Of a stretch of DNA of 64,000 nucleotides, positions 1 to 64,000 are shown piece by piece. Where the stretch lies: contig QCBY01000002.1 of assembly GCA_003279005.1 (NCBI GenBank), forward strand, positions 105,208 through 169,207. Reading direction: 5' to 3'. A program made the position numbers and the translations under genes. This DNA comes from Prochlorococcus sp. AG-347-J22 (GTDB lineage: Bacteria > Cyanobacteriota > Cyanobacteriia > PCC-6307 > Cyanobiaceae). Each line of letters starts with the position of its first letter. Position 1 is the stretch's first letter. The notes under the pieces were generated by a model. It saw only the letters and a program-made list of their open reading frames with translations, made no database searches and had not been told where the DNA came from.

Positions 1-428
1 AAGATTTGACAATAGGTTATAAGCCAGAGGAACATTTAATGCTTCTTTTTGAATCATTATGTAATTCTTCAAATTTTGAACCTTCAAAAATAAAGGATAT
101 TTCTAAGAAAACTCTTGAAAAATATAAAGAAAAATCTTTAGAAGAAATTTCTATTTTATTAAAAGAAAAAAGTGCTGAGAAACTATACTCCTCTAGAATA
201 TTGAATATAGGTATTTACCTCATAATCGGTAACGCTAATGATTTCAAAGAGTTAAAGGATTCTGAAAAAAATAAAGCTTTTGCTGGTATCATTAAAAATT
301 TAAATTTATCTGTTATTAAGGCAGAGAAAGATATTAGTATTTATAAAAGCACTATTAAGAAAATGGAGCAAGCTAGAGAACTTCTTCAAGAGTCAATAAT
401 TCAAAATAAGAAAAAAAAGGATAAATAA
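1..428 (+). CDS. psb29: Psb29/Thf1 photosystem II biogenesis protein, 3' part only
   Basis: This is the C-terminal part of a Psb29 (Thylakoid formation 1) protein. The frame is already open at the left edge, so the TTG at base 6 given in the ORF track is not the true start; about 60 residues should lie outside the window. The visible 140 residues contain the family's GYKPEEH block, then an alpha-helical region ending in a Lys-rich coiled-coil tail (KKKKDK). Known family role: photosystem II assembly and repair and FtsH stability at the thylakoid. It converges on the minus-strand petN group, with 15 bases between the stop codons. Identification is from recalled family sequence and is fairly secure. 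Confidence 0.82.
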   Translation, partial: DLTIGYKPEEHLMLLFESLCNSSNFEPSKIKDISKKTLEKYKEKSLEEISILLKEKSAEKLYSSRILNIGIYLIIGNANDFKELKDSEKNKAFAGIIKNLNLSVIKAEKDISIYKSTIKKMEQARELLQESIIQNKKKKDK

Positions 429-443
429 TCTCTAAATCAAAAT

Positions 444-602
444 TTATTTATGGATCCTTTTCTTATCTTTCCAAGAAATGTAAGAAATATAAATTACAGC
501 AATTGTTATTAGAGTTAGTAAAGTAAAAGATGAAAAAATAATAAACTTGTTTAAATAATCTTCAAAGCCATATGATACAAAATCAAATATCAATAGAACC
601 AT
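444..602 (-). CDS. Small membrane protein overlapping the 3' end of petN
   Basis: A 52-residue ORF absent from the supplied track. It starts at an ATG inside petN (+1 frame) and overlaps its last 20 bases. The product begins [12 protein letters not shown], has one strongly hydrophobic segment (about residues 20-42, [20 protein letters not shown]) and a basic tail ([10 protein letters not shown]), as expected of a single-pass protein with its C-terminus on the positive side. Tight overlap suggests translational coupling to petN. I do not recognise a family. The clean membrane-protein pattern argues for a real gene, but no homologue check was possible. Confidence 0.6.
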
Positions 603-687
603 CACCATTTCTGCCCCAAACTACCATGGCAATTGAAAAAGTAAAAATTGCTGCCAGGGCAGCCCATCCTAATTGAAAAATCATCAT
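583..687 (-). CDS. petN: Cytochrome b6f complex subunit PetN
   Basis: Too short for the ORF track. It encodes a 33-34 residue protein (M)[33 protein letters not shown]: one membrane span followed by the conserved VVWGRNG block of PetN (subunit VIII of cytochrome b6f). PetN is needed for assembly and stability of the complex in the thylakoid membrane. Two adjacent ATGs (687 and 684) are possible starts; the second gives the usual family length. A second small membrane-protein ORF overlaps its 3' end, so the two are probably one transcript. Confidence 0.93.
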
Positions 688-811
688 AATTTAATTACTA
701 ATCTAAATATAACAGAACTTCTAAATTTTTTTTATTAATCAAGTAATATTCAAATAAAAATTGATTTCTCAGAAATACAATCTTATAAATATAATATAAA
801 TAAAGATTATT

Positions 812-1090
812 TTGGGCAGAGTTGTTTTAAACCATAGTACGCATATTGAGGGTTTAATACCAGTCCTTAAAAAACTAGCATTAAACAAAAGAATTAAAAT
901 TATAACTCCAGCGATAATATCAAGATCCAGAGGAAAATGCACGAACTTGGTAATTAGGATTTCCGTAAAAACAATCAATGGTTACAAAGCTATTGCTAGA
1001 AAAGGAAAAACAACCCAAGAAGTTTTTATTTCAACTGATTTAAGTAAAGATCAATTAAAAAATCTTTTAGATCATTGCAGTCAAAGTTAA
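812..1090 (+). CDS. Conserved cyanobacterial protein, DUF2103-like
   Basis: A 92-residue protein whose only in-frame start near a plausible 5' end is TTG. The sequence GRVVLNHSTHIEGLIPVLKKL followed by ITPAIISRSRG and GYKAIARKGKTTQEVF matches my memory of the DUF2103 family (predicted metal-binding, function unknown). It is basic and compact, with no membrane segment or signal peptide. It is divergent from petN, so the roughly 120 bases between them should hold both promoters. Assignment to the family is from memory; function is unknown. Confidence 0.68.
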   Translation: MGRVVLNHSTHIEGLIPVLKKLALNKRIKIITPAIISRSRGKCTNLVIRISVKTINGYKAIARKGKTTQEVFISTDLSKDQLKNLLDHCSQS

Positions 1091-1130
1091 TGTTGAAAAT
1101 ATTATTTCTGCTTTTATAAGGTATAGAATA

Positions 1131-1337
1131 ATGAAATTTTTTTTCAATTCGCTTTTATATTTACTAGTTTTATTTTCATTTGAAAATAGTGCTTATTCAC
1201 TATCTGATAAGCAAATAAAAGAAATATGTGAAAAAAAACCTAGAAAATTATCCTGTGTTAAAAATTTACAAATCAAAAAATTAAATTTAATTCAAGGAAA
1301 TCGCATTGAAATACCTGTAATTCCATTCAAAAAATAA
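1131..1337 (+). CDS. Small secreted protein, unknown
   Basis: A 68-residue protein with a good signal peptide: MKFFFNSLLYLLVLFSFENSAYS, cleavage likely after AYS. The mature part is about 45 residues, basic, with two cysteines (Cys33 and Cys42) that could form a disulfide in the periplasm or lumen. It follows the DUF2103-like gene by 40 bases on the same strand and converges on the next gene. No family recognised. Confidence 0.62.
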   Translation: MKFFFNSLLYLLVLFSFENSAYSLSDKQIKEICEKKPRKLSCVKNLQIKKLNLIQGNRIEIPVIPFKK

Positions 1338-1344
1338 ATATATT

Positions 1345-1614
1345 TCAAATTTCAAATTCCGACTCAAATTGAGAAAAAGCTTTATTGTAATCAGTAATTA
1401 AATTTTCAGAATTATCATTAAAGCCCACTAACTCATAGTCATTTTTTAATTTATCGTATGTATGAACAACCTCGTTAAACGCGCTCATATATTCTTTTTG
1501 AATATCCTCATCGTCAATGTCATAAATCTTAGCCAATACTAATTCTACATTTTTTTTTGATGAATATATTTCCTTCTCAAAATCTTTATTTAACTTTCTC
1601 CTTTTTTTAGGCAT
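1345..1614 (-). CDS. Unrecognised acidic/helical protein
   Basis: An 89-residue protein with a basic start (MPKKRRKLNKDF) and an acidic, helical remainder rich in Asp, Glu and aromatic residues. It has no cysteine and no membrane segment. It faces the secreted-protein gene with 7 bases between stops, and an AT-rich upstream gap of 135 bases is shared with the divergent gene at 1750. No function can be assigned. Confidence 0.6.
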   Translation of the reverse strand: MPKKRRKLNKDFEKEIYSSKKNVELVLAKIYDIDDEDIQKEYMSAFNEVVHTYDKLKNDYELVGFNDNSENLITDYNKAFSQFESEFEI

Positions 1615-1749
1615 TATGTAATTACATATTTATATTATCAACTTACAATACTCAAAATTATGAATAAATTAAATTAAAAATTAAAAAATAAAAATATAGT
1701 TTTCAAATCAAAATAAAAACAGTATATTCCAAATAAGATTTCTGATAAT

Positions 1750-2187
1750 ATGGAGAAAAAAGAATCAAGAAAGGCTCAAGATATAAAAAATCCAACCTTT
1801 GAGACTAAAAATTTAAAAGCTTCTAGCAATTCAAATAATAAAAGAGATAAATCTCTTCCTTGGTGGGTGGAATTATTATTTGTTCAAATTGGTTTGCCAG
1901 ATAAATGGCTAATTAAAGTTTTAAAGACAAAGAAAAAAAGTAAAGAGTTAATTAAAAATGAAAAAAGAATAGTAGTTATTTTTTTATTTGTTTTAGGAGG
2001 GCTTATCTATTTTTATCCAGTAGTAAAATACTCTAAAAGTAAATTAGATTGTGAGACTATTGCTAAAAGCTATATTTTAGAGAATAAAAATTTAAAAAAA
2101 ATTAATGCGCAACAGTTGAGAATGTTATCTATTAATTTTTGTAATGGAGGTGATGAGATAAAACAAATTAAAAATCTGAAAGATTGA
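1750..2187 (+). CDS. Single-pass membrane protein, unknown
   Basis: A 145-residue protein. The first 75 residues are basic and hydrophilic, with a short PWWVELLFVQIGLPDKWL stretch at about residues 36-55 that may lie on the membrane surface. One clear transmembrane helix follows (about 77-92, IVVIFLFVLGGLIYFYP), then a C-terminal domain with two cysteines (in DCETIA and NFCNGG). The layout suggests an anchored protein with a small extracytoplasmic, possibly disulfide-bonded tail. Family not recognised. Confidence 0.65.
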   Translation: MEKKESRKAQDIKNPTFETKNLKASSNSNNKRDKSLPWWVELLFVQIGLPDKWLIKVLKTKKKSKELIKNEKRIVVIFLFVLGGLIYFYPVVKYSKSKLDCETIAKSYILENKNLKKINAQQLRMLSINFCNGGDEIKQIKNLKD

Positions 2188-2270
2188 TCTAAGTTTTAAG
2201 CCCAAATTAATTTCCTGAAACTAGAATAATTTATAATTTAAAAATTGATTTAAACTCAATTATTTATTTG

Positions 2271-2447
2271 ATGACTAATTTGAACCACAAAAAAGAAAAT
2301 GTAAAAATGCATTTAAGAGATTTAAGATTAGATTTAAAAAAAATGCATCTTGCTGTTACTGAAGAGTTATTACTTCCACAAGCTGATGAAGTTAAAACTC
2401 TAATCCAAAAAATGGATCAATTGTTAAAAGCAATAGAATCAAAATAA
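2271..2447 (+). CDS. Small helical protein, paralogue of the 3721-3927 gene
   Basis: A 58-residue ORF missing from the track (MTNLNHKKENVKMHLRDLRL...). Two predicted helices are separated by LLLPQADE. Its HLRDLRLDLKKM...LLLPQADEVKTLIQKMDQLL aligns with HLRYIRLELREM...LLPDINEAKEVHAQLDALYELL of the minus-strand gene at 3721-3927: same spacing and same core positions. That pairing is the best evidence that both are real genes. Function unknown; the helical-hairpin shape would suit a protein-protein adaptor, which is only a guess. Confidence 0.65.
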   Translation: MTNLNHKKENVKMHLRDLRLDLKKMHLAVTEELLLPQADEVKTLIQKMDQLLKAIESK

Positions 2448-2496
2448 ACTATAATTCAATTTAACTGCAAAAGAATTTCCAAAGAATTTAAATTAA

Positions 2497-2847
2497 ATGA
2501 AAAATTTTATAAAACTTACCCAATTATTATTTTTTATTGTATTTTTAACATCCTGTAAAACATCAGTTAATAAAGAGGAATTAATTATAAATTCGGAAGA
2601 TCAGAAAAGTGATCAAATAAATACAGCAAAGAGCAAAATGGAATTAAAATATTCTTGCGGAGAAGATGGGGTCTCAGAGTTTCTCAGTGATGGATGGATT
2701 ATTGTTGAGGAATATTCAGAAGAAAAAATATGTACCTGGAAATCTTTTCCAGCTACTAAAAATTGCGATATGGAAAAGGACAAAGGTTGTAAGATAACTA
2801 TTCCTGATAAAATAGGTGAAGAAAAAACTTATTTATTAGAAAAATAG
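2497..2847 (+). CDS. Small lipoprotein, unknown
   Basis: A 116-residue protein with a lipoprotein signal peptide: MKNFIKLTQLLFFIVFLTSC, lipobox LTSC with the lipidated Cys at residue 20. The mature part has a short linker and a globular region with four more cysteines (YSCGEDG, EKICTWKS, KNCDME, GCKIT), enough for two disulfides. It is probably anchored in the outer or inner membrane facing the periplasm. No family recognised. Confidence 0.68.
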   Translation: MKNFIKLTQLLFFIVFLTSCKTSVNKEELIINSEDQKSDQINTAKSKMELKYSCGEDGVSEFLSDGWIIVEEYSEEKICTWKSFPATKNCDMEKDKGCKITIPDKIGEEKTYLLEK

Positions 2848-2856
2848 TAAATATTA

Positions 2857-2985
2857 ATGCCTAATAATCAAGAGTATTTAATGGAATTAATACTTAAGAA
2901 ATTAAAAAATAACAAATCAAGAAAACTAAATTTAAAAAAGGAAGAATTTACTAAATTTATTAAATTCCTTATAAATAATAATTAA
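2857..2985 (+). CDS. Very small basic protein
   Basis: A 42-residue ORF (MPNNQEYLMELILKKLKNNKSRKLNL...) starting 9 bases after the lipoprotein stop. It is rich in Lys and Leu and predicted helical (amphipathic). The close spacing suggests cotranscription with the lipoprotein gene. No family recognised, and an ORF of this length could occur by chance in AT-rich DNA. Confidence 0.4.
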   Translation: MPNNQEYLMELILKKLKNNKSRKLNLKKEEFTKFIKFLINNN

Positions 2986-3059
2986 AAGTGAATAATTACA
3001 AATCGAAATAGTTAAACATCAAAGAAAACTAATACTATTTAAATAGTTATTAAAAATAA

Positions 3060-3155
3060 ATGTTCAATTTCTCAAGTTTAACTATATTACTTATATTTAT
3101 TTTTGTTCTAAGTATATACTTTTTATTTAGAGTTACTACTAAATCAAAAGATTAA
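3060..3155 (+). CDS. 31-residue single-span membrane peptide
   Basis: The ORF encodes MFNFSSLTILLIFIFVLSIYFLFRVTTKSKD: one hydrophobic helix (residues 7-23) and a basic C-terminal tail, the general design of the tiny photosystem and cytochrome b6f subunits and of many picocyanobacterial small membrane proteins. It does not match PsbM, PsbT, PetL or Psb30 as I recall them. Its reality rests only on composition. Confidence 0.42.
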   Translation: MFNFSSLTILLIFIFVLSIYFLFRVTTKSKD

Positions 3156-3178
3156 ATCAATTTTTTTTCATTTAATTT

Positions 3179-3361
3179 TTAAATAATTGGATCTTCTCTG
3201 AGTAATAAAACAGATTGATAATCAAAATCTTCTTTTATCCATTCTTTATATTCATCCAAAATGCATTTTTGATCATTTTGATCTAATAAATTAATTCTTT
3301 TCTTAGCATTATCAATTGCCATATTTATACAGAATTTATAATCATTAAAATTTTCATTCAT
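3179..3361 (-). CDS. Small hydrophilic protein, unknown
   Basis: A 60-residue protein beginning MNENFNDYKFCINMAIDNAKK, mixed-charge and helical, with two cysteines and no membrane segment. It converges on the 31-residue membrane peptide gene (23 bases between stops). Nothing identifies its function. Confidence 0.5.
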   Translation of the reverse strand: MNENFNDYKFCINMAIDNAKKRINLLDQNDQKCILDEYKEWIKEDFDYQSVLLLREDPII

Positions 3362-3460
3362 AGAACATTGTTAATTATCTAAATGTTAATAAAATATCTT
3401 CAATTTTTTGTATTACAAATAACATTAATAAAGATCCATTCCATAAGAGTATCAAGCAAT

Positions 3461-3476
3461 ACTGAATTAATTCAGT
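3461..3476. repeat. 16-bp perfect palindrome (operator candidate)
   Basis: ACTGAATTAATTCAGT reads identically on both strands. It lies 31 bases before the ATG of the gene at 3508, in the position of a core promoter or operator. There is no T-tract after it, so it does not look like a terminator. A dimeric regulator site is an inference. Confidence 0.4.
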
Positions 3477-3507
3477 TATATTTAGGATAATTGGTTAATT
3501 TAGAACT

Positions 3508-3693
3508 ATGCCATACGAAGCCGGAAGTAAAGAATGTAGACATTTGATAGAAGCTAAAGATAGTCTTTTATTAGCGATGGAATCATTAAGTAACATCAAT
3601 TCCACAGAAGTTTTACAAATACAAATAAGAGAAATTTATAATACCCTCGAGGTTATGCATGATAAGCGAAAAAAAATTGAATTTAGTTCTTAA
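3508..3693 (+). CDS. Small helical protein, unknown
   Basis: A 61-residue, mostly helical protein (MPYEAGSKECRHLIEAKDSLL...). Its C-terminus (REIYNTLEVMHDKRKKIEF) loosely resembles the C-terminus of the neighbour at 3721-3927 (LDALYELLSDKRKKKIKNEF), so the two may share an ancestor. A 16-bp palindrome precedes it. Function unknown. Confidence 0.58.
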   Translation: MPYEAGSKECRHLIEAKDSLLLAMESLSNINSTEVLQIQIREIYNTLEVMHDKRKKIEFSS

Positions 3694-3720
3694 TTAATAA
3701 TCAAAAATAACTCAAAAAAG

Positions 3721-3927
3721 TTAAAAATTTTCAAATTCATTTTTAATCTTTTTTTTCCGTTTATCAGACAACAATTCATAAAGAGCATCTAATTGTGCAT
3801 GAACTTCTTTTGCTTCATTTATATCAGGTAACAAATCATCCTTTATAAGCATTTGATACATCTCTCTTAGTTCTAGCCTTATATATCTGAGGTGTGAACT
3901 CACTTCCTCTCTCTTAGATGCACTCAT
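3721..3927 (-). CDS. Small helical protein, paralogue of the 2271-2447 gene
   Basis: A 68-residue protein (MSASKREEVSSHLRYIRLELREMYQML...) that aligns with the 58-residue product at 2271-2447 through HLRxxRLxL(K/R)xM and a central LLP followed by an EV/LD...LL helix. It has a longer Lys-rich C-terminus (SDKRKKKIKNEFENF). It converges on the gene at 3508, with 27 bases between stops. Two copies on opposite strands 1.3 kb apart suggest an old local duplication. No known function. Confidence 0.65.
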   Translation of the reverse strand: MSASKREEVSSHLRYIRLELREMYQMLIKDDLLPDINEAKEVHAQLDALYELLSDKRKKKIKNEFENF

Positions 3928-4058
3928 AAAAGCTCTTTATCTTTTAATTATACAATATTGCGTTAAAGAGAATTCCTATGGAACAATCTAAAAAAATATC
4001 TATTGAATAAGGAATCATTTATTAAATATTTTTAGTATTTTGCTATAATATAAATTAT

Positions 4059-4235
4059 ATGAAGAAAAAATTATCAAAAAAGAATTCCAAAATATTAATA
4101 AAAAAAGAGAAGAATGAGTTAGGTCAAACAAAAAATTCAGCCAAATTAATTTTATTTATATTTGGAGTTGGACCAATAATTGGAATAATAATTTTCTTAT
4201 ATAGTAAAGGATTTTTTAATTCCCCAAATATTTAG
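4059..4235 (+). CDS. Small basic single-pass membrane protein
   Basis: A 58-residue ORF not in the track. The first 29 residues are highly basic (MKKKLSKKNSKILIKKEKNE), followed by one hydrophobic helix (LILFIFGVGPIIGIIIFLYS). A Lys-rich cytosolic N-terminus with a single helix is a common plan in this genome. The GPIIG motif in the helix is distinctive, but I cannot tie it to a family. Confidence 0.55.
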   Translation: MKKKLSKKNSKILIKKEKNELGQTKNSAKLILFIFGVGPIIGIIIFLYSKGFFNSPNI

Positions 4236-4299
4236 TTTGAAAATAAAATTCTCAAATTAAAGAAATTAATAATTAAGCAAAATTTATAGCAACCAAGAA

Positions 4300-4503
4300 T
4301 TAAACAAACTTTTTGAGTGTGTATATTCTGAATTTAGCAATATTTCTGGCATTATTTGGATTTGAAATGACAAATGGGTGATCAGATAAAATTTCAATTA
4401 TCTTATCAATTTTATGGGTTATATCTTTACAATTAAATTTTTGCCATTCCTCATCAAAAGATATAGCAAAACTGTCTGCGTTATTATAAGTTTTATCTTT
4501 CAT
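4300..4503 (-). CDS. Small soluble protein, unknown
   Basis: A 67-residue soluble protein (MKDKTYNNADSFAISFDEEWQKF...). It has one cysteine and a basic C-terminal helix (RNIAKFRIYTLKKFV). It converges on the membrane-protein gene at 4059. No family recognised. Confidence 0.52.
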   Translation of the reverse strand: MKDKTYNNADSFAISFDEEWQKFNCKDITHKIDKIIEILSDHPFVISNPNNARNIAKFRIYTLKKFV

Positions 4504-4729
4504 AATAAATTGAAATTTAAAAGTTAAATTATCTTCATTGTTTACTCTAAAGGGAATTGATAATCATAAAAATAGATTTGAGTAGAAATTATCAAGAAGA
4601 TAATTTTGGAAAGAACTTTCTTAAAAGGTACTTGTAATACCATACCAAATTATGAATAATTAAGATCCCTTTAAATATTTGAACTCAATTTGACAGAAAT
4701 GTTACAATACTGACAAGTTAATAATTAAA

Positions 4730-5095
4730 ATGGAAAAACCAGTAAAGAGAATAGGATATTTACCTAGGAAAAGAGTTCTGGAAATTATAGACCAAATATC
4801 CAAGAGTGAATCTATAAGTAGGTCAAAAGTAGTTGGGATATTAGTGGAAGAAGCATTAGATGCTAGAGGTATAGCAAATTTTGGATATAGCAATTTGAGC
4901 AAGCCCAAATCGTTTATTTCTGAAAATCATATAGAAAATAAATCCATTAAAAATATTTCTGATTCAGAGGACGAATTTGTTGATGATAGCGGATATACAA
5001 TCTCATCTCACAAAACATTAGATAGATCTATATCAACTGCAGATATTGAATTGGCTAATAAAATTAATATTTTAAAAGAATCAGGTTTAATATAA
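4730..5095 (+). CDS. Ribbon-helix-helix-like protein
   Basis: A 121-residue protein. Residues about 5-48 (KRIGYLPRKRVLEIIDQISKSESISRSKVVGILVEEALDARG) have the strand-helix-turn-helix pattern of small ribbon-helix-helix (CopG/Arc-like) DNA-binding domains, including the SRSKVVGILVEEAL second helix. The remaining 70 residues are acidic, low-complexity and probably disordered. This may be a transcription factor or the antitoxin-like half of a lost pair; no toxin-like ORF is adjacent. The domain call is inference from pattern only. Confidence 0.55.
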   Translation: MEKPVKRIGYLPRKRVLEIIDQISKSESISRSKVVGILVEEALDARGIANFGYSNLSKPKSFISENHIENKSIKNISDSEDEFVDDSGYTISSHKTLDRSISTADIELANKINILKESGLI

Positions 5096-5237
5096 AAAAG
5101 ACGATAATTTATATCTTTCATAAGACATTAATGCACAATTTTCAATCTATTATTATTGTGTAGCCATAATTATTATTCATTATAAAATTATTTGAATATT
5201 ATTTAATATTCGAGTAAAAAATCTTTATTAATAAAAA

Positions 5238-6548
5238 ATGAAAGATATAAAATGTCCATCTTGTGGGAAAACCTTCAGAATTGATCCAAGTAGCTTTGAA
5301 GAAATACTTCTTCAAATAAAAGACGAGGAATTTAACAAACAAATAGAGCAGCGACTTCAACTCGCTGAAGAAGATAAGAAGAAAGGGATAGAAATTGCCA
5401 AACAAGAATTAAAAATACAGTTAATGGAGGATAGGCAGAAAAAAGATGCGAAAATTCAAGACCTGGAGTCAAAGTTGAATATCGCTGAAGAAAAAAAATC
5501 GAATGCATTAAATGAGCTAAATAATAAAGCTTCTAATAAAATTAATTTGTTAAATAATGAAATTGACAAATTGAAGAAGGACATAGAAAGACAATCAATA
5601 ATTAGTGATTTATCATTAAAGAATAAAGTAAGTGAAGCTGTAAATAATTTAGAAAAAGAAAAAACTTCCTTAATAAATTCTATTGAAAAAATGAAATTAG
5701 AACAAACTTTAAATGAGAAAGTAATTGAAGAAAAATTCAAGAACAAAATTACTGAAAGGGATTTAACAATTCAAGAATTAAGAGATATGAAAGCGAAACT
5801 ATCTACAAAAATGGTTGGGGAAACTTTAGAAATACATTGTGAAACTCAATTTAATCTTAATAGAGCAACCTCTTTTAAAAATTCATATTTTGAAAAAGAT
5901 AATGATGCAAGTTCAGGAAGCAAAGGTGATTATATTTTTAGAGAACTTGATGATAATAAAATTGAGATCGTATCAATTATGTTCGAAATGAAAAATGAAA
6001 TTGAAGGTGGATACCATAAACGTAAGAACGAAGAATTTTTTAGACAATTAGATAAAGATAGAACTCAGAAATCATGCGAATATGCTGTATTGGTTTCATT
6101 ATTAGAACCAGAAAGTGAATTATATAACTCTGGGATAGTTGATGTATCTTATAAATATCCAAAAATGTTTGTAATAAGGCCGCAATTCTTCCTACCAATT
6201 ATTTCTCTTCTAAGGAATGCCTCTTTAGAAGCTTTAAAATATAAATCACAAATAGATTTAATGAAGCGAGAAAATTATGACATAACAAATTTTGAAAGTA
6301 CTCTTGATCAATTCAAAAATGCAGTTGGTAAAAATGTATCTTTGGCCCAGGACAGATTTAATGAAGCAATTTCGGAGATTGAAAAATCTATAAGTCATTT
6401 ACAAAAAACAAAAGAGGCTTTGCTGAAATCAAAAAAACATCTTTTATCTGCTGATAGTAAATCGCAAGATTTAACAGTTAAAAAATTAATTAAAAATAAT
6501 CCAACAATGAAAAAGAAATTTAATGAATTGAGAAGTTTAGGAGAATAA
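5238..6548 (+). CDS. DUF2130 protein with zinc ribbon and coiled coil
   Basis: A 436-residue protein. The N-terminus has CPSCGKTF, half of a zinc ribbon or knuckle (residues 5-8). Residues about 25-200 form a long Glu/Lys-rich coiled coil. Residues about 195-350 are the conserved DUF2130 region (KMVGETLEIHCE, GSKGDYIFRE, IMFEMKNE, HKRKNEEFFRQLDKDR, CEYAVLVSLLEPES). A second coiled coil ends the protein. The acidic/Lys pattern (E..K, D...) in the core recalls PD-(D/E)XK nucleases, as suggested for the family, and the overall plan resembles RmuC. A nucleic-acid role is an inference. It stands alone on the plus strand, 140 bases after the ribbon-helix-helix gene. Confidence 0.72.
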   Translation: MKDIKCPSCGKTFRIDPSSFEEILLQIKDEEFNKQIEQRLQLAEEDKKKGIEIAKQELKIQLMEDRQKKDAKIQDLESKLNIAEEKKSNALNELNNKASNKINLLNNEIDKLKKDIERQSIISDLSLKNKVSEAVNNLEKEKTSLINSIEKMKLEQTLNEKVIEEKFKNKITERDLTIQELRDMKAKLSTKMVGETLEIHCETQFNLNRATSFKNSYFEKDNDASSGSKGDYIFRELDDNKIEIVSIMFEMKNEIEGGYHKRKNEEFFRQLDKDRTQKSCEYAVLVSLLEPESELYNSGIVDVSYKYPKMFVIRPQFFLPIISLLRNASLEALKYKSQIDLMKRENYDITNFESTLDQFKNAVGKNVSLAQDRFNEAISEIEKSISHLQKTKEALLKSKKHLLSADSKSQDLTVKKLIKNNPTMKKKFNELRSLGE

Positions 6549-6647
6549 TAAATTAATTTCGACTAGAGAAACATCATAAAAATTTCATTTTTATTAATTT
6601 ATTTACTAATCGAGATATAATGATAAAAATTATTATTTGAAAAAATA

Positions 6648-6935
6648 ATGGCTAATAACACTCCTATTTATAGTATTGCAAAGGAACTTGATATTGATAG
6701 TAATAGAATTATTTTAGCTTGCAAATCTATTGGTATACCTGCAAAAGGAGCAACAAAAAGATTAAATCAGGAAGAGTTAGAAAAAGTTAAAAATTACTTT
6801 GAAACTGGTAAAAACGTCTCTGAAGAAATAGTTGAGATAAACAAAAAGGTTACAAAAACAAAGAAGAAAAACTCTGAAGTAAAAAAAGACGCAAAAACAA
6901 ACTATTTCCCAAATAGACTTATTGGCAAATCTTAA
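6648..6935 (+). CDS. Free-standing IF2 N-terminal domain protein
   Basis: A 95-residue protein. Residues 5-52 (TPIYSIAKELDIDSNRIILACKSIGIPAKGATKRLNQEELEKVKNYF) match the small helical N-terminal subdomain of bacterial initiation factor IF-2 (IF2_N), which normally sits at the front of a much larger GTPase. Here it is followed only by a Lys-rich tail and no GTPase follows. A stand-alone nucleic-acid or ribosome-binding role is possible but unproven. It follows the DUF2130 gene by 100 bases, same strand. Confidence 0.65.
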   Translation: MANNTPIYSIAKELDIDSNRIILACKSIGIPAKGATKRLNQEELEKVKNYFETGKNVSEEIVEINKKVTKTKKKNSEVKKDAKTNYFPNRLIGKS

Positions 6936-7018
6936 ATAAAACAAATTTTTTCTTATTTCAAATTTGGAAAGCCACAGAAGAAATAACTAGTAAATTATTA
7001 TAAGTAAAAATACTTAAA

Positions 7019-7432
7019 ATGAAAATCACTGAGGCATTAAAAACTCTTGAAAATGCTTGGTCAAGAGAGGATGTTCTAATAAAAATTAAAAAAGGAGAAG
7101 AATCCGAAAAAATAATAAATGATTTCTTGAATACAAATAAACAAGAAATAGAGACACTCACTAATTTTATTAATCTAGAAGATAAAATTCTCCTAGGTGA
7201 GATAGAAAATCTATCAAAAATTGAATCAAAACTTATAAATAAAATTAAAAACTATAATTTTACTAAAAATGATTCTTCAATAAAAGAAAAAGTTCAAGAA
7301 TCCTTTCTAAAACATGAACCAAAAAACTTATTTAATTTAGGTTTGTTCATGATGAAATGGAGTAATAAATTTGTATTTATTTCTCTTTTAGTTATATCAG
7401 CAATAGCTTTAACTAAACAGGCATGGATATAA
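7019..7432 (+). CDS. Tail-anchored membrane protein, unknown
   Basis: A 137-residue protein: about 105 residues of charged helix (coiled-coil-like EKIINDFLNTNKQEIETL) followed by one C-terminal membrane span (FVFISLLVISAIALTKQAWI). This is a tail-anchored arrangement with the bulk in the cytosol. It lies 36 bases before the DNA-repair operon, on the same strand, so it may be cotranscribed. No family recognised. Confidence 0.62.
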   Translation: MKITEALKTLENAWSREDVLIKIKKGEESEKIINDFLNTNKQEIETLTNFINLEDKILLGEIENLSKIESKLINKIKNYNFTKNDSSIKEKVQESFLKHEPKNLFNLGLFMMKWSNKFVFISLLVISAIALTKQAWI

Positions 7433-7467
7433 TTAGCTAAATTATAATCAATTAATTTTTTGATTTT

Positions 7468-8454
7468 TTGATTCAAAAAAGTACTGATTTAATAAAATAT
7501 AGTGACCAAGGTTTGTATTGCGAACTCACAGATACTTGGATAGATCCACATAAACCAGTAAAAAGAGCTCTTATTACACATGCTCACATGGATCATTTTA
7601 CTTTTGGATGTAATGAATATATTTCCACACCTGAAACCTCTTTAATTATAAAAGAAAGAATAGGTAGTAATATAAATATTAAAACTTACGATTATGGAAA
7701 AGAATTTAAAATTAATGGTATCAAACTTTCTTTCCATCCTTCTGGACATATACTTGGTTCTAGTCAAATAAAATTTAATTTTGGAGGTGAGATCTGGTTA
7801 ATAACAGGAGATTTTAAACGTCAAATAGATGAAACTTGCCAAGAATTTGAAAAAGTAAAAACTGATTATCTTATAAGTGAATCAACTTTTGGTTTGCCTA
7901 TATTTAAATGGGAAGAAACTCAAAAAATTGCTATTGATATTTCAAAATGGGTAAATTTATCCCCTGATAGAACTTCTATACTATTTTGTTATTCCCTTGG
8001 GAAAGCTCAAAGATTATTAAATGAAATTAATAAAACAAATTTTAAAAATAAAATTTATACTCACACTAGTATTAATAAGATGAATAACTGTTATAAGAAA
8101 TTAGGAATTGATATTTTTGAAACAAATAAATTTGATAAAACACAAAATATCAATAAATTCAAAGGGAATCTAATTTTACTTCCACCATCATTGAACAGAG
8201 GATCTTTTCTTAAAAAATTTAAAAATATCCAAACTGGTTTTGCAAGTGGATGGATGTCAATAAGAGCCCTCAGAAAAAGATCTGGCTATGATAAAGGATT
8301 TGCTATTTCAGACCATGCAGATTGGGAGGCTATTTTAAAAACATTAAATGAAACAGAAGCTAAAAATGTTTTTTTCCATCATGGAGATAGTGAAGCCTTA
8401 ATTAGATATTTAAATGAAAAAAACTCAATAAATGTTCTTAAATTTGCACCTTAG
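7468..8454 (+). CDS. Ligase-associated MBL-fold DNA exonuclease
   Basis: A 328-residue metallo-beta-lactamase/beta-CASP-like protein. The metal-binding HAHMDH motif is at residues 38-43, HPSGHILGSSQI follows near 93, then TGDFKR, and the C-terminal HADW and HHGDS motifs supply further ligands. Length and order fit the 'DNA ligase-associated exonuclease' family rather than RNase J. It starts with TTG and has no strong SD. Two bases separate its stop from the ligase ATG. Expected role: nucleolytic trimming of DNA ends or crosslinked intermediates in the Lhr-ligase repair system. Confidence 0.85.
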   Translation: MIQKSTDLIKYSDQGLYCELTDTWIDPHKPVKRALITHAHMDHFTFGCNEYISTPETSLIIKERIGSNINIKTYDYGKEFKINGIKLSFHPSGHILGSSQIKFNFGGEIWLITGDFKRQIDETCQEFEKVKTDYLISESTFGLPIFKWEETQKIAIDISKWVNLSPDRTSILFCYSLGKAQRLLNEINKTNFKNKIYTHTSINKMNNCYKKLGIDIFETNKFDKTQNINKFKGNLILLPPSLNRGSFLKKFKNIQTGFASGWMSIRALRKRSGYDKGFAISDHADWEAILKTLNETEAKNVFFHHGDSEALIRYLNEKNSINVLKFAP

Positions 8455-8456
8455 AA

Positions 8457-10097
8457 ATGAGCCTAAATAAGTTTTCAGAATTATTTCTAAATTTAGATTC
8501 AAATAATAGTACAAAAAAGAAAATTGAAATTTTAAAAAATTATTTTTCTACAAATGATGATTTAGAAAATTCTTGGTCAATATATTTGCTTACTGGGAAA
8601 AAGAATAAAAGATTTATTAGTGGGCGATACCTTAAAAGTTTTTTTTCAGATATTTATGAATTTCCTTTATGGTTAATTGATACTTGTTACTTAAGAGTTG
8701 GAGATTCAGCTGAAGTGATAACTTTATTATTAAAGAGTAAAAATATTGGGAAAAATAAATTTACTCAAGATATTTCTTTAGATGAATTATTAAATAAAAT
8801 TTTGCCCGAATTAGCGGTTCTTAAAGAAGATGAAAAGAAATTGAGGGTCAAAGAAATCTGGACGAAATTACCAAAAGAAAATTTACTAATTTTTAATAAA
8901 ATTTTAACTGGTACATTTAGAGTTGGAGTATCAATTGGTTTAATAACAAAATCTATCGCGAATCTTATAAATTTAGATGAGGCAATAATTTCCCATAGAT
9001 TAATGGGTGATTTTAAGCCCTCAGAAGATTCATATAAATTTTTAATAAATAATAAAGTAGATTTAGAAGAATTAAATTACAAACCATATCCTTTTCTTCT
9101 TGCAAATACATTTGAAAAAAAAATTACAGAAGAATCAATAAATAGTTTTCAATATGAATGGAAATGGGATGGCATAAGAATTCAATTAATAAAAAGATTA
9201 GGTAAAGTTTCAATATGGACTAGAGGTCAAGATTTAATTAATAGATCATTCCCAGAATTAGTTGAGAATACTTTATTTATTAAAGATGACTTTGTAATAG
9301 ACGGTGAATTATTAGTTTGGAATTTTGCAGAGGAACTTCCTATGAATTTCTCTTTTCTTCAAAAAAGAATTAATAGAAAATCTCCCTCAAAATCAATACA
9401 AAATAAAATACCAATTATTTTTATTGCCTATGATCTTTTAGAATTAAATGGTGTGGATAAAAGAGAATTAAATTTAGAAAATCGAAGAATTAACTTAGAA
9501 AAGAATTTTCATAAATGGATAAATGAAAGTGAAAAAGATATATCTATTATTTTTAAAATTAGTAATTTATTATTTCCAAAAAATTGGGAAGAGGTTGAAA
9601 ACTTAAAAAATAAATCTAGAGAAAACGCTACAGAGGGCTTAGTTATAAAAAATAAAAATTCTACATATGCTTTAGGTCGAAAAAAAGGTATTTGGTGGAA
9701 GTATAAAGTTGATCCAATGCAACTTGATGCCGTTCTTATATATGCCAAAGGAGGAAGCGGTAAAAGAGCTGGTTTATATACTGACTATAGTTTTGCTTTA
9801 TGGAAAGATGGACAATTAATAAAATTTGCAAGTGCCTATTCTGGTTTAAATAACCAAGAGATTAAAGAGCTTGATAAATGGATTAGAAAAAATACAATTG
9901 AAAAATTTGGTCCTGTAAGGTCAGTAAAGCCAGAAATGGTTTTCGAAATATCTTTTGAAAATATACAAGTTTCAAATCGCCATAAAGCAGGAATTTCAGT
10001 AAGATTTCCAAGAATAACAAAATGGAGAAAAGACAAAAATATTAAAGATGCTGATACTTTAGAAAATGCTCAAAAATTAATGTTAAATAAATTATGA
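8457..10097 (+). CDS. ATP-dependent DNA ligase (ligase-associated operon type)
   Basis: A 546-residue ATP-dependent ligase. The N-terminal helical DNA-binding domain covers about residues 1-210. The adenylation domain follows, with the catalytic lysine in KWDGIR (Lys236) and motifs TRGQDL, DGELLVW, AYDLL, TEGLVIK and WWKYK. The OB-fold comes last, including the FEISFENIQVS...GISVRFPRI block. It ends in an ATGA overlap with the helicase. Cyanobacteria use NAD-dependent LigA for replication, so this enzyme is an accessory repair ligase; in this family it works with the flanking exonuclease and helicase. Confidence 0.9.
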   Translation: MSLNKFSELFLNLDSNNSTKKKIEILKNYFSTNDDLENSWSIYLLTGKKNKRFISGRYLKSFFSDIYEFPLWLIDTCYLRVGDSAEVITLLLKSKNIGKNKFTQDISLDELLNKILPELAVLKEDEKKLRVKEIWTKLPKENLLIFNKILTGTFRVGVSIGLITKSIANLINLDEAIISHRLMGDFKPSEDSYKFLINNKVDLEELNYKPYPFLLANTFEKKITEESINSFQYEWKWDGIRIQLIKRLGKVSIWTRGQDLINRSFPELVENTLFIKDDFVIDGELLVWNFAEELPMNFSFLQKRINRKSPSKSIQNKIPIIFIAYDLLELNGVDKRELNLENRRINLEKNFHKWINESEKDISIIFKISNLLFPKNWEEVENLKNKSRENATEGLVIKNKNSTYALGRKKGIWWKYKVDPMQLDAVLIYAKGGSGKRAGLYTDYSFALWKDGQLIKFASAYSGLNNQEIKELDKWIRKNTIEKFGPVRSVKPEMVFEISFENIQVSNRHKAGISVRFPRITKWRKDKNIKDADTLENAQKLMLNKL

Positions 10098-12568
10098 CAA
10101 TAACTGCTAATAAAACATCCTTAGAACAAATTATAAAATTCTTTGATAAAAATGACTGGAAGCCATTGCCTTTTCAAATTGAATCATGGGAAGCATATTT
10201 GAATGGGGAAAACGGAATAATACAAGTTCCTACTGGCTGCGGAAAAACATATGCAGCCTTAATGGGACCTCTTTCAAAATTAAAAGATTGCAGAAAAAAA
10301 TCCGGTCTAAACATTTTATTAATAACCCCATTAAAAGCATTGAGTAGAGATCTAAAAAATGCAATAGATTCAGCTGCAAAATATTTTGATAAAGAGATAA
10401 CTGTTGGTATTAGAAATGGAGACACTAGTCCATATGAAAAGAAAAAACAAATACTTAATCCTCCAAATATTCTTATAACAACTCCAGAATCCCTTTCTCT
10501 TTTATTGTCCAACAAAGAATCTAAGAATATTTTTAGGAATTTATTTTCAATTATTATTGATGAATGGCATGAGTTAATGGGCAGTAAAAGGGGTAATCAA
10601 TGCGAATTATGTTTAAGTTGGCTAAGAGGAAATAAAAAAGAATTACAAATTTGGGCAATGTCTGCCACTATTGGCAATATTGAAGAAGCCGCCAGAGCAA
10701 TTATTGGTATTAATGCAAATACCCCAAAAATAATTAGTACAAATATTCAAAAAGAAATTGAAATAACAAGTGTTTTACCAGAAGAAGAAACAACCTTCCC
10801 ATGGGGTGGCCATTTAGGTATTAGAAGCTATTCTTCACTTTTAAAAATCTTAGACAAAAATAAAAGTACCTTATTATTCACTAATACAAGAAATCAATCT
10901 GAAAGATGGTACCAATGTCTTAAATTCTGCCTACCAGAAATGCAAGAAAAAATTGCTTTACATCATGGGTCATTAGATAAAGATGAGAGGAAGATAGTTG
11001 AGGATGGAGTTAAAAATGGATTAATAAAATGGGTGGTTTGTACAAGCTCTTTAGATTTAGGAATTGACTTTCAACCTGTCGATCAAATTGTTCAAATTGG
11101 CAGTGCAAAAAATCTAGCTAGACTTATCCAAAGAGCCGGGAGAAGTGCTCATAGACCTGGAGGAAAGTCAAACATAATTTTCATGCCTACAAACGCATTA
11201 GAATTATTCGAAATAAGTGCAATGAGAAGAATAATAAAAACTGGAATATCTGAGAAAATTAACCTTCCTGAATTATCTTTTGATGTCCTTCTTCAGCATC
11301 TTGTAAGTTTAGCTTGTGGACCAGGTTTTAATCCCATTATTGAAAAAGAAAGGATTAAAAATTGTTGGAGTTATAGAAATCTAAATGATAAAGATTGGGA
11401 TTGGTGTATTGAATTTTTAGAGTATGGAGGAAAGTGTTTAAAAGCATATCCAAAATATAAAAAAATAGAAAGAGAAAAATTAAAAGGAGATCAAGATAAC
11501 TTTAATTATTTTGTAAAAAATAAATCTTTAGTAAGGATTCATAAATTTAATATTGGAACTATAACAAGCGATAAATTTATTAATGTAAAATATATAAAGG
11601 GTAAATCATTAGGAAATTTAGAAGAAAATTTTGCTACAAAATTAAAATTAGGTGATACTTTTTACTTTGCGGGTAAAATGCTCCAGTTCGTAAAAATAAG
11701 AGATATGACACTATATGTAAAAAAATCTTCAAAAAAAAGTTCTCTAATCCCAGCCTGGGTGGGAGGCCAAATGGCTATATCTGATCTTCTTAGTGATAGT
11801 TTGAGGAAAGAAATAGATATTTGTAAGGACTTAGATCGTAGCTTTGAATATATAAATAAAGAATTAAATTCACTTCTTCCAATTTTAAAAAAACAGAGAT
11901 CCATTTCTGATATACCTAAAAGTAATCAACTACTTATTGAAATATATAAAACTAAAGATTTAACGAATCTTTTTGTTTTTACACTAGATGGGAAATTTGT
12001 TAATGAAGGAATTGCTTTTTTATGGGCTTCAAGACTTGTAAAGAAAAAACAATCAACTTTTAGCATCACTGCAAATGATTTTGGATTTAGCTTAACAACT
12101 TCAGAAGACTATGACTTTTCAATAATTGAAGAAGAATTTTCTTATTTAGTAGAATCTAAAAATTTAGAAGAAGACTTAGAAAATGCGATTAATTTTTCAG
12201 AATTAACAAAAAGACGATTTAAAAATATTGCTCAAATTAGCGGATTAGTTAATCAAAACAATCCAACTAAAACAAAAAGCTCATCTCAACTACAAATAAG
12301 TTCAAGTCTCTTTTATGACGTATTTAAAAAATATGAAAAAGATCACTTGTTAATCAAACAAGCGCACGATGAAGTAAAAGAATATCAATTAGAAAATAAA
12401 CGAATAACGAATTCACTAAAAAGATTATCTAATTTAAAAATGATATTAAATAGAACTGAAACACCAAGTCCATTTGCTTTCCCTTTATTAGTTGAAAGAC
12501 TTAAAAACACATTAAGCAATGAATCAATAGAAAAAAGAGTTGAAAAACTAATCAAGAAATATAATTGA
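10094..12568 (+). CDS. Lhr-type ligase-associated DEXH-box helicase
   Basis: An 824-residue superfamily 2 helicase: Walker A PTGCGKT (residues 46-52), TPLKALSRD (Ia), TTPESL (Ib), DEWH (156-159), SATIGN (III), the C-terminal helicase core with TSSLDLGID (V) and QRAGRSAHRPGG (VI), then the winged-helix and Lhr-specific C-terminal domains. The length matches the short 'ligase-associated DEXH helicase' family rather than full-length Lhr (about 1,500). Its start overlaps the ligase stop (ATGA), and pdeM follows after 3 bases. It is presumably a 3'-5' translocase that prepares DNA or RNA:DNA structures for the exonuclease and ligase. Confidence 0.9.
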   Translation: MTITANKTSLEQIIKFFDKNDWKPLPFQIESWEAYLNGENGIIQVPTGCGKTYAALMGPLSKLKDCRKKSGLNILLITPLKALSRDLKNAIDSAAKYFDKEITVGIRNGDTSPYEKKKQILNPPNILITTPESLSLLLSNKESKNIFRNLFSIIIDEWHELMGSKRGNQCELCLSWLRGNKKELQIWAMSATIGNIEEAARAIIGINANTPKIISTNIQKEIEITSVLPEEETTFPWGGHLGIRSYSSLLKILDKNKSTLLFTNTRNQSERWYQCLKFCLPEMQEKIALHHGSLDKDERKIVEDGVKNGLIKWVVCTSSLDLGIDFQPVDQIVQIGSAKNLARLIQRAGRSAHRPGGKSNIIFMPTNALELFEISAMRRIIKTGISEKINLPELSFDVLLQHLVSLACGPGFNPIIEKERIKNCWSYRNLNDKDWDWCIEFLEYGGKCLKAYPKYKKIEREKLKGDQDNFNYFVKNKSLVRIHKFNIGTITSDKFINVKYIKGKSLGNLEENFATKLKLGDTFYFAGKMLQFVKIRDMTLYVKKSSKKSSLIPAWVGGQMAISDLLSDSLRKEIDICKDLDRSFEYINKELNSLLPILKKQRSISDIPKSNQLLIEIYKTKDLTNLFVFTLDGKFVNEGIAFLWASRLVKKKQSTFSITANDFGFSLTTSEDYDFSIIEEEFSYLVESKNLEEDLENAINFSELTKRRFKNIAQISGLVNQNNPTKTKSSSQLQISSSLFYDVFKKYEKDHLLIKQAHDEVKEYQLENKRITNSLKRLSNLKMILNRTETPSPFAFPLLVERLKNTLSNESIEKRVEKLIKKYN

Positions 12569-12571
12569 TAA

Positions 12572-13216
12572 ATGCAAAAAAATTCTTCTATTTTTAATTG
12601 GGGTAATTCATCTCTTGAAATGCTTCCTTCGAGAGGATTATTTATACCTCAAACTAGAGAACTATTAATATGCGATATTCATCTTGGTAAAGGAGAGTAT
12701 TTTCAGAAAAATGGGATCCCTCTTACTAATAATTCAGATGAAGAAAACTTATTAAGAATAAAAAAAATCGTAAAAAAAAATAATCCTTATAAATTAATTA
12801 TTCTTGGGGACTTATTTCATAGTAAATATTCAATAAGTGAATCTTTAAAAAGTAAAGTAGAACTTCTTGCTGAAACACTTAAAATTAAAATTGAATTGAT
12901 AGTTGGGAATCATGATGTAGGATGCAAAGTCAAAAATATTAGCTTTCTCCATTTTAAAAGATCTAAAAATTTTATCTTCACTCACGAGCCAATAGGAAAA
13001 TTTGAAGATGATATTTTAAATATCTGTGGACATTATCACCCAAAAATATATTTAAAGGATTCAAAGGATAAATTGTCTTTTAGATGTTTTGCTTTAGATG
13101 AAAAAAAACATATATTTTATCTTCCTGCTTTTGGAGATCTTACTGGAGGTTATCCTTGCAAAAATTCATTTAAGAAATGGGCCATTATTTCTGAAAAAGA
13201 GATAATAAAAATATAA
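12572..13216 (+). CDS. Ligase-associated metallophosphoesterase PdeM-like
   Basis: A 214-residue calcineurin-like phosphoesterase: DIHLGKGEYFQKNGIPL (residues 35-51) carries the first metal ligands and the signature of the ligase-associated family, then LGDLFHSK, GNHD (near 110), THEP and CGHYHPK. In other bacteria PdeM-type genes accompany Lhr-exonuclease-ligase sets and are proposed DNA-damage endonucleases. It is the last gene of the operon. No clear hairpin terminator follows, only AT-rich DNA. Confidence 0.85.
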   Translation: MQKNSSIFNWGNSSLEMLPSRGLFIPQTRELLICDIHLGKGEYFQKNGIPLTNNSDEENLLRIKKIVKKNNPYKLIILGDLFHSKYSISESLKSKVELLAETLKIKIELIVGNHDVGCKVKNISFLHFKRSKNFIFTHEPIGKFEDDILNICGHYHPKIYLKDSKDKLSFRCFALDEKKHIFYLPAFGDLTGGYPCKNSFKKWAIISEKEIIKI

Positions 13217-13423
13217 AAATCAATAATCCTCTAAATATGAATTATTAAATTTAACCTTTGCAAATATATTTTTATACCTAAAGATCTCATAAGATTTATT
13301 AATTTTATAAGATATATTTTTAATTATTTATAAAAATAAATTTTCTATTAAAAATTAAAAAATTATCAACCTTTCTTTCGCTTAAAAAATACGTTATAAA
13401 AAAATTAGACTTTACTTCTCGTA

Positions 13424-13732
13424 ATGAAAAAATTAATAACTATTTTAATATTTCAAGTTCTTTTAGTTCCTTTTGTGTTGAATGCTAATGAAAACTTTTC
13501 TGTTGAGATAGAGGCTTTAAAACTAGTAATGGAACAATATGAAAAATATATAGGTGTTGAGTCTGAAACTGAGATGGAACTAAATAATAAAAAGCCCAGT
13601 TATATGGCTTTTAAACAAGATGAATGTAATGCTACTGTTAAAGTTACTGAAAAAACAGGTCTAGAAATTGTTGGGACTGAATCCTTTGATGTGAACGTTT
13701 GCAAGAAAGAAGTATACAAAGTTATAAATTAA
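13424..13732 (+). CDS. Small exported protein, unknown
   Basis: A 102-residue protein with a signal peptide (MKKLITILIFQVLLVPFVLNANE, cleavage near ALN/NAN). The mature part, about 80 residues, is acidic with two cysteines (DECNAT and NVCKK), probably a disulfide. It is separated by about 200 bases from the repair operon and so has its own promoter. No family recognised. Confidence 0.62.
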   Translation: MKKLITILIFQVLLVPFVLNANENFSVEIEALKLVMEQYEKYIGVESETEMELNNKKPSYMAFKQDECNATVKVTEKTGLEIVGTESFDVNVCKKEVYKVIN

Positions 13733-13747
13733 CCTTAGAAGAATATA

Positions 13748-13860
13748 TATAATCAAAAGTTATTTTAAATAAATTAAAGAGGTCTTTTACATAAAGAAGG
13801 TTAGACCTCGAGACCTAACAGAAAACTTTGGAACGGGTTCTGTTAATTTCATTTATAACC
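13748..13860 (+). other. Hairpin-rich element, possible small RNA
   Basis: A TATAAT hexamer (13748-13753) is followed by an unusually GC-rich stretch with overlapping inverted repeats: GAGGTCT/AGACCTC (13779-13785 with 13803-13809), GTTAG/CTAAC, and AACAGAA/TTCTGTT (13817-13823 with 13838-13844). The first pair can compete with the second for the same bases, as in a switch or attenuator. It lies downstream of the exported-protein gene, with no ORF. Whether it is a 3'UTR structure, a small RNA, or a minus-strand element cannot be decided from sequence. Confidence 0.4.
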
Positions 13861-13919
13861 AAATAACAATGTACAGATGTAATAAAAAGTACAATTATTA
13901 AAATGTCTCTAAATACTAA

Positions 13920-14069
13920 CTATTTATTTTTTTGGGAAACTTTCTGTAATTCTTCTCTAGATAAAAGCGCTTCAATTTGAGCGAGAACTTTCTGAAGTTC
14001 TTCTGTCTTGGTTAAAGAGGCCTCAGCGACTTCTCTTAACTTTTCTAATTGCTCTTGAGTTTTATTCAT
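13920..14069 (-). CDS. Small coiled-coil protein
   Basis: A 49-residue ORF absent from the track: MNKTQEQLEKLREVAEASLTK... with heptad-like Leu/Val spacing throughout, so a short parallel or antiparallel coiled coil is likely. No cysteine or membrane segment. The regular helical pattern with sensible codon composition supports a genuine gene. Function unknown. Confidence 0.55.
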   Translation of the reverse strand: MNKTQEQLEKLREVAEASLTKTEELQKVLAQIEALLSREELQKVSQKNK

Positions 14070-14079
14070 AGTTAATTAG

Positions 14080-14235
14080 TTAGAAATACATCACTTGAAA
14101 TGATGGTTTTAAAACAAATTTTTTACTCACACATAAACTTATCATCACTCTATTTTTTATAAAGTCAAATAAATTTTCTTTATTTAATGTTTTGTGAGGA
14201 CTTCCAATTAAAACTTCATTATTTAAAAAAATCAT
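14080..14235 (-). CDS. Possible small protein
   Basis: A 51-residue ORF (MIFLNNEVLIGSPHKTLNK...) ending 10 bases before the coiled-coil gene on the same strand. Mixed composition and one cysteine; no recognisable domain. It may be a real gene in a small-protein operon or a chance ORF. Confidence 0.32.
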   Translation of the reverse strand: MIFLNNEVLIGSPHKTLNKENLFDFIKNRVMISLCVSKKFVLKPSFQVMYF

Positions 14236-14271
14236 AGAAATTATCCTTTAACAAAAAAAATTTATTCTGAG

Positions 14272-14361
14272 TTATGAGGTAAAAACCGGAAGACCAACAG
14301 TTGCAGTGGTAATTAACGCTCCTGCAAAGATTAAGAAAGGAAGATAAGGGAAATTTTTCAA
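14272..14361 (-). CDS. 29-residue single-span membrane peptide
   Basis: The ORF starts at TTG and encodes MKNFPYLPFLIFAGALITTATVGLPVFTS, one hydrophobic helix with a Pro-containing N-terminus. Bases here are visibly more GC-rich than the flanks, which suggests selection. It resembles tiny photosynthetic-complex subunits in design, but I cannot match it to a named one. No in-frame ATG or GTG lies upstream. Confidence 0.42.
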   Translation of the reverse strand: MKNFPYLPFLIFAGALITTATVGLPVFTS

Positions 14362-14469
14362 ATTAAACTTTTCTAATTCGAGATTTACTATATAGGTATT
14401 TATACTGTTTGTCTACCCCTGGATCTAATTAAAAATCTGTATTTTGCTTAAAAATGTAAAAAATGATAG

Positions 14470-15279
14470 TTATCCGAATTTTCCTGAAATGTATTCTTGA
14501 GTAGTTTTTTCTTTAGGAGAACTAAAAATTTTCTTTGTAGAATCAAATTCCGCAAGATATCCCACCTTACCTCCATCACCATCTTTGTATTCTACTGCAT
14601 TAAAGAATGCTGTCATATCACTAACTCTTAGAGCCTGCTGCATATTGTGAGTCACAATTATTATTGTATAATTCTTCTTAAGTGCATGCATAGTCTCCTC
14701 TATTTTTAAAGTTGAAATAGGGTCTAATGCCGAACAAGGCTCGTCCATAAGTATTATTTCAGGTTCAATTGCGATGGTTCGAGCAATACATAATCTTTGT
14801 TGTTGTCCCCCAGATAATGAGTAACCACTATCATTTAATTTATCCTTACATTCATCCCATAAAGCAGCTTTTCTTAATGAACTTTCAACTAATTCATCCA
14901 TATTTCCTGTAAAACCATTGATTCTTGCTCCAAATGCAATATTTTCATAGATAGATTTAGGGAAAGGATTAGGTTGTTGAAAAACCATACCAATTCTTCT
15001 TCTTACTTCAACTGGATCTACTCTTTTGTCATAAATATCAGTTCCATCAAAGAGGACCGTCCCTCTCAATGAACAATTAGGAATTAAATCGTTCATCCTA
15101 TTTAAAGATCTAAGAACAGTAGATTTTCCGCATCCAGAAGGTCCAATCAGAGAAGTTATATCTCCTTTCTTGAAATTACAAAAAATATTTTTTACAGCTT
15201 CAAATTTTCCATAACTAATAGAAACATCCTCAAGAGATAAAATGTTTTTCCTTTGCAACTTTTTAGTATTTTTAATCAT
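14470..15279 (-). CDS. pstB: Phosphate ABC transporter ATP-binding protein PstB
   Basis: A 269-residue ABC ATPase: Walker [10 protein letters not shown] (residues 46-54), Q-loop [12 protein letters not shown], signature LSGGQQQRL, Walker [14 protein letters not shown]-loop VTHNMQQ. The NPFPKSI and SALDPIST blocks are typical of PstB. It powers high-affinity phosphate import with PstA, PstC and a periplasmic PstS. It starts 1 base after pstA and is last in pstC-pstA-pstB. No phoU or pstS is adjacent. Confidence 0.96.
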
Positions 15280-15280
15280 T

Positions 15281-16174
15281 TCATACCCTCTTAGTCTTCT
15301 CAGTAAATGCCGCTAAGATCCTTGAAAATATATTTACTGATAGTATCGATAAAACAAGAATAAAGGAAGCTGCCCAGGCTAATTTATTCTGCGCATCGTA
15401 TGGTTCTAGAGCAAAGTTGTATATCAATACAGCCAAAGAACCCATCTCATAAAACAAGTCGTCAAAGCCTGTTATGTAGTAGTAAGAGAATAAAGCCGTA
15501 AATATCAAAGGTGCTGTTTCACCTGCAGCTCTTGCGATTCCAAGTACAACGCCAGTAGCAATAGACCTAAAGGCAGAAGGCAAAGTAACTTTCAATATGG
15601 TTGTATACATACTTGCTCCAACACCAAGAGACGCATATCTTAATTCGTCAGGAACTAACTTTAAACCTTCGTCAGTGGTCTTAATCACAGTAGGCAACAT
15701 CAATATTGAAAGTGCCATACCTCCTGCCAAGCCACTATACATACTTCCGAATAAAATCTTTGTTGAAACTATTAAGGCATAAATAAATACACCTGCAATT
15801 ATTGAAGGGACTCCCGCCAGAACATTTACCCCGAATCTGATAAATCTTGAAAAAGCACCGCCTTTAGAATATTCCGCCAGATATATACCACCGCCAACAC
15901 CTACTGGTATTGCAATAATTGAAGCGATGGTTGTTATTATTAATGTCCCGATCAATGCAGGATTAATACCTCCTGCATCTAAATCATCTCCAGGAGGATT
16001 TGGTTCTAAAGTGAATAATTCTGGTGTAATTTGAGATCCACCCTTAATAAGAATATAAGTCACCAGAAAAATTAAAGGCAGTATTGCTATCAATGCACAA
16101 ATTGCTGATAAAGAAGTAAAGAATTTATCTCCTATATTTCTTGATAATCTTTTCTGGTAATAGAGTGAATTCAT
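15281..16174 (-). CDS. pstA: Phosphate ABC transporter permease PstA
   Basis: A 297-residue inner-membrane permease with six predicted spans. The EAA-type cytosolic loop is [46 protein letters not shown], with the RAAGETAPL end typical of PstA. It forms the translocation channel with PstC. Six bases separate it from pstC, so it is cotranscribed. Confidence 0.95.
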
Positions 16175-16180
16175 AATTAT

Positions 16181-17128
16181 CTAATATTTGAGACTAAATT
16201 TCTTAACTATCCATTGAGCAAAGATATTGACCACTAAAGATAGGATCATCAGTACAAAAGCCGCATAAAAAAGTGATGAAACCTGACTTCCATCAGCTTC
16301 ACCAAACTGGTTTGCAAGCATGGAGGAAATAGTATATCCAGGAGATAATAGAGACCAACTAAATGCATTAGAATTACCAATAATCATTGTGACAGCCATA
16401 GTTTCTCCCATTGCCCTGCCTAAAGCCAATAGAACACCTGCCATAATTCCTGATAATGCTGCCGGCAAAATTACTGAAAATATTGTTTTCCATCTACTTG
16501 CTCCAATTCCATAAGCTGCATTTCTTAACTTTTTGGGAACCTGATTAAGAGAATCTCTAGCAATGGAAGTCACTATTGGCAAAAGCATTACTACTAGAAT
16601 CAATATTGCTAACAAAGAATTCCTGCCTATAGGTTCTGTACTGAATAAAGGTATCCAACCAAAGAAATTATGTAAAAAGACAAAAAAAGCTCTAAAAAAA
16701 GGTTCCATTACAAATATTGCCCAAAGTCCCAATACAACTGATGGAATTGCTGCTAATAATTCAACAAAAGAACCTACTATTTCTCTAAAAACTTTCGGTA
16801 CAAAGTCCTCAGTAATAAATATTGCGGTTCCAACTCCTAGAGGGATAGTTATTAATAACGAAAGAAATGAAGTTACCAATGTGCCATAAATTGCGGTAAA
16901 AGCTCCGTATTCATCTTTTACTGGATTCCATTCTGAGGTTACTAGAAACTTCAATCCGTACCTTGAAAAGGATTCAAATGACTGAAAAAAGACTACTAAA
17001 ATTATTCCTAAAAGTATTATTGCTACGAAACTAGACAAGACTAGGGCAGTATTCTTGAAGATAATATCTATATTTTTTTCGATACCGAATCTTTTACGAT
17101 TCTTGAAAAGAGTTAATTTCTTTTCCAT
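16181..17128 (-). CDS. pstC: Phosphate ABC transporter permease PstC
   Basis: A 315-residue permease with six predicted spans and the PstC loop (LRNAAYGIGASRWKTIFSVILPAALSGIMAGVLLALGRAMGETMAVTMIIGN). First gene of the operon. A repeat like the cyanobacterial Pho box lies 36-65 bases upstream of the ATG, so phosphate-stress control by a PhoB/SphR-type regulator is likely. pstS is not beside it, as in other high-light Prochlorococcus. Confidence 0.95.
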   Translation of the reverse strand: MEKKLTLFKNRKRFGIEKNIDIIFKNTALVLSSFVAIILLGIILVVFFQSFESFSRYGLKFLVTSEWNPVKDEYGAFTAIYGTLVTSFLSLLITIPLGVGTAIFITEDFVPKVFREIVGSFVELLAAIPSVVLGLWAIFVMEPFFRAFFVFLHNFFGWIPLFSTEPIGRNSLLAILILVVMLLPIVTSIARDSLNQVPKKLRNAAYGIGASRWKTIFSVILPAALSGIMAGVLLALGRAMGETMAVTMIIGNSNAFSWSLLSPGYTISSMLANQFGEADGSQVSSLFYAAFVLMILSLVVNIFAQWIVKKFSLKY

Positions 17129-17163
17129 TAAAAAAAGAATATCTCTATAAATCTACTACTAAA

Positions 17164-17193
17164 TGATGTAAAAGACTTTAAGAAGGGTTAAAG
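17164..17193 (-). promoter_or_regulatory. Pho-box-like direct repeats upstream of pstC
   Basis: On the minus strand the sequence reads CTTTAACCCTT then CTTAAAGTCTT then TTACATCA: units resembling CTTAACCT repeated with an 11-base period (8-base half-sites, 3-base spacers). This is the arrangement known for PhoB/SphR boxes in cyanobacteria. It sits 36-65 bases ahead of the pstC ATG. The match is imperfect in the third unit. Confidence 0.6.
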
Positions 17194-17341
17194 GTATATG
17201 AAAGTCATGATAATTTGACATCTATTAAAAAAATTTAATGATGTATAAATCAAATTATTTTGATATGAAATTATTATGCATATATCGGCATTTAGAGCTC
17301 AGCTAGAAATTAAAATTTTCAATTAAATATCAACTTTTTAT

Positions 17342-17710
17342 TTAGAATTTTATTTTTGTTTTTACTCTGTTTTTAGTTTGAGATTTGAATTCAAAAATTC
17401 CCGTATCAGTAAATATTGTCAATTCATCTCCAGATGTTTCTTCAATTGAAATTCCTTCAGACTCTAAATTTTTTACATATACATTACCTAGAAGTTTCAG
17501 AGATTTATCATCCTTATCAAAAGAAAGCTTGTCCGAATAAGCTTCAAAATTACCAATATTGCTTTTAATAAATACATTTCCAATAGCCTCTAAATCACCT
17601 TCTAAAGTATTTATTTGAGAATCAGATGTAATTGTGTAATTAATTAATTCCTCAGCAAAAGAAAATTCAGCTAATAGAAATAAAAACGATGCAAGAAGTA
17701 TGCTTTTCAT
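17342..17710 (-). CDS. LptA/OstA-like periplasmic protein
   Basis: A 122-residue exported protein: signal peptide MKSILLASFLFLLAEFSFAEE, then a run of beta-strands with the repeated pattern GDLEAIGNVFIKS, AYSDKLSFDKDDKSLKLLGNVYVKN, ESEGISIEETSGDELTIF. This is the OstA-like/LptC-related jellyroll used in lipopolysaccharide transport across the periplasm. It directly abuts the cytochrome gene (0 bases), so the two are cotranscribed. Whether it is LptA proper or an LptC-like part cannot be settled. Confidence 0.68.
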   Translation of the reverse strand: MKSILLASFLFLLAEFSFAEELINYTITSDSQINTLEGDLEAIGNVFIKSNIGNFEAYSDKLSFDKDDKSLKLLGNVYVKNLESEGISIEETSGDELTIFTDTGIFEFKSQTKNRVKTKIKF

Positions 17711-18064
17711 TTATTCCCAACCCTTTTCTGCATTTTGAATAATCCATTGTGCAAGAACCTTATCCTCTCCATCCCTCAATTTATTTTTATAACCCTTCAT
17801 AAAACCAATCCCATCATTAGCAATTATTATTATTGAATTTACATCTGCTATTCCTCTTTTTTCAAGGTCGGAAAGTTTTAATGATTTGGATCCTTTAAGA
17901 ACGACTGATCCACCTCTTACATGGCAGCCTGCACAAACATTTCTAAAAATTGTTTCTCCATCTCTAATATCAGAAGCCATTAGATATCTATTTTGCAAAA
18001 AGGTTTGAAAAATAATTATTAAAGTTATTACAGGAATTACGAAGAGAAATTTAAATATTTTCAT
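17711..18064 (-). CDS. Class I cytochrome c, c6-like
   Basis: From the ATG at 18064 this is a 117-residue protein; the track's upstream ATG (18082) would put six extra residues before a good signal peptide (MKIFKFLFVIPVITLIIIF). The heme site CAGCH is at residues 44-48 and the likely axial Met is in GFMKGYKNKL. The C-terminus WIIQNAEKGW resembles cytochrome c6 (PetJ) and its relatives. It probably carries electrons in the thylakoid lumen or periplasm. It could be a c6-like paralogue rather than the main donor to photosystem I. Confidence 0.8.
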   Translation of the reverse strand: MKIFKFLFVIPVITLIIIFQTFLQNRYLMASDIRDGETIFRNVCAGCHVRGGSVVLKGSKSLKLSDLEKRGIADVNSIIIIANDGIGFMKGYKNKLRDGEDKVLAQWIIQNAEKGWE

Positions 18065-18118
18065 TGGATTTATTCCACCCAAAATTAATTTAGCAATTAA
18101 TACTGAATCTCGATCTAT

Positions 18119-19174
18119 TTATTTTAATAGCTCCACGGCTACGACAAGATTCCCTAATAATCCGTTCAAAATGTTTAGCTGTTCTTTACTACCAAATGCT
18201 ATTAATACCTGACCTGGCTGAAGTATGAAATTACCACCAGGGTTGGTTACTAATTTTTCGTTTTCTTTAATGGCTAATATTTTTGCTCCACTCTTTTTTC
18301 CTATTCCTAGTTCAGAGAGTGATCTTTTCTCTGCAGTTTCAAAAAGACTAATATCATTACTTAATTCAAATTCTTCAATTTCGCATTCACTTCCAGCAAG
18401 TAGATCTAGAAAGTCAATAGCAATTGGTCTTAAAGCCATTGATGCCATTGCTCTTCCGGCAGCAATATAAGGACTAACAACTATACTCGCTCCAGCTAAT
18501 CTCAATTTACTTGCAGCTTCTTCAGTTCCAGCTCTTGCTATTACTCTAATAGAACTTCTTATACCTTTAGCACTTAAAACCACATATAGATTCGCAGCAT
18601 CATTAGGCAAGGTAACGACCAAACTTTTGCATTTTCCCAACCCTGCTAGTTTTAAAGTCTCATCAAGAGTTGCATCAGCGCAAAGCACTTCTAAACCATT
18701 TTCTTCAGCAATCTTTTTTCTATCTTCATCGCTCTCAACAACAATAATTGGAATATTTTGTGTTTTTATTTGGTTAGATATTTCCTGACCAACCCTCCCA
18801 TATCCACACAAAATTACATGATTTTCCATTTTTCTAAGAATTCTTTTAAAACGTAATTCGTTTACTCTTTGAAAATAGCCGGATTCGAATAATCTTACAG
18901 CTTTTTGAAAGGTAAATTGAATAAAAATCAATCCGCCAACAATTACTAAAACAGTTACAATCCTGCCTTCGGGACTTAAAGGTTGAACTTCTCCAAAACC
19001 AATTGTGGTTATTGTGATCAGAACCATCCATAAGCAATCACTCCATTCCCATCCCTCTGTTATTCGATAGCCAATGGCACCTAAAAAAAACAGAAAGAAT
19101 AAAGAATAAATAAGACCAAACCAAGGCCTTAAGTAGTCTTTAATAAAATAGAACTCAAATAATCTAAGCTTCAT
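18119..19174 (-). CDS. Potassium channel with RCK (TrkA-N) domain
   Basis: A 351-residue protein: two membrane helices (about 18-36 and 71-90) flank a pore loop with the filter-like TTIGFGEV (56-63). A Rossmann NAD-binding RCK domain follows (CGYGRVGQEI at 123-132, then VVESDEDR and GLEVLCADATLDE) and a TrkA-C domain ends it (NPGGNFILQPGQVLIAFG). The filter is IGFGE, a variant of the usual VGYGD, as seen in many cyanobacterial channels. It is an inner-membrane, ligand-gated K+ channel by family. It is followed by the cytochrome and LptA-like genes on the same strand. Confidence 0.88.
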   Translation of the reverse strand: MKLRLFEFYFIKDYLRPWFGLIYSLFFLFFLGAIGYRITEGWEWSDCLWMVLITITTIGFGEVQPLSPEGRIVTVLVIVGGLIFIQFTFQKAVRLFESGYFQRVNELRFKRILRKMENHVILCGYGRVGQEISNQIKTQNIPIIVVESDEDRKKIAEENGLEVLCADATLDETLKLAGLGKCKSLVVTLPNDAANLYVVLSAKGIRSSIRVIARAGTEEAASKLRLAGASIVVSPYIAAGRAMASMALRPIAIDFLDLLAGSECEIEEFELSNDISLFETAEKRSLSELGIGKKSGAKILAIKENEKLVTNPGGNFILQPGQVLIAFGSKEQLNILNGLLGNLVVAVELLK

Positions 19175-19353
19175 ATCCCTTATTATCGTTAACTATTCAA
19201 AAAATTTCAAAAAAATTTCCTATTATGTCCTTAAAGCTATTTATTTGTTTAAGTGAAATACATATTAAGCAGGGTAATAATATTAATTTTTGTAGCTATT
19301 TGCATTAAACAAATGGTTTCTGTTTCGGGAGTAATTTAATTTATTCTACTAAT

Positions 19354-19488
19354 TTATTTCGGTTCAACTTCTACTGACTCAATTAAAAAGTCAGAAGCTG
19401 TTTTTAACCAATCAGCAACAGTAAGGCGTAAATCAGGCTGTGAATATACGAGTACAACAATAATTCCGACTAATATTACTTTTAGCAT
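19354..19488 (-). CDS. Small membrane-anchored protein
   Basis: A 44-residue ORF missed by the track: MLKVILVGIIVVLVYSQPDLRLTVADWLKTASDFLIESVEVEPK. It has an N-terminal helix (residues 2-15) and an amphipathic acidic tail. The composition is much less AT-driven than random, which supports a real gene. No family name recalled. Confidence 0.6.
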   Translation of the reverse strand: MLKVILVGIIVVLVYSQPDLRLTVADWLKTASDFLIESVEVEPK

Positions 19489-19572
19489 AGTATTTAAAAT
19501 ATTCTCTCGAATTAAAGCATATTTATAAGTAAAAAGAACCTTAATTAAATAAAAATCAGACTATATACCTAA

Positions 19573-19926
19573 TTAAAATTTATCTAATTGATTAAATAAA
19601 TATTCAACTCTTCTTAAATTTACTCCTAAATCTGATTGACCAAATCTTGCAGCAGACCTGACTTGAATTATTCCTTTAGATCTATCTACATAGCTTCTTA
19701 AATCAAGTTTTAGTATCTCAAGATCATCTGGAAATCTAAAAATTGCACTTCGGCAAACACCTCTCCAATAATTTTTACCACTCTCAATAACTTCTGTTCT
19801 AGGTAAACCTTCGGCTAAAGAAACGAGTTGAAAAAACTTTTGATCAACATTAATTAGTTTCTTTTCCACTAAAACACTATTTAAGGGATTTGTTATTGGA
19901 GCAAGGCCTTGAGCAGTAAAAGTCAT
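19573..19926 (-). CDS. DUF1499 family protein
   Basis: A 117-residue protein containing the DUF1499 pattern: YWRGVCRSAIFRFPDDLEI, then GIIQVRSAARFGQSDLGVNLRRVEYLFNQL. The family is widespread in bacteria and plastids with unknown function. Here it lacks a signal peptide or long membrane segment, so it is likely soluble. It stands alone. Confidence 0.78.
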   Translation of the reverse strand: MTFTAQGLAPITNPLNSVLVEKKLINVDQKFFQLVSLAEGLPRTEVIESGKNYWRGVCRSAIFRFPDDLEILKLDLRSYVDRSKGIIQVRSAARFGQSDLGVNLRRVEYLFNQLDKF

Positions 19927-20044
19927 CTTATTAAAAACTATTTAAATGTTCTAACTGATTTTTGATGCAAAGTGAGAGCAAAAAGAAAAATAATTTTGCT
20001 GGAATATTAGATATTTTCAAAAAAAATTATTATTTAGAGTTTCT

Positions 20045-20182
20045 TTAAAACTTTAGATTTTTGATTATCTTCTTTGATAAAGATGGTTGTCTAGTTTGAT
20101 TACTTTTCAATTTTCTTATCCAAAACACAACTCCTATTAACAAAAAGAGTTCAATAATTATTGCAATAATCATATTATTCAT
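20045..20182 (-). CDS. Small single-pass membrane protein
   Basis: A 45-residue ORF not in the track: MNNMIIAIIIELFLLIGVVFWIRKLKSNQTRQPS... with a membrane helix at residues 4-22 and a strongly basic cytosolic tail. Typical of this genome's tiny membrane proteins. Function unknown. Confidence 0.55.
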   Translation of the reverse strand: MNNMIIAIIIELFLLIGVVFWIRKLKSNQTRQPSLSKKIIKNLKF

Positions 20183-20274
20183 TTATTTCTGCTCCTTCTC
20201 TTTTAAGTTCCTACAATATAAGTAACAAGAATATTTATTAAAAATTTTTTAAAAGAATTAATTGGATTCATAAT

Positions 20275-20652
20275 TTATTTATCCCTCCTCCATAAGCTTC
20301 TTCCTTTAATCAGATCTTCTATATTAGGCCAGGCTGCTAATAATTCCTTAAGAGCTTTTCTGTTTGGGGTATAGAGAATGCATGAAAAGGCACTAACTAT
20401 ATAAAGAAGGAACCAAATTTTATTTTCTGTATAAGCTAAAAAGAATGAAAATATAAAACTCGCTACAAAAGAAAAGAAAAGTAATCTATTTACTATTTCA
20501 AGAAAAGTTTTTCTAAACCTATAAAATCCTTTATTTTTTAAATCAAAATTTGCTCCATATTTATTTTCGTACGAACTAATTATTTCTTCCTCGAGAATCT
20601 CATCATAATTAAGTTTAATAGTTGAGTTAGAGTTTTTATCCTTATTACTCAT
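20275..20652 (-). CDS. Two-span membrane protein, conserved hypothetical
   Basis: A 125-residue protein: hydrophilic acidic N-terminus (1-48), two adjacent membrane helices (about 55-72 and 76-93), and a C-terminal cytosolic block NRKALKELLAAWPNIEDLIKGRSLWRRDK that looks conserved. Both termini should face the same side. I recall similar proteins in picocyanobacteria but no function. Confidence 0.7.
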   Translation of the reverse strand: MSNKDKNSNSTIKLNYDEILEEEIISSYENKYGANFDLKNKGFYRFRKTFLEIVNRLLFFSFVASFIFSFFLAYTENKIWFLLYIVSAFSCILYTPNRKALKELLAAWPNIEDLIKGRSLWRRDK

Positions 20653-20891
20653 AAACTTTTAAAAACTATTAATGTCCATTAACCATTATAAATCTTAGTG
20701 CGAAAACTTTAAGTCAAAAATTTACATACCTCAAATTAGACAAAAAGGTCATGTTTTTGAAAATATTCAAAAACTGTTTTATTTATAAAGGAAACATTAC
20801 TTAAAATATTTTTTTTAATTTTTTTTATTCTTTGGATCATTGAAACTTGCACTACTATAAGATTTTTAGCAATCAAATAATTTAAAGGCAA

Positions 20892-20914
20892 TATCTTATT
20901 ATCGAGTTAAGATA
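20892..20914. repeat. Nested inverted repeat before the DUF3303-like gene
   Basis: TATCTTA (20892-20898) pairs with TAAGATA (20908-20914), and within it TTATC (20899-20903) pairs with GATAA (20911-20915). It ends 18 bases before the start codon, where it could form an operator or a 5'UTR hairpin that covers the ribosome site. No T-tract follows. Confidence 0.33.
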
Positions 20915-20932
20915 ACACAAATATTAAATGTT

Positions 20933-21244
20933 ATGCAAAGGTATTTAATCTCCTATGAATTTACAGATGGAGAAGATCAAGAAGAAGGTGGAGAGATGCT
21001 TATTAATTGGTATGAATCAGGAGGGCCTCAAAATAGACCCGAAAATTACGAAGTTCATTCATGGATTTTTATGGTCCAAAATGGAATTGGTCATTCTGTT
21101 GTAAGTGCAGATTCCTTGGAAACAATTTGGAAACAGTGGCATCCTTGGAGAAGGCTAATGGATATTAATATTCAACCTTGTTTGGATCTTGATGAAACTG
21201 TGTCTTTATTTAAAAAGCAAAAAATGAACACTCGTATGGATTAA
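20933..21244 (+). CDS. DUF3303-like protein
   Basis: A 103-residue soluble protein (MQRYLISYEFTDGEDQEEGGEML...). The pattern of a short strand, GGEMLINWYESGGP, EVHSWIFMVQNGIGHSVVSADSLETIWKQWHPWRRLMDINIQPCLDLDE fits DUF3303, a ferredoxin-like dimeric alpha/beta fold common in cyanobacteria, of unknown function. The Trp-rich centre is notable. It is preceded by an inverted repeat. Confidence 0.66.
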   Translation: MQRYLISYEFTDGEDQEEGGEMLINWYESGGPQNRPENYEVHSWIFMVQNGIGHSVVSADSLETIWKQWHPWRRLMDINIQPCLDLDETVSLFKKQKMNTRMD

Positions 21245-21338
21245 TTAAGCTATAAAATTTTTTTTAAATTTAATTTTTGTAGTCCTCAATACGCCAAGCT
21301 AAAATAGCTGAGTTAAAAAGGGGCAGAAATATTTATCT

Positions 21339-21533
21339 ATGATGTTTGATTCTTATCACATTTACTTTAAAGGAGAAATTCTCTTTAAAAACTTAAGTAA
21401 AGATGACTTTGAATTTGTATGGGGGAAACTTTACACTTCATACATAAATGCTCTTAATGACGAACTTACTTTTGAGATAATTAGTGAAAGTAGTGTAAAA
21501 GAAGCAGTTCTTAATTTAGAGCCTTCATATTGA
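21339..21533 (+). CDS. Small soluble protein, unknown
   Basis: A 64-residue protein (MMFDSYHIYFKGEILFKNLSKDDFEFVWGKL...). Strand-helix composition, acidic, no cysteine. It follows the DUF3303-like gene by 94 bases, same strand, and converges on the next gene. I recall similar short proteins in Prochlorococcus but no function. Confidence 0.6.
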   Translation: MMFDSYHIYFKGEILFKNLSKDDFEFVWGKLYTSYINALNDELTFEIISESSVKEAVLNLEPSY

Positions 21534-21549
21534 TAAAACTTTCTAAAAT

Positions 21550-21792
21550 TTAGGAGTAGAAGAGGAAAAGTTTTTTATCTCCAATTTCATAATATTCTTT
21601 TTCCTCCTTACTGATATCAAGACATATATTTTTGGCTTCTTTATCTACATTAAAATTATAAATCTTAAAATTTTCATTTCCCTTGAAAATTGCTGCAATA
21701 CCAATGTCTGTTATAAACCAGACAAAATGTATAGTCTCACCTATTGGCTGATCTTTTAGCGAGTCAAGAATAAAAGCATGATTAGAGTTCAT
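21550..21792 (-). CDS. Small soluble protein, unknown
   Basis: An 80-residue protein (MNSNHAFILDSLKDQPIGETIHFVWFITDIGIAAIFKGN...). Mostly beta-strand pattern, acidic C-terminus. Fifteen bases downstream of the 21808-22044 gene on the same strand, so probably cotranscribed. No family recognised. Confidence 0.55.
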   Translation of the reverse strand: MNSNHAFILDSLKDQPIGETIHFVWFITDIGIAAIFKGNENFKIYNFNVDKEAKNICLDISKEEKEYYEIGDKKLFLFYS

Positions 21793-21807
21793 TAAATTGT
21801 ATTTAAA

Positions 21808-22044
21808 TCAATTTCCCCCATTGCAATATCTAACTGCCTCGGCATTAGCACTGCCTCTATCAACGATTTCAGTAACGCAATTGTTAAAAACCTTAGATTC
21901 TTTTTTTACAGAGCAAAATCCAAACGCAATTGCAGCTAAAGCTATTGCGGATACAAAACTTGAACTAAGTTGAATAAAACCATAAGCGACCATTATTTTT
22001 TTTTTACCGCCACAACTTTTTGAGTCTTTTTTATTTTCGGGCAT
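21808..22044 (-). CDS. Small membrane protein with cysteine pairs
   Basis: A 78-residue protein: basic N-terminus with one cysteine (KSCGGKKK), a membrane helix (about 24-43, GFIQLSSSFVSAIALAAIAFGFC) and a short extracytoplasmic tail with two cysteines (NNCVTE and RYCNGGN), which could form a disulfide. First gene of a two-gene unit with 21550-21792. Unknown function. Confidence 0.55.
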   Translation of the reverse strand: MPENKKDSKSCGGKKKIMVAYGFIQLSSSFVSAIALAAIAFGFCSVKKESKVFNNCVTEIVDRGSANAEAVRYCNGGN

Positions 22045-22580
22045 TGTTTTTGATATAAATTCAGTCCAATCTACTCAATAGATTTTCAATCCGAAAAACA
22101 AGATCGGAGAGAAAACCGAATTAATCATTTTTTTTAATAATTTATAAAAATAATTTACGAATAAGAAAATTTATAGAAAATTTTTATTATTAATATTTTT
22201 ATTTTGAAACATGTTTTAAATAAAAAAAACATATTTCATCCACACCTATGATGTTTACTTTTAAAAAATAATATTTTTAGAAAAAAGTAATGATCCCATT
22301 GTTATTTCAGTTAGTTTTATTGATTATTAAACTATATTTAACCATTTATTGATGAAGTATTAATACTCAGAAAATATGTCAAAAAACCCTGTTTTGGCCA
22401 TGATCCCGACGAGTTATCCACTTTTTCTCCCTTTTTCAACAGGTTTTTCCACAGCTTGTAGATTAAATTAAATTTTCTATGTGCGAAATGAAATATAAGT
22501 TTTTTTTGTAAAAAATGTCACGCGTATTTTTTTTTGTGACTATATTATCAAGTTTGGTTTTTAACAAAATTTAAAGTTAT
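22045..22580. other. Gene-free stretch
   Basis: I see no convincing ORF on either strand. It holds the DnaA-box-like cluster and, near its right end, an inverted pair GTCAC (22517-22521) and GTGAC (22536-22540) about 40 bases before the ATG at 22581. The rest is AT-rich. It probably carries the promoters of the divergent genes at 22044 and 22581. Confidence 0.5.
22414..22453 (+). promoter_or_regulatory. Cluster of DnaA-box-like 9-mers
   Basis: Within 40 bases are TTATCCACT (22414-22422), TTTTTCAAC (22432-22440) and TTTTCCACA (22445-22453, identical to the cyanobacterial DnaA-box form), all in the same orientation. They sit in the 536-base gene-free stretch 22045-22580, otherwise AT-rich with no ORF. 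No dnaA or dnaN is near. This may be a DnaA titration or regulatory site, or chance in AT-rich DNA. Confidence 0.35.
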
Positions 22581-22724
22581 ATGAACGATAAAAAAATTCA
22601 AAAAAAACTACCACACCACCCTGGGAAAGATTTTAAGAAATCAAATCTTGACATTCTTACTGAAGAAAATGATCGTTTACTAAAAAGCCTTAAAAAACCA
22701 GGAGGATCATATAGAGCGGCTTAA
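22581..22724 (+). CDS. Small basic soluble protein
   Basis: A 47-residue ORF not in the track: MNDKKIQKKLPHHPGKDFKKSNLDILTEENDRLLKSLKKPGGSYRAA. A basic, probably unstructured first half with HHPG, then a short helix, then GGSYRAA. A long upstream region and clear composition favour a true gene. The C-terminal LKSLKKPG loosely recalls VNSLKKSG in the protein at 27679-27837, though this may be coincidence. Confidence 0.5.
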   Translation: MNDKKIQKKLPHHPGKDFKKSNLDILTEENDRLLKSLKKPGGSYRAA

Positions 22725-23037
22725 ACTATCAATTTATAAATTAAAATTTTCAATTAAATCATTAATTCACATCAAAATAATTGACTCGTCTAGAAATTAA
22801 TCATAATTTTGGATCTATTTTTACATCAAATTAAGAAGTTTGAATCTAAAAATATAAATTATCTGTTAAATCTGATGATCTGTTAGATCAAACCTCAACA
22901 ATAGCTGTTAATTCCCGTTATATTAATTAAATCTCTAGTCGAGATTAGATAAATATATTTTTTCTAAATATCCAAGAAAATTTTAGACATTATCTTTTAA
23001 GAAAAATCTAACTGAATTCAATTATTATTTTAATTCC
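22725..23037. other. Gene-free stretch
   Basis: No ORF seen. It includes a short hairpin AATCTC/GAGATT around 22929-22946 and a repeated GATCTGTTAGATC motif near 22876. No clear promoter or terminator can be defined. The gene at 23038 starts immediately after. Confidence 0.4.
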
Positions 23038-23289
23038 ATGTCTATTAATGAATTAAAAGTAAATTACAAAAAGCTTTTAAACAAAGCAGATAAAGCAAAT
23101 GGTCGTAAAGAAACTATTTCTTATTTGAATAGAGCTGCTAAAATCAAATCTAAAATCTATTCAAAAACTAAAGTTAATTGCTTCAAATGCAATGGGGTAG
23201 GTTACTTAAGAATCACATTAGATGAAGCAAGAACCTGTCTCTGCTGTTTTGGAAAGGGTTTCTTGATTGAAGAGATTCAAAGATTTTAA
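23038..23289 (+). CDS. DnaJ-type zinc-finger protein
   Basis: An 83-residue protein. The N-terminus (1-46) is basic and helical; the C-terminal half has two CxxCxGxG repeats, CFKCNGVG and CLCCFGKG, the zinc-binding unit of DnaJ cysteine-rich domains and of BSD2-type chaperones. No J-domain is present. In plastids and cyanobacteria such stand-alone domains act in thiol-dependent folding or assembly of photosynthetic proteins; that role here is inferred. Confidence 0.75.
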   Translation: MSINELKVNYKKLLNKADKANGRKETISYLNRAAKIKSKIYSKTKVNCFKCNGVGYLRITLDEARTCLCCFGKGFLIEEIQRF

Positions 23290-23312
23290 CACTTAGAATA
23301 TTTAATCAAAAA

Positions 23313-23468
23313 ATGAAGGATCTCATTCAAGCTCATAAAAAGTTAATTAGTACAGTTAAAGAACAGATGGGCTTCTCAGATTATGGAATGTATTGGCTAG
23401 CTTTTATTGAAGGAGGATTAACCATTTGGCTATTAGAAAGAATCTTTTTTCACTGGTTAAAGTTTTAA
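23313..23468 (+). CDS. Small membrane protein
   Basis: A 51-residue ORF missed by the track, 23 bases after the zinc-finger gene on the same strand: MKDLIQAHKKLISTVKEQMGFSDYGMYWLAFIEGGLTIWLLERIFFHWLKF. An amphipathic helix precedes one membrane-like segment (about 26-48) rich in Trp and Phe. Probably cotranscribed with the zinc-finger gene. Function unknown. Confidence 0.58.
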   Translation: MKDLIQAHKKLISTVKEQMGFSDYGMYWLAFIEGGLTIWLLERIFFHWLKF

Positions 23469-23565
23469 AATTAGATTTAATTTCTTTTAAATAATTCTTA
23501 CTATAAATTAGTTAATAAATATCGATTCGATTTAATTAGTTGTAAAATAATAAAAAATTAAGTAC

Positions 23566-23793
23566 ATGCAATTATTAGGTTTAATTTTACTTGCGGCAAG
23601 TAGTTGGTATTTATGGAAACTAACGTCAAACTTTCTCGATGAGCCAACAAAAAAAGAACTTTCAAATAGATTAAATGGCCTAAAAAACAAATTTCAAGAA
23701 AGTAAACAAATTTTTTCAAAAGAAAAGATAAGTGAAGCTTGGGAAAAATATAAAGATGAAGGCGGTGCTCTTTCTAATAAAGATAAAAAATAA
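23566..23793 (+). CDS. Small membrane-anchored protein
   Basis: A 75-residue protein with an N-terminal helix (MQLLGLILLAASSWYLWKL) acting as anchor or uncleaved signal, followed by a charged cytosolic or luminal helix (about 25-75). Its stop codon shares its last base with the ATG of the next gene (TAATG), indicating coupled translation. Function unknown. Confidence 0.6.
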   Translation: MQLLGLILLAASSWYLWKLTSNFLDEPTKKELSNRLNGLKNKFQESKQIFSKEKISEAWEKYKDEGGALSNKDKK

Positions 23794-24047
23794 TGGAATA
23801 TTTTAGTATCACAAGTTTTACTAAAGAAATTTCACGTATTAATTTAATTGGTATTTTATTAGGACATTTTGTATTTGCTGTAGCATTGACACAACTTTTG
23901 GATTGGTCATGGCTAAAGAATTTAATGAGTGAGGAGGATAAAAAAAAGATGCTTAGAAGTTACACATGGAAAGATATGTTGGTTGATGGATCAATAATTG
24001 CAGTAGCTGTAGGAATTATTTTTCTAATAGTTAGTATATTTCTATAA
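23793..24047 (+). CDS. Two-span membrane protein
   Basis: An 84-residue protein: one hydrophobic segment at about 17-36 (INLIGILLGHFVFAVALTQLL), a charged middle with LMSEEDKKKMLRSY, and a second C-terminal helix (DGSIIAVAVGIIFLIVSIFL). Start overlaps the previous stop by one base, and the next gene begins at its stop. Part of a run of four tiny membrane-protein genes. No family recognised. Confidence 0.6.
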   Translation: MEYFSITSFTKEISRINLIGILLGHFVFAVALTQLLDWSWLKNLMSEEDKKKMLRSYTWKDMLVDGSIIAVAVGIIFLIVSIFL

Positions 24048-24140
24048 ATGAAAATCACTTATATACTTTTAATATTTTTATTAGCCTCATTATTAATTTT
24101 TGCGGAAATTATTAAGTCTGCAGATAAATCACCAAAATAA
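24048..24140 (+). CDS. 30-residue membrane peptide
   Basis: The ORF begins immediately after the stop of 24047 and ends immediately before the next ATG: MKITYILLIFLLASLLIFAEIIKSADKSPK. One hydrophobic helix with a short basic tail. Its exact end-to-end fit between two other small membrane-protein genes suggests a compact operon. Could also be a signal-like chance ORF. Confidence 0.42.
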   Translation: MKITYILLIFLLASLLIFAEIIKSADKSPK

Positions 24141-24287
24141 ATGTCAGAAATTTCTATCAACTCATTGTTAAGTTGGTTTTTAATGGCAATAGTACTTACA
24201 ATGTCGTATTTTGGTTTGATATATTTTTGGAAAAAAATAATTAATTTTAATTCACTTCTCTTTTTGTCCAAACTAAAAATTAGTTAA
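24141..24287 (+). CDS. 48-residue single-span membrane protein
   Basis: The ORF directly follows the previous one without a gap: MSEISINSLLSWFLMAIVLTMSYFGLIYFWKKIINF... with one helix (about 10-28) and a basic, hydrophobic tail. The antisense ORF of 70 residues in the track (24059-24271) covers the same DNA and is the less likely reading. Unknown function. Confidence 0.48.
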   Translation: MSEISINSLLSWFLMAIVLTMSYFGLIYFWKKIINFNSLLFLSKLKIS

Positions 24288-24310
24288 ACAAGTTCTGAAT
24301 AAAATTAAAA

Positions 24311-25051
24311 ATGAAACGACTATTAGTACTACAGCATTTAGAAATTGAAGGCCCAGGTCTTTTTTGTCAAATAGCTAAAGAAAGAGAAATGAATATAGAA
24401 ATAATTCGGCTAGACCTTGGAGATGGCCTTCCTAAAACAAACAAGGACGATTTACTTTTAATAATGGGTGGACCAATGGGCGTCAGAGACATTGGGAGCA
24501 TAAAATATCCATGGCTCAAATCTGAAAGAGATTTTATAAAGTCAGAATTAAAAAAAAAGACTCGCATTATCGGAGTTTGTTTAGGAGCACAATTATTAGC
24601 TAATGCAGCAGGAGGAGATGTTGAAATTTTAAAATATGGATCGCCACCTAAACCTTTGCCGGAGATTGGATGGTCTCAAGTGTTTTTTGTACAATCAAAC
24701 AATGACTTAAACGAATTTTGTGAAACTCCTTTTCATGTCCTGCATTGGCACGGCGATAGAATTTTGTTACCAGAAAAGGCAGAACTAATTGCTAGTAGTA
24801 AGCGTTGTAAAGAGCAATTATTTAAAATTGGGGATTTCGCCTACGGATTACAATTCCATATAGAGTCAAGTAAAAAAATGACCGAAAAATGGATAAATGA
24901 GGATAAATTATTTATAAACAAAGGATTAGGACCAAAGGGTCAGGAAATTTTAAGGAAAGAAGATAAACAATTTGGAGAAAAAACATTCTTAAAAAGAAAA
25001 ATGTTTATAGATAAACTGTTTAATTTAATAAACAATAAAAAAACTCTGTGA
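24311..25051 (+). CDS. Class I glutamine amidotransferase-like protein
   Basis: A 246-residue GATase1 fold protein: oxyanion motif IMGGPMGVRD, nucleophile elbow GVCLGAQL (Cys near residue 93), and catalytic His in GLQFHIES. The whole triad (Cys, His, Glu) is present. It resembles the stand-alone GMP-synthase-like glutamine amidotransferases of unknown acceptor. It is followed at once by a hairpin terminator. A single-gene transcription unit is likely. Confidence 0.85.
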   Translation: MKRLLVLQHLEIEGPGLFCQIAKEREMNIEIIRLDLGDGLPKTNKDDLLLIMGGPMGVRDIGSIKYPWLKSERDFIKSELKKKTRIIGVCLGAQLLANAAGGDVEILKYGSPPKPLPEIGWSQVFFVQSNNDLNEFCETPFHVLHWHGDRILLPEKAELIASSKRCKEQLFKIGDFAYGLQFHIESSKKMTEKWINEDKLFINKGLGPKGQEILRKEDKQFGEKTFLKRKMFIDKLFNLINNKKTL

Positions 25052-25074
25052 CTTCATGAGAAACAGAGTTTTTA
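25037..25074 (+). terminator. Rho-independent terminator
   Basis: AAAAACTCTG and CAGAGTTTTT form a stem of about ten base pairs with a loop of about 15 bases, followed by T-rich sequence. The stem begins inside the end of the GATase gene, whose stop codon lies in the loop side. Confidence 0.8.
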
Positions 25075-25091
25075 ACTTTAATTAGATTTTT

Positions 25092-25214
25092 TTATATAAA
25101 TCTATTGATAATAAAACCTTTATTTTTTATTAAAGAATGAGAGACCAATGAACAGATTGTAGATACTGATTTCACGGCCTCACTTGTAACCGTAATTTTC
25201 GGTAGATACGACAA
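25092..25214 (-). CDS. Mini-protein with TTG start and very strong SD
   Basis: A 40-residue ORF: MSYLPKITVTSEAVKSVSTICSLVSHSLIKNKGFIINRFI. The ribosome-binding site AAAGGAGGTGA, a perfect match to the 16S tail, lies just before TTG. Strong SD sequences are rare in this AT-rich genome, and the first half (to SLVS) is notably GC-rich with an ACCG/CGGT hairpin, suggesting conserved function. No family recognised. It is on the same strand as, and downstream of, the SDR gene. It could also be a regulatory leader rather than a protein. Confidence 0.48.
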   Translation of the reverse strand: MSYLPKITVTSEAVKSVSTICSLVSHSLIKNKGFIINRFI

Positions 25215-25349
25215 TGAATCACCTCCTTTACTAATATTTTTTCTAACATAACCAATACGATTAAATAAAGAAACTTAATTAATAAAAATTTAAAGCTTTT
25301 TTAACAAATCAAATTTTTAAAAACCTAATTAAGAGTATTTAAGAAAATT

Positions 25350-26015
25350 CTACCAAGGTAAAATCTCACCATTAGCATGCCAAAATGTACCAGTATTATT
25401 TCTACTAAGAGAATCAATACGTTTTATAAGTCCATTTGCAGATTCTTCTGTTGATATTCCATATTTTGTAAATCCAGTCATACGAGTACTTACTAATCCT
25501 GGATGCAAAATAGCAACATAGATTTCTTCTTTTAAAAAATCTCTGGAAAGTGATTTCGCTGCCATTGATAATGCCACTTTAGACATTCTATAACCGTAAG
25601 AACTCCCTGATGAATTATCACCAATAGACCCCATGCGACTCGTAATAAAAGCAATCTTTGAAGATCTTTTTAAAAGACTTTTCAAAGATTTAGTCATAAA
25701 AATTGGACTTAAAGCATTTACTACAAATTGACGTATTATGCTTTCCTTATCAAGATCATCAAACGCATTAAATTCGTAAATACCTGCATTATGAATTATG
25801 CAATCTAATTCGATCCCTAATAGTTTTTGCCTCAAATTGGTTATTGAATCTTCTGAAGAAATATCTACACCTTCTTCAATTCTTAAACTTAATTTTTTTA
25901 ATTCTGAAGAAGCCTCTCTACATGTTGCTATTACTTCATCACCTCTCGCAATAATTTGTTTACATAATTCTAATCCAATCCCTCTATTCGAACCCGTAAT
26001 AAGGAAAGTAGACAT
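25350..26015 (-). CDS. Short-chain dehydrogenase/reductase
   Basis: A 221-residue classical SDR: TGSNRGIG cofactor motif (residues 7-14), NAG in CIIHNAGIYEF, SRMGSIGDNSS, and catalytic YRMSK. NAD(P)-linked oxidoreductase; substrate cannot be told. The sequence is closest in style to cyanobacterial SDR proteins of unknown substrate. It is a single gene with no obvious operon partner. Confidence 0.87.
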   Translation of the reverse strand: MSTFLITGSNRGIGLELCKQIIARGDEVIATCREASSELKKLSLRIEEGVDISSEDSITNLRQKLLGIELDCIIHNAGIYEFNAFDDLDKESIIRQFVVNALSPIFMTKSLKSLLKRSSKIAFITSRMGSIGDNSSGSSYGYRMSKVALSMAAKSLSRDFLKEEIYVAILHPGLVSTRMTGFTKYGISTEESANGLIKRIDSLSRNNTGTFWHANGEILPW

Positions 26016-26118
26016 TTTTTAAGGAAATATCTAATATTATAATTTAGTAAGCATTAATAATAAATAATTTAATTATCTACGAAGGATATATACAAAAATA
26101 TTTGGTTATGATTTAAAA

Positions 26119-26382
26119 ATGTTAGAAAGTAAAAGTCCATTAGACAAAATTTATAGATTAATTGCATCGCATGCATGGATGACTGAAAACGAAGCCCAGG
26201 TTTTGTTAGTAATGATGTATGCATCAGGCACAAAGTCAATAGGATTAGAAAGTAAAGGTTTAAACCAATTTATGGAAAGCTCATTAGAAAAGATGTGTTC
26301 AGATAGCAAAGAAAATTTACAAGCATATCTTTCAAAAATAAAAGATAAGTTTCCCAACAACGAATTACTTTATGAAGAATAA
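26119..26382 (+). CDS. Small soluble protein, unknown
   Basis: An 87-residue helical protein (MLESKSPLDKIYRLIASHAWMTENEAQVLLVMMYASGTKSIG...). One cysteine near residue 58. Its stop is 3 bases before the next ATG, so it forms an operon with the membrane protein at 26386. It opens a run of small genes up to 28.6 kb. No family recognised. Confidence 0.6.
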   Translation: MLESKSPLDKIYRLIASHAWMTENEAQVLLVMMYASGTKSIGLESKGLNQFMESSLEKMCSDSKENLQAYLSKIKDKFPNNELLYEE

Positions 26383-26385
26383 TTT

Positions 26386-26589
26386 ATGGAGATTTTGAAT
26401 CAAGAAGTTACTCAAGAAATTTTAAGACTTACATGGAGAAATCCACCTTTTATGGCTATTTCAATAGCTTTGATATGGCTAATACCTCAATTATTAATTA
26501 GGAAAATTATGTCAGTAAATTATGAGAAAAAGAAATTAGAAAAACAAAAAGATAAGATTGGAAAGCTTTACCCAAAAACTCTTAAATAA
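26386..26589 (+). CDS. Small membrane-associated protein
   Basis: A 67-residue protein with one hydrophobic segment (about 25-43, MAISIALIWLIPQLLI) flanked by an acidic N-terminus and a basic tail (SVNYEKKKLEKQKDKIGKLYPKTLK). Close coupling to the gene at 26119. Unknown function. Confidence 0.58.
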   Translation: MEILNQEVTQEILRLTWRNPPFMAISIALIWLIPQLLIRKIMSVNYEKKKLEKQKDKIGKLYPKTLK

Positions 26590-26646
26590 TACAAGTGTAA
26601 TATTTAAGGTCAATTTATTGGAATAGTTTAATTAATTTTAATTTTC

Positions 26647-26871
26647 ATGATTTATAAAATTGTAAGAATTGACGGAAAAGAAGATGATATAACGGCACAA
26701 ACTTTTTCAAATTATGCAGATGCTTATGATTTATTAGATAAAATATATGGTGATTTATGCTGCTCAGATGCAGATTATGAAGATACTATTTATTACGATA
26801 TTGTAGAGGGATATAAACAATCTAAGAAAATAAATGAAAAAAGAAGTCAAAGATTGGGAACCTACCAATGA
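26647..26871 (+). CDS. Small acidic protein, unknown
   Basis: A 74-residue protein (MIYKIVRIDGKEDDITAQTFSNYADAYDLLDKIYGDLCCSDADYEDT...). A strand-helix layout with CC in the middle and a basic C-terminus. Its end overlaps the next gene by 38 bases in another frame. I recall similar sequences in picocyanobacteria, without function. Confidence 0.6.
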   Translation: MIYKIVRIDGKEDDITAQTFSNYADAYDLLDKIYGDLCCSDADYEDTIYYDIVEGYKQSKKINEKRSQRLGTYQ

Positions 26872-27052
26872 ACAAAATATTGGAATAATTTCAAGTGTCT
26901 ATGAATTTATTAAAGAGGAACTTGCTGAACTGCAAGAAGTTACAGAATGTCCTGATACTTTTATTTATGATTTCATTGGAAGAATCCAACATGAGTGGCA
27001 TCCAGAATCATGCCATTCATTGGCAAGAAATCACAAAAAAGACTTTAAATAA
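26834..27052 (+). CDS. Small soluble protein overlapping its upstream neighbour
   Basis: A 72-residue protein (MKKEVKDWEPTNEQNIGIISSVYEFIKEELAELQEVTECPDTFIYDFIGRIQHEWHPE...). It starts 38 bases inside the gene at 26647. The motif IQHEWHPESCHSLARNHK resembles a metal- or acid-site loop, but this is only a pattern remark. The competing ORF 26895-27077 on the same strand is a shadow. Confidence 0.58.
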   Translation: MKKEVKDWEPTNEQNIGIISSVYEFIKEELAELQEVTECPDTFIYDFIGRIQHEWHPESCHSLARNHKKDFK

Positions 27053-27140
27053 TCAAATATACTTTTCAAAAATTTAATACAATTTTTTTTCTCATTAAAT
27101 TTAATTTAATATTATTCAAAAGTTGAATTTTAGTTTAAAA

Positions 27141-27227
27141 ATGATTATTCGCTTATTGGGTATAGTATTGATTCTTGGAACTCTTGCGTACTATGGTTTA
27201 GTTTTAACGGGAAATAGTAGTCTGTGA
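27141..27227 (+). CDS. 28-residue membrane peptide
   Basis: The ORF reads MIIRLLGIVLILGTLAYYGLVLTGNSSL: one hydrophobic helix with a polar C-terminus. Small, but the composition is not AT-driven (Gly, Leu and Tyr). It is upstream of the Trp-rich gene on the same strand by 31 bases. Function unknown. Confidence 0.42.
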   Translation: MIIRLLGIVLILGTLAYYGLVLTGNSSL

Positions 27228-27258
27228 AAACCTTGTTTATTTAATTAAAAGTCATCAA

Positions 27259-27465
27259 ATGAAATGGCCTCCTACTAATTGCTGGACAGCACCAAAAACA
27301 ATTAATGGAAATCGTCATTATCAAGTTAAGTCCTATGGAGGTAAATCCGATAAAAGATGGGTAGATCTATTTCCAACAAAAAACAAAAAAGATATTATGA
27401 GGATTTCTTGGGCAACTCTTAAATCAACTTGGACAAGTGGTTGGTTGAGGATCCCAAAAGATTGA
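27259..27465 (+). CDS. Small Trp-rich protein (TIGR02450-like)
   Basis: A 68-residue protein, MKWPPTNCWTAPKTINGNRHYQVKSYGGKSDKRWVDLFP..., with Trp residues at the start (WPPTNCW), middle (RWVDL) and end (WATLKSTWTSGWLRIPK). The layout W...NGxRHYxV...LK...W..GW fits the TIGR02450 Trp-rich family found in marine bacteria and cyanobacteria. Function unknown, possibly linked to light or blue-light stress. No membrane span. Confidence 0.72.
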   Translation: MKWPPTNCWTAPKTINGNRHYQVKSYGGKSDKRWVDLFPTKNKKDIMRISWATLKSTWTSGWLRIPKD

Positions 27466-27678
27466 TCAAAAAAAATTATTCATTCCAAAAAACCAAAAAA
27501 TAATTTTATTTTTAAAAGCTACAACATATAAAAAATCATTAGTATTAAAAAGCTAATTAAAAAATTAGAAAGATTCAATAATCTTTTGTAAATAAATGTT
27601 ATGAACTAACTTTTTGTAAAAAATCATACCTAAATTAAAAATTCTATCTTTTAATATCTTTCAAGAAATAATTCTACA

Positions 27679-27837
27679 ATGAAGCCAGAATCGAGAAAGA
27701 AATTACCTAATAAAAAAATAATAAGATCAGCTAAATTTGAAGCAAAAGAACAATTCACTAAATCGGCATTGGAAAATCTGAAAACTGAAAAAGAAAGAAT
27801 TGTAAATTCTTTAAAAAAATCAGGCGAAATCGAATAA
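27679..27837 (+). CDS. Small basic helical protein
   Basis: A 52-residue ORF not in the track: MKPESRKKLPNKKIIRSAKFEAKEQFTKSALENLKTEKERIVNSLKKSGEIE. Strongly basic N-terminus and an amphipathic helix, ending in a double stop (TAATAA). The composition suits an RNA- or DNA-associated protein, but nothing identifies it. Confidence 0.5.
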   Translation: MKPESRKKLPNKKIIRSAKFEAKEQFTKSALENLKTEKERIVNSLKKSGEIE

Positions 27838-27923
27838 TAAACTAAGAATTTTTCAAATAATTTATCAATCTCTACGAAATATAATATTATTAACTATTAT
27901 TACAACTAAGACAAATTTCTAAA

Positions 27924-28040
27924 ATGGATAAAATCTCATTAGCAAATGCTCATCTACCACAATTAGTAGGATTAGTATTAATGGCTATTGGCTATACATT
28001 AGGAAACAAATTTTACTTACCTGAAGTAAACAGAAAATAA
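27924..28040 (+). CDS. 38-residue membrane protein
   Basis: The ORF reads MDKISLANAHLPQLVGLVLMAIGYTLGNKFYLPEVNRK: a short membrane helix (about 13-27, LVGLVLMAIGYTLG) between polar ends. It lies about 190 bases upstream of the first hli gene on the same strand. The Gly-rich helix is reminiscent of chlorophyll-binding or photosystem micro-subunits, but it lacks the ExxNGR motif. Confidence 0.5.
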   Translation: MDKISLANAHLPQLVGLVLMAIGYTLGNKFYLPEVNRK

Positions 28041-28120
28041 GTTTATTTTTTTTATTTAGTGGAAGAATAAAAATATCTGTGCTGAAATTCGATTAAATAA
28101 GTAAAAATTATACATTTATG

Positions 28121-28134
28121 ACACAATATTGTGT
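28121..28134. repeat. 14-bp palindrome upstream of the hli genes
   Basis: ACACAATATTGTGT reads the same on both strands. A looser TGACACAATATTGTGTTA (18 bp, one mismatched pair) surrounds it. It is about 93 bases before the first hli ATG, and a second ACAATATT occurs at about 28151. A dimeric regulator site for light or stress control is a reasonable guess. Confidence 0.42.
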
Positions 28135-28226
28135 TATTTAGATTGAAAATACAATATTTTCTAGTCATTTTATTTACAAAAATTAATATATGTGTTACAT
28201 TTATTAATAATTAATTATCTTAAAAA

Positions 28227-28361
28227 ATGTCAAATTTAAAGAAAATAGAAAAAGAAAAGATAGTTGCTGAACAACTTAACGGAAGGTTTGCAATGCTTGG
28301 GTTTATAGCTGCGGTAGGTGCTTACTTGACAACTGGTCAAATTATTCCTGGGATAGTTTAA
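28227..28361 (+). CDS. hli: High-light-inducible protein
   Basis: A 44-residue ORF, absent from the track: MSNLKKIEKEKIVAEQLNGRFAMLGFIAAVGAYLTTGQIIPGIV. The EQLNGRFAMLGF stretch is the chlorophyll-binding signature (ExxNxRxAMxGF) of HLIP/Scp proteins, on a single transmembrane helix. Role: photoprotection and chlorophyll management around photosystem II under high light. It shares an operon with the second hli gene, 4 bases apart. Confidence 0.93.
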   Translation: MSNLKKIEKEKIVAEQLNGRFAMLGFIAAVGAYLTTGQIIPGIV

Positions 28362-28365
28362 TCAA

Positions 28366-28620
28366 ATGGATCCACTTACTGGCTTCATTATTGTCCTTAT
28401 AGTTGTAACTTTTCAATTCACACTATATGCAATCAAAAGGATGCAAGAACCATTAGAACCTAATTTTTCAAAAGATAATACATTCAAAAAAATGAAAAAT
28501 TTGAGAAAAAGTTATTGGAAAAATGCTGAAATAACAAACGGAAGATTAGCCATGATTGGGCTATTAGCGTTAGTCGTTAATTATGGTTTTTTTGGCTGGA
28601 TTATTCCTGGATTTATTTAG
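28366..28620 (+). CDS. hli: High-light-inducible protein with extra N-terminal segment
   Basis: An 84-residue protein. The C-terminal 30 residues are an HLIP unit (EITNGRLAMIGLLALVVNYGFFGWIIPG, with ExxNGRxAMIG). The N-terminus adds another hydrophobic helix (MDPLTGFIIVLIVVTFQFTLYAI), unlike the single-span hli upstream. That gives two spans in one protein. It is probably paired with the upstream HLIP in thylakoid complexes. A terminator follows at 28671. Confidence 0.9.
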   Translation: MDPLTGFIIVLIVVTFQFTLYAIKRMQEPLEPNFSKDNTFKKMKNLRKSYWKNAEITNGRLAMIGLLALVVNYGFFGWIIPGFI

Positions 28621-28670
28621 ATTAAAAATCTATTTACTTGCTGTAATAATTAAATTTTGACTATTTAACA

Positions 28671-28693
28671 TAAACTCTAAAATTGAGTTTTTA
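28671..28693 (+). terminator. Hairpin terminator after the hli pair
   Basis: AAACTC (28672-28677) pairs with GAGTTT (28685-28690) around a 7-base loop and is followed by TT and AT-rich sequence. Stem is short. It lies 50 bases after the hli stop. Confidence 0.5.
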
Positions 28694-29197
28694 GTAAATC
28701 TTTTTAATATTGAACAAATAGAAATAACGACTATCAAAAACTAATATTAAATTTAATGTTTTCGCTAAGAAAGAATATTTTATTTAAATTTTAAATAAAT
28801 ACATAATTGAAATTATCTAACCATTTATTTAGGTTCCAAGTTTCATCAGGCACAAATATCGCCACGTAATATTTCTCAAACCTTCCATAATTCAAATAGA
28901 TAATAATTATCAGGAATTAATCTTTGATGAAATGTATATGTCTGAATAATTACAAAAAAGTCTGTCATGCTGCACTTGAAGTGATTGCAAAATAAACAAA
29001 TTCTTTTTTGTTTGATTTTCAATTCTGAGGGGTATTCGAAATAACTCTATGGTTAAGTATCTTCTTTTAGTAAAAGTCATAATTTTCATTGTGTTTAAGT
29101 ACTTAACCATAAAAAAATTTGTATAGAGCTTTGAAGAATCTCGAACAGATAATTTTCTATCTTGTATTAAAATTTTTTTTATTTGAATTTGAGTTTT
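28694..29197. other. Stretch without a convincing gene
   Basis: No confident ORF. The 66-residue minus ORF (28910-29110) and a 25-residue plus ORF (29049-29126) occupy the same DNA around an inverted repeat and are both doubtful. Several TTTG/CAAA-type short hairpins occur around 28998-29020. The stretch separates the hli operon from the convergent DUF1651-like gene. Confidence 0.4.
29049..29110. repeat. 11-bp perfect inverted repeat
   Basis: ATGGTTAAGTA (29049-29059) and TACTTAACCAT (29100-29110) are exact reverse complements separated by 40 bases. Each arm starts with ATG when read inward on its own strand, so both strands encode a peptide starting MVKYL. That symmetry may be coincidental or may reflect an unrecognised structured RNA or mobile-element end. 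Confidence 0.42.
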
Positions 29198-29497
29198 TCA
29201 TACTGATTCAGGTAATTCAAGTTCCTCAAAAGTCCAACCCTCTAGTTGGAGATCATGCCATTTATCCCAAGCAGCATCTAAAGGTAATTTGCTGACGGAT
29301 TTAATTGCATATGGCTCACCAAGATCATTTGCATAAAACGTATAAGCAAATATCCTAATATTATTTCTTGTGGATTTTTTATCCCGTTCAAATAAGATTA
29401 ATCTGCTGCGTTCAGGGTTAAGTAGCCAACCACATGGGGACTCATTACGATAACCATAAGAAAAATTAGTCCAAACATTCGCCCCTCCAAGAGTCAT
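29198..29497 (-). CDS. DUF1651-like protein
   Basis: A 99-residue protein with the DUF1651 pattern: GWLLNPERSRLILFERDKKSTRNN, a middle strand, and IKSVSKLPLDAAWDKWHDLQLEGW. The family is restricted mainly to marine picocyanobacteria and has no known function. No membrane segment or signal. It faces the hli operon and the 29619 gene is divergent. Confidence 0.75.
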   Translation of the reverse strand: MTLGGANVWTNFSYGYRNESPCGWLLNPERSRLILFERDKKSTRNNIRIFAYTFYANDLGEPYAIKSVSKLPLDAAWDKWHDLQLEGWTFEELELPESV

Positions 29498-29618
29498 TGA
29501 GTATTAGTACAAATGTATTACTACTATAAATTAATCTTTATAGAACGTCAAGTATTAAAAATAATTTTACTGGCAATTTTTTAGAAATTTGATTCTATAT
29601 GTATAAAATCTTTTAATT

Positions 29619-29744
29619 ATGCAAATTTCTACTTTTGTAAAAGCAATCTTTTTTTTAACTCTTTATGCAATTTCTGATCTTTCTATAAAGAATCATATTT
29701 TAAAAAAAGCAATTCGAAAAGCCCATAGTGCTAGAAAAATTTAA
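29619..29744 (+). CDS. Small membrane-anchored basic protein
   Basis: A 41-residue ORF not in the track: MQISTFVKAIFFLTLYAISDLSIKNHILKKAIRKAHSARKI. N-terminal hydrophobic helix (about 5-20) then a Lys/Arg-rich tail. It could be a membrane-bound peptide or an amphipathic, toxin-like peptide. No partner gene identified. Confidence 0.42.
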   Translation: MQISTFVKAIFFLTLYAISDLSIKNHILKKAIRKAHSARKI

Positions 29745-29765
29745 TAAGAAAAGCAAATACAGACC

Positions 29766-29850
29766 CTGAGAATAACATTTATATCTATTACTCAGCAGGA
29801 AATGCTAATAATCAATGAAAATAAGTAAATTTCTTTATTGATATTCTCAG
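29766..29850. repeat. 9-bp inverted repeat
   Basis: CTGAGAATA (29766-29774) and TATTCTCAG (29842-29850) are exact reverse complements across 67 bases. It lies just before the 6S-region terminator. It may be the base of an RNA structure, or chance. Confidence 0.3.
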
Positions 29851-29914
29851 ATATATCTTAGTTTTATCAAGGATTGCTATTTGGCACTGCAGTCCTCTCC
29901 TAAACAGATAATAT

Positions 29915-29966
29915 CTAAAATAAAATACCTATCAAAAGCTTGTATTAACAAAAAGTTTTGATAGGT
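29915..29966 (-). terminator. Terminator after the 6S-like RNA
   Basis: On the minus strand ACCTATCAAAA (at 29966-29956) pairs with TTTTGATAGGT (29937-29927), an 11-bp stem, followed by ATTTTATTTTAG. This is a good factor-independent terminator for transcription from the purK side. It begins right at the 3' end of the 6S-like RNA. Confidence 0.8.
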
Positions 29967-30146
29967 AATACCGAATCCCCGTCAGTCCTCTGAGCGTCGA
30001 CCTGGAAAAGCCAGAAGAGGAGTCAAAGTGGGCTTTCGTTTCCAATTACAAGATTGGTTTACGTCCACGTCACGACAGTCTCCCCAAGTCGAAAAAGAGT
30101 CAGATCAGAGCACATAAAGAAGAACTTGACCAAAGATCCAGTAATA
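29967..30146 (-). ncRNA. ssrS: 6S RNA (ssrS/ssaA-like)
   Basis: A roughly 180-base, comparatively GC-rich, ORF-free region between purK and a terminator. A closing stem is visible: TACTGGATC (30143-30135) pairs with GATTCGGTA (29977-29969) with two G-U pairs, and purine-rich internal blocks such as GACTTGGGGAGACTG and GAGGACTGACGGGG could form the bulged arms. The size, the closing stem and the place next to purK fit cyanobacterial 6S RNA, which mimics promoter DNA and binds RNA polymerase. Boundaries are approximate. Read on the minus strand, the purK direction. Confidence 0.8.
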
Positions 30147-30165
30147 TAAATATTAACTTATTTTT

Positions 30166-31356
30166 TTAGTCATTTGGAGATGGCCAAATCTTTCTTACCT
30201 CAGTTAATATTTCTTTTGATTTTTCAGTTCTTTTATAATGGTTATTTTCATTAATTAAAAAGGTTATATGAGCCATTTTTCTCCCAAGACTTTCTTTAGA
30301 TTTTCCATACCAATGAAGATTAGACCCCTTAATTTGAGATAAAAGTTCTATTCTTTTTTCTATTGACAAGGGATATCTTTTTTTCAAACCTAGTAAATTT
30401 ATCATTAGAGATCCTTGGGAATTCATCTTTATTTCTGGAGGTTTGATACCTGAAGATATACAAATATATTGATCGAATTGACTTGATGAACAAGCTTCAA
30501 TAGAGAAATGAGCTGAATTGTGAGTTCTTGGTGCGATTTCATTAATTAGCAGTCCACCTTCACCATAAAAAAACTCAATTGCCATTACCCCCACATAATT
30601 AAGTTCATTCACTATTGAAGAGAAAATATTAATTGCAAAAGTTTTCAAATCGTATTTTATTGCAGCAGGAGAAAAAACCCAATCACAAACATTATTTTTT
30701 TGATACGTTTCAACAATGGGGAAGAATCTTATAGTGCCATCAAAATCTCTTGATCCAACCAAAGCAAGCTCATTTTCAAAATCAACCCATTCTTCAATTA
30801 ACCATTCATCTGAATTAACTTTAATTGAAAAAGAATTTAAATCATCTTTGCTATTAATTCTTTTATTTCCTTTTCCATCATATCCTCCTTTGTATGATTT
30901 AAGCATTAGGGGAAAATGCCAATCCTTAATTTCTTCATCATCAAGACTTAAAAATTCCTTTAAGGAAATCCATCTTGGTGATGGGAGGTTCATTCTCTCT
31001 ATTAATTTTTTTTGAGAAATTCGATCCACCAAAGGTTGGATTGATTCAAGACTTGGCACAAAAATATTTTTGGAATTAATCATATTCAATTTTTCAATCT
31101 TTATCCATTCATTTTCAAAAATTATTTTTTCGCATTCTTTAATTAACTCTTTATTTCCTTTAACTTTTAAAGGATCAGCTTCAATAACATAATCAGCTTT
31201 TAAACCAGCAGGATCACTAGAGGATTTAGTTTGAACACATACTTTTATACCTCTATTCTTTGCAGCTTCAGCAAGCATTAAAGCTAATTGACCGCCTCCG
31301 ATTATTCCTAGTGAATAATTTTTCTTTATGTTTTTTATATTTCTTTTTAGATTCAT
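30166..31356 (-). CDS. purK: 5-(carboxyamino)imidazole ribonucleotide synthase PurK
   Basis: A 396-residue ATP-grasp enzyme: IIGGGQLALMLAEAAKNRGIKVCV (N-terminal nucleotide fold), ATP-grasp block FPLMLKSYKGGYDGKGN, EEWVDFENELALVG, and catalytic FYGEGGLLINEIAPRTHNSAHFSIEACSSSQFDQ. It makes N5-CAIR from AIR, bicarbonate and ATP in purine synthesis, working with PurE (not in the window). The 6S RNA follows its 3' end by about 20 bases, so the two may share a transcript. Confidence 0.94.
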   Translation of the reverse strand: MNLKRNIKNIKKNYSLGIIGGGQLALMLAEAAKNRGIKVCVQTKSSSDPAGLKADYVIEADPLKVKGNKELIKECEKIIFENEWIKIEKLNMINSKNIFVPSLESIQPLVDRISQKKLIERMNLPSPRWISLKEFLSLDDEEIKDWHFPLMLKSYKGGYDGKGNKRINSKDDLNSFSIKVNSDEWLIEEWVDFENELALVGSRDFDGTIRFFPIVETYQKNNVCDWVFSPAAIKYDLKTFAINIFSSIVNELNYVGVMAIEFFYGEGGLLINEIAPRTHNSAHFSIEACSSSQFDQYICISSGIKPPEIKMNSQGSLMINLLGLKKRYPLSIEKRIELLSQIKGSNLHWYGKSKESLGRKMAHITFLINENNHYKRTEKSKEILTEVRKIWPSPND

Positions 31357-31489
31357 ATGATGATCTTATTATGATTTTTAATTCTTAACAACTGATAATT
31401 TTAGTCTATTTTTTAAGTCAAGATAAGGTTAGAATGAAGTAGATCAAAAATTTACATATTAATAAAAAAACTCTTCTTGGATATTTATT

Positions 31490-32581
31490 GTGAATAAGAA
31501 GCAAATACTAGTACCTTTAAGTAATAATTCATATGAAGTTACAATACAAAAAGGAATAATTGGCAGTATTGGTGAAGAACTAAATCGAATAGGGATTAAT
31601 AAAGAAAGAAAAATACTCATAGTTTCTAATAGAGAAATTTCTAATTTATTTGGTGAAAAAGTTATTAATAATTTAAAAAAATATAATTTTTATGCCGAAA
31701 TATTTAATATTAATGCAGGAGAATCGTATAAAAACTTGAATAGTTTGAGCGATATATATAATTTTGCTTTCGACATTGGCTTAGAAAGAAATTCTTTGAT
31801 GATTGCACTTGGGGGAGGAATTGTTGGAGATGTAACTGGTTTTGCTGCCGCAACATGGTTGAGAGGTATTGAATATATTCAAATTCCTACAACCTTATTA
31901 TCTATGGTTGATTCATCAGTAGGAGGAAAAACAGCAGTAAATCATCCTAAAGGTAAGAATTTAATAGGAGCTTTTTATCAGCCAAAAGCAGTTTTTATTG
32001 ACCCTGAAACCCTTGCAACCTTACCCACGAGAGAATTTAAGGCAGGCATGGCAGAAGTTATTAAATATGGGATTATAAAAGACAAAGCACTTTTTGAGTA
32101 CTTAGAAGATGATAAGAATAGAGATGATATTCTCAATCTCGAGAACGAATCTTTAATACAAATAATCAATAATTCTATTCAAACAAAAGCTTGCATAGTT
32201 TCTGAAGATGAGAAAGAAAATGGAATAAGAGCAATATTAAATTATGGACATTCATTTGGCCACGTAATAGAAAATTTGTGTGGATATGGAGAATATCTTC
32301 ACGGCGAGGCAATATCAATTGGAATGAGAATTGCAGGAGATATTGCTTCTGAAAAAAATTTGTGGCTAAAAGAGGATTCCCTAAGGCAAAATACTCTTTT
32401 AGAAAGCTACGATTTACCAACACAAATCCCAAAAATCAAAAAGAATGAGGTACTAACAATACTTATGGGAGACAAAAAAGTACGTGATGGAAGAATGAGA
32501 TTTATCTTACCAAGAGAGATAGGAAAAGTTGATATATTTAATGATATCAGTGAGTCACAATTTCTAAAATATTTCGATTAA
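31490..32581 (+). CDS. aroB: 3-dehydroquinate synthase AroB
   Basis: A 363-residue enzyme starting at GTG. Family blocks: [69 protein letters not shown] and the zinc-site region [13 protein letters not shown] with HGEAISIGM. It converts DAHP to 3-dehydroquinate in the shikimate pathway. Divergent from purK; its stop overlaps that of the convergent MidA-like gene by 4 bases. Confidence 0.95.
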
Positions 32582-33768
32582 CGAATACAAATTGAATTTA
32601 TTTTAGTTTTTTTATTCTCAAATTTACTAAAAACCAACCATTTAAAATCTCCTAAACAGATTGGATCAACAAGTCTCAACAAGGCTTCTCTTCTTGAAAG
32701 AGCCTTGGAAACATCATTTTTTAATTCATTCTGAATTTGAAAAAGTCGCTCTGCTAAACCAAGTGACAAAAGTGCCTCGCCCTGTTTGACTACTCCAACA
32801 GTTTCAAAACCTAGATTTTCCGAATCAAAAACTAATGTTTCAATACAAATATGAGAAGTTAAATCACAATTTCCTGGATATGCAAAAAAATTCTCAACAA
32901 TTCTTTGGTTTTTATAAGAAATTAATGTCCCATCATTATTAGTTAATGAATAATACCTTTTAGCTTCTTTAGCGTAGTCAATTATTAGTAAAATTCCATT
33001 ATTAATTTTTTCATATATAGCCTTTAACCAATTTTTATTATCTATATGCCATTCAGTAGTCCATCTTTCTGGAGCATACTTTGGAGGAATATGAATATCT
33101 AACTTTTCCTTAGCAAAAGCTATACTTTTTTCTAATTCTTTTGTAATTGAAATTTCTTTAAAGATTAATCTACCTGTTTCATTATCTATAGAAACACCTT
33201 GACGATGGATTTTACCATTTAAATTTATTATTCTTTCTACTGGTAAAGCATCAAGTACCTCATTCGCCAAAATTACTACATTTAAACTTTTATCTTCCAA
33301 CTCTTTTAAATTACTCCATGAGATGTCAAAGCCCAATTTTAAATATTTTTCTAATTTCATTTGCTGTTTTTTTATCATTCCTTCATTGGGTTCGATAATA
33401 ATAAAACAAACTTTTTTTAATATTTTTTTATTGTTGACCGATAAATACTTAAGGAAAGCACTCATAAAGCTTCCATCCCCAGACCCAAACTCCAGAAAAC
33501 ATAATTTTTCGTCAAAATTTAATTTGCTTTTTATTTGAATCAACCATTCTTCAATCTGTTTTGACAATAAAAAAGCAAAGTCATCAGACATAGATGATGA
33601 TGTAACAAAATCGCCCCTTGATCCTAAATTAGCTTTACCACTTCCATAGTATCCATTGATGGGGTCATTCAAAACTAAATCCATATAGTCATAAAAACTT
33701 ATAGTTCCTCCTTTTTTTATTATTTTTTTTATTAACCATTCTGAATTATTCGCGGGTAGGCTTTTCAT
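32578..33768 (-). CDS. MidA/NDUFAF7-type SAM methyltransferase
   Basis: A 396-residue protein with [22 protein letters not shown] at about 34-58 and the SAM motif [15 protein letters not shown] near 92-106, then [15 protein letters not shown] (post-I/II) and [14 protein letters not shown]. It belongs to the DUF185/MidA family; the mitochondrial NDUFAF7 member methylates an Arg of complex I and helps its assembly. In a cyanobacterium the target may be the NDH-1 complex, which is inference. It converges on aroB with overlapping stops. Confidence 0.85.
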
Positions 33769-33799
33769 CGGCGAAAATATATATAGAAAAGGAATTCTT

Positions 33800-34597
33800 A
33801 TGCTCTCAAAGATTAACTATTTCTTAGGAATATTTCTATCTCTGTTAATTTTAATTTTTAATGAACCTTCTTTAGCTATAAACAATCCAAATCTTTTGCC
33901 AGAAGAAAAAACACCTGTTATTGATTTAGCCAAAACGCTTAGTCCTAATCAAAAACTATCCCTTGAAGAAAATCTTAAAAAATTTGAAAAAGAGAGTGGT
34001 TGGAAGATTAAATATTTATCTCAATTCGAAAGCGCTCCCGGTATTGCTATAAAAGATTATTGGGATTTAGATGAGACAAGCTTACTAGTAATTGCAGATC
34101 CTAGAGGGGGGAATTTATTAAATTTTAATGTTGGTGAAGCATTTTTCGCTTTTATGCCAAGATTATTTTGGGTGGAACTTCAAACGAGATTCGGAAATCA
34201 ATATTATGTAAAAGATCATGGAGAAGATGGAGCTGTTTTAGATGCAATTAATTCAGTAAAAATTTGCCTCAACAGAGGAGGGTGCCAAGTAGTTCCCGGA
34301 TTACCTAAAGAACAATATGTATGGACTTTGTGTACTTCTATTTTGGGAGGATTAGTTGCAGGTTTTGCTGCGGCTCCAAGGAAAAAGGATCAAATCATAT
34401 CAATAGGATTTTTAGCCCTTCTTTCTCCTTTGTGGGGAATGCTATTCGGCATTTTTGGTTTAGCGCCAATAATCTCAAGAACAAGTGAAATAATTCCTTT
34501 ATTTAAAAATGGACTCGCTTTTACTGCCGCAGCAATTGCAGGATATCTTTTATCCCAAACTTTATTTTCTAGATATGAGATACCTAAAAAGAGTTAG
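33800..34597 (+). CDS. TPM-domain (Psb32-like) membrane protein
   Basis: A 265-residue protein: signal/anchor helix (MLSKINYFLGIFLSLLILIF), TPM domain from about 40-150 (PVIDLAKTLSPNQKLSLEENLKKFEKESGWKIKYL, SLLVIADPRGGNLLNFNVGEAF), and two or three C-terminal helices (LGGLVAGFAAAP, GFLALLSPLWGMLFGIFGLAPI, NGLAFTAAAIAGYLLSQTLF). TPM proteins of cyanobacteria and plants (Psb32/TLP18.3) act in photosystem II repair; the membrane tail distinguishes this one. It is divergent from the MidA-like gene across about 30 bases. Confidence 0.78.
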   Translation: MLSKINYFLGIFLSLLILIFNEPSLAINNPNLLPEEKTPVIDLAKTLSPNQKLSLEENLKKFEKESGWKIKYLSQFESAPGIAIKDYWDLDETSLLVIADPRGGNLLNFNVGEAFFAFMPRLFWVELQTRFGNQYYVKDHGEDGAVLDAINSVKICLNRGGCQVVPGLPKEQYVWTLCTSILGGLVAGFAAAPRKKDQIISIGFLALLSPLWGMLFGIFGLAPIISRTSEIIPLFKNGLAFTAAAIAGYLLSQTLFSRYEIPKKS

Positions 34598-34619
34598 AAA
34601 AATCTTATTAAAACCTTAT

Positions 34620-35507
34620 TCAAAAAAGAATTTCTTCTTCACATTTCTCACCTAAAACTGAATACCATCGGTGAGAAACATGTTTTAGTTTATTCTCCTC
34701 AAACTCAACCCATGAAAAATTTACTAATATCTCACCCTTTGTATTGGTTTTATATCTTGGAACAATTGCTGAATTCAAATAAGCTGTACCTTCTTTATCA
34801 ATTTTGAACATTTTTCTAAACCCTTGATTTCTTTTCAGACGATTATGCATATGCCCAAAAATAACAATATCTATTTTTCTTGTTTTTTGTATTTCTGAAA
34901 TTGAAACAGCCAAATCTCGATCACCCCAATCACAGGAAGGTGCCTTCCAATCCTTACCACAAATACTATTTGATTCTGAACCCAAGCCAGAAGGACCTGC
35001 GTGAGACATAAAAATAAGGGGTAACTCTTTAATATTTTTTTCTGAGCTTTTAAGGATTTTATTAACTGACTCTGCTTCGCTTATGGGTCCATAAACAGAC
35101 TTCACTTCTTTTGAAAGATAATAACCACCTCCTGAACTACAAGGTCTAGCACTTAAAATATTTAATTGATTATTAAAAACATTTAAATCCCAAGCACAAT
35201 ATTTTTCGCGCAACACACGAATTTGTTTTAAAAGAGTCTCTCCTGATGGATCTTTACCTCGATCATGATTTCCCAGTATCACAAAAGCAGGAATATTTAT
35301 TAGATTAATCTTCTTTATTATTTTGATATTACCATCTGAAATATCCCCAACAAATAGAACAATATCTGGTTTTATAATCGACAAAATGCCTATATCCAAC
35401 TCAGACCATTGACCGTGACAGTCACCAACGATAGCAATTTTTAAATTTGTCAGAATTTTTTTATTTAAGTCATATAATCTATTAAGTGACATTGTAAATC
35501 CTGACAA
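34620..35507 (-). CDS. TIGR04168-type metallophosphoesterase
   Basis: A 295-residue calcineurin-like phosphoesterase: VGDCHGQWSELD (metal ligands), FVGDISDG, LGNHDRGKDPSG, FMSHAGPSGLG and IFGHMHNRL are all present. The order and the long GGGYYLSKEVKSVYGP loop fit the cyanobacterial/plant TIGR04168 family, of unknown substrate. It is divergent from nadA, about 50 bases apart. Confidence 0.85.
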   Translation of the reverse strand: MSGFTMSLNRLYDLNKKILTNLKIAIVGDCHGQWSELDIGILSIIKPDIVLFVGDISDGNIKIIKKINLINIPAFVILGNHDRGKDPSGETLLKQIRVLREKYCAWDLNVFNNQLNILSARPCSSGGGYYLSKEVKSVYGPISEAESVNKILKSSEKNIKELPLIFMSHAGPSGLGSESNSICGKDWKAPSCDWGDRDLAVSISEIQKTRKIDIVIFGHMHNRLKRNQGFRKMFKIDKEGTAYLNSAIVPRYKTNTKGEILVNFSWVEFEENKLKHVSHRWYSVLGEKCEEEILF

Positions 35508-35554
35508 GTATAACTTCTACTGCAAAACAGAAATCTATTCAAAATGAAAAAGAA

Positions 35555-36469
35555 TTGATTTCTGAAATTAAGGAGCGTTGCTTAAAAGCAAATGCGATAA
35601 TTCTTGCGCATTATTATCAAGCACCAGAAATTCAAGATATTGCTGATTTTATCGGGGATTCATTAGATCTATCAAGGAAAGCAGCAAATAATGATGCAGA
35701 TATAATTATTTTTTGTGGTGTACATTTTATGGCAGAAACTGCGAAAATACTTAGTCCAAATAAAACAGTCTTATTACCCGATATTGATGCAGGTTGTTCA
35801 TTGGCAAATGATTGTCCTGCTGATGAGTTCCAAAAATTTAGAGACAAAAATCCAGATCATTTTGTTGTAAGTTATATAAATTGCACTGCAGAAGTTAAAG
35901 CTCAAAGTGATTTAATATGCACTAGTAGCAATGCCGTTTCTTTAATAAAAAAAATACCTAAAGATAAAAAGATAATATTTGCACCAGATCAAAATCTTGG
36001 TCGATGGGTCCAAAAAAACTCAGGTAGACAACTTAAACTTTGGCCAGGAAGCTGTATTGTACATGAAACCTTTAGTGAAGAAGCTTTATTAAGATTAAAG
36101 TATAAAAACCCTAAAGGAAAGGTGATAGCTCATCCTGAATGTAGTCATAATTTGCTAGTTCTGTCAGACTTTATTGGTTCAACAAGTAAGTTGCTAGATT
36201 TTGTTAAGAATGATCATTCTGATACTTATATGGTTTTAACTGAACCAGGGATAATTCATCAAATGAAAAAGAAAGAACCTAATAAAAAATTTATTGAGGT
36301 GCCCGATATTGAGGGATGTAAATGCAATGAATGTCCATACATGAAATTGAACACATTAGAAAAGATTTTAAATTGTTTAAAAAATAATTCCCCATCAATT
36401 GATTTAGATCCTGAAATAATTAAAAAAGCTTACATACCTATAAAACGAATGCTTGATATGAGCATCTAA
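35555..36469 (+). CDS. nadA: Quinolinate synthase NadA
   Basis: At least 304 residues from the TTG used in the track; the frame stays open upstream to about 35496 with no ATG or GTG, so the true start may be a rare codon there (the N-terminus is uncertain). Family motifs: AHYYQAPEIQDIADFIGDSL, GVHFMAETAKIL, DIDAGCSLANDCPA, CTSSNAV, WPGSCIVHETF, HPECSHN, EGCKCNECPYMKL. It condenses iminoaspartate with DHAP to quinolinate in NAD synthesis and holds a [4Fe-4S] cluster. Its stop overlaps the convergent ctpA stop. Confidence 0.93.
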   Translation: MISEIKERCLKANAIILAHYYQAPEIQDIADFIGDSLDLSRKAANNDADIIIFCGVHFMAETAKILSPNKTVLLPDIDAGCSLANDCPADEFQKFRDKNPDHFVVSYINCTAEVKAQSDLICTSSNAVSLIKKIPKDKKIIFAPDQNLGRWVQKNSGRQLKLWPGSCIVHETFSEEALLRLKYKNPKGKVIAHPECSHNLLVLSDFIGSTSKLLDFVKNDHSDTYMVLTEPGIIHQMKKKEPNKKFIEVPDIEGCKCNECPYMKLNTLEKILNCLKNNSPSIDLDPEIIKKAYIPIKRMLDMSI

Positions 36470-37800
36470 TTTAAAGAATAAACGAGATTATTATCTTTTG
36501 TTTTCAAAAATGATGATAAATTCGCAGAATTCGGATCAAACATACCTATTAAATTAGTTCTTTTAATAATTTTAATAAGTTCTTTTTCTCCAGATCTATA
36601 TTGCCTATCTCTTCTAGTACCAATATCTCTCGGAAGGATTGGATTTGTATTCATTCTGACTTCTATGTCAGGAGTAATTCCAAACTTATTTATATCTGTT
36701 CCATTTGGAGTAAGGTATTTAGCGACTGTAACTGTCAAACCTGAGCCATCAACCAAGGTTCTCATAGACTGAACAAGGCCTTTACCAAAAGTTTTCATCC
36801 CAACTAATTTCCCTCTTTTATTATCTCTTATTGCTCCAGAAACTATTTCACTTGCACTGGCGGAACCTTCATTTACGAGGACAACTAGAGGTTTTTTTGT
36901 TAGAGCATTACCATTACCTCTTTTTACTTCTCTCAAACCATCTTTAGTTAATGTACTAACTATTACACCTTTATCAATAAAATGACGAGAAATATCAATG
37001 CTTGATTCTAATAATCCCCCTGGATTACTTCTTAAATCAAGAACATATCCAGAAACTTTTTTTATTTCTAATTCTTTTAAAGTATTCTTCATTTCTCTTG
37101 ATGCATTCGCATTAAATTGCTTTATTCTCATATAACCGATTAAAAACCCGTCTTTGGTCTGATTTATTTTGCTTGTAACCGTTTTTATTTCTATCTTTTC
37201 TCTTGATAAAGACTTATAAAATGAATAACCATTTCTAGAAATTTCAAGTTTAACTGTCGTGCCTCTTTGACCTCTTATTAATTTAACAGCATCCTCAATA
37301 TTCATTCCTTTAGTAGAGATATTATCAATAGATAAAATTTTATCTCTGGCTTTAATTCCTGCCTCATAAGCAGGAGTACCTTCTATAGGAGAAATAATTA
37401 TTAAATCATCTGACTCTTTATCCTTCATAATTTGAATTCCAACTCCAGTCAATTCTCCTGAAGTATCTATCCTCATTTGATTAAATTCTTTAGGATCTAA
37501 AAATCTTGTATATGGATCATCTAAATTTGAAAGCATACTTCTAATTGCATCGTAAGCCTCATTACTATCTGAATATTTTTTTGCCAAAAAATCTTTTCTA
37601 ACTTTAATCCAATTGGACCTTTCAAATTTACCGTTTGAATCAAGAAAATCCCTATATACGATTTGCCAGACGTGATCAATAACTTCTTTATAGTTATTAT
37701 CTAAAATTGTCGCCTTAACATAATCACTTACCAGTATTCCAGAAAAAGTAGTGGCTAATAAAAAGACATATTGCTTTTTGAATAATTTTTTTATCTTCAA
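36466..37800 (-). CDS. ctpA: C-terminal processing protease CtpA-type
   Basis: A 444-residue S41 peptidase: N-terminal signal/anchor, PDZ domain (about 95-190, including GVGIQIMKDKESDDLIIISPIEGTPAYEAGIKARDKILSID), and the catalytic region with LDLRSNPGGLLESS, NEGSASASEIVSGAIRDN (nucleophile Ser) and KTFGKGLVQS (catalytic Lys). In cyanobacteria CtpA trims the C-terminus of D1 during photosystem II assembly, so the protein is expected in lumen or periplasm. Paralogues exist (CtpB, CtpC), so the exact member is uncertain. Confidence 0.86.
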   Translation of the reverse strand: MKIKKLFKKQYVFLLATTFSGILVSDYVKATILDNNYKEVIDHVWQIVYRDFLDSNGKFERSNWIKVRKDFLAKKYSDSNEAYDAIRSMLSNLDDPYTRFLDPKEFNQMRIDTSGELTGVGIQIMKDKESDDLIIISPIEGTPAYEAGIKARDKILSIDNISTKGMNIEDAVKLIRGQRGTTVKLEISRNGYSFYKSLSREKIEIKTVTSKINQTKDGFLIGYMRIKQFNANASREMKNTLKELEIKKVSGYVLDLRSNPGGLLESSIDISRHFIDKGVIVSTLTKDGLREVKRGNGNALTKKPLVVLVNEGSASASEIVSGAIRDNKRGKLVGMKTFGKGLVQSMRTLVDGSGLTVTVAKYLTPNGTDINKFGITPDIEVRMNTNPILPRDIGTRRDRQYRSGEKELIKIIKRTNLIGMFDPNSANLSSFLKTKDNNLVYSLN

Positions 37801-37856
37801 AGTTCGTTACTAGGCATTAAATCTTTTATCAATCTAATTATAAATTAAAATTATAT

Positions 37857-39074
37857 TTATGGATCAATCCATTTTCCATCATCCTTGATGAGACGAATAA
37901 GTGCATCAACTCCTTCATCCTCAGGTACTCTTTTTATCTCTTCTTTTCTTCTGTAAAGAGCAATTGTTCCTTTACCTTTTCCTACATAACCGTAATCAGC
38001 ATCTGCCATTTCACCTGGGCCATTTACTATACATCCCATTATTGCTATATCTAAACCTGTCAAATGGGAAGTGGCATTCCTCACTTTATCTACAACTTCC
38101 TCAAGGTTAAAAAGAGTTCTCCCACAACTCGGACAACTGATATATTCAACCATTGTTTTTCTTAATCCTAAAGATTGCAAAATTGAATAACAAACTGGAA
38201 TTTCCTTTTCAGGAGCTTCTGTTAGAGAGACCCTAATAGTGTCTCCAAGACCTTCTGCAAGAAGTGTACCAATACCAGCTGTACTCTTAATCCTTCCATA
38301 ATCGCCATCTCCCGCTTCAGTGACTCCCAAATGCAAAGGGTAATTATATCCTTCTGCGTCCAATCTATCTGCAATCATTCTATATGCTGCTAACATCACC
38401 GGTGCTCTTGAAGCCTTCATAGAGATAATGATGTTATGAAAATCAAGCTCATCACAAATTTTGACAAATTCCATAGCAGATTCTGTCATTCCTAAAGGAG
38501 TATCTCCATAAGTAAAAAGCATTCTCTCGGACAAAGAACCATGATTTACTCCAATTCTTAGAGCTTTATTCTCCGACTTCAAAACTTCAACAAGCGGTGT
38601 AAACCTTTTTAAAATTATATTCTTAATAGCCTTAAATTCCTTATCAGTATATTCAGTTCTTGTTGGGTCTGATTTCTCAAAAACAAATAATCCTGGATTA
38701 ATCCTTACTTTATCAACATGTTTTGCAACCTCCATTGCTATTTTCATTCCATTGTGATGAACATCTGCGACTAAGGGGGTATTTATATTATTCTCAATTA
38801 ATTTTTCTTTAATATCTCCAACAGCCTTTGCATGAGCAAGAGAAGGGACGGTAAGTCTTACTATTTCACATCCTGCATCATGGAGTCTTTTAATTGCTAA
38901 ATAAGAATTTTCGACATCCATAGTATCTTCATTTATCATTGATTGAACCCTTACTGGGAAGTCACTCCCAATTCCAATATCTCCAATCATTACTGTTCTA
39001 GTTATCCTTCTCTCAATATGAGTTGAATATCTTTTTGAGAGACTATTCACCTCTTTTGATTGAGTTAATGACAT
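37857..39074 (-). CDS. ispG: IspG (GcpE), HMBPP synthase
   Basis: A 405-residue enzyme of the MEP isoprenoid pathway: [58 protein letters not shown] and the cluster-binding ISCPSCGRT and [16 protein letters not shown]. It converts 2-C-methyl-D-erythritol cyclodiphosphate to HMBPP and needs reduced ferredoxin in cyanobacteria. It lies in line with ctpA downstream, with about 55 bases between. Confidence 0.95.
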
Positions 39075-39107
39075 TAAATTCTAGAAATTCAAAAAGTCTT
39101 TCTTAAA

Positions 39108-39611
39108 TTATAAAGCATATAGTTTACTACTTACATTCTTAAGGTCTTTTAAAGTTAGATCATATGGTTTGCCAATCTCTTTTGAGGGAAATCTCAACAA
39201 ATAAGAGGGGTGAAAAATAGAGATAAGTTCTCTCCCATCTTTCTTTACCCATTTTCCTCTTGATTTAGAAATTGGACTCTTTGTTTCTAGAATACATCTC
39301 ATAGCAGTCGAACCAGTTAAGATAATATATTTTGGATCTACAATTTTAATTTGTTGCAATAACCAAGGTTTATGAATATTTATTTCTTTATTAGTCGGCT
39401 TTCTATTTTTTGTAGGACGACATTTAATTACATTGCAAAAATATACATCCTTTTGAAAGTCGATTCCTGCTTTCGTTAATAATTCATCCAATAATTTTCC
39501 TGATTTACCAACATAAGGTTCTCCCCACAAGTCTTCTTGAGCCCCAGGTGCTTCTCCAATTATTAATAAATTTGCAAATACATTACCTCTGCTAATGACT
39601 AACCTTTTCAA
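39108..39611 (-). CDS. Family-4 uracil-DNA glycosylase, without Fe-S ligands
   Basis: A 167-residue UDG-fold protein. The active-site blocks IIGEAPGAQEDLWGEPYVGKSGKLLD, VIKCRPTKNRKPTNKE and IFHPSYLLR are intact. The four cysteines that bind the [4Fe-4S] cluster in family 4 are not: the N-terminal CxxC region is absent (a TAG lies 3 codons upstream of the TTG start, so no longer form is possible), and the usual Cys after the CRPP loop is His (INIHKPWLL). It may be a shortened, cluster-free UDG. About 33 bases downstream of ispG, same strand. Confidence 0.8.
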   Translation of the reverse strand: MKRLVISRGNVFANLLIIGEAPGAQEDLWGEPYVGKSGKLLDELLTKAGIDFQKDVYFCNVIKCRPTKNRKPTNKEINIHKPWLLQQIKIVDPKYIILTGSTAMRCILETKSPISKSRGKWVKKDGRELISIFHPSYLLRFPSKEIGKPYDLTLKDLKNVSSKLYAL

Positions 39612-39850
39612 AGCAAACTAAAGTTGAAACTTGTTAATAATATTAAAACTAAAGATTAAAAAATTAAATAATTACCTTGTAAAAAACAAATAAGAAAATA
39701 AATCCATATTTTAGTTTTTCAAGAAAACAATATGAAAATAATTTAAATTAAGATAATGAACCAAATCAAACCACTATGTGATATTTTTATTTATTCTTAA
39801 TCTAAGATTAAAAAATTTTTCAAATTTATATCTGAAGAAATTTAGAGCAA

Positions 39851-41032
39851 ATGTGTGAAGTAAATTTATCAAAAAGGGCGCTATCAATTGAGCCTTCACT
39901 TACTCTGCAGATCAGTGCTAGAGCTAAACAACTTGCAGCAGAGGGGAAAGATATATGTAATTTAAGTGCAGGAGAACCAGATTTTGATGCCCCTAAAGAA
40001 ATAATAAACTCTACAAGTGAGGCAATATTTAACGGATATACAAAATATGGTCCGGCTGCAGGAGATTTAGAACTTAGAAATGCCATAGCAAAAAAGCTTC
40101 AAACCCAAAACAATTTAGATGTAGACTTTGAAAATATAATGGTGACAAATGGAGCAAAACAGGCTATTTATAATCTTTTTCAAGTCTTATTAAATGATGA
40201 TGACGAAGTTATAATACCCGCTCCATATTGGCTGAGCTATCCTCAAATGGTTAGATTAGCAGGTGGTAAACCTGTCTTCCTTAATTCATCTGCTAAAGAT
40301 GGATTTAAAATAAATATACAAGACTTAAAATCAAAGATTACCTCAAAAACTAAATTTATAATTATTAATTCTCCAAACAATCCAACGGGTAGAGTGATGG
40401 AAAAAGAAGAATTATTACAAATTGCCAGGGTAGTAAGAGAACATAAAAATATTAATATTCTTTCAGATGAAATTTATGAATTAATTCTAAAAAAAGAATT
40501 TCATCATTTAAGTTTATCTTCATTAGCAACTGATCTAAAAGAGAGAATTTTTATAATTAACGGTTTTGCAAAAGGTTGGGCGATGACTGGCTGGAGAGTG
40601 GGTTATTTAGTAGGGCAAAAAGATGTTATAAAAGCATCATCTGCATTACAAAGTCAAAGTACAAGTAATGTTTGTTCTTTTGTTCAAAGAGGGGCACTAG
40701 AGGCTTTAAAAACAAATCAAGAATTTTTCTTAAAAATCAATAGACATTATGACCTAAGAAGAGAAATTCTTTATCAAGGTCTCAAAAATATAGACGGATT
40801 ATTTATACAACCACCTAATGGTGCTTTTTATGCATTTCCTAGATTACCTGATAATTCAATTACCTCTGTGGAATTTTGCAAAAGAGTGTTAGATGATTAT
40901 GGTCTAGTAGTTATTCCTGGAAAACCTTTTGGGGATGATCAATGCTTTAGAATATCTTGTGCCAATGCAAAAGAAGAAATTCTTGATGGTTTATCAAGAT
41001 TAAATAAAGCAATCTTAAATTATTATTTTTAA
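39851..41032 (+). CDS. aspC: Aspartate aminotransferase, class I
   Basis: A 393-residue PLP enzyme: LSAGEPDFDAP near the N-terminus, SPNNPTGRV at 174-182, DEIYE and the Schiff-base lysine in NGFAKGWAMTGWRVGY (Lys241), then RISCANAKEE. It most likely interconverts aspartate and oxaloacetate with 2-oxoglutarate/glutamate, though substrate specificity within the family is broad. Its stop TAA shares its last base with the ATG of phnD (TAATG), so the transporter genes are translationally coupled to it. Confidence 0.88.
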   Translation: MCEVNLSKRALSIEPSLTLQISARAKQLAAEGKDICNLSAGEPDFDAPKEIINSTSEAIFNGYTKYGPAAGDLELRNAIAKKLQTQNNLDVDFENIMVTNGAKQAIYNLFQVLLNDDDEVIIPAPYWLSYPQMVRLAGGKPVFLNSSAKDGFKINIQDLKSKITSKTKFIIINSPNNPTGRVMEKEELLQIARVVREHKNINILSDEIYELILKKEFHHLSLSSLATDLKERIFIINGFAKGWAMTGWRVGYLVGQKDVIKASSALQSQSTSNVCSFVQRGALEALKTNQEFFLKINRHYDLRREILYQGLKNIDGLFIQPPNGAFYAFPRLPDNSITSVEFCKRVLDDYGLVVIPGKPFGDDQCFRISCANAKEEILDGLSRLNKAILNYYF

Positions 41033-41940
41033 TGAAAAAAAAAGAAATATCCTTTTTAAAAAAATTAATTTTATCTTCTATTTTAATACTTTCTACTTTT
41101 TCTGGACCTTTGAATGCTAATAGAAAAGTTTTAAAAGTTGGTGCAATTCCTGATCAAAACCAAGAGATCTTAGATAAAAGATTTAATCTATTATCAAAAG
41201 AATTATCGAAGAGTCTTGATGTAGATGTAAAGTACATTCCAGTTATTAATTATGTTGCAGCGATTACTGGATTTAGAACAAATGATTTGGATCTAGTATG
41301 GTTTGGTGCACTATCAGGAGTTCAGGCAAGGTTACAATCTCCAAATGCTATTGTTATTGCTCAAAGAGATATAGATAAAAAATTTAAAAGTGTTTTTATA
41401 GTAAATAAGAAATTAAAACTCGATCCAATTTCAAATATTAGAGGACTTAACAAACTCAAGAATCTTAGATTTACCTTTGGTTCTGAAAATTCGACTTCTG
41501 GAAGGTTAATGCCAGAATATTTCTTGAATGAGGCTGGTATTGAAATTAAAGACTTTAAAGGTAAAAGAGCAGGCTTTAGTGGTAGTCACGATGCAACAAT
41601 CGTTCTAGTTAACAGTGGAGCCTTTGATGCGGGTGCCTTAAATAAACAAGTATGGGAAAATAATCTTAAAAATAATCCAAAAAGAACAAACAATATAAGC
41701 CTTTTTTGGATAACTCCTGATTATGTTGACTATCATTGGATAGTTCAAGGAAATCTTGACAATAGATTTAGAAAAGGTTTTACTGAAGAACTTAAATCTA
41801 CAATCCTTAATTTAGATATTAAAAAACCAGAACATAAAAAGATATTAGAGATGTTCAACGCTAAAAAGTTTATAGAAGCAAAATCAGAAGATTATAAAAA
41901 TATTGAATTAATTGGGAGGAAATTAAAAAAAATCAGATGA
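41032..41940 (+). CDS. phnD: PhnD-type substrate-binding protein
   Basis: A 302-residue exported protein: basic start and hydrophobic helix (KKLILSSILILSTFSGPLNANR), then LKVGAIPDQNQEILDKRF, FGALSGVQARLQ, FTFGSENSTSGRLMPEYFL and the motif GFSGSHDATIVLVNSGAFDAGAL typical of the phosphonate/phosphite-binding family (PhnD/PtxB-like). It captures phosphonate or phosphite in the periplasm. Starts one base before the aspC stop ends and overlaps phnC by 4 bases. Confidence 0.88.
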   Translation: MKKKEISFLKKLILSSILILSTFSGPLNANRKVLKVGAIPDQNQEILDKRFNLLSKELSKSLDVDVKYIPVINYVAAITGFRTNDLDLVWFGALSGVQARLQSPNAIVIAQRDIDKKFKSVFIVNKKLKLDPISNIRGLNKLKNLRFTFGSENSTSGRLMPEYFLNEAGIEIKDFKGKRAGFSGSHDATIVLVNSGAFDAGALNKQVWENNLKNNPKRTNNISLFWITPDYVDYHWIVQGNLDNRFRKGFTEELKSTILNLDIKKPEHKKILEMFNAKKFIEAKSEDYKNIELIGRKLKKIR

Positions 41941-42674
41941 TCGATATTCTTCTGGAATTAAAAAATGTTAATTATAAATATAAAAATAATCTAATCCTAA
42001 ATAAGATAAATTTACAAATTAATTATGGTGATAAAATTGCCCTATTGGGTAAAAGTGGAGCAGGTAAAACTACCCTTATATCTATTCTTAATGGAACAAT
42101 AAATCCAACCAAAGGTAAAGCTAAATTCTTCAACAGAGATTTTAATAAATTAAGTTTTGAACAAAAAAGTAAGATATCAACTATCTGGCAAGATTTAAGA
42201 TTAATAGAAGAACTTTCAGCTGAACAAAATGTTAATTGCGGACTTCTTGGAAAAGAAAGTTTTTTATTTGCTTTTAAAAATCTTTTAAATATAAGTTCTT
42301 TTAATAAAGCTCATAAATATATGCAAATTTGTAGTCTTAACAAATCTATTTATTCTAAAAATATTAGAAAAATCTCTGGAGGACAAAAACAAAGAGTTGC
42401 GATTGCAAGATCATTAATACAAGAATCAGATATCCTACTAGCTGATGAACCTTTTAATAATTTAGATCCTAAACTAACTTCATACATTAAAAATCTAATA
42501 TTAATTTCAAAAAATAAAAATAAAATAAGAGTACCTAATACAATTTTAATCACTTTACATAGGTTAGATTTATTAGAGGGTTTTAATAGGATTATTGGCA
42601 TGAAAAATGGTGAGATCTTGTTCGATTTAGAGAAAAATAAATTAAAAAACTTTCATTTAAATAAGATCTATTAG
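41937..42674 (+). CDS. phnC: PhnC-type ABC ATPase
   Basis: A 245-residue ABC ATPase: Walker A LLGKSGAGKTTL, Q-loop STIWQDLRLIEELSAEQN, signature ISGGQKQRVAIAR, Walker B ILLADEPFNNLD, H-loop TLHRLD. Overlaps phnD (ATGA) and is followed by phnE after 4 bases. Part of the phosphonate/phosphite importer. Confidence 0.9.
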   Translation: MIDILLELKNVNYKYKNNLILNKINLQINYGDKIALLGKSGAGKTTLISILNGTINPTKGKAKFFNRDFNKLSFEQKSKISTIWQDLRLIEELSAEQNVNCGLLGKESFLFAFKNLLNISSFNKAHKYMQICSLNKSIYSKNIRKISGGQKQRVAIARSLIQESDILLADEPFNNLDPKLTSYIKNLILISKNKNKIRVPNTILITLHRLDLLEGFNRIIGMKNGEILFDLEKNKLKNFHLNKIY

Positions 42675-42678
42675 CTAA

Positions 42679-44181
42679 TTGAAAAAATTAAAATTAACTC
42701 CTTCTTCAATAACATTCCTACCAGTATTAGTTTGCATTCCTTTAGCATACGAACTTTTAATTAATTTCCATAGTGGAGGAATAGAAATATTTAAAGAATT
42801 TACTATTTCTGCTATAAATCCAAAAATTAATAATGAAATCATTATTACATTAATAAAAAGATTAAATGAAACAATATTTATTGCATTTTCTAGTTGGCTA
42901 ATAAGTATTATTTTTGGAGTTATTTTTGGGATTTTATGCTCAGATATTTTATATAAATTCTTAATTCTACCCATGTTTTTAAAAAGATTTATAAAGTTAA
43001 TTTTGACTATTACAAGATCAATTCATGAAATATTTTGGGGACTTATACTAATGCAAATATATGGTATTAATTTTTCAATTGGAATAATAGCTATTTGCAT
43101 TCCTTATATTGCTATAAATGCAAAAGTTTTCAGTGAGCAAATTGCAAATATTGATCTTAAAACTATTAAATCTATAAAACAAATAAATGGTAATAATTTT
43201 TCCTCTTTGATAACTTTAGTTTGGTCTCCAGTTATAGAGACCTTTAAAAATTTTGGGCTATACCGTTTAGAGTGTGCCATAAGAAGTACAACAGTTTTAG
43301 GATTATTTGGAATAGGAGGAATAGGCACAAGTATATTTTCGTCCTTTCAATCTTTAAATTTCAAAGAACTATGGACTTATCTATGGGGTTTAGCTTTTTT
43401 AATAATTATCTCAAAAGAACTTTTCAAAAAAATTAATCTTTTTAATACTCCTAAGAATTTCTTGTTGAATTTTGTAATAGCTTTATTTTTTTTTAGTATG
43501 TTTTCTTTATTTTTCTTTATTTATTTTATTTTTACTAAAAATACAATACCTTCCAACTCTATAAATAATCTATTGATATTAAACTCTAGTTTTTTTTCAA
43601 ATGATTTTTTAAAGCTATTTTTAGAAACAATAGTTTTAAGTCTTTTATCCACAGGAGTAGCTGTAAGTTTTCCTCCACTTTTAATACTAATTTTTAATAA
43701 TAAAATTGGAATTTCAATAATCAGGTCAATATCATTCCTATTTCGTTTAATACCACCACCATTAATAATTTTAATGCTTTTAATGTTTAATAATCCTTCA
43801 ATATCTCTAGCAGCATTAACATTAGGATTACATAATGCTGCAATAACAAGCAAATTACTTTTGGGAAATTTATATAGTCAAGATAATAAAGAATACATTG
43901 CGATGAAATCACTAGGAGTTGCAAAAAGATCTAGTTGGCTTTTGGGATTATTTGTTAAACAGGCAAGAAGTTACTTAGCATATTGTGCTTACAGATCTGA
44001 CATAATTATCAGAGAAACAGCTATAGTTGGATTAATTGGTAGTGTTGGCTTAGGTTGGCAACTTCAAGAATCATTGAGTTCATTTGCGTGGGATGAAGTC
44101 ATAATAATATTATTTGCTTATAGCTCAATTGCAATATTTGGAGAATTAATAAATGGTAAAATCAAAAGAAATCTAACTTGA
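42679..44181 (+). CDS. phnE: PhnE-type permease, two units fused
   Basis: A 500-residue permease, about twice the usual 260-270. Two halves each carry the family's ending: GLYRLECAIRSTTVLGLFGIGGIGTSIFSS near 192-221 and AYRSDIIIRETAIVGLIGSVGLGWQLQES near 433-461, each preceded by an EAA-like loop. About 12 hydrophobic segments fit two six-span domains. The fusion would form the entire membrane channel from one chain. Starts at TTG. A strong terminator overlaps the stop. Confidence 0.87.
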   Translation: MKKLKLTPSSITFLPVLVCIPLAYELLINFHSGGIEIFKEFTISAINPKINNEIIITLIKRLNETIFIAFSSWLISIIFGVIFGILCSDILYKFLILPMFLKRFIKLILTITRSIHEIFWGLILMQIYGINFSIGIIAICIPYIAINAKVFSEQIANIDLKTIKSIKQINGNNFSSLITLVWSPVIETFKNFGLYRLECAIRSTTVLGLFGIGGIGTSIFSSFQSLNFKELWTYLWGLAFLIIISKELFKKINLFNTPKNFLLNFVIALFFFSMFSLFFFIYFIFTKNTIPSNSINNLLILNSSFFSNDFLKLFLETIVLSLLSTGVAVSFPPLLILIFNNKIGISIIRSISFLFRLIPPPLIILMLLMFNNPSISLAALTLGLHNAAITSKLLLGNLYSQDNKEYIAMKSLGVAKRSSWLLGLFVKQARSYLAYCAYRSDIIIRETAIVGLIGSVGLGWQLQESLSSFAWDEVIIILFAYSSIAIFGELINGKIKRNLT

Positions 44182-44218
44182 TTATTAAATAAATATTTAT
44201 TAAATCAAGTTAGTTAAT
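44173..44218 (+). terminator. Strong terminator at the end of phnE
   Basis: CTAACTTGATT (44173-44183) and AATCAAGTTAG (44203-44213) form an 11-bp perfect stem, with a further AT-rich inner pairing, followed by TTAATTTTT. The phnE TGA lies inside the left arm. It may also insulate the GDSL hydrolase gene that begins at 44224. Confidence 0.85.
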
Positions 44219-44223
44219 TTTTA

Positions 44224-44874
44224 ATGATTTTAGTGCCCATTTTACCAAAACAATTGATTGTAATTGGAGATAGTTCAGTATATGGATGGGGAGACACTGA
44301 GGGAGGATGGTGCGAAAGACTTAGAAAAGATTGGTCCAAAATTCAAAATGCTCCAATTATTTATCAACTGGGTGTGAGAGGAGATGGAATTGAAAAGGTT
44401 TCTTTTCGATGGGAAAAAGAATGGTCTTCAAGAGGAGAAACAAGAAGGAATAAACCTAAAGCCATCCTTTTAAATGTGGGGCTTAATGATACGCCCACAA
44501 TTGGTCAGAAAAACGGCAGGCATCAATTAGAGATAAATGGGTTCGAATATGGATTAGAAAGATTAATTTTTGCAATGAAATCCCAAACTCAAGTTTTTGT
44601 AATTGGTCTAACACCCGTTGATGAGAACAAAATGCCTTTTGCTGGATGTCTTTGGTATTCAAATAAATTTTGTCATTCTTATGAAAGGAGAATGGAAGAA
44701 GTATGTATTAATCAAAATGTCCCATTCCTTCCAACTTTTAGAGAAATGTACTTTGACCAAAGAAGTAAAAATTGGATCTCAGAAGATGGTATTCATTTAA
44801 ATTCAAATGGACATTTTTGGATTTATCAACGTCTTAAAAGTTGGGATGTTCTAAAAAAGTGGAAGGAATCTTAA
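44224..44874 (+). CDS. SGNH/GDSL-family hydrolase
   Basis: A 216-residue SGNH hydrolase: block I IGDSSVYGWGD (nucleophile Ser), block II/III VLNVGLNDT-like LNVGLNDTPTIG, and the Asp/His pair in SEDGIHLNSNGH. No signal peptide, so cytosolic. Expected to be an esterase or lipase-like enzyme; substrate unknown. It is separated from phnE by a terminator, so it is probably a separate unit, and it converges on the DUF92 gene. Confidence 0.83.
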   Translation: MILVPILPKQLIVIGDSSVYGWGDTEGGWCERLRKDWSKIQNAPIIYQLGVRGDGIEKVSFRWEKEWSSRGETRRNKPKAILLNVGLNDTPTIGQKNGRHQLEINGFEYGLERLIFAMKSQTQVFVIGLTPVDENKMPFAGCLWYSNKFCHSYERRMEEVCINQNVPFLPTFREMYFDQRSKNWISEDGIHLNSNGHFWIYQRLKSWDVLKKWKES

Positions 44875-44877
44875 TAT

Positions 44878-45621
44878 TTAATTTGAAAGATTTAAATAAG
44901 AAATAAACATAAAAATAGCAATTATAGATGCGATACTTGTTTGAATAGCATTTACAAATTCATTACTTAATTGATATTGTTCTTGAAATTTAGCTCCAAT
45001 AATACTTTCAGATATTGTTGCTAAGAATCCAGAAATTGAAACTATCAAAAATTGATTTTTTGTAGTAATAATAGATAAAACAAGCATTATTAATGTCATA
45101 AATATTGACCCTATTAGGCTTGCTAAAATACCTTCAAAACTAACTCCTCCTTCAGTTCCTCTACCAACCTTTTTAAATGAAGTAATTAGATATGTATTTT
45201 TCCCAAATCTTTTTCCTATTTCACTGCCAAAAGTATCTGCCAACTTTGCAGCGAAACTTGCAGCGAAACCAATTTTGTAAAAAATTAAATTAGCAAAATT
45301 CAATTTAATCATAATCGCAAAAAATAATCCAGTTGAAGCTGATCCCCAAACATTTTCAGGTCCTCTTCTTCCTCCTCTTTTTTCAGCTATCCCTTTTTGG
45401 CTTTTAAATTTATAACCTAATTTAGTTACAAGAGATCCAAATAATAAATAAATCACAACAGAACTCCAACCTTGCCATGATAAACATCCCCATAAGATAG
45501 AACCTAAAACTCCAGCACTTATCCATCCTTTTTTAGTCATTAAAGGGACTCTACATAACAAAGAAATTAAAACAAAATTTATGAAAAAACCAAAAATAAA
45601 ACTATTAAAAAAGAAACTCAT
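44878..45621 (-). CDS. DUF92 family membrane protein
   Basis: A 247-residue protein with about six hydrophobic segments and the DUF92 pattern: KKGWISAGVLGSILWGCLSW, KRGGRRGPENVWGSASTGLFFAI, ASFAAKLADTFGSEIGKRFGK, GTEGGVSFEGILASLIGSI. In plants the related VTE6 is a phytyl-phosphate kinase for tocopherol and chlorophyll recycling; whether this one does the same is uncertain. Three bases from rsmE, same strand. Confidence 0.84.
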   Translation of the reverse strand: MSFFFNSFIFGFFINFVLISLLCRVPLMTKKGWISAGVLGSILWGCLSWQGWSSVVIYLLFGSLVTKLGYKFKSQKGIAEKRGGRRGPENVWGSASTGLFFAIMIKLNFANLIFYKIGFAASFAAKLADTFGSEIGKRFGKNTYLITSFKKVGRGTEGGVSFEGILASLIGSIFMTLIMLVLSIITTKNQFLIVSISGFLATISESIIGAKFQEQYQLSNEFVNAIQTSIASIIAIFMFISYLNLSN

Positions 45622-45624
45622 TAT

Positions 45625-46404
45625 TCATAATTTATTTTTTAATTTTAAATCATTACGCCATTGATTAAGAATTGATGCTGCATTAACAGTAGCTGTTGAA
45701 GTTCTTAAAATAGTATCTGAAAGTTTAACAAAAGGAATTTTATTTTTAACAAAAAATTCAATTTCACTTTTTGACCAACCTCCCTCTGGTCCAATTACAT
45801 TCCATAATACTCTACTTTTTTTATCTAAAAGATTTTGCTTTTTTTTTAACCAATGATTTAAATTTTCGGAACTACTATTTCTTGTAGCAGAGATAGAAAT
45901 TATATCTTTGGAATCTCTAGAATCAATCCAATTTATTAAATTAACTCCATTTAATATATGCGGTTTCCATAATCTTTCACTTTGTTCGACAGCTTCATTA
46001 ATTATCGAATTCCATCTTATAGTTTTTTTTGAAAAGTTAGAAATTTTTTTAACCTGTCTTTCTGAAAATAAAGGTTGTATAAAATCAATACCTATTTCAG
46101 TGCACATTTTGATAATATCTTCAAAGCCATTCTTTGGAACAACGACAGCTATTCCTAATGTAAATTTTTCTTTTTCTTGAAAAAAATAAGGCTTATCAAT
46201 ATTATTTATCTCTATGAAATTATTTTCCAGATTCTTTGCTTTCCATAATGCTCCTTGACCATTAGTTATGAAAATTTCTGTTCCAAATTTTATTCGCATT
46301 ACTTTATTTACATAGTGCGCTTCATCTTTTGTAAGTTTTATATTTTTGTTCTTGTTACTAATTATTCTCTCGTTCTGAATAAGTAATCTTATTAAATTAT
46401 CCAT
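45625..46404 (-). CDS. rsmE: 16S rRNA m3U1498 methyltransferase RsmE
   Basis: A 259-residue SPOUT methyltransferase: N-terminal PUA-like domain (EAHYVNKVMRIKFGTEIFITNG), then the knotted fold with VVPKNGFEDIIKMCTEIGID, RWNSIINEAVEQSERL, NVIGPEGGWSKSEIEFF and LSDTILRTSTATVNAASIL. It methylates U1498 of 16S rRNA. Upstream partner DUF3531 is 10 bases away. Confidence 0.93.
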   Translation of the reverse strand: MDNLIRLLIQNERIISNKNKNIKLTKDEAHYVNKVMRIKFGTEIFITNGQGALWKAKNLENNFIEINNIDKPYFFQEKEKFTLGIAVVVPKNGFEDIIKMCTEIGIDFIQPLFSERQVKKISNFSKKTIRWNSIINEAVEQSERLWKPHILNGVNLINWIDSRDSKDIISISATRNSSSENLNHWLKKKQNLLDKKSRVLWNVIGPEGGWSKSEIEFFVKNKIPFVKLSDTILRTSTATVNAASILNQWRNDLKLKNKL

Positions 46405-46413
46405 ATATAAGAA

Positions 46414-46857
46414 TTAATTTTTAAAAACTAAATCTTCATGTTCCTCAATTGACCAATCACTGTTTTCGCCACCAATTATTAATTCATCAATTTTTACATA
46501 ATTATTGGATATCTCATTTAAGGAATTTATTAAAATATCAATAGAAAGCGAATCTGAAGTGCCAAAATCTACCCAACATCGAGACCAAAGATTTTGATAT
46601 TCCATTACACCCAAATTATGCATCAAAGCTGGTAAGGAAGATTCATTTCTTTGATTATCGTAAGACATCCAACTTAAATCGGAACCTTCTTCATGAGTTT
46701 GTAAGTTCTCAGAGTTAAAACCACCTAGCCTGCCTAAAACATACCAACTATCAAAAACACCATCCAAATAGTTTTTTTCAGCTTCAGTTGGTATTTCAAA
46801 AAATTTTATCCAAATCCAACAATTAAAAGGATCAACTTCCCTAAATATAATATTCAT
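46414..46857 (-). CDS. DUF3531 protein
   Basis: A 147-residue acidic, Trp-rich soluble protein (MNIIFREVDPFNCWIWIKFFEIPTEAEKNYLDGVFDSWYVLGRLGGFNS...). The YVLGRLGGFN and LPALMHNLGVMEYQNLWSRCWVDFGT blocks fit DUF3531, a cyanobacterial and plant-plastid family of unknown function. First gene of the unit with rsmE and DUF92, divergent from the ABC ATPase. Confidence 0.82.
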   Translation of the reverse strand: MNIIFREVDPFNCWIWIKFFEIPTEAEKNYLDGVFDSWYVLGRLGGFNSENLQTHEEGSDLSWMSYDNQRNESSLPALMHNLGVMEYQNLWSRCWVDFGTSDSLSIDILINSLNEISNNYVKIDELIIGGENSDWSIEEHEDLVFKN

Positions 46858-46940
46858 TATTAATGTTAGTTTTTTAGGTTTATAATTATTATAAGTTGGT
46901 TATTCAAAGTTTAAAATTTATAGCTAAAACTAAATTAATA

Positions 46941-47588
46941 ATGCTTGATTTAAAAGAAATAACTTATCAGCCTCAAACAGGTAATAAAAAAATACTAGAT
47001 GATATTAGTTTCACTATTTATGAAAATGAGATTATATTAATTTGTGGAAGTAGTGGCTCGGGGAAAACAACTCTACTAGAAATAATAAGTGGATTAACCA
47101 TTCCCCAAAAAGGAAGAATTACCTGGAAAAATAAAATTATTTCTCCAAGGCAAAGAAGGTGGGTAAGTGGAGTAGTATTTCAATTTCCAGAAAGATACTT
47201 TTTAGGGACAACAGTTGGTAAAGAATTAAAAATTGGCCATAAAAGTTTAAGAAAAAAAAATATAGATATAGTTTTAAAAAAAGTTGGATTATCTGGTATA
47301 AATTTGACCCAGCCTCCAGAACAACTTAGTGGAGGACAACAAAGAAGATTAGCCGTGGCAGTTCAACTTGTGAGAAATCCAACAATTCTATTACTCGATG
47401 AACCCACTGCTGGACTTGATTTTTCAATGAAAAATGATGTTAAAGATTTAATTCTTAATCTAAAAAATAAAAATACTATAGTAATCGTTACTCATGAACT
47501 CTCCTTATTTGAGGGGATACCGTCTAAAATATTAACTCTAGACAGAGGAAAGATTAAAAATTTAGTGAAAATAAATCATGGTGGATAA
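46941..47588 (+). CDS. ABC transporter ATPase (ABCI11-like)
   Basis: 215 residues from the ATG at 46941; the track's TTG start adds 15 residues (VIQSLKFIAKTKLI) that do not belong to an ABC fold. Walker [14 protein letters not shown]-loop [10 protein letters not shown], signature [15 protein letters not shown], Walker [14 protein letters not shown]-loop [10 protein letters not shown]. The FPE Q-loop is like cobalt/nickel (CbiO/EcfA) ATPases and the plant plastid ABCI11. No permease is adjacent, so its transporter is unknown. It overlaps hslO by 11 bases. Confidence 0.85.
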
Positions 47589-48480
47589 AATTGTAAGAGC
47601 AACTGCTGCTAATGGGGGGATAAGACTAGTTGCAGTATTAACAACAGACGCCTCTATAGAAGCAAAAAAGAGGCATGGACTATCATATTTAACAACATCC
47701 ATAATAGGCAGAGCTTTCAGCGCATCTCTTCTATTGGCAAGTTCGATGAAGGTAATGCATGGTAGAGTTACTTTAAGAGTTAGATCTGATGGTCCTTTAA
47801 AAGGTTTACTAGTAGATGCAGGAAGAGATGCGAAAGTTAGAGGTTATGTGGGCAATCCTAATTTAGAACTAGATTTAGTCAAAACTAAATCAAATCAATA
47901 TTCTTTTGATTTTACAAAAGCACTTGGGACAGGTTATTTAAATGTAATTCGAGATCATGGATTTGGTGAACCTTTTACTAGTACTGTTGAGTTAGTGAAT
48001 GGGAATATTGCAGAAGATTTAGCCTCTTATTTATATCATTCTGAGCAGACTCCTTCGGCAGTATTTATCGGAGAAAAGATTAAAAATAAAAATATAATAT
48101 GTAGCGGAGGATTGTTAGCACAAGTAATGCCTAAAAAAGAAACTGATCCATTATTAGTTGCATTGCTTGAGGAAAGATGTAAAGAAATTAATTCTTTTAG
48201 TGAGGAACTTTTTAAATCAAAAGATAATCTTCTTTCACTAATAAAAAATATTTTTCCAGACATTGATGATAAATCAATTTCTGAAAAAGCTCGAACTCAA
48301 AAAGTTACGTTTGAATGCAGGTGTTCCAGGCAAAGAAGTTTAAATGCTATAAAAATGCTTGATAAAAATGAATTGGAAGATATTTTAAAAAAAGAAGGAA
48401 AAGCTGAATTAGTTTGCGAATTTTGCAAGAAAAAATACTTAATAAATTTTGATGAGATTCAAGAAATTATTAAAAATTAA
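47578..48480 (+). CDS. hslO: Redox-regulated chaperone Hsp33 (HslO)
   Basis: A 300-residue Hsp33: [18 protein letters not shown] at the N-terminus, [26 protein letters not shown], and the zinc-binding CxC (Cys247 and Cys249, ECRCSR) and CxxC (Cys280 and Cys283, CEFC) switch. Oxidation releases zinc, unfolds the C-terminus and activates the chaperone. Its ATG lies inside the ABC ATPase gene, suggesting coupled translation. It converges on the CPP1-like gene. Confidence 0.95.
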
Positions 48481-48481
48481 T

Positions 48482-49156
48482 TTATAGAAAAAAAACTCCT
48501 ATCCATAAAATTATCATTGCTGGCAAACTTTGTATTTTCTGAGTTGATAAAGAGTTATTTGATATTTCTTGAATAAATGAATTAGTTTCAAATAACCCTC
48601 CAAATATTAATCCTATTGAAAGAAAAGTAACACTCCAACCAAGAGAACTAATAAACCTTTTCCCCGATTTAATTTGAACATAGGTAAGAATTAATGTTGA
48701 AAGAGAAAGCAAAAGTCTATTGTAAGGATCAGGACTAATAAAAAGTAATATCAAAAATAATAAGCCAAAAGATAATTTTATTGAAAGATTATCAAATGAG
48801 TAAGGGTTAATTTTTGGGAGGTTATTATCATTTGACTTTTTAAGATTATAATTTAAACTTTTAATTTTTGATAAGAGAGGAAAATCATTATTAATAAGTT
48901 TATTAATCTGCTTCTCTTTTTTAGAGGCATTTTGAGCTTCAAAACTAACATTCCCTGATTGTCTCGCTTTCAAACTGCCCATTAATAATTGATCAAAAGA
49001 TGATTCTATTCTTGCCTTAAGTATCATATCCTCGCCAGCCTCTTTGACTTTAGTATCTCTTGCCTTCTGAATGTCTTCAAAATCAGCGCCCTCATTAATT
49101 CCTAATATTTCATAAGGTGATTTATCTGGATTGTTTTTGCTGTTATAGGGATCCAA
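48482..49156 (-). CDS. CPP1-like (DnaJ-like) membrane protein
   Basis: A 224-residue protein: NPDKSPYEILGINEGADFEDIQKARDTKVKE at about 8-38 is a J-like domain without the HPD motif, followed by a linker and about four membrane helices from 125 onward. This is the DUF3353/CPP1-like plan of cyanobacteria and plastids, where the relative CPP1 stabilises a protochlorophyllide reductase and acts in import. Its exact role here is inferred. Confidence 0.8.
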   Translation of the reverse strand: MDPYNSKNNPDKSPYEILGINEGADFEDIQKARDTKVKEAGEDMILKARIESSFDQLLMGSLKARQSGNVSFEAQNASKKEKQINKLINNDFPLLSKIKSLNYNLKKSNDNNLPKINPYSFDNLSIKLSFGLLFLILLFISPDPYNRLLLSLSTLILTYVQIKSGKRFISSLGWSVTFLSIGLIFGGLFETNSFIQEISNNSLSTQKIQSLPAMIILWIGVFFL

Positions 49157-49208
49157 TTTGTTTTTTAAAATATCTATAGATTAACTAATTTTATTATTCA
49201 TTAAGAGT

Positions 49209-50846
49209 TTACAAAACAATTGGTTCAACTCCACTAACAACAGGTGCTACCTTTTTCAAATTTAAACTTCCATTGTCTTCTATAAATTGATTAAGATTCC
49301 ACTGGTTTTTAAAAAGAATCACTGGCCTGTTCCAACAATCCTTGACTACTTTACAGTTAAAGGCTCTTCCTAATTCTTCAATAGCGGTCCATCCATCCGA
49401 AACCCATCTTGCCAATTGATAAGACATTGATTCAAGATTGGCATCTACTCCATATTCATTTTTTAATCTATGAATTACGACATCCAACTGTAATTGTCCT
49501 ACGGCTGCAAGGATAGGATCTCTTTTACTCTCATCAAAATCATAGAGAATTTGAACAGCGCCTTCTTCACGAAGTTCGTTTACTCCTTTTCTAAAGTTTT
49601 TAAATGCAGAAGGATTAGGATTTCTTAACCAACTAAATATTTCGGGGCTAAAGGAAGGTATACCCTCATATTCAAGATGTGAACCTGTATAAAGGGTATC
49701 TCCAATAGAAAACATTCCTGGATTATTCAGTCCAATAACATCCCCAGGATAGGCATCATCTACAACTTCTCTATCTTGGCCAAATATTTTCTGAGGTCGC
49801 GATAATCTAATTGTCTTTCCTGTTCTAGAATGTTTAACTGACATATCCTTTTCAAATTTTCCACTGCAAACTCTTATAAAAGCAACTCTGTCTCTATGTT
49901 TTGGATCCATATTTGCCTGCAATTTGAAAACGAAACCGCTAAATTCATCGCTTGCAGGCTCAATATCCCCTTTATTGCTATTTCTTGAAGTTGGTTTTTG
50001 AGCCATTTTTAAAAAACTATCTAAAAAGGGTCTAACCCCAAAATTAGTCATTGCCGAACCAAAGAAAATCGGAGTAAGTGAACCATTGAAAATTTCTTCT
50101 TTTTCAAATTTCGAACCTGCCTCGTCAAGAACCTCAAGCTCTTCAAGAGAGATATCAAGCAATTTTTTCTCTACATAATTTGAAAGTTCTTTATCATCTA
50201 AACTCATTCTTTTCTCATTTGACTGTTTGCCCCTAACAGCCTTATCAAACAAAATGACCTCTCTAGTGAACCTATCAATAACTCCTCTAAATTCCTCTCC
50301 CATTCCAATTGGCCAATTTACTGGCAAAGTATTTAAACCCAGCTCTGATTCAATTTCATCTAGCAAAGAAAAGGGTTCTCTTCCAGGTCTATCCATTTTA
50401 TTTATAAAAGTAAATATAGGTATTTTTCTCATTCTGCATACTTCAAATAACTTTCTTGTTTGAGGTTCTAATCCTTTAGCTGCGTCTTCAAGCATAACCG
50501 CATTATCAGCTGCAGCTAAAGTTCTATAAGTATCTTCAGAAAAATCTTTATGGCCAGGAGTATCTAAAAGATTTATTATTGATGCTTCATATTCAAATTG
50601 CAAAACAGTAGAAGTTATTGAAATACCTCTTTGTTTCTCAAGTTCCATCCAGTCAGAAGTAGCTTTCCTTTGATTTCCTCTTGCTTTTACGGCTCCCGCT
50701 TGCTGTATAGCCCCTCCATACAATAGAAGTTTTTCAGTTAGGGTTGTTTTACCAGCATCAGGATGTGAAATAATCGCAAAATTTCTTCTTTTGTTTACCG
50801 CCTCTAAAATATTTTTAATTTCTAAGTCTTTTGCTCCTGTAGTCAT
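49209..50846 (-). CDS. prfC: Peptide chain release factor 3
   Basis: About 545 residues from the ATG at 50846; the track's longer start (50888) adds 14 residues that would overlap the upstream methyltransferase by 14 bases. GTPase motifs: [10 protein letters not shown] (G1), [15 protein letters not shown] (G3), NKMDR (G4), with [11 protein letters not shown]. Later RF3-specific blocks [25 protein letters not shown]. It recycles RF1/RF2 from ribosomes after termination. RF3 is patchily distributed, so its presence is worth noting. Confidence 0.92.
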
Positions 50847-50874
50847 TTTCTTTATTTTAGCAATCTCATTATCT

Positions 50875-51570
50875 CTAAACCTTACCATAAATGACTAAAT
50901 ACTGATCACCTTCCTCAAACACTTCCAAAGAAGATAATTTATTATCAAAAATAAAGTTTTTCAATTCTTGTAAAGTGTAAGAGGCCATTAATGAAGCGTA
51001 ATAATCATTAGTCAAAATATCATTATATTTCTCTGCACATTTTTCTTTTAGCTCTAAAGCTAGTTTTTCACTATTTGGTCTTTTTAGATCTTTATGAAAA
51101 TTTATAGTGATATTACTGGATAATTTATCTATGCAATTAAAAAAATCATCAAGGTATGTAATGTGATGAATTAAGCTGTTACTTACAAGTAAACTTATAT
51201 TTTTTTCGCGTGAAATCTCACTAGTTTTTAAACTTTTTATATCAGCACACAAATAGCGTAAATTTTTTAATTGACAACGATTTGGGGAATTTTTCTTATT
51301 TAACTCGGCTATTCTAATCATCTCTTTGGAGCCATCAATCCCAACAACGTCCGCTTTAGGCCACTTTAAAGATAACTTTTCAGATATATTTCCTGGTCCG
51401 CATCCCAGATCAACAATCAATTTGTTTTCATCTAAACAAATATTTTTATTAATCAAAAAATTATTTATTTGATTAATAAGTTTATTCTCTCCCTCAGAAA
51501 AGTCAGCTTTTGCATAAGAAATAACTTGCTCTTTTCTTTCCATTAATTCAGGTTCAGCAATTCTTTCCAT
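50875..51570 (-). CDS. SAM-dependent methyltransferase
   Basis: A 231-residue class I methyltransferase: [16 protein letters not shown] (motif I), [23 protein letters not shown] and a post-motif [10 protein letters not shown]. Substrate not evident; class I methyltransferases of this size often act on small molecules or quinones. Upstream of prfC on the same strand; nrdJ starts divergently about 130 bases away. Confidence 0.83.
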
Positions 51571-51701
51571 AAACTTACGTGAACAAAGATTTCATAATAA
51601 ACATATTTTCACACAAACCGTTAAATAGTGGTAAGAATAGTTGCAGACGCCACAGGTAGAGTTATTCTTCCTTTACAGGTAATTTACATACTTTTTTTAT
51701 C

Positions 51702-54035
51702 GTGACAATTGCTCCAAATAAAACTTCCTCCGAGAACAACTCTAATAATCTTAGAAAAGATGATTTTCCAAAGACAGCCCCCGCAGCTTATCCTGTCTTC
51801 TTTAGGTCATACAGCAGAAAGACAACTTCTGGAAAGAGAGAGAGTTGGAGTGAAGTTGGAGAAAGAAATTTATCTGGATTAAAAGAATTAGGAAAACTCT
51901 CTGCTCAAGAATTGACCTTAATGAGAGAAATGCAGAGCAACCAAAAGGCTCAACCGTCCGGAAGATGGCTATGGATTGGGGGGACTCCATGGATTAATAA
52001 ATGTCAAAATTTTTCAGGAGCATATAACTGTACTTCGACAAATTTAATTGATTGGGAAGCTTTTGCATTAATGATGGACTTGGCAATGATGGGATGTGGT
52101 ACAGGTGCAATAATTGAGCCTCATTTTATAGAAAAACTTCCAACAGTAAAAAATAAAATAACCATTAAATCAGTTAGTGAAGTAGGAATTACGCCTAAAG
52201 AACAAAGACAGGAAAAATCCTCTTTTGAAATTAAAGGCAAAGATATTTTTATAAAAGTAGGTGACAGCAGAAGAGGATGGGTAGATAGTTATAAATATCT
52301 TCTTGAAGCATCAAGTAATGAAAATCTTGAAAAAGAAGTTGATGTTCATATTAACTTAGAAGATATTAGGCCAGCAGGAGAATCATTAAAAGGTTTTGGA
52401 GGCATGGCAAATCCTATTAAATTAAAGGATCTTTACTCTCGAGTTGCTTCTTTATTAGGAAAGGCTATTGGCAGAAAGTTAAATACAGTGGAATGCTGTC
52501 TACTTATTGATGAGGCAGCAGTCACTATAGTTGCAGGAAACATAAGAAGAAGTGCAGGTATGAGGCAGTTTGCCTCTGATGACAAAGAAGCAGCATCAGC
52601 GAAAGAGAATCTTTGGAGTCAAGACGAAGATGGTAATTGGAGAATCGATCCCGAAAAGGACGCTCTTAGAATGGCCAATCACACAAGGGTATATCATAGA
52701 AAGCCCTCTTATCAAACAATTCTGGATGCAGTAACCAAGCAATTCCATTCAGGTGAAGGAGCAATTCAATTCGCACCAGAAGCAATAGCAAGATCAAATG
52801 CAGATATATTGAAAGGAGAAGATCTCAAAAACGAATTTATAGAAATATATTCGGAACAAGGTAAAGAAGAAGCTAGAAATTGGATTAATCTTAATTATGG
52901 GCCTTTTTCTGAAGAAGAACTAGATCATAGAATGAGTAGATATGGACTTAATCCTTGCGGAGAAATATTAGGCAATGATTTTCATTGTAATTTAGCAGAA
53001 GTTCACCTAAATCAGATTGACCCAGAAAATATTGAAGAACAAAAAAAAGCCTTTAAAGCCGCAGCCCTTTCAGTAGCGTGCTTACTAAATCATGAATTTG
53101 AAGTTGAAAGATACAGAAAAAGCAGAGAGTATGATCCTATTGTAGGAGTAAGTTTTACAGGATTATTTGATTTCTGCGTACATGCCTTTGGAACCCCTTG
53201 GTTAAAATGGTGGGAAGCGGGTAGACCAGATAACGAAGAAGGTAGGGATTTTAAAAAGAAAGAAGCTGGATTCTTAGACTTATGGAGAAAAACTGTAAAA
53301 GAAACTGTTTGGGAATACTGCGACAAACATAATCTAAGAAGACCCAATAGATGCACTACAGTTCAACCTGCTGGAACCAAAAGCCTTTTAACAGGGGCCG
53401 CTCCTGGATGGCATCCACCTAAAGCACAAAGGTTTTTAAGAAGAATAACTTTCAGGAAGAATGATCCAATTGCATTAGCTTGCATGGATTATGGTTATTC
53501 TGTTGTTCCATCCCAATCTGACAAAGACGAAAAAGGCTGCTTACTTGATAATCCATTTGACCCAAGATGTACTGAATGGCTAGTTGAAATCCCAACAGAA
53601 GTAAGTTGGGCAAATATAGAAGGAGCAGATAAAATAGATATAAACAATTTCTCAGCCCTTGCTCAATTCGATTTTTACATGCAAGTTCAAAAGTTTTACA
53701 CAGAACATAATACTTCTGCAACTATTGAATTTAGAGAAAGTGAAATTGAAGATCTAGCAAAAGCTATACATAACGCAATAGAGAATAACCAAGGATATAT
53801 CTCAGCAGCACTTTTAGCTAGATTTAATGCAAATGCAACATTTCCAAGATTACCTTTTGAACCTATAAGTAAGGAGCAATATATATCTTTACAGAAAAAA
53901 GTAACTCAAAGAAAAGTAAATAACGATTTCTTTAATGCTCTTAATAAATATGATATTGGAGAACTCTCTGAAGCAGGTCCAGCTGGTTGTGATTCAGATA
54001 AATGTCTGCTTCCGTTAGCTAAACCAGAAAATTAA
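51702..54035 (+). CDS. nrdJ: Class II (adenosylcobalamin) ribonucleotide reductase
   Basis: A 777-residue monomeric RNR, starting at GTG. Family motifs: NKCQNFSGAYNCTSTNLIDWEAF, DLAMMGCGTGAIIEP, GNIRRSAGMRQF, LNPCGEILGNDFHCNLAEV, QPAGTKSLLTGAAPGWHPP and a C-terminal redox pair (Cys763 and Cys768 in CDSDKC). It reduces NTPs to dNTPs using adenosylcobalamin, with no oxygen requirement. It appears to be the only RNR in this window. No obvious cobalamin riboswitch precedes it. Confidence 0.95.
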   Translation: MTIAPNKTSSENNSNNLRKDDFPKTAPAAYPVFFRSYSRKTTSGKRESWSEVGERNLSGLKELGKLSAQELTLMREMQSNQKAQPSGRWLWIGGTPWINKCQNFSGAYNCTSTNLIDWEAFALMMDLAMMGCGTGAIIEPHFIEKLPTVKNKITIKSVSEVGITPKEQRQEKSSFEIKGKDIFIKVGDSRRGWVDSYKYLLEASSNENLEKEVDVHINLEDIRPAGESLKGFGGMANPIKLKDLYSRVASLLGKAIGRKLNTVECCLLIDEAAVTIVAGNIRRSAGMRQFASDDKEAASAKENLWSQDEDGNWRIDPEKDALRMANHTRVYHRKPSYQTILDAVTKQFHSGEGAIQFAPEAIARSNADILKGEDLKNEFIEIYSEQGKEEARNWINLNYGPFSEEELDHRMSRYGLNPCGEILGNDFHCNLAEVHLNQIDPENIEEQKKAFKAAALSVACLLNHEFEVERYRKSREYDPIVGVSFTGLFDFCVHAFGTPWLKWWEAGRPDNEEGRDFKKKEAGFLDLWRKTVKETVWEYCDKHNLRRPNRCTTVQPAGTKSLLTGAAPGWHPPKAQRFLRRITFRKNDPIALACMDYGYSVVPSQSDKDEKGCLLDNPFDPRCTEWLVEIPTEVSWANIEGADKIDINNFSALAQFDFYMQVQKFYTEHNTSATIEFRESEIEDLAKAIHNAIENNQGYISAALLARFNANATFPRLPFEPISKEQYISLQKKVTQRKVNNDFFNALNKYDIGELSEAGPAGCDSDKCLLPLAKPEN

Positions 54036-54122
54036 ATATTAAATTTTTTGAAAAAAAAAGAAATTATTGTTCTTAAAAATTCAATTTATAGCTACTTCTT
54101 AAGATAGGTACATAAATTGACT

Positions 54123-54380
54123 ATGACATTGAGCTTAAATATTGGTAATTTTTTTAATGATTCATCTACTCATGCTTTAGTTGACGAACTCAGGAAAAGA
54201 AACACAGAAGAATCAATATTAGAATTCGAAAGGAAGTTCAACATTAAAAATGAAAAAAATCTACATATTTACATATGTAGATTTCTAAAAAACAGGACCA
54301 TATCAAGAGCTTTGGCCTCTAGGTGGCTAATTACAATGATTAATGACAAAGAGTCAAAAATTAATACCCTAAAAAATTAG
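54123..54380 (+). CDS. Small conserved protein, unknown
   Basis: 85 residues from ATG 54123 (the track's TTG start adds two residues). Helical and basic (LSLNIGNFFNDSSTHALVDELRKRNTEESILEFERKFNIK...); one cysteine. It follows nrdJ on the same strand by 87 bases. The sequence ends near the convergent 54385 gene. I recall similar ORFs in picocyanobacteria but no function. Confidence 0.6.
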   Translation: MTLSLNIGNFFNDSSTHALVDELRKRNTEESILEFERKFNIKNEKNLHIYICRFLKNRTISRALASRWLITMINDKESKINTLKN

Positions 54381-54384
54381 ATAA

Positions 54385-54582
54385 TTAAGTCAGGGCAGAA
54401 AGCCTCCAAAGAGCTATCCCAAAAATTGAAACACCCATTATTAAAGTAAAAGCTAAAGCATTAACAACCTGAACCTTCTCGGTCATAACATTAGCAAATG
54501 GAAGTAACTGTGCATATAAAGGTTTTTCTTCAACGACGGTAGCTCTTTTTTTACTGGGAGATTTTTTGTTTTTTGAGAACAT
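54385..54582 (-). CDS. Small single-pass membrane protein, conserved-looking
   Basis: A 65-residue protein with a basic N-terminus (MFSKNKKSPSKKRATVVEEKPLYAQLLPFANVMTEKVQ) and one C-terminal helix (VNALAFTLIMGVSIFGIALWRL). The EEKPLYAQLLPFANVMTEKVQVVNAL block looks like a conserved picocyanobacterial motif. It might be a photosynthetic-complex subunit, but I cannot name it. It converges on the 54123 gene. Confidence 0.65.
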   Translation of the reverse strand: MFSKNKKSPSKKRATVVEEKPLYAQLLPFANVMTEKVQVVNALAFTLIMGVSIFGIALWRLSALT

Positions 54583-54913
54583 AAAAAAAGGTTATAATCT
54601 TTTGAATTTTACATTTAAAAATGAAATTTATACTAAATAAAACGATTAATTGAACAAAATGTAACCTGTCTCAATCTTTAAATTGTTTAAAGAAAAGTTT
54701 TCATCCCTCCTAAAAAGATTTTTTCGATTAACCAGCTAAAAGGTCATTCAATGGGTAATTTATGATAATAAAAAGTGTTGTGAGTTTCATGAGCATTAGT
54801 ATTACCTTGATGTCTTGCAAGACGAATTAACAAATTATGTCAAGCAAGGAAATACTAAATACTTATCAAAAATGATTTAGGATGATTAAAAATTTAACTT
54901 TAAGAAGCCAATT
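54583..54913. other. Stretch without a confident gene
   Basis: It is AT-rich. The only ORF of note is a 22-residue one (54762-54830) with a lipobox-like LMSC, MIIKSVVSFMSISITLMSCKTN, which I do not annotate. The region presumably holds the divergent promoters of the small genes at 54582 and 54914. Confidence 0.4.
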
Positions 54914-55063
54914 ATGCCCAATCAAAAACCTTTATTTAAACTTCCTTATGACATAAGAGACGTAAGTGCTCTTTTTGCAATCGTGGCTTTTGTTTTAGTC
55001 ATTGCTGCAATAGTGGGTAATAATTTATTTGGAATATTTCAGCAAAACGTTAATTTTGGATAA
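54914..55063 (+). CDS. 49-residue single-pass membrane protein
   Basis: An ORF not in the track: MPNQKPLFKLPYDIRDVSALFAIVAFVLVIAAIVGNNLFGIFQQNVNFG. One helix (about 19-38) with a polar N-terminus. Good composition and a natural membrane-protein layout. Function unknown; it converges on the large membrane-protein gene. Confidence 0.58.
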   Translation: MPNQKPLFKLPYDIRDVSALFAIVAFVLVIAAIVGNNLFGIFQQNVNFG

Positions 55064-55100
55064 AAAAGATAATTAGCTTTGATATCGATTTATGAAATGA

Positions 55101-56399
55101 TTAACTTGGAACGAATATAAATAGTTTTTTAAGAAACATCATATATTTTTCTCCAAATCCAAAGTAGGTTCTTAATAAAACAAAAGGCAATGGGAAAGAT
55201 ATCTGAGAGGATAAATTTACTCCAAAGAAACTTACAGGGGTTGCTAACATAAGAAATGTTATCCAACGATTAAATACTGAAATTAAATCTTCGTTCAAAG
55301 TATATAAAATCAAAATAGACTCCAATATAAAAAAATATGTATAGGCCATTGATCGCCAAACATCACCGTTAATCATTACTATAAAACTGTAAGAAAGAAA
55401 TATTAAAAAATTTATGCCAAAATAAAACTTATAATTAAAACCATAATTTTTTATAAAATTGTTTGAACTTTTTTTAAGTAATTTAATAATCAACAACAAA
55501 GGAAAAAAGTAAACCCACTTGAAAGAACTTAGTAAATTTAAAATTTGTGATGGCCAATATTTGGGGAAGAAATCCCAAAAATTAGTTATCTGGTTAGTAA
55601 CTACACTAATATTTGGGGCGGAGGCAAATATTCCAGAATCAATTACATAACGACCTAATATCCATAAGATAAATCCAATAACCATTGAACATGTAGTAAG
55701 TATTAAATTTTTGGTTACTTTTAAATTAAATAAATTACTTCCATTCTCCTTTAAATAATTATTATTCATTAGATCTCTTCTTATAAGAAATAACCATAGA
55801 AATGCACAAGCAAAAATTGATCTTTCATCATTAAAGAGAGAAGATGGTATTGCAAAAATGAAATATAAAGGATTTACCTTATAAGCAGCAGGTATCAAAA
55901 TTAAAAGATGCGAGACTGAGTCTGTAGTACCCCAAAATGCAGTTCCTTCAGCAATAAACCAAGTTAGTGATAGCCCAATAAGATTTACTAATGTGAAGGA
56001 ATTATTATTAGTTCTTGTTCTGATAATTCTGCTCAAAAGAAACAAATTAACCAGAGAGGATAATACTGGTATTACTACAACAAAGAAACCTCTTAGCCCT
56101 AAGAAATAATTTAATGAAGGTACTAGGAATCTATAACCTAATAATTGATAAATTGGCGGGAGGTCTCTGTTAAGTGGGTTCTCTGCTAATAACATCTGAT
56201 ACAATAACCTACCGGCTCTATCAGGCTGAAAATAAAGCCATAAACTAGGAAATGCAAAAAAAATAGAGATTAAAAATGCTATCAAAGCAAATTTAACATC
56301 TACTCTCCATCCATACTCTTCGTGATCAGAAATTCTAAGAAAAAAATTTTCAAATTTATTTATCAAATTTAGTTGATATTTTCTAAAAAGAAATTTCAT
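55101..56399 (-). CDS. Polytopic membrane protein, polysaccharide-type
   Basis: A 432-residue protein with about ten hydrophobic segments and no soluble domain. The pattern (DRAGRLLYQMLLAENPLNRDLPPIYQLLGYRF, FIAEGTAFWGTTDSVSHLLIL, SSLFNDERSIFACAFLW) resembles membrane glycosyltransferases (GT-C-like) or O-antigen/exopolysaccharide polymerases; no defining motif is visible. It opens the polysaccharide cluster, divergent from the sugar dehydrogenase gene. No family named. Confidence 0.6.
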   Translation of the reverse strand: MKFLFRKYQLNLINKFENFFLRISDHEEYGWRVDVKFALIAFLISIFFAFPSLWLYFQPDRAGRLLYQMLLAENPLNRDLPPIYQLLGYRFLVPSLNYFLGLRGFFVVVIPVLSSLVNLFLLSRIIRTRTNNNSFTLVNLIGLSLTWFIAEGTAFWGTTDSVSHLLILIPAAYKVNPLYFIFAIPSSLFNDERSIFACAFLWLFLIRRDLMNNNYLKENGSNLFNLKVTKNLILTTCSMVIGFILWILGRYVIDSGIFASAPNISVVTNQITNFWDFFPKYWPSQILNLLSSFKWVYFFPLLLIIKLLKKSSNNFIKNYGFNYKFYFGINFLIFLSYSFIVMINGDVWRSMAYTYFFILESILILYTLNEDLISVFNRWITFLMLATPVSFFGVNLSSQISFPLPFVLLRTYFGFGEKYMMFLKKLFIFVPS

Positions 56400-56574
56400 A
56401 TTAAAATATATAAATCAAAACCTATTTTTATTGATTGAAATTTAGTATCTTTGAGTTTTATCTGTCAATTATTTAAAAAAAATATTTTCATTATATTTTA
56501 TTAAGCAATTTATGTTAGTTGTTTTGAATTTATACAGTAATTTGTATTAAGCTTATTAAGAAATAATTTTGTTT

Positions 56575-57756
56575 ATGCGATACAAATATGATGTAGCAAT
56601 AATAGGTGGATTAGGTCACATTGGTTTACCTTTAGGAATTTTATTTGCAGATAAACTTAAAAATGTTCTATTACTAGACAATAATTTAAAAGATAAAGAT
56701 AAAGTAATGAAAGGCCAAATGCCCTTTATTGAATATGGGGCTGAAAGTTTATTAAAAAAAGCTCTTAAAAGAAATTTAATTCACATTACATCTCTACCTG
56801 AAGAAATCAAAAATGCCAAAAATATAATATTTTGTATTGGCACTCCAATAGATGAATACCTTAATCCAAAAACAAATCAATTTTTGGATGTTATTTCAGA
56901 ATATTCAAAATTCATTAATAAAGACCAATTGATAATAATAAGAAGTTCTGTTTTCCCAGGAATTTGCAAACAAGTAAATAAACTTTTAGGTCCAGATATT
57001 AATCTTAGTTTCTGCCCTGAGAGGATTGTACAAGGATATGCAATTAAAGAGCTTTCTAAACTGCCTCAAATTGTATCTGGATTTAGTGAAGAAGCCATAA
57101 GCTTAGCTGGAAAGTTATTTCAAGAAGTTTCAAAAAGTATTATTTATACATCAGTTACTAAGGCTGAATTAGCAAAATTATATTCGAATACTTGGAGATA
57201 TATTCAATTTGCTGCTACAAATCAGTTCTATATGATTTCTAATGACATGGGAGAAAATTACGAAGATATAAGGGATCTTATGATGGAAAACTATCCTAGA
57301 ATGTCTGGATTCCCATCTGCTGGATTCGCTGCTGGACCTTGTCTTCTTAAAGATACTATGCAACTTTCAAATTTAAGTAGAAATGCAAATTTCTTAGCTC
57401 AAGCCGCAATGAATATTAATGAAAGGATGCCCGAATACCTCATTCAACTTATCAAGAAAAAACATTTTTTAGAAAAGGCAAAAGTTGGAATTTTAGGTAT
57501 GGCATTCAAAGCAAATATTGATGATATAAGGGATTCGCTATCTTTTAAATTAAAAAAATTATTATCATTCGAGGGTGCTGAAGTTAAATGCAGTGATGAG
57601 TTCGTAAATGATCCAAAATATATCTCTAAAGAAGAATTGATAGATTACTCAGAAATAATTATTATTGGTGCTCCCCATGATATATATCAAAACATAGAAA
57701 TACCAACTGACAAAATTCTTTATGACATTTGGAGTCTGGATAAATTAAAAAAATGA
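56575..57756 (+). CDS. Nucleotide-sugar dehydrogenase (UDP-GlcA/ManNAcA type)
   Basis: 393 residues from ATG 56575 (the track's TTG start adds two). N-terminal Rossmann motif IIGGLGHIGLPLGILFADK, IFCIGTPIDEY, IIIRSSVFPG, CPERIVQGYA and the catalytic Cys in FAAGPCLLKDTMQL. Domain order fits UDP-glucose/UDP-ManNAc 6-dehydrogenases, which make an acidic sugar nucleotide. It overlaps the NUDIX gene by 4 bases. The precise substrate is unknown. Confidence 0.85.
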   Translation: MRYKYDVAIIGGLGHIGLPLGILFADKLKNVLLLDNNLKDKDKVMKGQMPFIEYGAESLLKKALKRNLIHITSLPEEIKNAKNIIFCIGTPIDEYLNPKTNQFLDVISEYSKFINKDQLIIIRSSVFPGICKQVNKLLGPDINLSFCPERIVQGYAIKELSKLPQIVSGFSEEAISLAGKLFQEVSKSIIYTSVTKAELAKLYSNTWRYIQFAATNQFYMISNDMGENYEDIRDLMMENYPRMSGFPSAGFAAGPCLLKDTMQLSNLSRNANFLAQAAMNINERMPEYLIQLIKKKHFLEKAKVGILGMAFKANIDDIRDSLSFKLKKLLSFEGAEVKCSDEFVNDPKYISKEELIDYSEIIIIGAPHDIYQNIEIPTDKILYDIWSLDKLKK

Positions 57757-58259
57757 AGAGAATAATTTTTTCGAAGAAGTGGTTTGATTTGTATGAAATT
57801 TTTGATAAGAAAAGTAACTCAAATTTTTATGGGATCAAGCCTCCAGATTATGTTACAGCAGTAGCTTTTGACAGGAATGGGGAGATATTTCTTGTTATAC
57901 AAGAAAGGCCTGTAATTGAAAAAACAAAAAGCCTTGAAACTCCTGGAGGTCAAGTGGACAAAGGAGAAACTCCCATTAAATCCATTAAGAGAGAATTGGT
58001 TGAGGAATTGGGTTTATCCTTTGAAAATATAAATAGAGTTGCAATTCTTGAACCAGATGTAGGGAGATTAATGAATAAGCTGCATGTCTTTAAGGCTGAA
58101 AACCCCATATTTGTAAGAGATCCTGAAATTGGAATCAAAGTTTTAACAGTTGATCCTGATGATTTGATTCAGTATATTTATGATGGAAAATTATCTAACG
58201 CTTACTCAATAGCGGCAATATCAATAGTTTTAAATTTATTTAAAAATGAATCAATCTAA
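57753..58259 (+). CDS. NUDIX hydrolase
   Basis: A 168-residue protein with an intact NUDIX box GQVDKGETPIKSIKRELVEELGL (G-x5-E-x7-REUxEExGU) at about 67-89. The family hydrolyses nucleoside diphosphate derivatives such as nucleotide sugars; ADP-ribose or ADP-sugar pyrophosphatases have a similar N-terminus (SNFYGIKPPDYVTAVAFDRNG). In this cluster it may recycle or check a sugar nucleotide. Overlaps the next gene by 14 bases. Confidence 0.85.
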   Translation: MKRIIFSKKWFDLYEIFDKKSNSNFYGIKPPDYVTAVAFDRNGEIFLVIQERPVIEKTKSLETPGGQVDKGETPIKSIKRELVEELGLSFENINRVAILEPDVGRLMNKLHVFKAENPIFVRDPEIGIKVLTVDPDDLIQYIYDGKLSNAYSIAAISIVLNLFKNESI

Positions 58260-58992
58260 TAGAATATTACTTCTTGGTGGAAATGGAAAACTAGGCAAAG
58301 AAATTATTAAATCTAGATTATTTGAACAAATTTATTTTCCTTCCAAAAAAACATGTAACTTACAAGAAAAAGAATCAATTAAAAAAACATTAGATGACTT
58401 TAAACCAACTCATATAATTAATTGCGCTGCACTGGCAAGAAGAAAGATATGCGAGAAACAACCCAAAGAAGCTATATCAGTGAATATAATTGGGACTTCT
58501 CAATTAGTGCAATCTATAATAGATTTTAGTGCTTCAAATAAAGAGCCAAGATTATTGCATATGTCATCTGATGCTGTTTATCATTGCGGGAAAGGAGATT
58601 ATGATGAATTTGATCCTACAGTACCTATTTGTAATTATGGTTGGTCAAAGCTTGCGGCTGAATGTTCAGTAAGATTGCTTAATAATTACCTCATAATAAG
58701 GACCAGATTTTTTAATCCTAATGAAATCCCTTTTTTAGATGCTGCTAATGATATTTTTACATCATCAATTCCAATTTCGAAACTTGTTAGTTATATCTAT
58801 AAGCTTTTATCTGTTAACTATGTGGGAGTATTGAATATTGGAGGCAAATCAGAATCAGATTTTGATAAATATAAGAATTACAAATCTGATATATTAAAGA
58901 CTGACATGATTTCTATAAGAGAAAATAGTGCTCTTCCTTTTTGTAATAATTACACTCTTTCCACAAAAAGATTAGATTCAATACTTTATTAA
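58246..58992 (+). CDS. RmlD-like NAD(P)-dependent sugar reductase
   Basis: A 248-residue SDR with GGNGKLGKEI at the N-terminus, KPTHIINCAALARRKICE, HMSSDAVY and YGWSKLAAE (YxxxK). It is closest in layout to dTDP-4-dehydrorhamnose reductase (RmlD), which has a short N-terminus like this. Exact product unknown. Starts inside the NUDIX gene, and the glycosyltransferase follows after 9 bases. Confidence 0.78.
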   Translation: MNQSNRILLLGGNGKLGKEIIKSRLFEQIYFPSKKTCNLQEKESIKKTLDDFKPTHIINCAALARRKICEKQPKEAISVNIIGTSQLVQSIIDFSASNKEPRLLHMSSDAVYHCGKGDYDEFDPTVPICNYGWSKLAAECSVRLLNNYLIIRTRFFNPNEIPFLDAANDIFTSSIPISKLVSYIYKLLSVNYVGVLNIGGKSESDFDKYKNYKSDILKTDMISIRENSALPFCNNYTLSTKRLDSILY

Positions 58993-59001
58993 AAATAGTT
59001 C

Positions 59002-59745
59002 ATGCAAAAAAAATTAGATATTGTAATCCCAGTCTTTAATGAGGAAAAAATTTCTTCATTATTTAGTTTGTTGGATAAAAATGTTTCTACATCGTTTAAA
59101 GTTCTTCTTTGCTTTGATAGTTATGAAGATCGTACATTAAAGTTTTTTGACCCAAAAGAGTTTTCATTTGAAATAGAACTAATACTCAATGAAGGTAAAG
59201 GAGTACATTCGGCAATTATTTCAGGATTTAAAAAAAGTACAGCGGATGCATTATTAGTCTATCCTGCCGACGATTTAATAAACACAGCAATCATTGATTC
59301 AATGTATAAAAGCTTTGAGAACGGACATCATGTAGTTGTAGCAAGTAGATTTATAAGAGGCGGCACCATGAAAGGTTGTCCATTTTTAAAGAATATTTTA
59401 GTCCGCTGTGGTTCTTATTCTCTCTATTTTTTATCCTGCATTCCAGTTATGGATGCAAGTAATGGCTTTAGACTCTTTTCAAAAAAACTAATAGATTATG
59501 TACAAATTGAATCTAATAAAGGCTTTACCTATTCTATTGAATTATTAGTAAAAGCAAGAAGATTAAAGTTGTCTATTTCAGAAATTCCAGCCAAATGGGA
59601 AGAAAGATGCCATGGCAGCAGTAACTTTAAACTATTCTTATGGCTAAGTGAATATTTAAAATGGTATTTTTATGGGCTAGCAACTTTTTGGTTAAGAAAA
59701 AAATCAAGCTCCGTAAAGAAAAAATTAATTAAAAGATATAATTAG
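59002..59745 (+). CDS. Glycosyltransferase family 2 (DPM-like)
   Basis: A 247-residue GT2 enzyme: IVIPVFNEEKISSLFSLL, LNEGKGVHSAIISGFKKSTADALLVYPADDL (DxD-like), ASRFIRGGTMKG and DASNGFRLFSKKLIDYV. It lacks the C-terminal membrane helices of polyprenyl-phosphate transferases, though the SEYLKWYFYGLATFWL end may be membrane-proximal. It probably adds a sugar to a lipid carrier in this cluster. The next gene starts 3 bases later. Confidence 0.83.
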   Translation: MQKKLDIVIPVFNEEKISSLFSLLDKNVSTSFKVLLCFDSYEDRTLKFFDPKEFSFEIELILNEGKGVHSAIISGFKKSTADALLVYPADDLINTAIIDSMYKSFENGHHVVVASRFIRGGTMKGCPFLKNILVRCGSYSLYFLSCIPVMDASNGFRLFSKKLIDYVQIESNKGFTYSIELLVKARRLKLSISEIPAKWEERCHGSSNFKLFLWLSEYLKWYFYGLATFWLRKKSSSVKKKLIKRYN

Positions 59746-59748
59746 CCT

Positions 59749-60702
59749 ATGAAAAAAATTCTCATAACTGGTGGATGCGGATTTATTGGAAGTGCGCTCG
59801 TAAAAAAATTAGTCAAAGATGGTCATAGAGTAAAGGTCCTTGATAATTGCTCCAGAGGATCAGCATCAAGATTAAAAAATATTTTGGACAACATTGAATT
59901 CATTCAAGGGGATATAAGGGACCTTGATGTAGTTTCAAAAGCTTGTGAAGATATTGAAAGCATTCATCACTTAGCTTATATCAATGGTACAGAAAATTTT
60001 TATAAAAAGCCTGAACTTGTTCTAGATGTTGCAGCCTCTGGAATTATTAATTTATATAATTGTTGTAAAGAAAAGAACATTGAAGAATTTTATTTAGCCT
60101 CAACTTCAGAGGTTTATCAAACGCCCTCAAAATTCCCTGCCGCAGAAAATGAACGCCTAATAATTCCTGACATAATGAATCCCAGATATTCTTATGGGGG
60201 AGGGAAAATATTATGTGAACTTGTAGCTATTCATTGTATTCAAAAATTAGTCAACAAATTAATAATATATAGGCCTCACAATGTATATGGTCCAGACATG
60301 GGGAATGAACATGTTATCCCTCAGTTTTTCATAAAGATGAAAAAACTTATCAATGAATTTGGTCATAATAAAATTATAGATTTCCCCATTCAAGGAAGTG
60401 GAGATGAGACAAGATCATTTATTCATATAAATGATTTTATTAAAGCTGTAGAAATTCTTACTCTAAAAGGACAGAGTAATCAGATCTACCATATCGGAAA
60501 TTCTGACGAGATAACTATTAAAAAATTAGCGATGCAAATTAGTGATGCATTAAATATTGATATTAAAATTAAACCCGGTGATTTACAGCTTGGAAGTACT
60601 AAAAGAAGATGTCCTGATATTAAAAAAATATATGATATTGGTTATAGACAAACTATTTCTCTAAAAGAAGGAATCGCAAGCTTAAAACAGTGGTATTATT
60701 AA
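59749..60702 (+). CDS. NAD-dependent epimerase/dehydratase
   Basis: A 317-residue extended SDR: ITGGCGFIGSALVKKL, NCSRGSASRLKNI, STSEVYQTPSKFP, YSYGGGKILCE (YxxxK), RPHNVYGPDMG, IQGSGDETRSFIHINDF. It is of the UDP-glucose 4-epimerase/GDP-mannose-type family; substrate unknown. Four bases from the GT2 gene and 27 from the methyltransferase, so all are probably in one operon. Confidence 0.83.
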   Translation: MKKILITGGCGFIGSALVKKLVKDGHRVKVLDNCSRGSASRLKNILDNIEFIQGDIRDLDVVSKACEDIESIHHLAYINGTENFYKKPELVLDVAASGIINLYNCCKEKNIEEFYLASTSEVYQTPSKFPAAENERLIIPDIMNPRYSYGGGKILCELVAIHCIQKLVNKLIIYRPHNVYGPDMGNEHVIPQFFIKMKKLINEFGHNKIIDFPIQGSGDETRSFIHINDFIKAVEILTLKGQSNQIYHIGNSDEITIKKLAMQISDALNIDIKIKPGDLQLGSTKRRCPDIKKIYDIGYRQTISLKEGIASLKQWYY

Positions 60703-60729
60703 TCTTTAACCCATTGGTTTTGTTATTAA

Positions 60730-61965
60730 ATGAGATCATCTAAAATTATCCAGAAATGTCAGATTTGTGGTTCTGTACAATTTAAAGATATTTTGGATTT
60801 AGGATATCTTCCTTCAGTTAATGATTTTCAAGAAATAAAAAATGATCAAAAAGAACAAATATTTTTTCCTAGCAAATTAGTCCAATGCCAAAACTGTAAG
60901 TTAGTACAACTATCATGCATTGTTGATAAAGAAATTTTATTTCCAAGTAGTTATCCCTACACTAGTTCAACTACAAGAATCCTAAGAGAAAATTTTAGTG
61001 AATTAAGTCAAGAAGTTGATGAGTTAATAAACCTAGATAAAGATAAATTAGTTTGTGATATTGGGTCTAATGATGGAAATTTATTAACATATTTTAAAGA
61101 AAAATCTAAAGTAGTTGGAATAACTCCTGAAGACATCGGAAATAAAGCTATTGCGAAAGGTATTCCAACAATAATCGACTACTTTAATAAAGATTCTAGT
61201 AATAAAATAATTGAAAAATTTGGCAATCCAGATGTTATTACTGCTACAAACGTTTTTGCCCATATTGATAACCCAAATGAAGTAATGGAAAATATTTCAT
61301 TTCTTCTCAAAAAAGATGGTTTATTTATAATCGAAGTCCATTATTTAAAGTCCTTAATTGAAACAAATCAGTACGATACTATATATCATGAGCATATGAG
61401 ATATTACTCTCTTGAGTGTTTAAACAATTTATTAGCCTCGAGTGGATTTGAAGTATTTAACGCAAAATTAATAAATACTCATGGAGGATCAATCAGAGTT
61501 TTCGCCTCAAGATCCAGAAATTACAATGTAAGTGAATCTTTTTATCAAATTCTTGAAAATGAGCAGAAATTTTTATACCAAGAGAACAATTTATTTTCTT
61601 ATAAAAGTATAGTTCAACAACAAAAAGCTGATTTAATAAAAAAACTCATAGAATTAAAAAATAAACAAAAAACTGTTTTTGGAATTGGGGCTCCATCAAG
61701 GGGAACCACTCTTATAAATTATTGCGGCATTGATGAATCATTGGTTTCTAATATTTGTGAAATAAAAGGTTCTCATAAAATTGGCAAATATTTACCGGGG
61801 ACCTCAATACCAGTATTAGATGAAGCGATATTATTCAAAGAACAACCTGATTACGTTTTGCTATTGTCATGGCACATTGCAAAAGAACTTATCCATAATT
61901 TAAAGAAAAAAGGATTGAGATCAAAATTTATAATTCCACTTCCTGAAGTTAGAATAATTGATTGA
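60730..61965 (+). CDS. Sugar C-methyltransferase (NovU/TylCIII-like)
   Basis: A 411-residue protein with three parts: N-terminal zinc-binding region (CQICGSVQF near the start, LVQCQNCKLVQL), the SAM domain CDIGSNDGNLLTYF, and the C-terminal GIGAPSRGTTLINYCGID domain. This order is typical of nucleotide-sugar C-3/C-5 methyltransferases (Methyltransf_13/14) that make branched deoxysugars. Its stop codon lies in a 14-base palindrome. Substrate unknown. Confidence 0.84.
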   Translation: MRSSKIIQKCQICGSVQFKDILDLGYLPSVNDFQEIKNDQKEQIFFPSKLVQCQNCKLVQLSCIVDKEILFPSSYPYTSSTTRILRENFSELSQEVDELINLDKDKLVCDIGSNDGNLLTYFKEKSKVVGITPEDIGNKAIAKGIPTIIDYFNKDSSNKIIEKFGNPDVITATNVFAHIDNPNEVMENISFLLKKDGLFIIEVHYLKSLIETNQYDTIYHEHMRYYSLECLNNLLASSGFEVFNAKLINTHGGSIRVFASRSRNYNVSESFYQILENEQKFLYQENNLFSYKSIVQQQKADLIKKLIELKNKQKTVFGIGAPSRGTTLINYCGIDESLVSNICEIKGSHKIGKYLPGTSIPVLDEAILFKEQPDYVLLLSWHIAKELIHNLKKKGLRSKFIIPLPEVRIID

Positions 61966-61974
61966 TTAATCAAT
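61961..61974. repeat. 14-bp palindrome at the gene end
   Basis: ATTGATTAATCAAT is a perfect palindrome that includes the stop codon of the C-methyltransferase. It could act as a weak bidirectional terminator between convergent genes, but no T-tract is present. Confidence 0.35.
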
Positions 61975-62045
61975 AATCATTTAGAAGAATCTATTTTGCG
62001 TTTTGTTATTTCTCATTAGAGTTAATTAATTTCTATTATTAAAAA

Positions 62046-62732
62046 TTACTTTTCATAATGTAATAGTGTGAAATCGGGACTAAGACACAATATCTTTTTT
62101 GGAGTAAATCCAGATGATTTAATAATGTGTCTATAAAACCTCGGATAAGTATGTTTATTCTCATTAATCATAAATATAAATCCCTTCCTTGTTATCTTGT
62201 ATAATTTCTCAAAAAGCAAAAAGCTTGGGTGAATTAATTCAATTGTTGCTCCCCAAGTTATCGCATAATCATATGAATTTTTATTAGCTTTTAAAAAATA
62301 ATCTTGAGCTAGTGAATGCTCAACCTCTATACCACCGCTAAGATATTCTTCACTAAGCCTAAACTTTTCAATTGCTGGCTTCATAATATCGAAACCACTC
62401 AAGTTAGTATAGCCATTTCGCCTTAATGCCTTTAACCACCTACCTTGATTACAGCATATATCCAATATATGGTCCTCTTTTATCGTGGCATTTAGTACAT
62501 AATTAATAAATTTTTTTTCATATTTATGCGATATTGACGAGTAAAGATCTGTTTTATGAAATTTTTCATCATGCCAAATTAATGCATCTTTAATCTCTTG
62601 CTGTGGATTGCTAAGGCTTGGAAGTATCCATGTATTAATAGGCTTTCTAACAATCCATCTTATGAAAATACTGTTATAAATAGTCCCATATACTAACTTT
62701 ATAATGCGTAAGACTTTCTTATTTAATCCCAT
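62046..62732 (-). CDS. SAM-dependent methyltransferase, surface cluster
   Basis: A 228-residue class I methyltransferase: ILDICCNQGRWLKALRRNGY (motif I, with a CC in place of the usual GC), GFDIMKPAIEKF and YDYAITWGATIELIHPS. The basic N-terminus (KKVLRIIKLVYGTIYNSIFIRWIVRK) may bind the membrane. It converges on the C-methyltransferase and is divergent from the FrhB gene. Probably a sugar or lipid methyltransferase in the polysaccharide cluster. Confidence 0.75.
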   Translation of the reverse strand: MGLNKKVLRIIKLVYGTIYNSIFIRWIVRKPINTWILPSLSNPQQEIKDALIWHDEKFHKTDLYSSISHKYEKKFINYVLNATIKEDHILDICCNQGRWLKALRRNGYTNLSGFDIMKPAIEKFRLSEEYLSGGIEVEHSLAQDYFLKANKNSYDYAITWGATIELIHPSFLLFEKLYKITRKGFIFMINENKHTYPRFYRHIIKSSGFTPKKILCLSPDFTLLHYEK

Positions 62733-62948
62733 CTATATTTGATTTAATAGGTAAACATTTTTAGAGGACATTAGTAGGATTTGTATATTGCAATGCTGAA
62801 AAGATTATCTAAATATTTTCCACACTTTTGAGTTTAAAGTCAACGACTTTTCACGAATTAGTAATAAGTGGCAAAATTTTCGAAAATATTTAGCTAATTT
62901 CATTTGATCATTATTAATCTTGTTGTATCCTTTACAAGGAACGATATA

Positions 62949-62997
62949 TTAGATTGAAGATAACACCATAATGCAATAATCTAAAAATATTATCTTC
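62949..62997. repeat. Nested inverted repeats upstream of the FrhB gene
   Basis: TTAGATT pairs with AATCTAA and, around it, GAAGATAA (62956-62963) with TTATCTTC (62990-62997); the two pairings overlap and compete. It lies about 35-80 bases before the start codon at 63032, in a promoter-like position. The pattern suggests an operator or 5'UTR structure. Confidence 0.35.
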
Positions 62998-63031
62998 TAA
63001 GTACAAACTATAGCCAAATTAAGGACCTTAA

Positions 63032-64000
63032 ATGTTGCAAAAAGAAATTAAAGAAGTAATAGAAAGTGGATCATGTTGTGGTTGCGGTGCTTGTATTGCA
63101 CTAGACAAAAGTGAAGAATCAAGAATGATAGATACTCAATACGGTCCAATACCTTATTTTGCAAAAGATTCCAAAATACCAGAAGACATAAAACAAATAT
63201 GTCCTTGTGTAGGAATTAACTATCCAAAACTATACAAATATTTTTATAATAAATATCCTAAAAATTGGCTTACTGGAGAAATTGAAGCTGTAAGGACAGG
63301 CTTTTCGAATGATCCAATTATGAGAAAGGATTCTTCGTCAGGGGGAGTTATAACTGAGACACTTATTTTTTTATTAGAGAATAAATTAGTTGATGCAGTT
63401 ATCATAGCTAAACAAGGTATACCATCGGCAGAAAAGGCAAGAGCTTTTATAGCTGATACAAGAAAAGATATTATCGAATGTTCTCAATCTATTTACATAC
63501 CAGTATCAATGCTGGATATTTTAAAAAAGTTAGATCCCTCAAAAAAATATGCAATAACATGCCTTTCTGAACAATCTGCATCTTTAAGAGCTTTACAAGA
63601 AAAAAAATTTCCTCCAGCATTACAAATAAAATTTATTTTGGGACCTTATACTGGTACTTCGTTATATCCTTCAGCAATAAGATCTTATTTACGATCAAAA
63701 AAGATTAAAGACAATGATCAAATGAAAAGTCTAAAATGGCGATCTGGTGCATGGCCAGGATACTTAGAAATTAAAACCAAAAGTGGGAAGATCTTAAAAA
63801 GTCCAAAAGTCTATTACAACTATCTAATACCATTTTTTATAACTCAAACAAGTCTTCAAAGCATGGACTTTGTTAATGAATTTGCTGATTTAGCTGTAGG
63901 AGATGCTTGGAGTCCTAAGTATGAAGCTAAAGGCGGCGGATATTCAATTGTAGTCACTAGAACAAAAAAAATGGAAGAAATAATTCAAAAAATGATTGCC
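63032..64000 (+). CDS. FrhB-type (F420 dehydrogenase beta) protein, 3' end outside the window
   Basis: 323 codons are visible and the frame stays open to the right edge, which is why it is not in the ORF track. The N-terminus has SCCGCGACIAL (Cys15, 16, 18, 21) and CPCVG near 57-61, an iron-sulfur centre. A region near 96 (RKDSSSGGVITETLIFLLE) and KYAITCLSEQSASLRALQEK fit the FrhB/FdhB C-terminal family. Related proteins sit beside polysaccharide pyruvyl transferases in many cyanobacterial surface clusters, and BciB uses the same fold for chlorophyll reduction. Function here is not established. Confidence 0.8.
   Translation, partial: MLQKEIKEVIESGSCCGCGACIALDKSEESRMIDTQYGPIPYFAKDSKIPEDIKQICPCVGINYPKLYKYFYNKYPKNWLTGEIEAVRTGFSNDPIMRKDSSSGGVITETLIFLLENKLVDAVIIAKQGIPSAEKARAFIADTRKDIIECSQSIYIPVSMLDILKKLDPSKKYAITCLSEQSASLRALQEKKFPPALQIKFILGPYTGTSLYPSAIRSYLRSKKIKDNDQMKSLKWRSGAWPGYLEIKTKSGKILKSPKVYYNYLIPFFITQTSLQSMDFVNEFADLAVGDAWSPKYEAKGGGYSIVVTRTKKMEEIIQKMIA

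Follow-up and report, generated by a model that had tools for sequence, protein, structure and literature searches.

A complete ligase-associated DNA-damage-response operon, probably acquired horizontally and deleted several times, in high-light Prochlorococcus

We conclude with good confidence that positions 7468-13216 of the analyzed window (the whole 64,000-nucleotide stretch of Prochlorococcus sp. AG-347-J22, G000:C2:105208-169207) hold a complete ligase-associated DNA-damage-response operon (LigB / Lhr-core / PdeM-MPE / MBL exonuclease), which constitutes an accessory repair module whose high-light copy was probably obtained horizontally and is dispensable. The system has already been described, and the four-gene operon is ordinary for the high-light clade and not special to AG-347-J22.

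The source genome (G000) is a fragmented draft of 1.41 Mb (36 contigs, 86% complete), probably derived from a single cell and not from an isolate. In the rpoB tree it was placed within a group of six genomes, which we take to include MED4 and MIT9515 (both HLI), inside a strongly supported clade of 20; AS9601, MIT9215 and SS120 are presumably among the other genomes compared. The window therefore probably represents HLI, and the genus searched is probably the high-light clade. An in-frame TAA divides the rpoB gene of G000 (G000:C1:22482-25635), leaving two frames of approx. 187 and 924 residues, which is probably an assembly or sequencing fault.

Composition of the operon

Four open reading frames, all on the + strand, follow one another in the order exonuclease, ligase, helicase and PdeM. 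The operon and the genes preceding it are as follows:

5238-6548, DUF2130 protein with a zinc-ribbon-like N-terminus, a conserved neighbor of the operon in high-light genomes
6648-6935, 95-aa IF2_N-domain protein (PF04760), a neighbor of the operon in the high-light loci examined, retained after operon deletion
7019-7432, + strand, candidate companion gene, 137 aa, helical, 35 bp upstream of the exonuclease gene
7468-8454, + strand, ligase-associated metallo-beta-lactamase/beta-CASP exonuclease (TIGR04122), 328 aa, TTG start
8457-10097, + strand, ATP-dependent DNA ligase of the LigB type (TIGR04120 / NF006701), 546 aa
10094-12568, + strand, Lhr-core SF2 helicase (TIGR04121), 824 aa
12572-13216, + strand, PdeM/MPE manganese-dependent endonuclease (TIGR04123), 214 aa

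The spacings within the operon are +2, -4 and +3 bp, a pattern repeated across the high-light loci. The sequence-only reading of this DNA had given them as 2-base gaps or 4-base overlaps, which describes the overlap and one of the two gaps correctly, the second gap being 3 bp. The next gene downstream begins at 13424, approx. 200 bp away. The TTG start of the exonuclease gene occupies an identical position in 70 of the 85 high-light copies examined; nearly all of the remaining copies also have TTG, at a position extrapolated from a match starting a few codons in.

All four proteins exceeded the NCBIfam cut-offs of the curated ligase-associated DNA damage response families, which bears out the earlier identification of a complete four-gene set. 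The individual enzymes can be characterized as follows: (i) the exonuclease (TIGR04122, 396.5 bits against a cut-off of 325) carries the motifs THAHMDH, PSGHILGS, ITGDFK, ISDHADW and FHHGD, and its PDB matches are beta-CASP nucleases of the CPSF73 type (CPSF73, Ysh1, Integrator 11), (ii) the ligase (TIGR04120, 502.2/400 bits; NF006701, 666.2/543 bits) is of the LigB type, with N-terminal DNA-binding, adenylation and OB domains (DNA_ligase_A_N PF04675, DNA_ligase_A_M PF01068 and DNA_ligase_A_C PF04679, all above the Pfam gathering score), contains motif I (EWKWDGIR) together with the other motifs, and matches other ATP-dependent DNA ligases in PDB, (iii) the helicase (TIGR04121, 1031.3/850 bits) is an Lhr-core protein (bLhr) with two RecA domains, a winged helix and domain 4 (DEAD PF00270, Helicase_C PF00271, WH_Lhr PF19306, DEAD_assoc PF08494), which ends shortly past domain 4, lacks the C-terminal HTH extension and matches M. 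smegmatis Lhr (5v9x, E 4e-52), and (iv) PdeM (TIGR04123, 169.7/150 bits) carries the calcineurin-like metal-binding motifs DIHLGK, LGDLFHSK, GNHD and GHYHPK, and its only PDB sequence matches are the P. putida MPE structures 6nvp and 6nvo (E 9e-20).

Comparison of each protein with 7 to 24 relatives, in which the invariant columns were scored, revealed departures in the exonuclease (17 of 73 such columns), the ligase (8 of 99), the helicase (6 of 119) and PdeM (4 of 28). Some of them lie inside or beside motif strings, but none replaces a recognized catalytic residue, and every catalytic motif searched for was found in all four enzymes. The active sites thus appear intact, as had been claimed, and the operon is complete and, judging from its sequence, apparently functional.

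G000 encodes a second ATP-dependent DNA ligase of 442 aa on contig 21 (L002:1198-2526), unlinked to the operon and of a type found in nearly all high-light genomes. This protein is probably of the T4-like Pmar-Lig type; Pmar-Lig, likewise an ATP-dependent Prochlorococcus DNA ligase (PMC6698739), belongs to a different family from the LigB enzyme of the operon.

Comparison with known systems

The same four components make up the Lhr-Core/MPE/ligase/exonuclease cluster of Pseudomonas putida (PMC10140301), for which PMC8301817 and PMC10140301 cite Ejaz and Shuman 2018 and Ejaz, Goldgur and Shuman 2019. The composition and order are those of the NCBIfam set TIGR04120-TIGR04123, all four models of which were exceeded, and the loci of Paracoccus pAMI4 and of a Comamonas plasmid, annotated with the names of this set, show the same order (exo-lig-hel-pdeM).

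The high-light Prochlorococcus helicases are divergent from their beta-proteobacterial counterparts (approx. 37-39% identity). The helicase matches the Lhr-core architecture of Mycobacterium smegmatis Lhr (5v9x, 7lhl) in sequence, but with its 824 aa it comprises nothing beyond the Lhr-core and lacks the long C-terminal extension (PMC8301817). In contrast to the P. putida cluster, the high-light loci contain the upstream 137-aa gene, seen only there among the genera searched.

Distribution and deletion of the operon

A search of other Prochlorococcus, which the sequence-only reading had proposed, located the four-gene set at one fixed locus beside pstB (IF2N-h137-[operon]-h102-pstB). In the loci taken from GTDB, wherever the contig was long enough, the order was DUF2130 - IF2_N protein - 137-aa protein - exo - lig - hel - pdeM - 102-aa protein - pstB - pstA.

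Among 52 high-light genomes (51 that are at least 90% complete, plus G000), the ligase model scored above its cut-off in 42, nine had no ligase, and one contained a fragment at a contig end. The helicase model was exceeded in 98 of 151 high-light genomes, many of which are incomplete. Retention of the operon in a small genome had been regarded as noteworthy; it proved to be the norm among high-light genomes, and several lineages of the clade have deleted the operon. Prochlorococcus marinus has also been named among LigB carriers (PMC10140301).

In the wider family, ligase matches were obtained in genomes of 16 of the 31 sampled genera. Apart from the high-light genus, no ligase match was found in the sampled genera with genomes of 1.7-2.0 Mb, which we read as low-light Prochlorococcus because rpoB places several of them beside the high-light clade. 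In cyanobacteria outside the family, the ligase exceeded its cut-off in 2 of 146 genomes and the exonuclease in 4 of 386. Two distant cyanobacteria (G276 and G316) contain the exonuclease, ligase and helicase, and two others (G420 and G459) the exonuclease and helicase, in each case unlinked, and this co-occurrence argues for a functional set. The scattered members of the set in distant cyanobacteria are found at loci L237-L239, L252, L267-L270, L220 and L221.

In six operon-less high-light genomes, the genes flanking the operon are still in place. The interval bounded by the IF2_N and 102-aa genes contains pdeM fragments in G136, G143 and G041 (from approx. codons 69, 71 and 184 onward, respectively), and no pdeM fragment was detected there in G106, G103 and G104. 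Since the deletion junctions differ, several separate deletions are likely, some of which might share a first step. Within the high-light clade, block deletion has removed the operon on several occasions, and it is dispensable.

Three near-complete operon-less genomes (G002, G023 and G250) gave no match to pstB or to the DUF2130 protein, in a search run without a positive control of its own. The pstB match was also absent from G010, G028 and G072, and the DUF2130 gene was missing from G010. This suggests a larger deletion (or an assembly gap) taking in phosphate-transport genes in G002, G023, G250 and G010.

In agreement with these losses, published comparisons report that deep-dwelling HLII-DG isolates lack genes for DNA ligase and for DEXH or DEAD/DEAH helicases (PMC9040837) and that DNA ligase and helicase genes are missing from HL-II-Low genomes (PMC5804319). 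We infer that these are the ligase and helicase of the operon.

Origin of the high-light copy

The sequence-only reading had suggested that trees be built to see whether the operon was acquired as a unit. Three of the genes were analyzed in this way, and topologies were compared by the AU test under a mixture model; the critical grouping was that of the high-light copies with those of g3 and g17, which in the rpoB tree are the Synechococcus-type genera closest to Prochlorococcus. This grouping was rejected for the helicase (p 0.003, and p 0.002 with more outgroups) and for the ligase (p 0.005), so that two of the genes speak against simple vertical descent. The exonuclease was uninformative (p 0.35): its alignment is short, and rows L239 and L252 have branches of length 10, probably because the wrong frame was picked.

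In the ligase tree, the high-light copies grouped with two cyanobacterial ligases from outside the picocyanobacteria, both in a quick run and under the mixture model (support 99/98 in the latter), but a constraint uniting them with the Synechococcus-type ligases was rejected only at a borderline level (p 0.055). The position of the high-light helicases among the Synechococcus-type copies shifted with the model and the outgroup. The copies of g3 and g17 themselves cluster with genera that rpoB places elsewhere. The wider outgroups were plasmid records only, and the long branches and AT-rich composition of the high-light copies may distort their placement.

A Synechococcus ATP-dependent ligase has been inferred to have been lost on an early Prochlorococcus branch (PMC3940434). 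Together with this early loss, the rejections obtained for the helicase and ligase favor entry of the operon by horizontal transfer at the base of the high-light clade.

The operon might instead have been inherited vertically from the common marine Synechococcus/Prochlorococcus ancestor, with a separate loss in every low-light lineage. When other cyanobacteria are included, the helicase tree does unite the high-light and Synechococcus-type copies (94/72), the exonuclease tree is compatible with the g3/g17 grouping, and repeated loss of the operon is demonstrably easy. Such descent is nevertheless at odds with the AU tests of the helicase and ligase, with the clustering of the high-light ligase with the two non-picocyanobacterial enzymes, and with the early-branch loss, and we consider it the less probable history, albeit one with an appreciable chance of being correct. 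Horizontal acquisition is thus the more probable origin of the high-light operon than shared inheritance with the Synechococcus sister copy.

The companion 137-aa gene

The 137-aa gene, which the sequence-only reading did not mention, was present in all carrier loci for which the sequence covers the upstream stretch, and in 58 of 70 loci it is separated from the exonuclease gene by 35 bp. It was not found in nine operon-less high-light genomes, nor in 30 other genera. In all six deletions examined, it was lost while the adjoining IF2_N gene was kept. Linkage alone could explain this co-travel with the operon.

The protein has no Pfam, NCBIfam or PADLOC match, and its AlphaFold model (mean pLDDT 61.5) was too poor for a fold search. 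Its best conserved part is the hydrophobic C-terminus (WSNKF...ISAIALxKQAW), a segment that is probably transmembrane and would anchor the protein in the membrane.

A more elaborate scenario can be imagined, in which high-light Prochlorococcus lost its original module, later acquired a foreign version en bloc at the pst locus and recruited the lineage-specific 137-aa protein as a membrane-anchored fifth component that would bring the repair enzymes to the membrane, the five-gene unit being shed in deeper-living lineages. We regard this scenario as unlikely.

Predicted function and damage target

In the proposed mechanism, the Lhr-core helicase would move 3'-to-5' along single-stranded DNA and open a damaged or stalled structure, PdeM would nick the exposed single strand, the beta-CASP exonuclease would trim the ends and the LigB ligase would seal the nick. 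The order of these steps, the exonuclease substrate and the kind of damage are what we infer, whereas the helicase and MPE activities are established for characterized homologues (PMC7437997, PMC8301817). In M. tuberculosis, lhr, which encodes the long form of the protein, is induced by mitomycin C (PMC7437997). A role in DNA repair is likely by analogy, because the homologues have these activities and because of this induction.

The exonuclease matches beta-CASP nucleases of RNA processing (CPSF73, Ysh1, Integrator 11), and mycobacterial Lhr, according to a reference cited in PMC8301817, prefers 3'-tailed RNA:DNA hybrids, so the module might be thought to act mainly on RNA or RNA:DNA hybrids (R-loops) and not on damaged DNA. 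Because a DNA ligase and a homologue of a DNA endonuclease are constant members of the module, and because studies of bacterial Lhr point mainly to DNA repair (PMC8301817), we find this very unlikely.

A function mainly against phages, as opposed to general repair, is more improbable still. The helicase resembles the PADLOC defense helicases SngC, BrxH and DpdJ, and PdeM weakly matches one defense phosphoesterase model. These helicase matches, however, reflect generic SF2 similarity far below the 1031-bit match to the repair family, the exonuclease, ligase and PdeM match no PADLOC model, the position of the locus is fixed and not variable, and PADLOC recovered no full defense gene set.

As for the damage repaired by the operon, nothing was found to support the interstrand crosslinks or UV products that had been proposed, and the target of the LigB/Lhr/MPE/exonuclease set is stated to be unknown in any organism (PMC10140301). 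The LexA-box pattern gave five one-mismatch matches in the 64-kb window (6.6 expected), none of them just upstream of the operon. An Rfam scan revealed no RNA family near the operon, and scans for sigma-70-type promoters and terminators found fewer promoter-like sites than in shuffled sequences. The suggested tie to strong light fits the absence of the operon from the sampled genera of low-light genome size and the published lack of such genes in deep-dwelling HLII isolates (PMC9040837), but this is a correlation with distribution only.

Significance

What is new here is modest: the block deletions with pdeM remnants, the conflict between trees and the co-travelling 137-aa gene. In all other respects, the operon is a typical representative of an already described system. 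High-light Prochlorococcus nevertheless offers a natural comparison, with close relatives that have or lack the block and some deletions that retain gene remnants, and the 137-aa gene is a testable candidate for a fifth part of the module.
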